A stretch of 34,241 bases of DNA, taken from a virus. Location of the stretch: the IMG/VR virus record IMGVR_UViG_3300021963_000390, positions 1-34,241 of that record. One strand, 5' to 3'. The notes under the pieces are model-generated. The model was not told the DNA's origin and searched no databases. It saw nothing but the letters and a program-made list of their open reading frames with translations. This document shows positions 1 to 34,241 of the stretch, in pieces. Numbering within the stretch: position 1 is the stretch's first letter; each line of letters opens with the position of its first letter. The translations under genes and the position numbers were made by a program.

Positions 1-2049
1 AACCACTCCATTTCGTTTAGCTGTGAGAGTTCGTCTGGCGGGCTTTCCTTCACCGGTTTGGTCAGGTACTTGAACGCCGTCTCCAACTGCGGGTGGCTGA
101 GTTTGTCTAGCATTTGTCTCTCCTTTGGCTGCTTCAAATTCTGGTCGTGCAAGATATGCATCGATTTTTTCTTGTATGGGTGCGCTACGACCTTGGCGGT
201 AGGCTTCGAGGATTGACTTAACTTCAGCGGCTTGTGCAGGGTCAGCAATATCTTTACCCATAATGCCGTGGTCAGGCTTACGGATGATTGCCGTGCGACC
301 AATACCTAAAGCACCCAGCACATCAGGTGTGACGGTGGTAGGTACAGTTGTAGGTGTGAGGGGTTCTGGCTTTTGCACCAGCGTAGGCTCGGGGGTAACT
401 GGCTGCTCATCAGGCGCGGCAAACGCACTCTCGGCTTGTTTGGCTTCTTGTTCTGCGGCCTCGGCTTTAGCCGCATATAGTCGATCAACTTCAAACAAAT
501 CACGGTCGCGTGTTTGTTGTTGAAGGTCGGCAAGACGTGCTTTAATTTCTGGTGTCTGAGGTAAAAGGCTAAGACGTTCACGTTCTTGTACAAGGTCTGG
601 GTACTCACGCGTGGCTTCAATCCCAAGACCAAGCTGTTCACCAGCGGGTGCGACACCTGCGCGTTGTTTAGTCTGTTTTGGCGCCTCAACGGGAGTAACG
701 CCTACGCCTTTTGTGGTATCTAACCCAGTGAGTTCTTGCGGGGTAAACAACGAACCTTGCGTACCTTTTTTGGTTTTGTCAGACAACCGCACAAAGTCTT
801 TTTGCATAGCGGTGATCTCAGCAACCCGCTCATCAATGCCTTGAGTGCGCTCTTTACGAGACACTTTGCTATCTTTTTCTTGTTTCTTCAAAGCCAACAA
901 CCGTTGTTTTTCAGCTTCAAGTTCAGCATACCCACGGACACCTTCTAACCCCAAATCCATTTGACCTTCGGGAACGCCAGTAGTTTCTTCTTGTGTAGAT
1001 TCTGGGGGGAGTGGAGAAGTTAAGTTACCAAACAAATCGCGTTGGTCTTCTGCTTTTGGCAGCCCAGAAAACAACTCACCCTGTACACCTTTGCCTTTAG
1101 CGCGAGTAAGTGCGGCTTCTTTGCGGGCTTCCTGCCCTTGCTTAACGCCCATCTGCTCTTGCTCTCTGGCAAGACGTCTGGCTTGCTGTTCTGCTTCGGT
1201 TGTTGTAGCCTGACCAGCGGGTGTAGAACTTCCTTGTCCAGCACGGCGACCCAATGCCATATCTGTAAGAACTTGAACCAATGCGCCTGTTGCTGTGCCG
1301 TAAGCGGCAGATTCACCTACTTGCTCAATGATGGCTTGGTCAGGTTTGTAAATGCCTTTGGCAATTAAATTTTGCGCTATTTGTGCGGCGGCTTCTTGTA
1401 CACCCTCTGCACCACCTGTAGCGGCGGCGCGGGTAAGCGTACCCATGATGCCGTTTTTAATTGGGCTAGCTAAGTTATCTATAAAGCGAAACACAGGTAA
1501 CATTTCTGTTACACCTACTACAGCACCTAAACCAGTGGCCCCTGCACGCTGTTCACCTGTCGCGCCTTCTTGTTCTGCACGGGTACGGGCTTCACCTGCG
1601 CCAGCACCTACACCCAAACCTGTAGCACCAATACGCCCCGCCAACCCTGCGGGGCCAAGCGCAAAGAAAGGCCCAGTAGAGCCAACCGCTTCACCAAATT
1701 TGCGAGGGATTGTTTCTTCGTAACCTCTAGCGGCTTCAAATGGTTTCTTAGCGGCGGCGGCGGTTTCAGAGATGGTCTTACGTGCAGACTTCTCCATATC
1801 CTCTGGCAACAATGCAGACGCGCCAGTAGCCGCGCTTTCAAGAAGATTAACCGCCCCAGAGGGGATACCCTTAAAAAATTCTTTTGTTTGCCCACCAAGC
1901 GTAATCTCTGGCTTGGGTGGTGTGGGCGGTTTAAGAACAGATGGGAGTTCTAACTCCATCATCTGTTGTGCGGCTTCCGGTGACGTTCCCTCTGGTACTT
2001 CGAATCTAGCTACTCGTCCGTCGGGAAGTTGAAAGCGTGCTATTGGCAT
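1..2049 (-). CDS. Very large ejection/polyvalent protein, N-terminal 683 residues (partial)
   Basis: An open frame from ATG 2049 to the window edge, with no stop, so the protein exceeds 683 aa. It begins MPIARFQLPDGRVARFEVPE, then GTSPEAAQQMMELELP, a small N-terminal domain that heads other very large phage internal proteins. Residues about 60-185 are Ala/Gly-rich with a hydrophobic segment (GSTGPFFALGPAGLAGRIGA then TGLGVGAGAG), a possible membrane insertion region. After that the chain is mostly Gln/Glu/Lys-rich coiled coil and linkers with repeated QGxLFxxQEL-like elements, such as QGELFSGLPK and QGSLFTPQEL. The Shine-Dalgarno is weak. Enzymatic domains, if any, lie beyond the left edge. 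Confidence 0.75.
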   Translation of the reverse strand, partial: MPIARFQLPDGRVARFEVPEGTSPEAAQQMMELELPSVLKPPTPPKPEITLGGQTKEFFKGIPSGAVNLLESAATGASALLPEDMEKSARKTISETAAAAKKPFEAARGYEETIPRKFGEAVGSTGPFFALGPAGLAGRIGATGLGVGAGAGEARTRAEQEGATGEQRAGATGLGAVVGVTEMLPVFRFIDNLASPIKNGIMGTLTRAAATGGAEGVQEAAAQIAQNLIAKGIYKPDQAIIEQVGESAAYGTATGALVQVLTDMALGRRAGQGSSTPAGQATTTEAEQQARRLAREQEQMGVKQGQEARKEAALTRAKGKGVQGELFSGLPKAEDQRDLFGNLTSPLPPESTQEETTGVPEGQMDLGLEGVRGYAELEAEKQRLLALKKQEKDSKVSRKERTQGIDERVAEITAMQKDFVRLSDKTKKGTQGSLFTPQELTGLDTTKGVGVTPVEAPKQTKQRAGVAPAGEQLGLGIEATREYPDLVQERERLSLLPQTPEIKARLADLQQQTRDRDLFEVDRLYAAKAEAAEQEAKQAESAFAAPDEQPVTPEPTLVQKPEPLTPTTVPTTVTPDVLGALGIGRTAIIRKPDHGIMGKDIADPAQAAEVKSILEAYRQGRSAPIQEKIDAYLARPEFEAAKGETNARQTQPPAVGDGVQVPDQTGEGKPARRTLTAKRNGVV

Positions 2050-2052
2050 ATA

Positions 2053-3720
2053 TCATTCAAAACCTAAAAATCTTGCTCCGCTACCACCACCAGCAGGGGA
2101 TGCTGGCCCCATTGTATTACCACCAGCCATTCTTGGTTGTAGTTTTTGAATTTCATCTTGAACTAGTTGGTTGCGATAAGCTATTGGGTCAAATGGTCGC
2201 CCCGCTTCTTTAGCGGCTTTCTGTGCTCTTAACATAATAAGTGGGCTGCCATCCAACAGTTTCTGTACGTTATCGTTTGCCATGTCTAACAACTTACCTT
2301 GTTGGAATTGAGTCAACGCACCTTTGTCGTAACCAGCAAGTGCACCCGCACGAGTCTTCGCGGCATTGGCTTGAATTAATGCAGCTTGACCAGCAACATC
2401 TTGGTACCTAGCGGTATCTTCGGCCTTAGTCGCTGTAAGTTTTAACATTTCTGCTTGGTTGCTATATACGTTGAAATCTTTAAACGCATCACGCATATCT
2501 TTCTTGTTACCGTCTTGACGTGCTTGGTTATAGCGTGCGTAGGCGTCTTGTGCATCCATAACTTTTTCTTGTGCGGCGTCTAATGCGGCGTTACCTTTTA
2601 TCTTGGCTTGAGCATAAGCATTGATGCCTTCTTTTGCGTTTTGCAACAGATTGCCCGGACCGAAGAAATATCCCGTCGCTTGTAAAGCCGCCATTTGGTC
2701 GCCACTCTTTTCTGTTTTAGCCAAGCGTGCTTCACGTTTAGTAAGGTTTTCCCGTTGAAGTTTGGTAAATTCGTCTTCTGGTAACTTATCTGCGCCTGTT
2801 TCAGCGGCTTTACGTGCCGCCATAAACTCTTCCATAGTGGCGTACTGTGGGTTTACTTTATAGCGGTCTTTACTTGCGGCGGCCTGTGCAATACCTACGG
2901 GGTCTTCTTTAGTTTTACCAGTAGGGGCAGTTTCTTTTTTACCTTTAGCCGCAGAAGCGGTTGTTGGAGTAGCACCAGCAGTAGATTTCTCTGTTTTGGT
3001 AGAAGTGGTTTGACCCTTACTTGCATCCACCATTTGTCTAGCGTCTTCTAACTCTGCCTTTTTCTTTATTTCTTCCGCATCTTTTGCCCAACCAGCTTCG
3101 GTTTTTCTTCTTTCTTCTTCTGGCTTGTTGTACTTTTCGTCATAGAAGGGCGTTAAACTATTTACATAGTCTGGGGTAGATTCAAACAGGTATGGAATAT
3201 TTGCGCCAGTAAGAGCGCGTGCGGGGCGAACAACTGCGGTGTTTAAAACATTTGCAGCCGCACGACCGGGCAATGAAATCATGTCTTTTGCCGCCGTACC
3301 AAATCTACTGAACTTATCGAATAGAGAAGCACGGTCTTCTTCTAACTGTTCTCTTTTTTTCTGCTCAATTAAATCGCCAGTTTGGAAGCGTGGAACTTCT
3401 CCGCCCTCGTCAAACGCAACAATGCCGCCTGACGCCATGCCAGTTTGTACAGGAGACTGCACAGGTGCGGCACCCAGACCAGACGCCATATATGGGTTAT
3501 TAATTTGAGCAGGGTTTAGTTGTTCTGCTTGCGCCATCATCTGTTGCGCCACAGGTGGCTGTGCAGGGTTCTGCATAGCTTGACCTTGTCGCATCTGCTC
3601 AGACTTAACTTTCTCTTGCAAGGCGGCAAGCGCGGCGTACGGCTTAATCGCAGGGTTCATACCCAGCACCGCCCTCTGCAACTCGGCAATACCCATGTGC
3701 GCTAGTGATTGACTAATCAT
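2053..3720 (-). CDS. Ejection-type internal virion protein 3 (probable)
   Basis: A 555-aa protein. Residues 1-75 are helical with Met/Gln/Ala/Pro (GIAELQRAVLGMNPAIKPYA); 92-109 hold GMASGGIVAFDEGGEV, a form of the motif shared with its neighbours; then a Lys/Glu-rich coiled coil, a low-complexity Thr/Ala/Lys linker (225-270), and a long C-terminal helical half (KVMDAQDAYARYNQARQDGN). No enzyme motif is visible. It fits a second large internal protein of a podovirus injectosome by composition and position. Confidence 0.65.
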   Translation of the reverse strand: MISQSLAHMGIAELQRAVLGMNPAIKPYAALAALQEKVKSEQMRQGQAMQNPAQPPVAQQMMAQAEQLNPAQINNPYMASGLGAAPVQSPVQTGMASGGIVAFDEGGEVPRFQTGDLIEQKKREQLEEDRASLFDKFSRFGTAAKDMISLPGRAAANVLNTAVVRPARALTGANIPYLFESTPDYVNSLTPFYDEKYNKPEEERRKTEAGWAKDAEEIKKKAELEDARQMVDASKGQTTSTKTEKSTAGATPTTASAAKGKKETAPTGKTKEDPVGIAQAAASKDRYKVNPQYATMEEFMAARKAAETGADKLPEDEFTKLQRENLTKREARLAKTEKSGDQMAALQATGYFFGPGNLLQNAKEGINAYAQAKIKGNAALDAAQEKVMDAQDAYARYNQARQDGNKKDMRDAFKDFNVYSNQAEMLKLTATKAEDTARYQDVAGQAALIQANAAKTRAGALAGYDKGALTQFQQGKLLDMANDNVQKLLDGSPLIMLRAQKAAKEAGRPFDPIAYRNQLVQDEIQKLQPRMAGGNTMGPASPAGGGSGARFLGFE

Positions 3721-4697
3721 GCCATTCCTCCCATGACGCGTTGCAACGCACCTGCTGGCAAGCCAGCGTAATCTTCTTGTTCAACTTCGCCACCCTCGGC
3801 AAACGCACCCACACCCTTACCTAGCAAGCCAAGACCAACAGCCTGCGACGCCATAGAGGGTTGCGCTTGGTACATCGTAGACGCGCCTTGAGATAAGGGT
3901 AAACCCCGAAGCATGTCAGACATGAAGCCCAACTGTTTGTACGGGTAGTTGACTTGGTTTTGGAAGTCTTGGTACTGCTGACCCAAGATGTTTTGGTTTA
4001 GGGCTTGTTGTTGACCACCGTACTGGTTTTGCAGTTGGTTAATACCCATCTCCTGCCCGTACTGAGTCTGACCTAACTGACCCAAAGCACTCGCACCTTG
4101 CAAGCCGACACCTAACCCTTGTAAGGCTTGTTGCTGTGATTGGTTGTATTGGTTCTGTGCGTTGTTAAACGCAGTGTTGTAGCCCTGACCAATGATGCTG
4201 TTAAGCCCCGTGTTGCGGTTGCGCTCGTTTTCAGCCGCCATAATCGCTTCGCGTGAGCCACCAAATGCACCTGCCTGAGTAGCCGCGCTTTGTTGTTTGG
4301 TAGCGCCAATGTCGTACTGGCGGTTTGCTTCTGCTAACTGTGGTGCCAAAGACATCTGCAAGTATGGGTTCATGTACCCGCCAACATTTTGTTGGAAATT
4401 CTGTGGGTTTGACGCGCCCATAGCCATACCCAAACCGCCTAACCCTGCGCCATACGCCAACCCGCTACCTTGAGATAACTGTTGTGCAGGATTCATGTTC
4501 TGCGCATTTTGCATAGCCTGTTGTTGCATTGGGGAAAACCCTGCAATGCGTTCACGGTCATACGTTTGGTATGGGGTCTTTGCCAACGCTTCTGTCTGAC
4601 CCAGCATCTTCTCGACATACGGCTTGGCGTATTCGGGAATGGTCGTAGTTGTCTGCGTCGTGTTAGTAGGTTGCGTAGGTTGTGTTGGACTGCACAT
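3717..4697 (-). CDS. Ejection-type Gln-rich internal virion protein 2 (probable)
   Basis: A 326-aa protein with striking Gln/Ala/Gly/Asn bias: repeated QNQYNQSQQQAL, GQLGQTQYGQEMG and QQALNQNILGQQYQDF. The N terminus is Thr/Pro/Gln-rich (MCSPTQPTQPTNTTQTTTT) then a helical PEYAKPYVEKMLGQTEALAK. A central SAATQAGAFGGSREAIMAAE helix is typical of DNA-injection proteins of aquatic podoviruses. Near the C terminus are a short hydrophobic stretch (AVGLGLLGKGVGAFA) and AEGGEV at 300-305. AAGGAA precedes ATG; ATGA overlap with the next gene. Confidence 0.7.
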   Translation of the reverse strand: MCSPTQPTQPTNTTQTTTTIPEYAKPYVEKMLGQTEALAKTPYQTYDRERIAGFSPMQQQAMQNAQNMNPAQQLSQGSGLAYGAGLGGLGMAMGASNPQNFQQNVGGYMNPYLQMSLAPQLAEANRQYDIGATKQQSAATQAGAFGGSREAIMAAENERNRNTGLNSIIGQGYNTAFNNAQNQYNQSQQQALQGLGVGLQGASALGQLGQTQYGQEMGINQLQNQYGGQQQALNQNILGQQYQDFQNQVNYPYKQLGFMSDMLRGLPLSQGASTMYQAQPSMASQAVGLGLLGKGVGAFAEGGEVEQEDYAGLPAGALQRVMGGMA

Positions 4698-4706
4698 AGC
4701 GGTTCC

Positions 4707-5168
4707 TTAAAATTCGTAAATCATTTGCGTAGCGGCTTCTTTGAAACCCATTCGGCCCCAAAGTTTTGCAACGCGCAAGTCGGTCATTGCCGACACTATC
4801 AAACGCTTTACGCCACGAGATTTTAGCTCTTGGAGTACAAATTGAACAAGCTTTTTGCCGACCCCGTTGCGGTGTTCTTTTAGTACAAAAAGCGTGTCTT
4901 CCTGCGAAATCAAATCCCCGTTGTGCATGTCGTTGGTGATATACACATTGGCATATCCGCAAGCAACTCCCTCACAACGCAAAACAAATGTCAGCAACCA
5001 ACCACCATCACCTGCCTTGACGTATTCATCAAGTCGTGGGTTATAGGGTGAGTACTCAATCCCCTGCCCAGCCAGCCTATCGACCATTTCCCCGTAGTGT
5101 TGCCTGTACAGCGATTCGAGTTCACTGTATGTGTCAGAGAAGCGTTCTACGGTGAAAGCGTACGTCAT
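4707..5168 (-). CDS. GNAT-family N-acetyltransferase
   Basis: A 153-aa protein with the GNAT fold: helices near 13-34, strands WLLTFVLRCEG and GYANVYI, motif A with acetyl-CoA loop EHRNGVGKKLV at 98-108 (R-N-G-V-G pattern), and a final AKLWGRMGFKEA helix-strand at 134-145. It would transfer an acetyl group from acetyl-CoA to an amine. Its substrate is unknown; it lies between ejection-type genes, as does a GNAT-like internal protein (gp13) in T7-type phages, by recollection. A host- or virion-protein target is possible. Confidence 0.85.
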   Translation of the reverse strand: MTYAFTVERFSDTYSELESLYRQHYGEMVDRLAGQGIEYSPYNPRLDEYVKAGDGGWLLTFVLRCEGVACGYANVYITNDMHNGDLISQEDTLFVLKEHRNGVGKKLVQFVLQELKSRGVKRLIVSAMTDLRVAKLWGRMGFKEAATQMIYEF

Positions 5169-6742
5169 GCTGGCATGTATTTACGGGGATTGATTTGCTT
5201 TCCCTGTTTCTTTGTGCCCGTACGTGCGGCACGAATCTTATCCATCATGGCGTACAACTGCTTGGCGCCCGCGTCGGTAGACCCATTGCCCAGATGTGAC
5301 ACCACATCTGCTGGAACTACGAACTCACCATCTGCCAAACGTGCAGGTTGCTTTTTACCAATGACTGCTGGGATGTTGTCAGACATGCCGTCACCCGGCC
5401 CCTTGAGCATACGCCCACCATCTGAGTAGCCACCCAACGAACCGCCCATAGCCATTGCAGGAACGGGAGTACCCTGTTGTACTTCTGTATATTGCTGAGA
5501 CTGTGGGTCGTAGGTGTATTGGCGTGGGTTACTACTCTGCTTTTGTCTTCCCGCCATTACCGTGCGTATCAACGAACCAATACCACCTTCTGGTGCGTTC
5601 TGCGGGTCAAAATTTGAATCGCTACTCATGCCACCCAAACCAAACCGTTGGACTTCTCCACCTTCAGCCATTCTTTGATTAGGTGCAATGTAAGAGGGCA
5701 TCCCCACATTTGCCATAGGGTACATGGTGTTTATACCCATCATGGCTCTGTTAGACATGTCTTCTACGGGGCCACCAGCCGCCTTGTACTCAGGCCCCGG
5801 TGCTTTGTATGGAGTCAGAGCCGTGTACTTGTCATCAGTGAAATATCTACGTTCTTTAGAACTTAACGGTGCATAACCGCTAGTAGGTGCATCTTGGAAC
5901 GCGTCAACATTTTTATTGCGCTCATATGTGTATGGGCGAATCATGCCGGGGTCGGCAGGGTCTGGAGCCTTGGGTTCTTCTTTTGAGCCAGAATATATGC
6001 TTGCGGCAGTTCCAGCAGTAGTGTACGGGTTAGCTTTAACATAATTTTCAAACGACTGACCGGCGGGGGTATATGCAGGCGTTGTTGCCGTGGTTGCAAG
6101 GTTGGTGGCTCTTGGTAGTTGTGCTTGGCTTGAGCCATATGGAGTAAGGTCGCTACCAATTGGGGCAGTTGTTGGCCCTTGCGTTATGGGGCTAGATGAT
6201 AAAGAGTTAAGGTTCATCGGCGCAGGTTGCGACGTAATAACCGACTGCGTTACGTCTGGAACAGTGTTAGTTATTCCGGGGATAGAAGAATTTGTTATGG
6301 GTGGTGGAGTATTTACAGGTACTGCGGTAGTGGCTGTAGGCACAGGTGTTGCACCAGCAGTTGCCGTAGCCGCAGGATTCATAGCGCCATACATACCTGC
6401 GCCACCATACGCACCAAGGCCAGCCATCAAACCCTTCTTCAAGTCACCACCACTAGCGGCTGTATAGCCCGCGCCAACTACTAAGCCAGCCATTGCAGGG
6501 GAAAGTGCTAGGGCTGTTCCGCCTGTAGCCGCAACTAAGCCTGCGCCAAGCAAAGTTGGCAAGATGCCTCTCAAGAAGCCTGCTTCAGCCAAGCCTGTAT
6601 GTGGGTTAATCGTCAACGAGCCACCGTGCGCTTTGGCTACGGCTTGCAGACTACCAACTTCTTTGGGTGTCATGTGGACGAGTACTGTATCTTCGCCACG
6701 ACCGTGGGCGGCTATATGTTTAGCGGCGTTGTGTAGGCTCAT
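5165..6742 (-). CDS. Ejection-type internal virion protein 1 (probable)
   Basis: A 525-aa protein. Residues 55-120 form a Gly/Ala-rich hydrophobic region (LRGILPTLLGAGLVAATGGT onward) able to insert in membranes; 120-260 are Pro/Thr/Ser-rich and disordered; AEGGEV occurs at 359-364; the C-terminal part has GPGDGMSDNIPAVIGKKQPA, then ARLADGEFVVPADVVSHLG and a Lys/Arg-rich tail. I know this C-terminal domain from aquatic podoviruses near other internal proteins. Injected proteins of short-tailed phages build a channel across the host envelope; that role is inferred. ATGA overlap with the acetyltransferase. Confidence 0.68.
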   Translation of the reverse strand: MSLHNAAKHIAAHGRGEDTVLVHMTPKEVGSLQAVAKAHGGSLTINPHTGLAEAGFLRGILPTLLGAGLVAATGGTALALSPAMAGLVVGAGYTAASGGDLKKGLMAGLGAYGGAGMYGAMNPAATATAGATPVPTATTAVPVNTPPPITNSSIPGITNTVPDVTQSVITSQPAPMNLNSLSSSPITQGPTTAPIGSDLTPYGSSQAQLPRATNLATTATTPAYTPAGQSFENYVKANPYTTAGTAASIYSGSKEEPKAPDPADPGMIRPYTYERNKNVDAFQDAPTSGYAPLSSKERRYFTDDKYTALTPYKAPGPEYKAAGGPVEDMSNRAMMGINTMYPMANVGMPSYIAPNQRMAEGGEVQRFGLGGMSSDSNFDPQNAPEGGIGSLIRTVMAGRQKQSSNPRQYTYDPQSQQYTEVQQGTPVPAMAMGGSLGGYSDGGRMLKGPGDGMSDNIPAVIGKKQPARLADGEFVVPADVVSHLGNGSTDAGAKQLYAMMDKIRAARTGTKKQGKQINPRKYMPA

Positions 6743-6799
6743 TTTTGCCTCGTATATGGGGGGTTAATCAAGTTTATCATGTTAGGTCGTTGGGAACAA
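6743..6799 (-). other. Short non-coding gap upstream of ejection-type genes
   Basis: This 57-base gap is AT-rich, contains TGATAA as a weak -10-like hexamer without a fitting -35, and GAGGC before the next ATG. I see no hairpin terminator. It is longer than most gaps in this block and may hold a weak promoter, but evidence is thin. Confidence 0.25.
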
Positions 6800-7111
6800 C
6801 TAAACTTTAATCTTTAGAACATTGCCAGCAGTGGTGTCGTAGTAAACATCCCCCAAGCGCAAGTTAGCAAGATCAGCCTGTGTTGGTAGACTAACAGTTG
6901 GAGAACCGTTTATATCTGGTTTAGCGCAACTCAAAGCGGATACTACAGCTACAGGATTTGTTGTTTCTTCGGTAGACACCAGAATCGGTCCGGGGTTGTC
7001 CAACGCATTAAAGTACTGCCGCAAAATGCCAAGCAACACATCCATGTAGCGCTGGTCATACTCAACTGGCGCAAGCGGAAGTCGTGGGGCTACTACACCT
7101 TTTGATGCCAT
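6800..7111 (-). CDS. Small virion-operon protein after the nozzle
   Basis: A 103-aa protein of a type common in these phages: RLPLAPVEYDQRYMDVLLGI, LRQYFNALDNPGP, then beta strands ending RLGDVYYDTTAGNVLKIKV. The helical first half could bind a neighbour; no enzymatic motif. Its ribosome site GGAGATAGG is formed by the end and stop of the nozzle gene. Function unknown, likely structural. Confidence 0.72.
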   Translation of the reverse strand: MASKGVVAPRLPLAPVEYDQRYMDVLLGILRQYFNALDNPGPILVSTEETTNPVAVVSALSCAKPDINGSPTVSLPTQADLANLRLGDVYYDTTAGNVLKIKV

Positions 7112-7113
7112 AC

Positions 7114-9465
7114 CTATCTCCTGCCGTCAGGACGCACTTCGATTCTTGGCACACCCAACTGCCACTGAACACCAAGAGTGCTAGATGAAATTTTAAACGC
7201 CATCTGTCGTCCACGAATACGTACATAAATCTGTTCAGTAAACAACTGCACGTTATAGACATTTGCACTTGCAAACGATTGCGAACTTGCAACGCTCCTA
7301 ATGTCTGCCGAACCGTAGTTTGAACCGGGGAAAGCACGCGGTCTTACAGTAAAGTCAACAGAAGGCGCTACCACTGTGGAACTATCAAAGGTAATGTCTG
7401 GGATAAGACGCCAAACAAAACCAAAGTTATGCCCGTCTCCAATATCAAAATCAGATGATTGAACATATGCCTCTATAACAACTGGGGTTGCAGTCTCGTT
7501 ATTGTCTACAGTTGTTTCGTGATAAACCAAATCTGCGTTTTGATACTCGTTGTTAGCGTTGTACCCAATAGCCGCAATAGGTTGTGCGCGTAGTGGGCTA
7601 TCTAACCAAGCCGTACGTGGGCGTGCGGTAGTGCAATTAAACGTGCCGTAGTACCAAATTTTTTCTAGGTGGTTGTAAATTACGTAGCGGTCAACTAAAC
7701 GATTGGGAGCCGCCGCTGTGCCTGTGCTGTTTCCCCCAGTAGACGTAGTGCCTGTAATAGAACAATAGAACCACCACACTTCGCTGTAACCTTCATTCGA
7801 GCCAGCGCAGAACTGATACGACTCAGTTAAATTAATGTTGTCAAATACAAATTGGCGCAAAGAACAGGGAAGGGTTTCAATCCGTCCAGAGTAGACATAG
7901 AACTTATCTGCACCCATCCAGTAAGTGACGTTGTTTACCACAGCAACCGTGTTAGGCCCAGCAATAGAAATATTGTCGCCAAGAAGTTGATTACCCCAGA
8001 CATACGGAGCGCCAAGGTATTGAAACGAGTAAAGCGCAGAATCAGTAAAGACCAATATCTCTTGCCGTGTTTGTATGGCAGTAATAATTTGTGAGCCGTG
8101 GCTTAGTCGGATACCACCTGCTTGGTTAGTGATAGCGGGTGTCCATGTAGCTACGTTGTTTTGGTCAGACCAGCGAACCTGCATTGGGTCTTGGGCTACC
8201 GTGGCGTACACACCAGTTGGGTCGTTTGTACCAAAAGCAAAAGTAAACCGCGACGAATCTGAGATTAAAACAAAGTTAACAATAGTTGGGCAAGTTGCGT
8301 CTGGCGTTAATGTGCCTGCTTTGGTAACTATGCCTGTAGCTGCTTTAATAATTTGGCAACGGTCATAGATGTTAGGGCTGGCGTTATTAGCCCAGTAATA
8401 CATAGCCCCACCACGAGGGTTAATAACTAAATCTTCCCCGTAGTTAGACTGACTCCACAGGCGCAACTGGATACCGATACCTGTAGTTGCAGGAGAACCC
8501 CAGCCAGTAGCTGTAGTAGGGTATTGAAAGACAGCATCGCCACTGTTATGTATTGTTGCAGTACTACTTGGAATTCCTGTTCCGCCAGCAGCACGGGTAA
8601 TGCCGTCAAAAGTTGCAGGAGAAGCAGTAACGCTTGCGTATGCAATACCTTCGGTACCGATAAAAATAGTCCCACTAGCAGCAAAACCTGTAACAGAAGC
8701 CACAGCTATATTAGCCGTAGAAGCAGCAGATATAGTAGCAGTAAGTGTTGTTGTAAAAGAAGGCCCAGTAGAACCGCCCCAGCCACCAGCACCCCAGCCT
8801 GTACCAAGCGTAAATGTTGTGAAACCCGTGGTTAATTGATAGTTAAATGTAGCGGTAACAGCAGATGTGCCAGTAGAAGTCGCCGTTCCACCCGCAATGA
8901 TTGTGTAGGTGTTGTTACTGGTAACAGTCTGTATTTGAAACTCTTTATTAGTTAACTGGGCGACAGTTATGCCGTTAACAGTGCCAGATACGCTAGAAAT
9001 ATTTACAAAATCCCCTGCCTGCGCTCCGTGTCCGGGGTCGTTAACTGTGACAGTTGCTGAAGTGTTGGTCGTAGTAAAGGCGTTGGCTACAGCCGTATTA
9101 GTGTCACGAATAGGAGTCACATCATTGTACGAACCACCAGAAGAATTTTGTATGTAGTATTTAAGGTTTGTGCCAAGACCTAGTAAGTTGTAACCTGTTA
9201 AGTTAATCCAATTCCACAAACCTTTGGTTATGCCCCAATACACCCCGTTGGTGACTGTGGCTTGCGTAGACGTTCCCCCAGAAGTAAACGTACCTGTTGG
9301 ACAAGTGGAAGAGGCAGTTCCAGCATCTTTTTGCCAGCCGCCAATCTTCTCAGGATAGCCAGAGCGGAAACGAATCTTGTCGCCGTCAAAGTAACCGCCC
9401 TCATTGGCAAGAGTTGTGCCTTCGCGGTTGACTCCCGGTCTTAGTTGTAGTTTTTGTAATGGCAT
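7114..9465 (-). CDS. Tail nozzle / DNA stabilisation protein (P22 gp10-like, probable)
   Basis: A 783-aa protein. The N terminus MPLQKLQLRPGVNREGTTLA, then FDGDKIRFRSGYPEKIGGWQ, is a signature of large tail proteins of aquatic podoviruses that resemble P22 gp10 or T7 gp12, which complete the tail tube and keep DNA in the head. The body has beta-propeller-like repeated strands. Two small modules are inserted near the N terminus: about 130-205 (VNDPGHGAQAGDFVNISSVS) and 240-314 (GTIFIGTEGIAYASVT; GITRAAGGTG), each with a relative in another virion protein here. The C-terminal third is less repetitive. Family call is by pattern, not search. Confidence 0.75.
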   Translation of the reverse strand: MPLQKLQLRPGVNREGTTLANEGGYFDGDKIRFRSGYPEKIGGWQKDAGTASSTCPTGTFTSGGTSTQATVTNGVYWGITKGLWNWINLTGYNLLGLGTNLKYYIQNSSGGSYNDVTPIRDTNTAVANAFTTTNTSATVTVNDPGHGAQAGDFVNISSVSGTVNGITVAQLTNKEFQIQTVTSNNTYTIIAGGTATSTGTSAVTATFNYQLTTGFTTFTLGTGWGAGGWGGSTGPSFTTTLTATISAASTANIAVASVTGFAASGTIFIGTEGIAYASVTASPATFDGITRAAGGTGIPSSTATIHNSGDAVFQYPTTATGWGSPATTGIGIQLRLWSQSNYGEDLVINPRGGAMYYWANNASPNIYDRCQIIKAATGIVTKAGTLTPDATCPTIVNFVLISDSSRFTFAFGTNDPTGVYATVAQDPMQVRWSDQNNVATWTPAITNQAGGIRLSHGSQIITAIQTRQEILVFTDSALYSFQYLGAPYVWGNQLLGDNISIAGPNTVAVVNNVTYWMGADKFYVYSGRIETLPCSLRQFVFDNINLTESYQFCAGSNEGYSEVWWFYCSITGTTSTGGNSTGTAAAPNRLVDRYVIYNHLEKIWYYGTFNCTTARPRTAWLDSPLRAQPIAAIGYNANNEYQNADLVYHETTVDNNETATPVVIEAYVQSSDFDIGDGHNFGFVWRLIPDITFDSSTVVAPSVDFTVRPRAFPGSNYGSADIRSVASSQSFASANVYNVQLFTEQIYVRIRGRQMAFKISSSTLGVQWQLGVPRIEVRPDGRR

Positions 9466-9466
9466 A

Positions 9467-9919
9467 TTACTTTGCGTGGTATTGGGCTTCTGTCAGGATG
9501 CCAAGTTTGTATTTTCCCTCTGGCTTGTAAATTGTCAACTCTTGCTGACGCATCTCAGGCGCAAAGGATATGTGCATCCACCGACCGTATTCGTGAATCA
9601 TTTGGTCAAACTTAATGCCCGCCTTTATAACAAGCTGACATACTTCGTAAGGAGTGTGAGCAGAAGAAGAGCAGTCAATAGCCCAACCATCCATGTGGCT
9701 GGATACCTTAGAACCGCCAACAGCCACGTTGACATCAGGCAAGCGTAACCAAGAATTAACACGAAGAGCGCCTGTGACATTTCGCACCTCCTCCAACTGC
9801 TGTGCAGCCGACTTCATGTTTGCCATCTGTTGTTCATTGGGCTGATTGTTTATATTCATACGTATAGCAGTCTCGCTGTACGTCGCCTCGTCAAGGGTGA
9901 AGTGTTCGCTAAGGTTCAT
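9467..9919 (-). CDS. Endolysin, peptidase M15 family
   Basis: A 150-aa peptidoglycan peptidase. Seen: SSHMDGWAIDC around residues 73-83, giving the conserved SxHxxGxAxD zinc motif (H75, D82), and IHEYGRWMHISF at 108-119, with catalytic Glu110 and third zinc ligand His116. This is the VanY/L-alanyl-D-glutamate peptidase fold that many phages use as endolysin, cutting peptide cross-bridges or stems. No signal peptide is present, so export through the holin next door is expected. All active-site residues are intact. Confidence 0.9.
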   Translation of the reverse strand: MNLSEHFTLDEATYSETAIRMNINNQPNEQQMANMKSAAQQLEEVRNVTGALRVNSWLRLPDVNVAVGGSKVSSHMDGWAIDCSSSAHTPYEVCQLVIKAGIKFDQMIHEYGRWMHISFAPEMRQQELTIYKPEGKYKLGILTEAQYHAK

Positions 9920-10317
9920 TTTTTACCCTTTTGCATATCTATGATTTTCTCTAGCGTTCTACCGCCAAAGTAAAACGACATAATTAACATGCCCCACTGA
10001 CCAAGCAACTCCACATAGTTGTTATTGACTTCAACATCCCATGCAGACATCATCGCAAAGGTTGTGTAGGTAATTAGGATAAACACCAAGGTCATAGGAC
10101 GAATGTTCTTAGACAGCCAAGAGTCGCTACCCATGTCTGCTTTGAGGCGCTCAGTCAACTCATGTTGCTCAGACACATCGGCATTGAGTTTTGCCAACTC
10201 ACCGTTTTGTTGCATCTCAAGCAGTTTGAGTTTGGCTTGCTCTGCCTGTGCTGGGTCAGGAAATACCTTATCTAGTATCTTTCCACCAATGTCTAAAAGT
10301 GCGCCGATAGGTATCAT
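9916..10317 (-). CDS. Holin, 3TM/GTA-like family (probable)
   Basis: A 133-aa protein. It begins MIPIGALLDIGGKILDKVFP and continues DPAQAEQAKLKLLEMQ, a pattern I know from holins of the gene-transfer-agent 3TM type, then a helical Glu/Lys region, SWLSKNIRPMTLVFILITY with a first membrane segment, and a second hydrophobic stretch (LGQWGMLIMSFYFGG). Holins form lethal lesions in the inner membrane, timing endolysin release. It is adjacent to the peptidase with an ATGA overlap, the classic holin-endolysin pair. Confidence 0.78.
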   Translation of the reverse strand: MIPIGALLDIGGKILDKVFPDPAQAEQAKLKLLEMQQNGELAKLNADVSEQHELTERLKADMGSDSWLSKNIRPMTLVFILITYTTFAMMSAWDVEVNNNYVELLGQWGMLIMSFYFGGRTLEKIIDMQKGKK

Positions 10318-10640
10318 TTCTTGGCTCCAATCTTTGTTTCAATAACTGCAATGTGCATACGATTGACTTGGATGTCATCACGATTCTTTTGAATTTCTTT
10401 TTCTAAATCTTGGCGTAACTTCTCACGGGCTAACTCGGCGCCAGTATTGGTCGCCTGTTTATTGTCGGATGTCACCACAAGGCTAATCTTGCTGTTTAGG
10501 ATAGTCACTTCATGCGCCAAATTAGACAAGGCACTCATCAGATAGACAACGCAGGAAAACAAAAGCGGGAGAAGTGCAAATGTAATCTTTTCAATCAGTT
10601 GGTTTTTTGCTTCCATCGACTGTATTTTTTCCTCGCTCAT
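10314..10640 (-). CDS. Membrane/coiled-coil protein in lysis cassette
   Basis: A 108-aa protein with one transmembrane helix (ITFALLPLLFSCVVYLMSAL, about 19-38) and a C-terminal coiled coil of about 60 residues (LAREKLRQDLEKEIQKNRDD). The layout fits an inner-membrane spanin-like or antiholin protein, or a small tail-membrane contact protein. It is joined by ATGA overlaps to both the 58-aa gene and the holin, and it precedes the endolysin, so lysis control is the best inference. Confidence 0.68.
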   Translation of the reverse strand: MSEEKIQSMEAKNQLIEKITFALLPLLFSCVVYLMSALSNLAHEVTILNSKISLVVTSDNKQATNTGAELAREKLRQDLEKEIQKNRDDIQVNRMHIAVIETKIGAKK

Positions 10641-10813
10641 TTCTGTTCCTTTAGTTCGCGTTTGAGTTTACGAAGTTCTTTCATCTCTTGCTTGAGTTGC
10701 GCTCGCATATATAGGGTTTCCACGTATGCCATCGAGGTAACGCCCACAACAATACATATTGCAACTCCTATCAATACCCAGAAGATAAGTTTCGTAGTTG
10801 CCACATCGCCCAT
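10637..10813 (-). CDS. 58-aa membrane/coiled-coil protein in lysis cassette
   Basis: A short gene in another frame, from ATG 10813 to TGA at 10637. It encodes MGDVATTKLIFWVLIGVAIC, continuing into a hydrophobic helix up to about residue 30, then a basic/acidic amphipathic helix (RAQLKQEMKELRKLKREL). It overlaps the preceding gene by 43 bases and the following one by ATGA, filling what would otherwise be a 130-base gap. One transmembrane helix plus a charged coiled coil is the plan of inner-membrane spanins or antiholins; no outer-membrane lipoprotein partner is seen, so the role stays open. Confidence 0.68.
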   Translation of the reverse strand: MGDVATTKLIFWVLIGVAICIVVGVTSMAYVETLYMRAQLKQEMKELRKLKRELKEQK

Positions 10814-11484
10814 CCAAAAAACATTGATATAAACACAACTGCGACCCCACTACTTACCAACCCAATCAATTCAATCTCTTCTCGCTCTTGCTTCCACCTT
10901 GCTTGTCTAGCCCTGCGTATCATCTCTGCCCTAGCCCATTCCTGTTCACGTTCAATCTTGCCGTGCATCACTAAGAATCTGCTGTATAAGTCTTTCAACT
11001 CTGGCGGGGCGTAGACCATTGCCTCACGGGTTTGCTCCATCAACTTCTCCAACTGCAACTCAATCAATGCCCGCTCTATGGCTTTTTGACTGGTGTTTTG
11101 CGCTGGGTCGTAGTTGGTTTTGCTCTCCTCTTCTAGTTCAAGGTAATGGTTGTTAATCTGTTGTTGTGTGTCAAACAAGACCCCAAGGTTTGCCCCAATC
11201 TCGCTGATGAGTTTGAGTTCAAGTTCTTCGTAAGATTGTTTCTTTGCTGCGGCTTTGGCTTTCGCTTTTGCCACAGGCTTGGGCGCGTCGGCTGGCTCTG
11301 CGCGTTTAAACAGTCCAATGAACCAGTTAAATATGCCTTTGATAGCCTTAACATCGCTGATGACTCCCTCGACAGTTTTCTTAGCTCCTTCCAACTCCAT
11401 GCGTCCATCGTGGAGCATGTTGCATCCTGCTTTGATAAAGCCAACGGCTGCTTGGGCAGCGAGGAGAAGAGAGAAGGGGTCCAC
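10771..11484 (-). CDS. Membrane-anchored coiled-coil protein, GTG start
   Basis: A 237-aa protein. The only start that clears the collar stop is GTG at 11484, two codons past it; no Shine-Dalgarno is clear. The N terminus (DPFSLLLAAQAAVGFIKAGC) is an amphipathic or membrane-active helix that I have seen at the start of unnamed phage proteins. The middle is helical with a Lys/Ala-rich linker at 72-83, long coiled coil, and a single transmembrane helix near the C terminus (LIGLVSSGVAVVFISMFFGW). Its end overlaps the 58-aa gene by 43 bases. Function unknown; a lysis-cassette accessory is possible. Confidence 0.7.
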   Translation of the reverse strand: MDPFSLLLAAQAAVGFIKAGCNMLHDGRMELEGAKKTVEGVISDVKAIKGIFNWFIGLFKRAEPADAPKPVAKAKAKAAAKKQSYEELELKLISEIGANLGVLFDTQQQINNHYLELEEESKTNYDPAQNTSQKAIERALIELQLEKLMEQTREAMVYAPPELKDLYSRFLVMHGKIEREQEWARAEMIRRARQARWKQEREEIELIGLVSSGVAVVFISMFFGWAMWQLRNLSSGY

Positions 11485-11487
11485 ATC

Positions 11488-13020
11488 TTAGGTTTTGATA
11501 ATGAAGTGGATACCAAGAAATGGCGAGATAGTGGGTACCGTTGTACCAGAACCTGTACTACCTATGGTTGTGGTTAGGCTTGCAAATCCTGTTTGCGTGA
11601 CTTGTACCGAAGAAGATTGGTCGCCAAAATCAGCAACAGTCGGGCCTGATGGTTGTCCTGTTATTTGATACGCTCGACCAACAGCGTGTGTGTGACCTGC
11701 GTCTGTTGTTGTTGCAGAGTGGCTATGGCTTGGTATGTTTGTCGCTGCTAGCGTAGTTGTTGCCGCACCGCCAGTAGAAGCTAAAGTAAGAGCAGCCTGA
11801 GTTCCTGTAATAGCCGTACTTGATACTGCTTGAGAAACGCTAACCGTGTAATCCCCTATACCCCCAAATGTCCCAGAAACAAAGCCAGTAATAATTGTTC
11901 CAGATGATATACCTGTACCAGTAATAACTTGATTTATTGCCAATGCGCCTGACGCCACCGCTGTTACAGTCAAAGTTGTAGAAGCAATAGAACCCGTAAA
12001 CCCAGAAGAAGTACCCGCAGTAACACCAATAGGCATACTACCGCTGAAGTTAGGCAGGTTAAATGTTGTTGAGCCGTCGCCTACACCGAAAGTTGTAGCT
12101 ATAAGAGCAAACAACGCAGAATAAGTTGCCCTACTAACCGCAGTTCCATTACAAAATAAATAGCCTGTAGGCGCGGAGGCTACGCCCCACATAAAAATAG
12201 AGCCTGTTGGAGCGCCAGTTGATTTGGCGAATGATGTAGTTGCTATATTGGTTGAGTCGTCAACAATATTAGTGGTAGTAGACGTTGCTCCAGCAGCACC
12301 CGTCATTGCTGTACCAGTTAAAACAGATTGGGAAATACTAACCGTGTAAATTCCAATACCCCCAAGTGTTCCAGAAACAAATGCTGTAATTTGGGTGTTG
12401 GCAGTAACACCAACTCCAGTTATAAACTGCCCAACATAAAGAGTACCACTTGCTACAGCAGATACATTTAAAACCGTACCAGCACCGCCAGCACCGTTAG
12501 ATATAGTTGCCGTAAAACTTGTCTGAGCGTGCGCTTTAATAGACCCTGCGGTTAAAACATCTCCTACAGTTAAATCTTCCCCTACGGTTAAATCTTTCAT
12601 GTAATTAGTGGCTACCACAATATCTGTACCAGCGCTGTTCATCACCAAAGCAACTTTGGCTCCCATAGGCACGGAAACACCAGTCTGCCCAGATACTTTG
12701 ACTGTTATTGCAAACCCACCTGTGGTGGCGTTGGATATGAAGTACAGTTTTTTATTGGTTGGAACAATTAAACTACGCGCCGCTGTTAGAGCGCCAGTGC
12801 ACTCAATAAACATGTTTCTTGCGTTGTTTGTTGCAGTTGACGCGCCACTGGTTATTGTCATGGTCTGGTCTGCATCAGCCATAGCCTGCGTTACCACCCC
12901 AGATATAGCTTGCTCAATTAGAGTGCCGAGGTTGGAGTTGGTCGTAGACCCCCAGTTACCAGCTTGGTCGCCAGAACCAATAAGCTCAATGCCTAGGTTG
13001 GTTGAATAGGTACTTGACAT
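11488..13020 (-). CDS. Tail collar fibre protein with inserted beta domain
   Basis: A 510-aa protein. Residues 1-140 are an N-terminal beta attachment domain ([20 protein letters not shown]). Residues 168-241 are a beta module ([27 protein letters not shown]). A phage tail-collar domain starts at 271 ([40 protein letters not shown]), is interrupted by a second copy of the module at about 338-408, and resumes at 411 ([20 protein letters not shown], then SHSHS and GHTHA, typical metal-binding His motifs of collar/needle fibres). Host receptor binding is the known role of collar-domain fibres. Good AAGGAT site before ATG. Confidence 0.85.
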
Positions 13021-13023
13021 AGT

Positions 13024-13293
13024 TTATCCTTTTGGGTATTTAGCTTTGACCGCTTGGCAGTCGGCTATGTATTTGGCAATCTGCGCTTGGTCATCTTTGA
13101 CTACGCCGTCTAAGTAGTCAGTCATGGGTGGGTACTCTGCTTGGCGTTTGGCTATGTAGGCTTCTGGGTCAGTCCATGCGTTGACTGCGTTCATATCAAT
13201 TTCAACTTTATTTCCATCTTTATCAAATGCACCTACGCTGTCAGAAATAGTGACAACATTTGTGTAAAGAGCATAAATTGCTTTGTGGTTCAT
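13024..13293 (-). CDS. Fibre-partner / tail assembly-like small protein (cassette 3)
   Basis: An 89-aa protein from ATG 13293, chosen because it makes an ATGA overlap with the preceding stop; extension to 13338 would only add codons antiparallel in role to the upstream gene. It reads MNHKAIYALYTNVVTISDSV, then NAVNAWTDPEAYIAKRQAEY, PPMTDYLDGVVKDDQ and IADCQAVKAKYPKG. The YPPMTDYLDGVVK stretch resembles phage tail assembly chaperone-like proteins. It directly precedes the collar fibre. Confidence 0.68.
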   Translation of the reverse strand: MNHKAIYALYTNVVTISDSVGAFDKDGNKVEIDMNAVNAWTDPEAYIAKRQAEYPPMTDYLDGVVKDDQAQIAKYIADCQAVKAKYPKG

Positions 13294-13865
13294 GCCGCTA
13301 TCTCCATTACCGTAATCGTTGAAGAAAATCTTGGACAAATAATTGAGTCAGCATCATTCTGAGTTCTGTTTAAGTATACTGGCTGACCAGAAGCATCTGT
13401 ACCCAAATTTACTTGATAGGTTGTTGATGAAGTTGTTGACGGAGAATCTAAAAAAGAAAAAGATACAGGAACTGCGGTGTTTACATCGTTGTAATAACCT
13501 CTTGCGTTTATGCCGGGTCTACCTCCCGACCCAGTTCCAGCCCCTATTACTGTTGAACTTCTAAGTAGCAAAACTATTGCTTGTGCAGTAGCAGCCGTAC
13601 CATTCATACCGCCAATATTTACAGCTACAAGAATTTTACTTGTTGCATTTGATGGCGTAATTGATGCAGATAATCCAGTTACAGCGGCACCCGTAGCAGT
13701 TAATGAGCCACCAGAAGCAGTAACAGTAGTACTTGTAGAAAATGTAGTAGTCAATGTTGTGCTTACCACTTGCAATACCCTACCAGAAGATGCTTGCACC
13801 GCAGAAGCACTACCCGCTGTTACTGGGAATGTAATACCGGCAGTTCCATCAATAAGTACAGTCAT
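13290..13865 (-). CDS. Fibre/tail-tip beta protein (cassette 3)
   Basis: A 191-aa protein: MTVLIDGTAGITFPVTAGSA at the N terminus, a form seen in many phage fibre-associated proteins, then VTGLSASITPSNATSKILVA and NIGG, and a C-terminal part QPVYLNRTQNDADSIICPRF with strands. The TPSNATSKILV element is a recurrent phage structural domain, probably a jelly-roll. It is coupled to neighbours by TAATG and ATGA. Confidence 0.72.
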   Translation of the reverse strand: MTVLIDGTAGITFPVTAGSASAVQASSGRVLQVVSTTLTTTFSTSTTVTASGGSLTATGAAVTGLSASITPSNATSKILVAVNIGGMNGTAATAQAIVLLLRSSTVIGAGTGSGGRPGINARGYYNDVNTAVPVSFSFLDSPSTTSSTTYQVNLGTDASGQPVYLNRTQNDADSIICPRFSSTITVMEIAA

Positions 13866-14113
13866 TATGAAATCCCCAGTGCCTGTTTAAGTTTTGCCAA
13901 CTCTGTTGGATTGGCAATAATTTGTTCCGCTAGGCTTAGTACAGGCACATCCACTACTACTAATGGAACAGGGCTGATGAACACACCGTCAATAAACTTA
14001 TGTTGCGTTGTAATATCTTCGGTACAGTCAACCCATATTAACGCTTCATGTACTGGAAAGGTGTTGGCGCGAATTTCCGCTATGCGCCCAGATGGTTCAA
14101 TAAGTGCTTTCAT
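13865..14113 (-). CDS. Fibre-partner small protein (cassette 2)
   Basis: An 82-aa protein: MKALIEPSGRIAEIRANTFP, a beta region EALIWVDCTEDITTQHKFID, and the shared C-terminal tag IIANPTELAKLKQALGIS. Only the tag is clearly like the protein at 14921-15190; the body differs. This suggests a conserved docking helix with variable bodies. Overlaps the fibre above by ATGA and the next by TAATG. Confidence 0.68.
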   Translation of the reverse strand: MKALIEPSGRIAEIRANTFPVHEALIWVDCTEDITTQHKFIDGVFISPVPLVVVDVPVLSLAEQIIANPTELAKLKQALGIS

Positions 14114-14974
14114 ACGTAAAACTCCTCTACAACGACAATTCCAGCAGCGCCATTACCACCGGAAACCGCACCTTGCCCGCCAAGACTAGCGCCGCCACCG
14201 CCGCCCGCCCCATATTGAGTAGCCGCCGCCGAGATTGCGCTACTCTGCACCCCTTCAGGGCCTGCACATAAAAAAGAAGCACCTCCACTTCCTCCTACAC
14301 CCCTATTAGGGGAGGCAAAAGAAAAACCAAATCCACCAGAACCGCCTGTTAGGTTAAAACTTCCGCCAGAACCAACGCCTCCTGTAGATGTAGAGCCGCC
14401 TTCGGTGTTTTGACCTGTATTTGAAATTGTTGGACAACCTAATCCAGCACTGCCGCCCGTGGCGGAACAATGTGAGCCAAAACTAGATGTGCCGCCCGCG
14501 CTTCCGTTGCCACCGCTAGTCCCGCCGCCACCAAGCGCACCAACAGTGACTGTTTCGGTAGCACCAACTGAGGAAGCACTAATAATTTCAATAGCCGTAC
14601 CACCACCACCACCTCCTGTGGCGGCAGAATTAAATCCACCTGCGTTTGCTGCCGCACTGCCACCTCCACCACCACCGCCAACTACCGTTACTTTGATAGA
14701 TTTAACACCGCTTGGTTTTGTGTAAGTACTAGTACCAGAGGCAGTAAAGACTTGAATCGTTGTACCGCCCGCCACAGCATTTGTAAAAGTAACAATCTGT
14801 GCTGCACTAATACTTACCGCAGTCGTTTCATTAGTTTGAATATTTAGGATGCCGCTGTCATCTCCCGTAGAGATTAGCCCCCCGTTATTTGTGCTTGTGC
14901 CGTTAATGCTTGATGCCATGCTAGATTCCTAACGCTTGTTTAAGTTTTGCTAACTCTGTTGGGTTAGCAAGAAT
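13883..14974. repeat. Duplicated DNA encoding the partner C-terminal tag
   Basis: The segments near 13883-13914 and 14937-14968 share TGTTTAAGTTTTGC and AACTCTGTTGG with few changes, encoding ANPTELAKLKQAL in both partner genes. The span given covers both copies and the fibre gene between; only the ends are the repeat. It marks a past cassette duplication. Confidence 0.6.
14110..14919 (-). CDS. Glycine-rich tail fibre / adhesin (cassette 2)
   Basis: A 269-aa protein with an N-terminal segment like that of many phage fibres (GILNIQTNETTAVSISAAQ), then IQVFTASGTSTYTKPSGVKS, equivalent to QVFTSASGTYTTPTGCK in cassette 1, then long Gly runs and a closing AAGIVVVEEFYV, equivalent to SGIIIVMEYY. 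It is therefore a paralogue of the 15192-15905 fibre with an expanded Gly domain containing several Cys and Ser. The start is 1 base after the stop of the upstream gene, and the stop overlaps the next gene by ATGA. Confidence 0.75.
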   Translation of the reverse strand: MASSINGTSTNNGGLISTGDDSGILNIQTNETTAVSISAAQIVTFTNAVAGGTTIQVFTASGTSTYTKPSGVKSIKVTVVGGGGGGGSAAANAGGFNSAATGGGGGGTAIEIISASSVGATETVTVGALGGGGTSGGNGSAGGTSSFGSHCSATGGSAGLGCPTISNTGQNTEGGSTSTGGVGSGGSFNLTGGSGGFGFSFASPNRGVGGSGGASFLCAGPEGVQSSAISAAATQYGAGGGGGASLGGQGAVSGGNGAAGIVVVEEFYV

Positions 14975-15190
14975 CATATCGGTTAAAGACATAGGCGCTG
15001 GCATTTCAACAACCACGGGTGGGTTAGGGTCAGTAAATTGACCATTAGCATAAGTCCAGCCCGGACTAACTCTATCCGCCTGAATAGCCACATGCCCTGC
15101 TTCAAAACCGGGCGGAGGCGTTGTTGGCTGTGACTCATATTCAATAACGTTGATAACAACGCCATCTTTAACGATTGCGTAGGTTTGCAT
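14921..15190 (-). CDS. Fibre-partner small protein (cassette 1)
   Basis: An 89-aa protein: MQTYAIVKDGVVINVIEYES, GWTYANGQFTDPNPP, and a helical C terminus MSLTDMILANPTELAKLKQA followed by LGI. The N-terminal beta part resembles small proteins found after tail fibre genes, including tail fibre assembly proteins. The C-terminal 17 residues are nearly identical to those of the gene at 13865-14113. GGAG inside the end of the fibre gene serves as its ribosome site. A chaperone or assembly role is inferred. Confidence 0.68.
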   Translation of the reverse strand: MQTYAIVKDGVVINVIEYESQPTTPPPGFEAGHVAIQADRVSPGWTYANGQFTDPNPPVVVEMPAPMSLTDMILANPTELAKLKQALGI

Positions 15191-15191
15191 T

Positions 15192-15905
15192 TTAGTAATA
15201 CTCCATCACTATGATTATTCCCGACCCGCCAGCGCCACCTGCGTAAGTCCCGGCTGTACCACCATTACCGCCAATGCCGATGGCGTACGAGTAAGTTGCT
15301 GCCGGAGAACTAATAAGACTTTCAGCATATCCACCTGCACCACCACCACCAGCAGCATTTACGGCACCAGCACTTGCACCGCCCCCGCCACCGCCAGCAC
15401 CAGTATTTGCTGCGGCGGCAGAACCAGCAGCTTGGTATGTGCCGCCCTTACCCGCACCGCCAATAAAAGTTCCACCGCCAGTCCCGCCAGCCCCGTCACC
15501 GTCTTTACCGCCCGGGCTACCTGAACTACCAGTTCCATTTATGACATTTGCTCCTGTGCTGCTGCCTCCACCCCCACCGGGGCCACCCACAGATGCACCG
15601 CTGCTGCCACCAGAGCCGCCATTTGAGGTAATAGCCCCAAATGTTGAATTACCCCCCGAAGCGCCGGGATTTGTCGCCGAAGCACCGCCGCCTCCGCCAC
15701 CACCAAGGCACCTTACCCAAATTGCTTTGCACCCAGTAGGGGTTGTGTATGTGCCAGAAGCAGAAGTAAATACTTGAACAGTTTTAGTTGTTAAAGATAC
15801 TGTGCCTGTTAATGTAGGTAAAGTAAGTGTGGGCGTTCCAGCAACTGCTGGTGCAGATATGGTTACTGTTCCTGATGTGTCGCCTGAGATGACTACTGAA
15901 CTCAT
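15192..15905 (-). CDS. Glycine-rich tail fibre / adhesin (cassette 1)
   Basis: A 237-aa protein. Residues 1-60 are beta-rich (TVTISAPAVAGTPTLTLPTL), then a strand module QVFTSASGTYTTPTGCKAIW VRC, followed from about residue 70 by long glycine runs (GGGGGGG, GGPGGGGG, GGAGGGG) to near the end, which closes with SGIIIVMEYY. Poly-Gly sandwich adhesins exist in T-even type phages (gp38-like), and the same layout is used by many aquatic phage fibres. It is followed at once by a small partner gene. Confidence 0.75.
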   Translation of the reverse strand: MSSVVISGDTSGTVTISAPAVAGTPTLTLPTLTGTVSLTTKTVQVFTSASGTYTTPTGCKAIWVRCLGGGGGGGASATNPGASGGNSTFGAITSNGGSGGSSGASVGGPGGGGGSSTGANVINGTGSSGSPGGKDGDGAGGTGGGTFIGGAGKGGTYQAAGSAAAANTGAGGGGGGASAGAVNAAGGGGAGGYAESLISSPAATYSYAIGIGGNGGTAGTYAGGAGGSGIIIVMEYY

Positions 15906-15914
15906 ACCTTATCC

Positions 15915-16379
15915 TTACAAAACCAACCAGCGTTGACCGCTGGCTACAGTTACAGATTTACCACTAGCGATAGTTATTGGCCCAACGGAAAATCCGTTTT
16001 GCCCAGTGGTAATTGAAGCATTTACAGTTACTTCCGAAGCGTTTAAATTAATTGCACCAATACCACCACCCACAGCGTTTGCTGAATACCCCGCAGGATA
16101 GGTTACAAATACATTGACTGTCCCAGAGAACGTAACTGCACTACCAGAATTACTGGAAGCAATAACAGTCGTACGTGCAAGAGTTGTGGTTGACAAAGTG
16201 TACGTGCCGATACCTACTTCCCAGTTGCCAGAAGCGTCAGTGGCTGCATAGTATGTTGTATTGGTATTACCAATAACAGTAAACGCTTGAAAGCCCGTGA
16301 CAGAGCCAGATAATGTAAAACTTACCGTGGTGTTGGCTGTGCCAGTCTGCTGTACTCGGTCTGCTAATACAAATGCCAT
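15915..16379 (-). CDS. Tail/fibre-base structural protein
   Basis: A 154-aa protein starting MAFVLADRVQQTGTANTTVS. It contains GSVTGFQAFTVIGNTNTTYY, ASGNWEVGIGTYTLSTTTLA and VNVFVTYPAGYS: a compact beta domain that I recognise as very common just upstream of fibre genes in aquatic phages. The C-terminal 50 residues (NASITTGQNGFSVGPITIAS; GKSVTVASGQRWLVL) form another strand-rich unit. Probably a fibre-attachment or virion surface protein; exact role unknown. Confidence 0.75.
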   Translation of the reverse strand: MAFVLADRVQQTGTANTTVSFTLSGSVTGFQAFTVIGNTNTTYYAATDASGNWEVGIGTYTLSTTTLARTTVIASSNSGSAVTFSGTVNVFVTYPAGYSANAVGGGIGAINLNASEVTVNASITTGQNGFSVGPITIASGKSVTVASGQRWLVL

Positions 16380-16387
16380 ATCGCCCC

Positions 16388-17101
16388 TTATCCCTTAACG
16401 GGAATTGCTGCGCCCCTAAATGTGTACGTACCTGTATGGTTTAAACGCACCCACGGAGCGGCATAAACACTGATGCCATTTTCTCTACAAAGCCCACAAA
16501 ATGCGTAGTCTTCGGTAAGCTGTTTACGCAACACAGGGTCTTTCTTGAGGAAGAAGTACTCGTACAACACGGTTTCATCGTCATCTAAATACGTGTCAAC
16601 CTTGTCTTTTAGTTGCTCCATGACTTCTTTTTTAATGAGCATGAAACCTGTGCCTAGCCCCGTAACCTCTACCGGCTCGTTAATTTTAACGGCCTTCTCA
16701 CGCTCGTAATCCAACAAGTTAATCACCAAGTCCCCTGCGTAGAACTCTAGTTGGTCAGTAGGAACATCATTCTTAACCGCTTCTTTCACACGTTCCCAAT
16801 TCATAACCTTTTTAGGGTAAACCCCAGCAATAACGCCTTTATCTGCTTCAATCATGCTGACAATATCGTTTGCATCAAACCCAATATCTGCGTCAATAAA
16901 CAACATATGTGTAAAGTCATGCTTTACAAAAATAGATGCCAATTTGTTTCTGGCGTTTGTGATTAGGCTGTCGTTATAGATGAACGCAAATGATGTTTGA
17001 ATGCCTTTGTTGCCAAGGATTGGCACAATGTTTATCATGGAGTTGGTGTACTGTCCGGTACACATGCCCCCATACATCGGCGTTGCAATCATCAATTTCA
17101 T
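16388..17101 (-). CDS. Glycosyltransferase-like protein, GT-A type (copy 2)
   Basis: A 237-aa protein with the same ordered motifs as the copy at 23979-24728: KLMIATPMYGG (2-12), SLITNARNKL at 45-54, DAD at 70-72 in LFIDADIG, GVYPKKVM at 93-100, GTGFMLI at 150-156, EDYAFC at 197-202 and His222. The DxD and C-terminal acidic/His positions fit metal-dependent sugar transfer. It lies between the repeat fibre and the fibre cassettes, with AAGGAG before ATG. A likely acceptor is a nearby fibre or the host envelope, but the sequence cannot decide. The two copies are well diverged. Confidence 0.8.
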   Translation of the reverse strand: MKLMIATPMYGGMCTGQYTNSMINIVPILGNKGIQTSFAFIYNDSLITNARNKLASIFVKHDFTHMLFIDADIGFDANDIVSMIEADKGVIAGVYPKKVMNWERVKEAVKNDVPTDQLEFYAGDLVINLLDYEREKAVKINEPVEVTGLGTGFMLIKKEVMEQLKDKVDTYLDDDETVLYEYFFLKKDPVLRKQLTEDYAFCGLCRENGISVYAAPWVRLNHTGTYTFRGAAIPVKG

Positions 17102-17114
17102 CCGTACTCCTTAG

Positions 17115-18983
17115 TTAAGCGGTTTCAACCAGATTCCAGTTAGACGTTTCCGTGTCGTCAACAAGCGACCATCCAGCAGATTGGGCATTGTTCACATTTT
17201 GCCAGTTTGCGGTCTGACTGTCATCTACTAATATCCAGTTTATAGGAATTACATTTCCAGTTAAGCCATTAGCCGCTACACCAGTCAACGCAACTGTTCT
17301 GTTGGTTGTAACAGAACCCACATCTCCACTAGCAGATACGCCCGTCAGTGCTGCTGATTTTGTAAAAACAACCGTGCCAACCGCGCCAGAAGCCGATACA
17401 CCAGCCAGTGCTACGGAAACAGCGGGGTCTAGCGTTCCAACCGAACCATCAGCTGATACACCAATTAAGCTCAAAAGTCTGCTGGTTGTTAAAGAGCCAA
17501 CATTACCCGTAGAAGAAACACCTGTTAACGCAACTACCGCGCCACCGTGAGTAACCGTACCAACTGAGCCTGTAGCCGATACGCCAGTCAGTGCTTTGGT
17601 GATACTAGGAGAAACTATTCCTACTGAACCTGTAGCTTGATTACCATTTTCAGTCGGGTTGTTTGTTTCTACCAAATCCCCAACAGCACCTGCGGCTTGA
17701 ACACCCGTTATGGCTACTGTACGACTTGGTGTAGCTGTACCTACGCTACCCGTGGCTGAAACCCCAGTAAGTGCTTGGGAAGGTACAACAGACCCTACCG
17801 CACCTGATGCAGAAACTCCTGTCAGTGCTTTTGTAATGCTAGGAGCGACTGTACCTACTGTGCCTGCGGCAGATACACCCGTAAGAGCGACCGTGCGGCT
17901 TTGTATGACCGTACCCACGGCCCCAGAAGCAGATACGCCTGTTAAGGCTATAGACGCGTTTGGAACAACCGTTCCTACAGAACCTGTGGCTGCTACCCCA
18001 GTAATCGGGAAAGAATAACTAAATCCTACTGTTCCAACGCTACCTGCTGCTTGGACACCCGTGAGTGCTATTGTTGTGCTTGGTACTGCCGTGCCAACGG
18101 AGCCTGTGGCTTGGTTGCCATTCTCAGTTGGGTTGTTTGTCTCAGTTACATCTCCTACGCTACCCGCAGCCGCTACGCCTGTCAGAGCAATGGACAGAGA
18201 AGCTGCTACTGTTCCTACGTTACCTGTAGCGGCATTTCCATTTTCTGCAACGGTACTAGAAGGAGTAACAGTGCCAGCATTACCAGAAGCAAGCACACCT
18301 GTTAACGCAAGACTTGTAGCGCCTCTAGAAACTGTGCCAACTGCGCCAGAGGCTGAAACCCCAGTCAGGGCTATTGTTGTACTCGGTGTTGCTGTACCAA
18401 CCGAACCCGTGGCTTGATTGCCGTCTTCTGTTGGATTATTTGTCTCTGTAACATCCCCAACAGCACCAGAAGCGGATACGCCCGTGATGGCTATTGTTGT
18501 ATTTGGTGCCGCTGTGCCTACACTGCCCGTGGCTTGAACACCTGTAAGGGTTGCGCCACCCGTACCACTTGCTGCTAATGAGCCTACTGAACCTGTGGCT
18601 GATACACCAGTAAGCGCGATAGTTGTGCTTGGTGTCGCCGTGCCAACGCTACCCGTTGCTTGATTACCGTTTTCTGTGGGGCTATTTGTCTCCGCGACAC
18701 TGCCTACAGAACCTGACGCTTGAACGCCTGTAAGGGCTATTGTGTTTGTTTCTGCGACTGTGCCAACAGAGCCTGTAGCCGCTACACCGCTTAAAGCAAC
18801 GGAGCGGCTTGTCGTTACTGTACCAACTGAACCATTGGCTTGATTGCCGTTCTCAGTCGGGTTGTTTGTCTCCGCAACAGTGCCTACCGAACCAACAGCA
18901 GAAACACCTGTTAACGCAACAACAACGCCCGTTTCCCCCAGCGAGGAGAACGGCGCTTGCGAGAATGCGGAGATACCAAACAT
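17115..18983 (-). CDS. Repeat-rich tail fibre protein (about 28 repeats)
   Basis: A 622-aa protein built almost wholly of short repeats with core ALTGVSASGSVGTV, each about 20 residues. I count roughly 28 copies between residues 23 and 575; five carry an added NNPTENGNQ-type loop. Such regular hydrophobic/Gly spacing suggests a beta-solenoid or fibrous trimer shaft. The N terminus MFGISAFSQAPFSSLGETG looks like an anchor found in other phage fibre genes. The last 45 residues change character: WILVDD, ANWQNV, GWSLVDD and NWNLV form a Trp-rich repeat likely to be a tip or capping motif. It follows an unusual ribosome binding site. Function as an adsorption fibre is inferred. Confidence 0.7.
   Translation of the reverse strand: MFGISAFSQAPFSSLGETGVVVALTGVSAVGSVGTVAETNNPTENGNQANGSVGTVTTSRSVALSGVAATGSVGTVAETNTIALTGVQASGSVGSVAETNSPTENGNQATGSVGTATPSTTIALTGVSATGSVGSLAASGTGGATLTGVQATGSVGTAAPNTTIAITGVSASGAVGDVTETNNPTEDGNQATGSVGTATPSTTIALTGVSASGAVGTVSRGATSLALTGVLASGNAGTVTPSSTVAENGNAATGNVGTVAASLSIALTGVAAAGSVGDVTETNNPTENGNQATGSVGTAVPSTTIALTGVQAAGSVGTVGFSYSFPITGVAATGSVGTVVPNASIALTGVSASGAVGTVIQSRTVALTGVSAAGTVGTVAPSITKALTGVSASGAVGSVVPSQALTGVSATGSVGTATPSRTVAITGVQAAGAVGDLVETNNPTENGNQATGSVGIVSPSITKALTGVSATGSVGTVTHGGAVVALTGVSSTGNVGSLTTSRLLSLIGVSADGSVGTLDPAVSVALAGVSASGAVGTVVFTKSAALTGVSASGDVGSVTTNRTVALTGVAANGLTGNVIPINWILVDDSQTANWQNVNNAQSAGWSLVDDTETSNWNLVETA
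17258..18917 (-). repeat. Tandem coding repeats of the fibre gene
   Basis: DNA encoding the imperfect ALTGVxAxGxVGxV units, mostly 57-84 bases each. Copies diverge at synonymous sites, so the array is old or selected for protein rather than DNA repetition. Still, blocks encoding NNPTENGNQATGSVGTA are similar enough to allow recombination. Confidence 0.8.
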
Positions 18984-19006
18984 GGTCTACGGCGTACGCC
19001 GCCTCC
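18984..19006 (-). promoter_or_regulatory. Distant ribosome binding site with palindrome before fibre gene
   Basis: GGAGG (plus strand 19002-19006) is 18 bases from the fibre ATG at 18983, too far for normal spacing. Between them is a perfect 12-base palindrome, CGGCGTACGCCG (18990-19001). In RNA a 4-bp stem with a 4-base loop would shorten the effective distance to about 6 bases. This would be a hairpin-bridged ribosome binding site, a type reported for some T4 genes. Pairing in vivo is inference. Confidence 0.45.
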
Positions 19007-19009
19007 GCA

Positions 19010-19501
19010 TTAAGTTGTTGCTAAGCGAATAAGCGCTGTGGAAGTTGTATTATTTGGCTGCGTCAAAGTGAACGTGCCAGCCGTAATGGTCTGCGAACCA
19101 AATGTATGAACACTGACTGCTTTATTACTTTGTGTATTGTTGTAAAAAAGTACCGCATCAAATGCAGTTGTTAGGGTAACTGTTGTATAGATAAAATTAG
19201 CTGAAGGCGTAACAAAACCCACCCCTGCCGTAATAGAAGAGTTGGTTGCCGTCGGGGTAGTCGCAGTGGCCACTGTCACACCGCCTGCGGTATAACCTGT
19301 ACCTGATACTTCACCAGTTGCTGTGTACGCAGTGGCTGTTGCATTCATGGTTGCTGAAGCCAAATACAAAGCACCTTTAAAAGTGTCTCCAGTCGGTGCA
19401 GTTAAGCTAGTACGTGAACTAATAGTTGAAGCACCAAACTGATGTTGGGCTGACATTAACTCACCTAAAAAAGAAGTGCACATTGTTTGGGTATTAGCCA
19501 T
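19010..19501 (-). CDS. Beta-rich virion protein, paralogue B
   Basis: A 163-aa protein related to the gene at 19720-20142: LYLASATMNATATAYTATGE matches LALYTNSAAL-to-TATGE there, and TFTLTQPNNTTSTALIRLAT matches its C terminus. An N-terminal extension MANTQTMCTSFLGELMSAQH is unique. AAGGAT lies before the ATG. Probable structural protein near the fibre base. The stop is followed by a strong but distant GGAGG serving the fibre gene. Confidence 0.72.
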   Translation of the reverse strand: MANTQTMCTSFLGELMSAQHQFGASTISSRTSLTAPTGDTFKGALYLASATMNATATAYTATGEVSGTGYTAGGVTVATATTPTATNSSITAGVGFVTPSANFIYTTVTLTTAFDAVLFYNNTQSNKAVSVHTFGSQTITAGTFTLTQPNNTTSTALIRLATT

Positions 19502-19511
19502 GATTTATCCT

Positions 19512-19709
19512 TTAAGAAAAAGAAGCTGTTTCGCCACCGGCAAAAGTAGCGGATTGTTTTAAAGTTACGTGAGCCGAACGATGAACAAGTTCACCCTCTA
19601 GCCAATACTCCACCCATGTGGTTGATTCGTGGTCATTATCCACGTTTCCCTCTCGCTTTTCAAGCAAGGATTCGTCCATGTCGCCTTTTGTTGTGGTGAT
19701 GATAGCCAT
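19512..19709 (-). CDS. Small acidic hypothetical protein between paralogues
   Basis: A 65-aa protein from ATG 19709, chosen because AAAGGAG precedes it at 5-base spacing; reading further upstream only enters the previous gene. It starts MAIITTTKGDMDESLLEKRE, is acidic, and contains TTWVEYWLEGELVHRSAHVT, a likely beta hairpin. No family recognised. It separates the two paralogous beta-rich proteins. Confidence 0.7.
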   Translation of the reverse strand: MAIITTTKGDMDESLLEKREGNVDNDHESTTWVEYWLEGELVHRSAHVTLKQSATFAGGETASFS

Positions 19710-19719
19710 TCGTGCTCCT

Positions 19720-20142
19720 TTAAGAAATGCGAATAATCGCAGATGTGTTAGTGACTGCTGGGAATTGTACGGTAAATGTGTTAGTAGAGGTCTTATCTGC
19801 GCCAAAATCTAAAACACAAACCGCTGGGTTTCCGCCACCGCTTAGATAGATTAACGCACCCCGTGCAGTAATAGCGCCCGTCCATGATGTGTTATCAAAC
19901 GAAATAAACGCTGTGTCCCCATTACCTACCGTTGGGACTTGGGCTATCGTCAATAAATTACCGCCCGCTACATAGTTGCCACCAGACGCTTCGCCCGTAG
20001 CAGTGTATGCAGTTGTGTCTTCATTGAGAGCGGCTGAGTTGGTATACAACGCCAAATAAAAACTACCAGACGTAAAGTTAAACGTGCCATTCATCAAGCC
20101 CGTCTTAAACGTATTGCAGGTAAAGTTGCCAGTAAAAGCCAT
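19720..20142 (-). CDS. Beta-rich virion protein, paralogue A
   Basis: A 140-aa Thr/Gly/Asn-rich protein starting at ATG 20142 (a TTG just before is not needed). Segments SFYLALYTNSAALNEDTTAY, TATGEASGGNYVAGG and TFTVQFPAVTNTSAIIRIS match, in order, segments of the next paralogue at 19010-19501. The fold is probably a single beta sandwich. Proteins like this are frequent in tail-tip regions of aquatic phages, so a tail or fibre-base role is likely but unproved. Confidence 0.72.
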   Translation of the reverse strand: MAFTGNFTCNTFKTGLMNGTFNFTSGSFYLALYTNSAALNEDTTAYTATGEASGGNYVAGGNLLTIAQVPTVGNGDTAFISFDNTSWTGAITARGALIYLSGGGNPAVCVLDFGADKTSTNTFTVQFPAVTNTSAIIRIS

Positions 20143-20864
20143 CAAGTCACCGCCTGTCTATATTGACCAGAACGGTAAGCATCCTGACGCTCCATACCAT
20201 CTCCAAGACGCTTGGCAAGTGCCAATGCTTCCTTGTACTTAGTGTCGTATAAACCAATTATGTCCGCTTCGCCCTTCATGTACGTGTACGCTTCAACTAG
20301 CGAACCATACAAAAGCACAGAGTCAAAGTTATCACCCAACCATGTAGTTACGGCTGTGGTGATTGACTCAGGGTAATAGTAATAATGCAGTTCTACGTAA
20401 TAAGTGGCATCTGGGGTTGGCCCAAGAATAAGAGACAACTCGGTTGTGATAGTAGCGCCAGAAACCGTTGGACCAAACAAACCGTAATACTTTGGCTCAC
20501 CCGTGCTGTTAGGGGTTGGATATGCCTGACGTATAAAATTAACGTCTTTGTTCAATAGGTACTCAAACGTACCTGTATCTAAATTAATAGGGTTGCCAGT
20601 AGCCCCCGTTACCAACGCTAGAGAATACACAGAAAGAAAATCGTTTGGTAAGGATACGTATTTGTTGTTGGCTGTGATGGCTGAATATTGGTTCTTGCGA
20701 ATAGATGGAAACTGTACCGAGTTGTAAATGCGTTGTTCAGCCTGCTCAATAAAGCGGTTGACTTGTTGGGCTGACGTGACGACCGTGCTGTCCGCCAACG
20801 TCGTGTCGGGGAAGCTGTTTTCTGTATACGTCTTAATCGCAGTTACTAACGCGGAATAGTTCAT
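20142..20864 (-). CDS. Phage adaptor protein (SU10-type, probable)
   Basis: A 240-aa protein with the plan of podovirus head-to-tail adaptors: an N-terminal helix MNYSALVTAIKTYTENSFPD, then INRFIEQAEQRIYNSVQFP-like helix (residues 35-54), a beta region KYVSLPNDFLSVYSLAL, and a C-terminal helix pair (VLLYGSLVEAYTYMKGEADI; YDTKYKEALALAKRLGDGME). Such proteins ring the portal and join it to the nozzle. I recall this layout from SU10-like and HMO-2011-like phages. The stop shares one base with the next ATG. Confidence 0.75.
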   Translation of the reverse strand: MNYSALVTAIKTYTENSFPDTTLADSTVVTSAQQVNRFIEQAEQRIYNSVQFPSIRKNQYSAITANNKYVSLPNDFLSVYSLALVTGATGNPINLDTGTFEYLLNKDVNFIRQAYPTPNSTGEPKYYGLFGPTVSGATITTELSLILGPTPDATYYVELHYYYYPESITTAVTTWLGDNFDSVLLYGSLVEAYTYMKGEADIIGLYDTKYKEALALAKRLGDGMERQDAYRSGQYRQAVT

Positions 20865-21118
20865 CCCATCGGTCCTCTTGCCATCACGCCTTTAGTGGCA
20901 CAGCCAGTACCACGGATTTTAATACCGCTAGTCTTAGTGGCTGGGTAGTTACCTTTGCTAATACCACCAACAGACGGGTTTATCTCTGTCATACGTTTAG
21001 CGCCAGTCTCAGTTGGGACTACGGCTTTAGTTTCTTTGCCAGACATATCGTGTGGCTTGGCATAGACGCTGGCATCGCCAACTTCTTTACCCATCATTTT
21101 TTTGCTAAAGGTAGCCAT
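20861..21118 (-). CDS. Small Gly/Lys-rich hypothetical protein
   Basis: An 85-aa protein, MATFSKKMMGKEVGDASVYA onward, with a Gly/Lys/Thr-rich C-terminal half (GISKGNYPATKTSGIKIRGT; GCATKGVMARGPMG). No domain recognised. It is coupled on both sides: TAATG with the 61-aa gene and ATGA with the adaptor gene. The last of the small basic cluster in transcription order. Confidence 0.7.
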   Translation of the reverse strand: MATFSKKMMGKEVGDASVYAKPHDMSGKETKAVVPTETGAKRMTEINPSVGGISKGNYPATKTSGIKIRGTGCATKGVMARGPMG

Positions 21119-21303
21119 TATTTGCTCCCTTGATTCATTGCGCGGGACATGTTACGTCCTTGACGCATGCGGTCTTCAGAAGTGGGGCCACCCTTTTTTA
21201 ATTTGGTCATTGGCTTGCCGGGGTGCAATTTTTTCTCGTGCTTATGCACAGCGCCCGCGATCATTTTCTTGTCTTGCTTTAAGTCTTTCTTGTCCATTTT
21301 CAA
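21118..21303 (-). CDS. Small Lys-rich protein
   Basis: A 61-aa, very basic protein: MKMDKKDLKQDKKMIAGAVH, a HKHEKKLHPGKPMTKLKKGG stretch, and a C-terminal RMRQGRNMSRAMNQGSK. It has no hydrophobic segment and is probably helical then disordered. It shares one base with the next start (TAATG). Charge and company suggest DNA or capsid-interior binding; function is unknown. Confidence 0.72.
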   Translation of the reverse strand: MKMDKKDLKQDKKMIAGAVHKHEKKLHPGKPMTKLKKGGPTSEDRMRQGRNMSRAMNQGSK

Positions 21304-21306
21304 CTC

Positions 21307-21696
21307 CTAAGTTGTTGCTACCGTAACTGTACCAAGTTGTACAACCAAATTCAAATTATTTGGTGTCAACGCCGCATCAAAACTACTCGACCCACCAACA
21401 GGGTTCCAGCCCCATTGAAAAATTCGACTACCACCACCGCTATACCCATCCACATCTAAACCAGAAACTTGGTAACTTCTGTCAGGTCGAGGGTCGCGCA
21501 CACCTTGCGGGTCATCCACTGGGTACATACCCAACTGCAACTGCGGTTGGTCTGGGTTCCAGCAAGTGGCGCAAACTAACAAGTTATACGTCTTTGTTTT
21601 AACTACTTCTTTACGTAACGCAGTCAACTTAAAACGAAAACCACATCGGTCACATTCCGCAATCGCATTTTTGCCAGACGCAAACCGATTACCCAT
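21307..21696 (-). CDS. Zinc-ribbon virion-operon protein
   Basis: A 129-aa protein with two CxxC knuckles, CDRCGF at residues 15-20 and CATCW at 42-46, separated by 26 residues, the spacing of a zinc ribbon. A flexible Gly/Ser/Thr-rich C terminus with beta strands (NLNLVVQLGTVTVATT) follows. It is coupled to the adaptor candidate by TAATG. Zinc ribbons in phage structural operons may bind DNA or stabilise a connector protein; no activity can be read from the sequence. Confidence 0.75.
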   Translation of the reverse strand: MGNRFASGKNAIAECDRCGFRFKLTALRKEVVKTKTYNLLVCATCWNPDQPQLQLGMYPVDDPQGVRDPRPDRSYQVSGLDVDGYSGGGSRIFQWGWNPVGGSSSFDAALTPNNLNLVVQLGTVTVATT

Positions 21697-22628
21697 TACG
21701 TCCCCCCGATAAACATCTGCCTTGGAACAAGGCGTATTGCGGCGCGTTCTTGGTCTTCGTCAGCGGCAACCATCCATGCTTCGTCGTACTGGGATTTCAA
21801 AAGTTGTATGCGCTCTAGACCGCCGGGCACTTTAAGAGCGACGTGATACGCCAAACCTGCCGCCATACATGGCACAAAGCGGAATGGGACATCCATAACA
21901 TTTACACCACCGCCAGCGTCTTGTGTGCGGCGCATGCGCCAGTACACGAACTGATAAGTCTGTGACCCATCAGGGGTAGGCCACACGGTGATGGAAGGTA
22001 AATTCTGTACATACACGGCTTTACCTGTGAGGTGAGTTGCCGCTGTTGTGTTGTTTTGACCTCTATAACAGTTGCCAAGGGTACTGCCATCGATGTAGCC
22101 GTACCAAATCGTCTCATCATCAACTTTGATGAACCCAGTAGCGGGTAGTCCCACCGTTGTGTTTAAAGTGATTGTGGTGGCTGTTGTAGAGGTTATTGCG
22201 CCATTGAGCGTGGAACTGGTGGGTGAGGTCTGAGCATCAAGTCTTTGAACCCACACTTGGATAGGACGCGCCTGTTGCAGTTTGTTGGGCAGTGTGGCGT
22301 AGGTAGAAACGCTAATACGTGTAATAGTCAGGTCAGCCTGAGTAGCCGCCACATTTGCCTGTGTACGAATCACATGGTCTAGCAAATCCACTGTATCAAG
22401 AGGTAAAGCGTATGTGGGTAAACCCTCGGTCAAGGTAATAGAACCTTGTTCAAACGTCCACATGTTGATGCCACGATTTGCCCACTCAGCAAACATCAAG
22501 TTCAAAGACCGCCGTGCAGTCCTTAAGTCGTAGCCAGTACGTAACTCTGAACCCGCGCGCTCAAACGCCTCTTCGACTAACTCGGAGAGGTCAAGGTTGA
22601 ACGATGTGCTTCCAGAGGTGTACGCCAT
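21696..22628 (-). CDS. Head-tail adaptor / tail accessory protein candidate
   Basis: A 310-aa protein. The N-terminal part is helical (LDLSELVEEAFERAG; LRTARRSLNLMFAEWANRG), followed by beta strands (GSITLTEGLPTYALPLDTVD), a layout shared with adaptor and tail-tube accessory proteins of short-tailed phages (P22 gp4 or T7 gp11 type roles) that extend the portal channel. Residues about 136-207 are an inserted small beta domain (STLNGAITSTTATTITLNTT; GFIKVDDETIWYG; CYRGQNNT) that recurs in the 783-aa nozzle candidate. The C-terminal helices contain FVPCMAAGLAYHVALKVPG. Family placement is by pattern and context. Confidence 0.68.
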   Translation of the reverse strand: MAYTSGSTSFNLDLSELVEEAFERAGSELRTGYDLRTARRSLNLMFAEWANRGINMWTFEQGSITLTEGLPTYALPLDTVDLLDHVIRTQANVAATQADLTITRISVSTYATLPNKLQQARPIQVWVQRLDAQTSPTSSTLNGAITSTTATTITLNTTVGLPATGFIKVDDETIWYGYIDGSTLGNCYRGQNNTTAATHLTGKAVYVQNLPSITVWPTPDGSQTYQFVYWRMRRTQDAGGGVNVMDVPFRFVPCMAAGLAYHVALKVPGGLERIQLLKSQYDEAWMVAADEDQERAAIRLVPRQMFIGGT

Positions 22629-22861
22629 TATCTAAAGCCTGCTGTTTTCTTTGCTATGCCTTTGGGTTGCGACACAAACTGTTTACCTTTGGCCTTACCC
22701 GCACGCTTCGCACGGGTAGTTGCCGCATACTCTGCTGGGCTTAAAGACTTAATCGCGGCTTCTGGCAAATAACGCTCTCCCGTTTTGGAAGAAGGTTTCC
22801 CCGACTTGGTACGCCACTTCTGGTCGCCCCAATTTTTAAGGGATTGCTGTGGCGCTTTCAA
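22628..22861 (-). CDS. Small basic protein with TTG start
   Basis: A 77-aa basic protein read from TTG at 22861 as MKAPQQSLKNWGDQKW. I prefer this start because it makes a TTGA overlap with the preceding stop and a purine-rich GGCGGGGG lies upstream; longer reading to 22927 would only duplicate codons of the preceding gene and adds a Cys-rich, unlike N terminus. The body has WRTKSGKPSSKTGERYLP, SLSPAEYAATTRAKRAGKAK and a Lys-rich tail. It is a recurrent aquatic-phage form without known function. It overlaps the next start by TAATG. Confidence 0.72.
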   Translation of the reverse strand: MKAPQQSLKNWGDQKWRTKSGKPSSKTGERYLPEAAIKSLSPAEYAATTRAKRAGKAKGKQFVSQPKGIAKKTAGFR

Positions 22862-23133
22862 TCTCGATAGCCCCCGCCTGCCGCCTTGTACTTTTTGGCT
22901 ACAAGTTGTGCCTTGCGTGCAGACCACTGACCTGCGCCAGTACCCTGAGTCGCCGAGGCTTTTACCTGAGACAAAATTTTCTTGCGAAGACTTGGCTTTG
23001 TGTAATTACCAGCGGCGTTAACCGTCCCACCCTTTTTATATTCGGTGAAATCGGTGTCATCGCGGCGTGCTTTTTTCACGCCTTTAGGCATTTTGCTAGG
23101 GGCAATAGCCCCCATACCACGGCTAGGTATCAT
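22858..23133 (-). CDS. Small basic protein with GxGQWSARKAQ motif
   Basis: A 91-aa basic protein. It carries RRDDTDFTEYKKGGTV, then YTKPSLRKKILSQVKAS, then GTGAGQWSARKAQLVAKKYK and a C-terminal GGGYRD. I know this arrangement from uncharacterised phage and bacterial proteins, sometimes listed as a domain of unknown function (I am unsure of the number). The stop TGA shares two bases with the TTG start of the next gene (TTGA), coupling them. Confidence 0.78.
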   Translation of the reverse strand: MIPSRGMGAIAPSKMPKGVKKARRDDTDFTEYKKGGTVNAAGNYTKPSLRKKILSQVKASATQGTGAGQWSARKAQLVAKKYKAAGGGYRD

Positions 23134-23136
23134 GAT

Positions 23137-23550
23137 TTAGCAGGCTGCTTTGCCGCCCTTGGTCATGGTAATCATCTTGCCTTTGGTTTTACCCTTGATC
23201 TCGATGCCACCACCTTTAGCCATCTTCTTAGCCATGCCGCCTTTTTTCATTGGCATTTCTGCTTTGGCTCCAGCTTTTTTCTTAGCTATCATTGCCATAA
23301 AACCTGCGTTCATTTTGCTAGCCATAGTTCCACCTTGTTTAAAAAGTGCCATCGAACCGTGATTGGTCTTTGGCTGGTTAATACTCTGTACATCAGCGCG
23401 GGTGTTGTCACCTTTGCCAAACTTCTTGCCCTTATCTGCTTCGGCAAAGTCTTTGCCAACGGACTGTGGGACTCCTGCTTTCTTGGCAAACGATGCGTTA
23501 TTAGCCACCGCCGCCATGAAATTGTGTTGTTTCTTACTCGTGCTTGGCAT
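23137..23550 (-). CDS. Lys/Gly/Met-rich small virion-operon protein
   Basis: A 137-aa basic protein. The N terminus MPSTSKKQHNFMAAVANNAS resembles small phage and bacterial proteins of unknown function that start with a KSKxQxxFM-type helix. The C-terminal half is low complexity: repeated KKGGM, KMAKGGG and KGKMITMTKGG elements. It lacks membrane segments. Tight placement among other small basic genes suggests a shared role, perhaps binding packaged DNA or filling the head, but this is not shown by the sequence. Confidence 0.72.
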   Translation of the reverse strand: MPSTSKKQHNFMAAVANNASFAKKAGVPQSVGKDFAEADKGKKFGKGDNTRADVQSINQPKTNHGSMALFKQGGTMASKMNAGFMAMIAKKKAGAKAEMPMKKGGMAKKMAKGGGIEIKGKTKGKMITMTKGGKAAC

Positions 23551-23722
23551 ACTTAGCCACCAAGTTTTTAACAGTTTCGGTTTCCCAGATGCGAAGAATT
23601 AACCACACAATGGTCAATATTCCACCAATGAGTCCTACGAGTGGAGTTACCCAGCCCATGAAACCACCAAGTCCAACAACCACAGCCGCGCCGTCAGTCA
23701 TTGTTTTTACGTCGTTGTTCAT
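23534..23722 (-). CDS. Holin-like small membrane protein
   Basis: A 62-aa protein with a hydrophobic stretch from about residue 14 to 46 (VVVGLGGFMGWVTPLVGLIG followed by GILTIVWLILRIW), readable as one long or two short membrane segments split by Pro26, and a charged C-terminal tail (VKNLVAKYAKHE). Size and charge layout fit small podovirus holins such as class II holins. It is far from the endolysin at 9.5 kb, so it could instead be a membrane protein acting in assembly or superinfection exclusion. AAGGA precedes ATG. It overlaps the next gene by 17 bases. Confidence 0.6.
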   Translation of the reverse strand: MNNDVKTMTDGAAVVVGLGGFMGWVTPLVGLIGGILTIVWLILRIWETETVKNLVAKYAKHE

Positions 23723-23731
23723 ATAAATCCT

Positions 23732-23986
23732 TTAACATTTCCAAGCCCGTAGGCTTTTGTTAATACGTGAATTCGGGTCTTTCGCTGTCTTTGCGGATGT
23801 CAGTTTCTTTTTCATGCCGGTCATCCTTGCGCAGAAAGAATCTTTGCGACTGCCACCCTCTGGTTGCGGAGCCTTTAGCCCCGGCTTGCCCGGATTGGCT
23901 TTGTTGTAGGAAGCCCTGCCCTTGGCGTTTAAACCGCCCTTGTCAGACTTGCCTTCTTTGCGTTGCCATGCTGGTGACTTAGCCAT
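23732..23986 (-). CDS. Small basic Lys/Gly-rich protein with Cys pair
   Basis: An 84-aa, strongly basic protein: MAKSPAWQRKEGKSDKGG, then GLNAKGRASYNKANPGKPG, then SRKDSFCARMTGMKKKL and a C-terminal SLRAWKC. I recognise this as a form common in aquatic phage structural operons, but not as a protein of known function. High Lys/Arg and Gly suggest nucleic-acid contact, for instance packed DNA. It overlaps the glycosyltransferase-like gene by 8 bases. Confidence 0.78.
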   Translation of the reverse strand: MAKSPAWQRKEGKSDKGGLNAKGRASYNKANPGKPGLKAPQPEGGSRKDSFCARMTGMKKKLTSAKTAKDPNSRINKSLRAWKC

Positions 23987-24728
23987 TTACAACTTTCAAT
24001 TTTGGAGTGCAGTGTTCAGCAAGTAAGGGCTGTAACACGTCTTCTTCAAAGCTACGAATGAACTTTTCTTGCCCCACATGAGGCAAACTAATTGATGGGT
24101 CTAAGTAAACCGTAAAGCCGTCTTCGATTGCGCGGTCGCAGAATAGGTAGTCTTCGCCGTAGTACTCACCGTTCACAATCTTCAAGTCAAAGATGGCGCT
24201 GTCGGTACGGTTATCTACGTTGTTGAAATAGTCCCACTCTGGGTGGTTAGCAATCATCGTCTCAAGAACGTGACGCTGAATCATCATGAATCCAGTACCA
24301 ATACGCTTCACACGCAGTAGGCCGTTCTTATCAAACTCCAAAGCACCTTGCTCATCAAGGTAGTAGTCTAGGAAGAACTTGCGGTCCATGCCACGGCGTG
24401 GGTAGATACCAGCCGTGATGTCTTTGTCAAGACTCAACGCCATTAGACGGAGTATTGCGTCAGCGGTAACCACCACATCAGCATCGACAAACAAAAGCGT
24501 GTCTGCATCAGATTTAAGAAAGTCCGCAACCAAGCAGTTGCGTGCCTTCGTAATAAGAGAACACCCCGAAAGGTGTGTGAGATAAAGCTTAATCCCCAAC
24601 GGCTGAACCTGTACGGCAAGGTTGGACAACGCGAAAGCTGAATCAATGTTCAGCTTCCCATCGTAAGCGGGAATGCAAACCATAAGTTTGCGCCCCACTA
24701 GATTAATGCTTTTCTCGGTATCAGCCAT
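23979..24728 (-). CDS. Glycosyltransferase-like protein, GT-A type (copy 1)
   Basis: A 249-aa protein with hallmarks of GT-A nucleotide-sugar transferases: a first Rossmann-like strand (KLMVCIPAYDG, 14-24), SLITKARNCL at 57-66, a DxD metal/nucleotide site in FVDADVV at 80-86, GIYPRRGMD at 107-115, GTGFMM at 144-149, GEDYLFC at 191-197 and His217 near the end. These match, in the same order, the second copy at 16388-17101. Such enzymes transfer a sugar from a nucleotide donor to an acceptor; the acceptor here is unknown. It lies among virion genes and overlaps its neighbours by 8 bases on each side, so a virion or cell-surface glycosylation role is plausible. Activity itself is inferred. Confidence 0.8.
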   Translation of the reverse strand: MADTEKSINLVGRKLMVCIPAYDGKLNIDSAFALSNLAVQVQPLGIKLYLTHLSGCSLITKARNCLVADFLKSDADTLLFVDADVVVTADAILRLMALSLDKDITAGIYPRRGMDRKFFLDYYLDEQGALEFDKNGLLRVKRIGTGFMMIQRHVLETMIANHPEWDYFNNVDNRTDSAIFDLKIVNGEYYGEDYLFCDRAIEDGFTVYLDPSISLPHVGQEKFIRSFEEDVLQPLLAEHCTPKLKVVNG

Positions 24729-25227
24729 AGTACACGTTGGCAGAAAGTAAATTGGAAATGCTCAAGTAGATACCGTTTTTAACCAGTATCCCTTCGCCGG
24801 GAATCAACGCAAAATTACCAAACAAGTCAGAAGCGCCAGTGTCGTAACTAGCAACCCACAACGATGCGTACACAGCCGCTGTTCCGCCTGCGATAGTTCC
24901 AGAGTTAATGTCTGTCACTGTAAAAGTGTTTGCGGTTAAACGTGTAATTACATAGTTGCCGTTTGTGCCGGATGTTCCGCTTGCTGTTGCAAACGCAATC
25001 CCAACTACATCTCCAGTAACCAGCCCGTGCGCGCTCTTGGTAACAGTGATAAGCGTAGCCGCTCTCTCGTATGTTGCCGAGACAGGTGCTGTGGTGGTGT
25101 CAAAGATGTCCAGTGTTCCAACCGTAGCTGTTCCAACCATAGAAATGGCTTTTAACCTATTTCTTCCCAAAACAACAAAACCAGAGTTGTTAAGGTGACC
25201 CGCTTTTACGTCTGTTTGCATACCCAT
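24721..25227 (-). CDS. Virion protein with small beta domain
   Basis: A 168-aa protein of unknown family. I place the start at ATG 25227, 7 bases after GGAG; a TTG two codons earlier is less likely. The first 45 residues (GHLNNSGFVVLGRNRLKAIS) look like a structural anchor. Residues roughly 52-112 form a repeated phage beta module: LITVTKSAHGLVTGDVVGI, NGNYVITRLTANTFTV and GTIAGGTAAV. A related module occurs near the N terminus of the 783-aa nozzle candidate at 7114-9465. It follows the UUCG terminator and overlaps the downstream glycosyltransferase-like gene by 8 bases. Confidence 0.72.
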   Translation of the reverse strand: MGMQTDVKAGHLNNSGFVVLGRNRLKAISMVGTATVGTLDIFDTTTAPVSATYERAATLITVTKSAHGLVTGDVVGIAFATASGTSGTNGNYVITRLTANTFTVTDINSGTIAGGTAAVYASLWVASYDTGASDLFGNFALIPGEGILVKNGIYLSISNLLSANVYYG

Positions 25228-25250
25228 AATCAATCTCCTTGTTCAAAACT

Positions 25251-25266
25251 AGGGGCCGAAGCCCCT
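25251..25266 (-). terminator. Rho-independent terminator with UUCG tetraloop
   Basis: The minus strand reads AGGGGC-TTCG-GCCCCT-AGTTTT: a perfect 6-bp GC-rich stem closed by the very stable UUCG tetraloop and followed by a short T run. It lies 8 bases past the stop of the 167-aa gene. The next gene's AAGGAG begins only a few bases beyond the T run, so downstream genes depend on read-through or partial termination. Confidence 0.75.
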
Positions 25267-25274
25267 GAGATTAA

Positions 25275-25778
25275 TTACTGTTGGTTTGCGGGTGGGTTAG
25301 CGTTACCGCTAGAGTCGCGCACAATGTATTCGACAGTAACAGTAATCGTACCAGCAGTAGCGTCAGCAGTAGCCGCTGTAAAAGTACCGTAAATGATCGC
25401 ATCAGTTGTACCGATGCTGTCATAAACACCTGAAGTAGCCGCTGCAATAGTAGCTGGAGAAGTTTGAACCGCTGTAGCGCCGGTATTGACCGAAGCCATG
25501 TACAGGTTAGCTGTAGTGCCATTACCGATAGTAACGCCGCAGTTAGTCGCGCCAGTCAAGGCAACATTAACCTCAAGGCCAAAGTTAAGAATTTTAGCGC
25601 CAGCAGGAAGCACAAACATTTGTTGTGCAACAGGAGTTGCCAAAATTACGGAAGAGGGGGCTGTGTAAGTCTGGGCAACGATAGTTGCTCCCATGTTACG
25701 AATAGTGCCAGCGGTAGTACCAGTTGTGTTTTTTACAGTACCCAATAACCAAGGGCCTAGGTGAGTTGCGAATCCCAT
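25275..25778 (-). CDS. Beta-rich virion protein, flanked by terminators
   Basis: A 167-aa protein rich in Thr, Ala, Val and Gly and almost free of charge in its middle, as in many capsid-surface or tail proteins. It begins MGFATHLGPWLLGTVKNTTG and contains hydrophobic alternating strands (QMFVLPAGAKILNFGLEVNV; TAGTITVTVEYIV) that suggest a jelly-roll or Ig-like fold. I do not recognise a named family. GGAG precedes the ATG with 8-base spacing. It lies alone between two hairpin terminators and has its own promoter candidate, so it may be expressed at a level separate from its neighbours. A head-fibre or decoration role is an inference. Confidence 0.75.
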   Translation of the reverse strand: MGFATHLGPWLLGTVKNTTGTTAGTIRNMGATIVAQTYTAPSSVILATPVAQQMFVLPAGAKILNFGLEVNVALTGATNCGVTIGNGTTANLYMASVNTGATAVQTSPATIAAATSGVYDSIGTTDAIIYGTFTAATADATAGTITVTVEYIVRDSSGNANPPANQQ

Positions 25779-25800
25779 AAGAATATCTCCATGCGTTGTA

Positions 25801-25843
25801 GCGTATCAATCTGCATGAGGTCAGCCGAGCCTGTTTGATACGC
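25801..25843. repeat. 9-bp inverted repeat in the leader of the 167-aa gene
   Basis: GCGTATCAA at 25801-25809 and TTGATACGC at 25835-25843 are perfect reverse complements separated by 25 bases. A second short inverted repeat, CCGA/TCGG, overlaps its right arm at 25842-25855. In RNA this would be a stem-loop between the capsid terminator and the ribosome binding site; in DNA it could be an operator. Either way it is non-coding sequence with clear symmetry. Confidence 0.55.
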
Positions 25844-25865
25844 CGATGAATCTCGGAATGTCTTC

Positions 25866-25894
25866 AATATACACCAAAAGAAAAGGGGGCACAA
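25866..25894 (-). promoter_or_regulatory. Candidate sigma70-type promoter for the 167-aa gene
   Basis: Reading the minus strand, TATATT (25866-25871, five of six matches to the -10 consensus) lies 17 bases downstream of TTGTGC (25889-25894, only three of six matches to the -35 consensus). The -35 element would sit inside the capsid terminator hairpin. A start near 25859 would give a leader of about 80 bases before the ATG at 25778. The weak -35 keeps confidence low, but it is the only sizeable gap in the operon, directly after a terminator. Confidence 0.35.
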
Positions 25895-25904
25895 GGCCCC
25901 TTTT
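25881..25904 (-). terminator. Rho-independent terminator after the capsid gene
   Basis: On the minus strand AAAAGGGG and CCCCTTTT form a perfect 8-bp stem with an 8-base loop, 8 bases past the capsid stop codon and followed by a CTTTTGG pyrimidine/T-rich stretch. It ends the packaging and head transcript. Because the stem is A/T at its base it might act in both directions, but no genes face it from the other side. Confidence 0.7.
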
Positions 25905-25905
25905 C

Positions 25906-25920
25906 GCTCTTTTTAAGAGC
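25906..25920 (-). other. Small hairpin overlapping the capsid stop codon
   Basis: A 6-bp inverted repeat (GCTCTT / AAGAGC with a 3-base loop) spans the TAA of the capsid gene, immediately before the larger terminator hairpin. It may protect the transcript 3' end or pause RNA polymerase, but with so short a stem it could be chance. Confidence 0.4.
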
Positions 25921-26821
25921 CAGATGAGGCAAAAGCGCCTAGTGGGTCAGACCAGCCGAACGAATAACGCTCGCGAGCCTTATAACGCACGTTGCCAGTA
26001 TCGAAGTCACCGTCCATCGAAGTTGCCAAAGGCACACGCTCGAAGTGCTTCATACCGTTAGGTACGTCGGTCAACAAGAACCAAGCGTTGGTGTCGGTCA
26101 AGAAGTGGTTAGTTGTATAACCTTCTGGAATCGAACCATTGTTCTTCAACGCGTTGATATCGTTGTCAGTTGTGCCAACACGGAGGCTGGTTTCTAACAA
26201 ACGAGTAGCAACGAACTGAAGCGCTGGAGGAACAATCAACTTGCGTGGTTTAGCAGCAATCAACAGTCCACGCTCATCAGTCCAACCAGCGATCTGGATA
26301 ACGGCGGCTTCAAGGGAAGTCTCGTTCAAATCGGTTTGGGTAGATGGAGTGTTGGAGTTGACACCACCAGAAACCAAGGGGTGTGCTGTAGAGAACAGAG
26401 CAACGCCGTCGCCACCGAGGTAGCTAGCAGAGAAGCCGTTGTTCAAAACAGAAGCCGCCTTGACTTGCTTGGTGTAAGACATTGCACGGGCTAAAGCCTT
26501 GGTGTAACGGTTAGACAAGCTGTCATACAAGTTATCTTCCATTGCTTCTTCAGTGATGGAGAAGCCTTGAGCGATAGTCTCGTGGTTGTAACGGGCAGTC
26601 CATGCTTCTTGTGCGTTGTCATACGAAATGGCGGAGCCTTCGTTCTTGACAGGTGCGGCAGAGAAGCCAGACAGTTTTGTTTCCTCTTCAAAAGAACGCT
26701 CAGAAGCTTCGGTTTCGAAGATTTCTTTGTGCTCTTCGCCGTAACGAGCGTACTCCATGCCGAACAAAGCGTTCAGACCGGGAAGGAGTTCTTTAAGTAG
26801 TTGTGCGCGTGAAATAGCCAT
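25913..26821 (-). CDS. Major capsid protein (Mu gpT-like, HK97 fold)
   Basis: A 302-aa protein that should form the icosahedral shell. Its length is close to Mu gpT. Seen: an N-terminal helix (MAISRAQLLKELLPGLNALFG), a charged segment rich in Glu (IFETEASERSFEEETKL), the stretch YNHETIAQGFSITEEAMEDN, then a P-domain-like region with FSTAHPLVSGG and APRK/VPPALQFVATRLLET-like strands, NDINALKN, and a C-terminal WFLLTDVPNG. These features are typical of the gpT-type major head subunit. AAGGAG precedes the ATG at ideal spacing, and a hairpin terminator directly follows the stop, fitting very high expression. Confidence 0.88.
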   Translation of the reverse strand: MAISRAQLLKELLPGLNALFGMEYARYGEEHKEIFETEASERSFEEETKLSGFSAAPVKNEGSAISYDNAQEAWTARYNHETIAQGFSITEEAMEDNLYDSLSNRYTKALARAMSYTKQVKAASVLNNGFSASYLGGDGVALFSTAHPLVSGGVNSNTPSTQTDLNETSLEAAVIQIAGWTDERGLLIAAKPRKLIVPPALQFVATRLLETSLRVGTTDNDINALKNNGSIPEGYTTNHFLTDTNAWFLLTDVPNGMKHFERVPLATSMDGDFDTGNVRYKARERYSFGWSDPLGAFASSGS

Positions 26822-26831
26822 GATTTACTCC

Positions 26832-27428
26832 TTATACACCAGTGGTGTTGTTATATTGGTGAACGTTGATTTTCACCAACAACTCGGCGTAAACACCGGC
26901 GGCTGTGGCAGTTTGCTCAACTACGTCGATAACACGCAATGGGATGGTTGCAGTAGTACCAGCGCCAGTCAATGTCACGCCAAAAGCGCTATTGCCAGTA
27001 CTAGTGTTACCTGCATTCAAAACCAAAGCTACGTTAGAGCCAACATCAGCACGGCTTGCAGTGCCCATAGTTGTACCAGAGGTAACAACAGCCACTTTAA
27101 ACAAAGCTTGTTGGTCATCCACAACGTAGGCATAAGCCAAGTTTGCAGAAGTTGAAGCCAATGCGGGGATATATTGACCTTGCACGGTTTGACCAGACGA
27201 ATTAACGTACTGACCGCCCATGCAAACACCAACAATAGTTCCAGCGTTAGTAGAGGTTGATTTAATCAAATAACCATCGCTATTGATTTGAACGGTATCG
27301 CCATTAAAAACAGCGGTGCCGAAACCAGCAGCAATAGGAATTTGACGCATTGCACCAGCATAGGGTTTACCATCAAGCGAGTTGATGGGTTCTAGGCCGT
27401 ACGGTGCCGAAACGGTAGGAAATGCCAT
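26832..27428 (-). CDS. Capsid decoration protein candidate
   Basis: A 198-aa, beta-rich, Thr/Ala/Gly/Val-rich protein directly upstream of the capsid gene. It starts MAFPTVSAPYGLEPIN, a form common to head-stabilising or minor head proteins, contains a central small beta domain (GDTVQINSDGYLIKST and IVGVCMGGQYVNSSG) and ends with VVEQTATAAGVYAELLVKIN. Decoration proteins bind the outside of the mature capsid. The gene has a clear GGAG site ahead of ATG, as expected for an abundant virion protein, and lies 10 bases from the capsid gene. An alternative is a capsid-fold accessory protein. Confidence 0.65.
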   Translation of the reverse strand: MAFPTVSAPYGLEPINSLDGKPYAGAMRQIPIAAGFGTAVFNGDTVQINSDGYLIKSTSTNAGTIVGVCMGGQYVNSSGQTVQGQYIPALASTSANLAYAYVVDDQQALFKVAVVTSGTTMGTASRADVGSNVALVLNAGNTSTGNSAFGVTLTGAGTTATIPLRVIDVVEQTATAAGVYAELLVKINVHQYNNTTGV

Positions 27429-27447
27429 TTAAGACTCCAAAAAAATA

Positions 27448-27897
27448 TTAAGAACCAGAACCAAAAGCTGTGCCGCGAGACACATTTGATTTTTTCTCAG
27501 TAAAAGTCGGCATACGTGGGTCGCTAAGACCCATGAACTTCGAATCTACAGAGTCAGTTTGAGCTTGTGCTTGCATCGCAAAATAAGCATTACGTTCTTG
27601 CACAATCTCAAGTGGGCACGCGCATAACATCAAGCCCCCGACTTCTACATTGCCAGTGGAATTACCCGGAATTTCTAGTTCTGGATAGTCCTCGGCTCTG
27701 ACAGCTTCCCAACCTTCGCGTCGTTTTTTAGACACGTTAGTATGCATAGATTCACCCAAAACAGATGTTGCAATCCAACGGTGAGCAATACCCGGACGTG
27801 GGTCTGGGTCTGGCAAAACTGAAGCAGGGCGCCACCCAACGCGTTTGATAGCGTCACGGGTTGTTTTGATACGTGCGGTGCGGTCGATTTCAGCCAT
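27448..27897 (-). CDS. Unknown protein between scaffold and decoration genes
   Basis: A 149-aa protein I cannot name. It begins MAEIDRTARIKTTRDAIKRVG, a basic helix, followed by Pro/Asp-rich loops, a segment WIATSVLGESMHTNVSKKRR, and ends in a flexible Ser/Gly tail. Two cysteines occur close together (LCACP), not arranged as a zinc site. It is coupled to the scaffold by a one-base TAATG overlap and is followed by a 19-base gap before the decoration candidate. Its place among head genes suggests a head-assembly or internal role, which is inference from context. Confidence 0.75.
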   Translation of the reverse strand: MAEIDRTARIKTTRDAIKRVGWRPASVLPDPDPRPGIAHRWIATSVLGESMHTNVSKKRREGWEAVRAEDYPELEIPGNSTGNVEVGGLMLCACPLEIVQERNAYFAMQAQAQTDSVDSKFMGLSDPRMPTFTEKKSNVSRGTAFGSGS

Positions 27898-28928
27898 TAG
27901 TTATTCTCCATTGCAGCTACATGTTTTGCGTAAACTTCTAAGGGAACCCCTAGTCGTTTGGCGAGTGATACTTGCGTTTGAGTCAAACGAATTTTCTTCG
28001 CAGACGTCACACGATTTGCAGGCGCAACAACAGTTGCGGGTTTGTTTTTGGGAGTGTCCCGAACAGTTGGTTCGTCATCTGAATCAGACTTAAACCTGTT
28101 GGGGAATGTGCGACGCATGTTGTCGTCGATTTGAGTGAAGTACTCATCGGTGCGAGCAAAGTCTTGCCCGTATTTGTCTACTAATTCTTGATGCAGTCCC
28201 ATCGCATAAGCTGACATGGCTTTTTCCTTATCGTCACCGAACCAAGGATTCCGTTCTATCCATTCGGATGTCTTCGGGTCCAGCTTGGGTGCCGCAGGTG
28301 CGGGGGCTGTTTGAGCGGACTGTACAACATCATTTTGCTGTTGTAAAGGGGTAGGCTTGAAATTTTGTGTTTGCTGCACTTTCATGCCTGCAAGCATCAT
28401 TTCTTCCTGTGCGGAAGCAAGAGCCTCAGAATCCCCTGCATCGTACGCCTGCTTGAGTTTGGACTTGGCATTGTCGAGTTCTATCTTTGCCAGCGTCTGG
28501 ACCTTTTCCATGTACGCCTTCTCACCACTTTGCACGTATTCTTGCAAGCGGCGGTTCTCGTCAACGAACGACTGGGCTAACTTTTCAAGTTCTTGCTTTT
28601 CTTGTATAGCCGTTTGTTTTGCACGCTCTTCGTCACGCCGTGCATAGGTCAGTTTCTCAATACGCTTGCGTACATTTGACGAATACGAGTCCAATTCCTC
28701 TTCTGTAGGGTCTTCTACATGTTTGTTTTTGGTGTCGTATTTCGTCTCCGTTGGCGGGGTATCGTCAACTATTTCAATCTCAGGTTCTTGCTTTTCAACC
28801 TTTTTACTTACTTTTTCGGGTTCTTGACCCTCAATTTCAAATTCAACCTTCGTTTCCGTATCTTCGTCTTTGACGTTGACTTGTACTTCGTCGGGGAATC
28901 TAAACGTGTCGCCTTTAAATTTTGACAT
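27897..28928 (-). CDS. Head scaffolding protein (probable)
   Basis: A 343-aa, acidic, highly charged protein. Residues 1-80 are Glu/Asp/Lys-rich and probably disordered; about 85-175 is a long coiled coil (Glu/Lys/Arg/Gln heptads); the C terminus is more basic, ending near a segment SAKKIRLTQTQVSLAKRLG that could be a helix-turn-helix-like capsid-binding tail. Scaffolds guide capsid-protein assembly and are then expelled or degraded. The call relies on composition plus position between portal and capsid genes; sequence identity within the family is usually low. A strong AAGGAG precedes the ATG. The stop overlaps the next start by one base (TAATG). Confidence 0.8.
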   Translation of the reverse strand: MSKFKGDTFRFPDEVQVNVKDEDTETKVEFEIEGQEPEKVSKKVEKQEPEIEIVDDTPPTETKYDTKNKHVEDPTEEELDSYSSNVRKRIEKLTYARRDEERAKQTAIQEKQELEKLAQSFVDENRRLQEYVQSGEKAYMEKVQTLAKIELDNAKSKLKQAYDAGDSEALASAQEEMMLAGMKVQQTQNFKPTPLQQQNDVVQSAQTAPAPAAPKLDPKTSEWIERNPWFGDDKEKAMSAYAMGLHQELVDKYGQDFARTDEYFTQIDDNMRRTFPNRFKSDSDDEPTVRDTPKNKPATVVAPANRVTSAKKIRLTQTQVSLAKRLGVPLEVYAKHVAAMENN

Positions 28929-28938
28929 AACTATCTCC

Positions 28939-29370
28939 TTAAGCGCGGCTTATGCCACGGGGGTCTTGCACGGTTGCTTCTACTTGGTCATCGTTGAGCA
29001 AGCGAAACTCTTTGCCGTGAATCTTTACGCGTGTTCCCGCGTACGGGCGCGTCAAAACGAAATCACCTGCTTTGCAGCGGGGTCCACTAGGGAATTTAGT
29101 TTCATCTTTGTAGCATTCGGGGCCAAGTTCCATCACATATAAGACAGGCGAAGTTAGTTCGTCTGCTCTACGGGTGGCTTCTGCACGAATGATGTTTGAG
29201 CCTTCGAATGTCTCAGGCACATCGATTACTGCCGCCAACAGCATCCAACCTTGTGGGTTTGGCAACTGCTTGGCTCTTTCTTCGAAGGGGATGTTCTCAA
29301 CTTCTTTTTCAGAAATTGCGGGTACATCAGGTATGGCATACATGCCGGGTTCTAGCGTGAGTTCACTCAT
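28939..29370 (-). CDS. GroES-like co-chaperonin
   Basis: A 143-aa protein whose residues about 40-135 follow the Cpn10/GroES plan: a first strand (GWMLLAAVI, 41-49), a flexible mobile-loop region (about 52-72, with hydrophobic NII at 59-61 that could contact GroEL), then YVMELGPECY, and CKAGDFVLTRPYAGTRVKI (99-117) and RLLNDDQVEATV (123-134), matching GroES's VGDIVIF, GYGVK and MSESDILAIV elements. The 40-residue N-terminal extension is not part of GroES. Phage co-chaperonins such as T4 gp31 replace host GroES so that GroEL can fold the capsid protein. Position just ahead of scaffold and capsid genes fits that role. No GroEL is encoded here. Confidence 0.85.
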   Translation of the reverse strand: MSELTLEPGMYAIPDVPAISEKEVENIPFEERAKQLPNPQGWMLLAAVIDVPETFEGSNIIRAEATRRADELTSPVLYVMELGPECYKDETKFPSGPRCKAGDFVLTRPYAGTRVKIHGKEFRLLNDDQVEATVQDPRGISRA

Positions 29371-29554
29371 CGTTTTTCTCCATCGTTTCCGCGAGGTCGA
29401 TTAAATCCCTCTCTGCGTAGGCCAGTCCCTCGATCACCCCACAGAGTTTTTGGTATTCACCAAAATCAGCGCACTTACCCGTAGCTACGTTATCGGCTAC
29501 TTCGTTCATGCGTTCGCGAAATTTCTTTCGCAATATTTCAAGTTCTTTTATCAA
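29363..29554 (-). CDS. Small helical protein between portal and co-chaperonin
   Basis: A 63-aa, almost entirely alpha-helical and highly charged protein. The first 20 residues are a Lys/Glu/Arg amphipathic helix and the second half (GVIEGLAYAERDLIDLAETM) another. I do not recognise a named family. It overlaps the portal stop by 4 bases and the co-chaperonin start by 8, so it is almost certainly translated with them. Small helical proteins in this slot occur in many short-tailed phages; a role in portal or head assembly is a guess from position only. Confidence 0.75.
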   Translation of the reverse strand: MIKELEILRKKFRERMNEVADNVATGKCADFGEYQKLCGVIEGLAYAERDLIDLAETMEKNDE

Positions 29555-32031
29555 TCAGGTTCCTTCGGTTGTTGCGCTTTTTGAGCGGATTGTTGTTGCA
29601 TCTGTGCTTGGTTTCTAGCCACTTCTGCACCGATACGCAAGCCTTCGGCTTGTTGTTTAGCAGAGAGATTCATCTTGTCACTCTCAGCCTTTGCGCCAGT
29701 CTGCATGCCAGCGATTCGTTCTTGGGCAGCGATGCGCTCGCGCTCGATGTCGAGTTGATCTGCTTTCGCAGCCGCATCCATCTGTAGTTTCTTCTCGGAA
29801 ATCTCGACCTTCTTGCCTTCCAACTGCAACTTGGCTTGCTCGATTTGGACGGCTGGGTCTTGTGCTTGTTGTTGGGCTTGCTGTTGAGCGGCCTCTTTCT
29901 GGTTGTTTTGTAGCAACTGTTGTGCGGCTTGTGCCACCAACGGTGCGAGTTGCGCTTCCACTTTCGGGTCCATCGGTTGGTCTGGTGCAGGCAGTGGTAC
30001 TCCCAACTGTGCTTCGACTTGTGCGCGGTACTCGAACCCAAGGTGTTCTGCAATATGTGCATGTGCCGCAGCCAGCAACATTTGAGCCTGCGGGTTCTGA
30101 CCCAACACTTGTGCAATCTTGGGGTCTTGCATCGCAGCCATGTGGACAGCGATGTGGGCTTTGTGGTCTTGGGCGAGAAACGCTTTGACGGGTTTGCCCT
30201 TGATGATGTTCATGTTTTCTGTAACTGGGTCAACTGGCCTCATGTCGTCTTCCAACGGTACAAGTTTCTCAGCATGCTTGATACCCAACACATTCAACAT
30301 CTGACGATGCAGTTGTGGCAAGTCATAAATCTGTGGTGCCTGTTGCGCCATCTGCATGACGGCTTGGTACTGAACCACACGCTGACTCATGGTCGCGGCG
30401 TTCGGGTCACTGACAGGAATTACTTCTACCTTGTGGTAGTCAGCCTCTTTAGCTTGTGCGCCGCGTGGACCATCAGCATCGTATGAATAGTCTGGGTCTG
30501 TGTAGTCGCGAATGATGCCAGCCAAGAGTTTCAATTCTTGTTTCAAACTGTAGTGCAGTCGAGCCTGTACAGCAGACATCACCTTTAACATGCGCTCAAG
30601 GATAGCCAGCGTTGTACCCACAGGCGCGTTTGCGCTCATGTCAGCAACCTTCATATCAGCGACTGCCGCAAATCGACGTGCGTCATCAACGATTTGATTC
30701 ATCAACGCCAACAGCGTTTGGCTTGGCTCTTTGTATGGCAGGTTGACGATGTTGTCTTTCAACGTACCCGATGTGATGTCTACATCACGGTACTCGCCCG
30801 GTGCGATGGGAGTGTCGTCCCCTTTGATACGCAGACCACGGGTCTTCAAACCGCCGGGCAAATTAGACAGCGTGCCCGCATCAACCAACTGGCGTGTAAG
30901 AGATGTTGCGCTCTTAGCAGCACCACCAATCAAGTGAATCAAACCAAAGCCATACGCTCCGAAGCCGGGTATGTATTGGTAATGCACAAAGTGCTGGCGT
31001 GTTTTGTGTAACTCGTCGTTCTCTTTCCAGTTGCGGCGGACAGACAAAATTTCTTTGGTGTCTTTAACCATTGTGATGACGTATGGCAGTGCGATGCCTG
31101 TCTCTTCGCCATCTTCGTCTTTATCTTCAAAGCCGGGCAAGTCAAGTTCAACGTGCATCTCAAGCAACTGAAAGCGGTCATCGTATGACGCGCTAAAGCC
31201 TGTCTCTTTGTCTTTGGCTTTCTGAATCTCGTCAACTGTCTTGCTTGGTTCACCCAACTCAATGTCGCGGTAGAACCCTGCATTGATAAGACGTTTAATC
31301 TCGTTCTCGCTCTTGCGCATGCGGTGTGTCACGCGTGGGCTGAGTGTCATCTCTGATGTGCCGTACGGCAGAATCACATCTTCTGCTGGTATGAACATCG
31401 ATACTTGGCGACCTAGGCTTGGGTCGTAGTACACCTTCTTAAATGCAGAACCCGATATGGGCAAGTTCCACAACATCTTCTCGTGTTCTGGGCGGTACTC
31501 AACCATGACTTCAGTCAACTGATAGTTCATGTCATCTTGCACGCGCTTGGCAGACTCTTCTTTCTCGCGAGTCTCTTTGCCAATGATTAGTGTCTTCACA
31601 GGCCCCATCGCTGGGAAAGTTTCCATGATGGTTTCAGATTGGAAGCGAACAACTGCTTCTGTCAACATGGGGTGGAACACACCACACGCGCCACTCCACG
31701 GCTCAGTGCGCTCTTCGTACTGCAACCCAAGAAGTTTTAAACCTTCTGTGTAAGTCTTCTCCCACTCTTTGCGACTACTGATGTCGTTGTCGTAGTCTTC
31801 TAGCAAGTCACCAGATAACTGATTTAACTCGCCCTCATCCATGTGGTCGGCTAAGTTGTCGTTGAAGGCTGTGCCGTCTTTGCCTTTTTCTTCGCCCGGT
31901 GCGATGGTGATTTCTACACTGCCATCATCGAGAGTCACCATGTCTGGGTTATCTATCTCGATTTCTAAGGCTGGACCTGATGTATCTTGCAAGCCCATCG
32001 GTGCGCCATAAATTGCTTTATCAATCGCCAT
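29551..32031 (-). CDS. Portal protein (P22-like)
   Basis: An 826-aa portal subunit. The portal dodecamer forms the unique head vertex through which DNA enters and leaves. I start it at ATG 32031, preceded by AAGGAAG at good spacing, because an open frame to 32169 only runs back into the terminase gene. The N-terminal two thirds resembles podovirus portals: a region beginning SGACGVFHPMLTEAVV followed by ISGSAFKKVYYDP, then wing and clip-like mixed alpha/beta sequence. The last 150 residues are Gln/Ala/Lys-rich and strongly coiled-coil, consistent with the long helical barrel seen in P22-type portals. The stop overlaps the next gene by 4 bases (ATGA). Confidence 0.93.
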   Translation of the reverse strand: MAIDKAIYGAPMGLQDTSGPALEIEIDNPDMVTLDDGSVEITIAPGEEKGKDGTAFNDNLADHMDEGELNQLSGDLLEDYDNDISSRKEWEKTYTEGLKLLGLQYEERTEPWSGACGVFHPMLTEAVVRFQSETIMETFPAMGPVKTLIIGKETREKEESAKRVQDDMNYQLTEVMVEYRPEHEKMLWNLPISGSAFKKVYYDPSLGRQVSMFIPAEDVILPYGTSEMTLSPRVTHRMRKSENEIKRLINAGFYRDIELGEPSKTVDEIQKAKDKETGFSASYDDRFQLLEMHVELDLPGFEDKDEDGEETGIALPYVITMVKDTKEILSVRRNWKENDELHKTRQHFVHYQYIPGFGAYGFGLIHLIGGAAKSATSLTRQLVDAGTLSNLPGGLKTRGLRIKGDDTPIAPGEYRDVDITSGTLKDNIVNLPYKEPSQTLLALMNQIVDDARRFAAVADMKVADMSANAPVGTTLAILERMLKVMSAVQARLHYSLKQELKLLAGIIRDYTDPDYSYDADGPRGAQAKEADYHKVEVIPVSDPNAATMSQRVVQYQAVMQMAQQAPQIYDLPQLHRQMLNVLGIKHAEKLVPLEDDMRPVDPVTENMNIIKGKPVKAFLAQDHKAHIAVHMAAMQDPKIAQVLGQNPQAQMLLAAAHAHIAEHLGFEYRAQVEAQLGVPLPAPDQPMDPKVEAQLAPLVAQAAQQLLQNNQKEAAQQQAQQQAQDPAVQIEQAKLQLEGKKVEISEKKLQMDAAAKADQLDIERERIAAQERIAGMQTGAKAESDKMNLSAKQQAEGLRIGAEVARNQAQMQQQSAQKAQQPKEPD

Positions 32032-32041
32032 ATTTACTTCC

Positions 32042-33580
32042 TTAGTAGTACGCCGCTTTACGCGGACGCGACAAATAATTTCTGTCGTCATAGTCGCTAT
32101 CAAGACGAATAAATCCGCCGTTGCGATAGCGTTGCAACGCCATTGACGTGCAGTCAACCATGTCGTCATTTTCAGAGGCTGGGAATGCGGCTACTTGCTC
32201 AACCACAGCTTCCGCCCAGCGCCTACCCGCAGGATACCAGACCATGCCTGATCTGAACACATCAGCAACGGAGTTCAACCTCGCTACTTTATCACCTGTA
32301 CCCCTGTGTGGGGTAAATTCTTGCACGGGGATGCCCATTCGCCTAAATTCTTGAAACAGTGGGGTGCCGTTGGACTTCTTCTCAACAACGAACGAGTCAG
32401 GTTCCCACTCCTTGTACTCGCGCATGCACAAGTCTTTCAACTCTGGGAACTCCACCCGCACATTGATCGCATTCAGCAGTATCAAGTGCGCCGCACCTTG
32501 GGTCAACTCGTCATCTTCGAACACGCCCCATGTCAATAGGGCTGAAAAGTCAGCGCGGTTGTTCTGTTCTGCCGCCGCGTCAAGCGTCATGATGATGTAT
32601 TCGCAGTCTGGCGGGTCTTCCCTCTCCCACAGTTTCCACCATTCACGCTTAACGATGGCACCTTCTTCGGATGTGGGGTTTTGTTGGTACTGCGCGTTCC
32701 ATTGGTACGCGGGCATAGACGCACGGGTGCGGTGCAGAGCCTTTAAGTCATAGAACTCAGGCCATAACGCCCGCTCTTCTGGCGTATTTTCGTTAAATAT
32801 CGCTGGAAACTCAAAAAACTCGTACTGATCGGCCTCGCCGTTACGCGCCATGTCTTTCGCCATGTTCCCAATCAAGTCATTGGGGTGCCAGCGTGTGTGC
32901 ACGATAGCCACACGACCGCCCGGCATCAAACGCGTACGCGCACCAAAGGTAAACCACTCATACGCCTTGTGAAATACCTCGTAATTGCCGTTAATGATGT
33001 CTTGTTCGTTGTGTGGGTCGTCAACTAATAGTAAATCCGCGCCCCTACCAGCCAAAGCAGAGCCAACACCTGTTGCAAAGTACTCTCCTCCTGCGTTAGT
33101 ATTCCAGCGTCCAGCACTTTTTGAGTCAACTGCTAGTGTTACAGTAGGGAAAATCTCTTTATATGCGTCCTGATCGACCAAATTTCGCACTTTTCGACCG
33201 AAATCGACAGCCAAATCTGAGGTGTGGGACACCATAAGTACTTTTTTATCAGGGAAATTGCCTAGAAACCATGCGGGAAAATAGACTGACACGAGAAACG
33301 ACTTGCCGTGACGCGGTGGAACGGACACAGCCACGCGGTCTTTGCGCCCAAACGCCATATCTTCTAACAAACCCGCCAACTTCCTATGGTGCGCCCCAAC
33401 CTTATAGTCAGGATTCATACGCACACAGAAGTCCAAGAGAGAATCTCGCGACGCCCGCGCCACTTCGCGACGCTCGACTTCCACGACTTCTTCTTCCAAA
33501 GCAAGCAACTCTTCCTCACTGAGCAAAGACAGGTCTTGGTTCAGTAAATTGGCTAGTTCAAGTTCGGAAGTCTCGTCCAT
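32042..33580 (-). CDS. terL: Terminase large subunit (packaging ATPase-nuclease)
   Basis: A 512-aa DNA-packaging motor protein that would dock on the portal, drive DNA into the procapsid with ATP and cut the concatemer. Seen directly: a Walker A-like PPRHGKS at residues 88-94, Walker B LLLVDDP at 183-189, a coupling motif around VHTRWHPNDL at 227-236, and a C-terminal nuclease of RNase H fold with candidate metal-binding acids at D334, E400 and D473. Length is normal for the family. It sits between the probable small terminase (23-base overlap) and the portal (10-base gap), the canonical packaging order. All motifs look intact. Confidence 0.97.
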   Translation of the reverse strand: MDETSELELANLLNQDLSLLSEEELLALEEEVVEVERREVARASRDSLLDFCVRMNPDYKVGAHHRKLAGLLEDMAFGRKDRVAVSVPPRHGKSFLVSVYFPAWFLGNFPDKKVLMVSHTSDLAVDFGRKVRNLVDQDAYKEIFPTVTLAVDSKSAGRWNTNAGGEYFATGVGSALAGRGADLLLVDDPHNEQDIINGNYEVFHKAYEWFTFGARTRLMPGGRVAIVHTRWHPNDLIGNMAKDMARNGEADQYEFFEFPAIFNENTPEERALWPEFYDLKALHRTRASMPAYQWNAQYQQNPTSEEGAIVKREWWKLWEREDPPDCEYIIMTLDAAAEQNNRADFSALLTWGVFEDDELTQGAAHLILLNAINVRVEFPELKDLCMREYKEWEPDSFVVEKKSNGTPLFQEFRRMGIPVQEFTPHRGTGDKVARLNSVADVFRSGMVWYPAGRRWAEAVVEQVAAFPASENDDMVDCTSMALQRYRNGGFIRLDSDYDDRNYLSRPRKAAYY

Positions 33581-34208
33581 CGGTCTTGGTGTTATCCACT
33601 ACTAGGGTTACAGGTGTGTCGTCCAACATATCATCTGCCGCTTCGCGCAGACTTACCGCCTTGACGGGTAATTCTTGAATCTCCTCGGCCTTACTGCGAA
33701 CTTGCAGTAGTTTGGAAATCCGCTCTTTAATCGACGCTTGCAACTCGATGGTCGTTTTGTGCTTGACCGTGACTTCACTGCGTTCTATAAAGAGGCCAAC
33801 ATCGCCAATCTTACCAAGTAACTCTAAAGACCGCATCCTGATTTTGGCGTCAGGGTTGGTAGATTCTTCAATTAACTTATTAGTAACGTAGGTGCGAATC
33901 TGCACCGCTGACTTGACGACCACATGGTCGTACTCGCTCAGAATTTGTTTCAAGTGCATCACCGACCCAGCGGTGTTTACCGTAGCGATGTTTGCTGGAA
34001 TGGTAGATGGGTCTGCGGAATCCGTGATCGATGCGTGGAATCCAGCCCTTGCCTTGACCATGTCTTCTTCGTTGGGGGTGTCATCTGCACCAAACGCCTT
34101 CAAGAACTCTACAGTTTTAAAGAGCGCAGCCACCTTCTCGTGCAAATTTAGCACGTCTTTTTCTGCCTCTGGCAGAGGGTGGGATAACTCTGGGACGCAA
34201 TTAAACAT
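33558..34208 (-). CDS. Probable terminase small subunit
   Basis: A 216-aa protein immediately upstream of the large terminase and overlapping it by 23 bases. Small terminases recognise the phage packaging site and regulate the large subunit's ATPase; the assignment here rests mainly on this position and on size. The sequence is helical and charged: residues near 80-110 and 115-190 look like long amphipathic helices, with a Lys/Arg-rich stretch in the last third. No helix-turn-helix is obvious by eye. The ATG at 34208 is the first in frame after the window edge and has no clear Shine-Dalgarno; a TATAGT hexamer lies just upstream, so a short-leader or leaderless message is possible. It could also be an unrelated packaging accessory protein. 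Confidence 0.65.
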   Translation of the reverse strand: MFNCVPELSHPLPEAEKDVLNLHEKVAALFKTVEFLKAFGADDTPNEEDMVKARAGFHASITDSADPSTIPANIATVNTAGSVMHLKQILSEYDHVVVKSAVQIRTYVTNKLIEESTNPDAKIRMRSLELLGKIGDVGLFIERSEVTVKHKTTIELQASIKERISKLLQVRSKAEEIQELPVKAVSLREAADDMLDDTPVTLVVDNTKTDGRDFRT

Positions 34209-34241
34209 GGGCGCACTATACCAAAAAATAATAGAACCGGT

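Follow-up and report, generated by a model that had tools for sequence, protein, structure and literature searches.

The fibre gene and its neighbourhood

The window, by which we mean the whole stretch of DNA analysed here, is a virus record of 34,241 bases and encodes terminase, major head, portal, tail, fibre and lysis genes. One of its minus-strand genes encodes a tail-collar fibre protein, in which the following features were delineated:

11488..13020, minus strand: tail-collar fibre gene, 510 aa (open reading frame; PF07484; PHROG tail families)
12652..13020, minus strand: N-terminal domain, aa 1-123 (phrog_31104, E 2e-20; alignments), common to the relatives L322 and L283
12304..12492, minus strand: beta-module copy 1, in the shaft, aa 177-239 (iterated HMM, E 3e-18)
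12031..12204, minus strand: collar domain PF07484, aa 273-330 (Pfam, E 7e-22)
11809..11994, minus strand: beta-module copy 2, in the collar loop, aa 343-404 (iterated HMM, E 1e-21; missing in homologues)
11491..11787, minus strand: C-terminal collar/tip part, aa 412-510, after the insert (alignment; C-terminal end near-invariant)
11686..11727, minus strand: two His-x-His motifs, the presumed tip, aa 432-434 and 443-445 (conserved alignment columns)

The collar profile is complete in this protein (77.6 bits against a cutoff of 24, positions 1-57 of 57 in Pfam), and the C-terminal region includes both His-x-His motifs and a terminal FIIKT. Collar fibres are trimers that bind receptors with their distal end, and the HxH motifs in such fibre tips bind metal; from what is known of the family, the collar is regarded as a receptor-binding fold. 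A tail needle offers a precedent for an iron-binding HxH motif (PMC11821841). Separate fibre genes adjoin at 14110-14919 (minus strand, glycine-rich PF21722 type) and 13290-13865 (minus strand, phrog_6942 type), so that the phage possesses several alternative or composite fibre tips. Endolysin and holin genes, together with a third small open reading frame, lie shortly downstream of the fibre cluster (9467-10640, minus strand).

An additional domain between collar and tip

The initial annotation had proposed that the pieces flanking copy 2 are normally contiguous parts of the collar fold, and that a whole domain was placed in a loop of this fold while its sibling resides in the shaft of the same protein. 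Alignments bear this out: the sibling occupies aa 177-239, and in insert-free homologues the C-terminal piece directly follows MPIGV, whereas in the window the flank resumes only after MPIGV and the insert, the matching stretch of L260 without an insert being MPIGVNTIAASVGATGGSATTTLTVSNLPSHSHS. The comparison with relatives suggested at that time showed the segment to be absent from L322, L241, L244, L260 and L240 as well as from the collar relatives L001-L005, and the segment is thus not a part of the core fold that all relatives carry. The insert itself looks like an autonomous domain and occurs in many unrelated proteins.

The length of the spacer, counted from where the collar match ends up to the first HxH, was compared among 145 non-identical collar proteins gathered by collar-only patterns and by the C-terminal half of the window protein. 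It amounts to 98 aa in the window, while the median is 24 aa and the 5th-95th percentile range is 17-56 aa. Copy 2 begins 13 residues past the end of PF07484. In place of the contiguous transition from the collar to HxH, which is usual but does not define the family in Pfam, a 62-aa module with its linkers is interposed. Given the complete collar profile and a spacer of this length, the assignment to PF07484 stands and the interposed segment is an insertion; in a set of 75 collars found without using the insert, a single one has the module at the collar loop. At the level of sequence, copy 2 is hence confirmed to lie between PF07484 and the His-x-His tip, interrupting the collar fold. AlphaFold2 gave low scores for the collar half as a monomer (pLDDT 52, pTM 0.22), as expected for an obligate trimer, and because this half could not be modelled in monomeric form, we infer the geometry of the insertion.

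Two trivial accounts were weighed against an insertion. The segment might be normal collar core, a variable region having been mistaken for an insert, and collar spacers do vary in length over the range given above. Nevertheless, the empty-site alignments are clean and a domain-sized homologous unit occurs elsewhere; this account is extremely improbable and is refuted by the empty loop of L322 and the alignment of the C-terminal flank. Alternatively, as the window is a record of an uncultured virus, metagenome assembly might have fused two genes artificially. This was rejected as hardly credible, since the insert is in frame and its sequence is not that of copy 1, and contigs from other samples (L283, L288, L018 and L110) show this architecture again.

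These relatives can be arranged in a natural series. L322 matches the window protein in N-terminus, shaft module and collar (41% identity over 417 aa), and its collar loop is empty. L283 and L288, whose N-terminal domain is 35% identical to that of the window, contain two modules in the collar loop and a shaft without module, while in L018 and L110 the collar is shortened and this site holds three modules. In L313 and L362, the same loop holds a module of about 80 aa that is unrelated in sequence; hhalign returned a probability of 0.5% for the comparison of the ~62-aa and ~80-aa families, indicating that they are unrelated. Occupied recurrently in three lineages, the loop thus acts repeatedly as an acceptor site, for two kinds of domain at least, and phage fibres evidently can accommodate a whole domain here. 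The ~80-aa family (TTSGxLPAGLxxxTxYxVIxVxxTTxKLATS...) was found in L313 (aa 236-314), L362 (aa 512-590), L282 (aa 137-215) and L020; their insertion sites lie in collar proteins, two of them in the same loop, and in L020 both kinds of module stand side by side.

A widespread module and the origin of its two copies

Searches with copy 2 as the query matched 64 viral loci. An iterated HMM identified 125 copies in 77 open reading frames, and 381 copies in 272 open reading frames over all collected loci; both fibre copies match it significantly over its length (E 3e-18 and 1e-21), while the best hit in a control with reversed open reading frames had an E-value of 0.55. The module pattern has at least 120 matches in the viral collection, and the module is therefore common. 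It is also found in bacterial and archaeal assemblies, where the carriers are presumably prophages. When the module was masked and the remaining protein clustered, the hosts fell into 67 unrelated clusters comprising capsid, decoration, adaptor, tube, sheath, baseplate and fibre proteins. According to Pfam and PHROG, nearly all of the host families are structural components of the virion; they include the SU10 adaptor, the T7-type tail tubular protein, DUF3383, sheath and tube proteins, lambda gpD, the HK97-type capsid, cement proteins, the T4 gp8-type wedge and fibres. In L013, L021, L026, L029 and about 26 other loci, one phage has copies of the module in two or three different virion genes. 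Within the window, the 783-aa virion protein encoded at 7114-9465 (minus strand) is related to those of L117 and L131, and in other phages members of this family have the module near aa 140-220; the window protein has a weak match to E1_FCCH at aa 137-196 (E 0.0045, below the cutoff), which is possibly another inserted module.

Among the collected sequences, module-free homologues reveal clean empty sites in about a dozen host clusters, with typically 65-75 residues present or absent. In the closest such pair, L124 and L083, the flanks are 83% and 78% identical, and the DNA-level alignment of the boundaries is too noisy to reveal target-site duplications. No recent transfer of the module between unrelated proteins, taken as more than 85% identity in DNA, was seen, the best value being 80%. 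Across divergent phages, the modules are intact and in frame at 35-70% identity, and tandem copies occur.

No model in Pfam or NCBIfam matches the module. The profiles of PHROG 21413 and PHROG 38233 do contain it, and all 51 modules tested match them. A tblastn search of cultured phages with the module alone returned no match, an uninformative absence, as the low-complexity filter of BLAST probably removes the module.

Copy 2 alone was modelled by AlphaFold2 from a 51-row alignment with high confidence (pLDDT 92.3, pTM 0.76), and the predicted strands span residues 2-10, 34-41 and 47-58. Foldseek located the module in many predicted viral proteins (TM 0.84-0.93 for the top eight), including the BFVD models of an HK97 capsid protein and a P22 Gp10 homologue (TM 0.86-0.89). 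A module-like domain was also noticed in a predicted collagen-repeat protein of the giant virus Indivirus (BFVD A0A1V0SCQ2; TM 0.86, 56% identity). Against solved structures, Foldseek found no significant match, the best being chain 1 of 8eci from Arthrobacter phage Bridgette (E 1.2, TM 0.60), and a sequence search of the PDB with the module profile produced chance-level matches only. The conserved residues are mainly glycines and beta/turn positions, which points to a scaffold rather than a binding site.

With regard to the two copies in the window, the initial annotation had described the module as duplicated and inserted. Its recurrence as copies of about 62 aa at aa 177-239 and 343-404 is secure, as the local BLOSUM62 score between them is 183, whereas the highest score among 500 shuffles is 81, and the insertion holds as well. 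Duplication within the gene, however, is unproven, because the copies are not nearest neighbours. They are 55% identical in amino acids and 59% in nucleotides over the module, and among about 320 other modules, 63 in amino acids and 16 in nucleotides are closer to copy 1 than copy 2 is. The exception to this overall divergence lies in the 3' half, where a 63-nt stretch with 81% identity may reflect local gene conversion between the copies. Identical fourfold sites are more frequent among modules of the same locus than of different loci (0.40 versus 0.28), a comparison confounded by base composition.

A simple intragenic duplication, in which the collar loop received a copy of the shaft module from within its own gene without wider significance, would account for the FVSGT.GGIG stretch common to both copies, and the 63-nt stretch could be a trace of such copying or of gene conversion. 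We nevertheless consider it clearly unlikely: besides the 63 modules nearer to copy 1 over the whole module, the L322 shaft module resembles copy 2 (69%) more than copy 1 (57%), and L283 has loop modules and no shaft module. Judged from these identities, independent acquisition followed by limited exchange, albeit not proved, fits better than straight duplication.

Proposed role and comparison with known systems

We propose, with reasonable though not full confidence, that copy 2 is a promiscuous, self-folding beta-module that entered a tolerant surface loop of the collar in frame and is displayed around the tip as an accessory adhesion or spacer surface. On the fibre, the module would fold independently and, the loop presumably being exposed, would leave the collar fold intact. 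A trimeric fibre would then present three loop modules around its receptor-binding tip, where they could act as a low-affinity adhesion or spacer surface, as is thought for Ig-like domains. By this analogy, the module probably serves as an exposed domain for adhesion or spacing. Its spread between phages would probably have proceeded by illegitimate or short-homology recombination, and no dedicated transposition machinery is indicated.

It may instead be a neutral passenger, i.e. a recombination-prone and tolerated beta segment that spreads by folding without disturbing its host and brings no benefit to the virion. The hosts are indeed very different, and the conserved residues of the module are structural; this reading still stands, since adhesion makes less sense for the several hosts that are neck or tube proteins. 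A pure passenger should decay, whereas the modules stay intact and in frame at 35-70% identity and even occur in tandem, and we regard this alternative as rather unlikely. We tentatively raise the possibility that the collar loop is a standard acceptor socket, and that the module is one of at least two unrelated plug-ins exchanged there and in fixed loops of head, neck, tail and baseplate proteins, by which phages would tune the virion surface independently of the core folds.

That phage protein domains are shuffled is already well established (PMC10684548). Fragments shared between unrelated phage proteins are enriched in receptor-binding proteins, as described in a survey based on ECOD domains and protein-level HMM overlap (PMC10684548); the spread of the module belongs to the same general process, and the passages of that survey searched here do not name it. 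In the literature covered, which is partial and in which motif strings are rarely printed, we found neither a description of the module nor the collar loop treated as a shared acceptor site, and for these reasons priority is not claimed. What emerges is a very common virion module outside all Pfam and NCBIfam models, which matters for annotation because it creates false similarity between unrelated phage proteins. PHROG 21413 and PHROG 38233 include it as whole-protein families that have neither a named function nor a definition of the module.

The Ig-like domain is a seven-stranded beta-sandwich of about 80-100 aa, and weak binding of carbohydrate or mucin is an expected trait of such domains in phages. 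An earlier survey found them in 25% of tailed phages; the virion proteins concerned belong to the same classes as those carrying the module, i.e. fibres, baseplate, tail, head and decoration proteins (PMC7602432). Both are small beta-domains that occur as accessories in many virion protein classes, and the Ig-like ones have been proposed to aid adhesion. In contrast, the module comprises about 62 aa with three predicted strands (pLDDT 92), which departs from the Ig fold; it has no convincing match among solved structures and no match to an Ig-like profile in Pfam or NCBIfam, and it often lies inside a domain loop rather than being appended. The module may thus work like the promiscuous Ig-like domains, yet it did not qualify as one by either sequence or fold.

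Known PF07484 collar proteins, such as T4 gp12 (1ocy) and a long tail fibre (PDB 8kec), combine an N-terminal attachment part, the collar and a His-x-His C-terminus ending in FIIKT, as does the protein encoded in the window. The latter differs in that the loop between collar and tip contains an extra domain, which most homologues lack, and together with L322 and L283 it provides a natural set, with and without the insert, for the effect of an inserted domain beside a receptor-binding tip.
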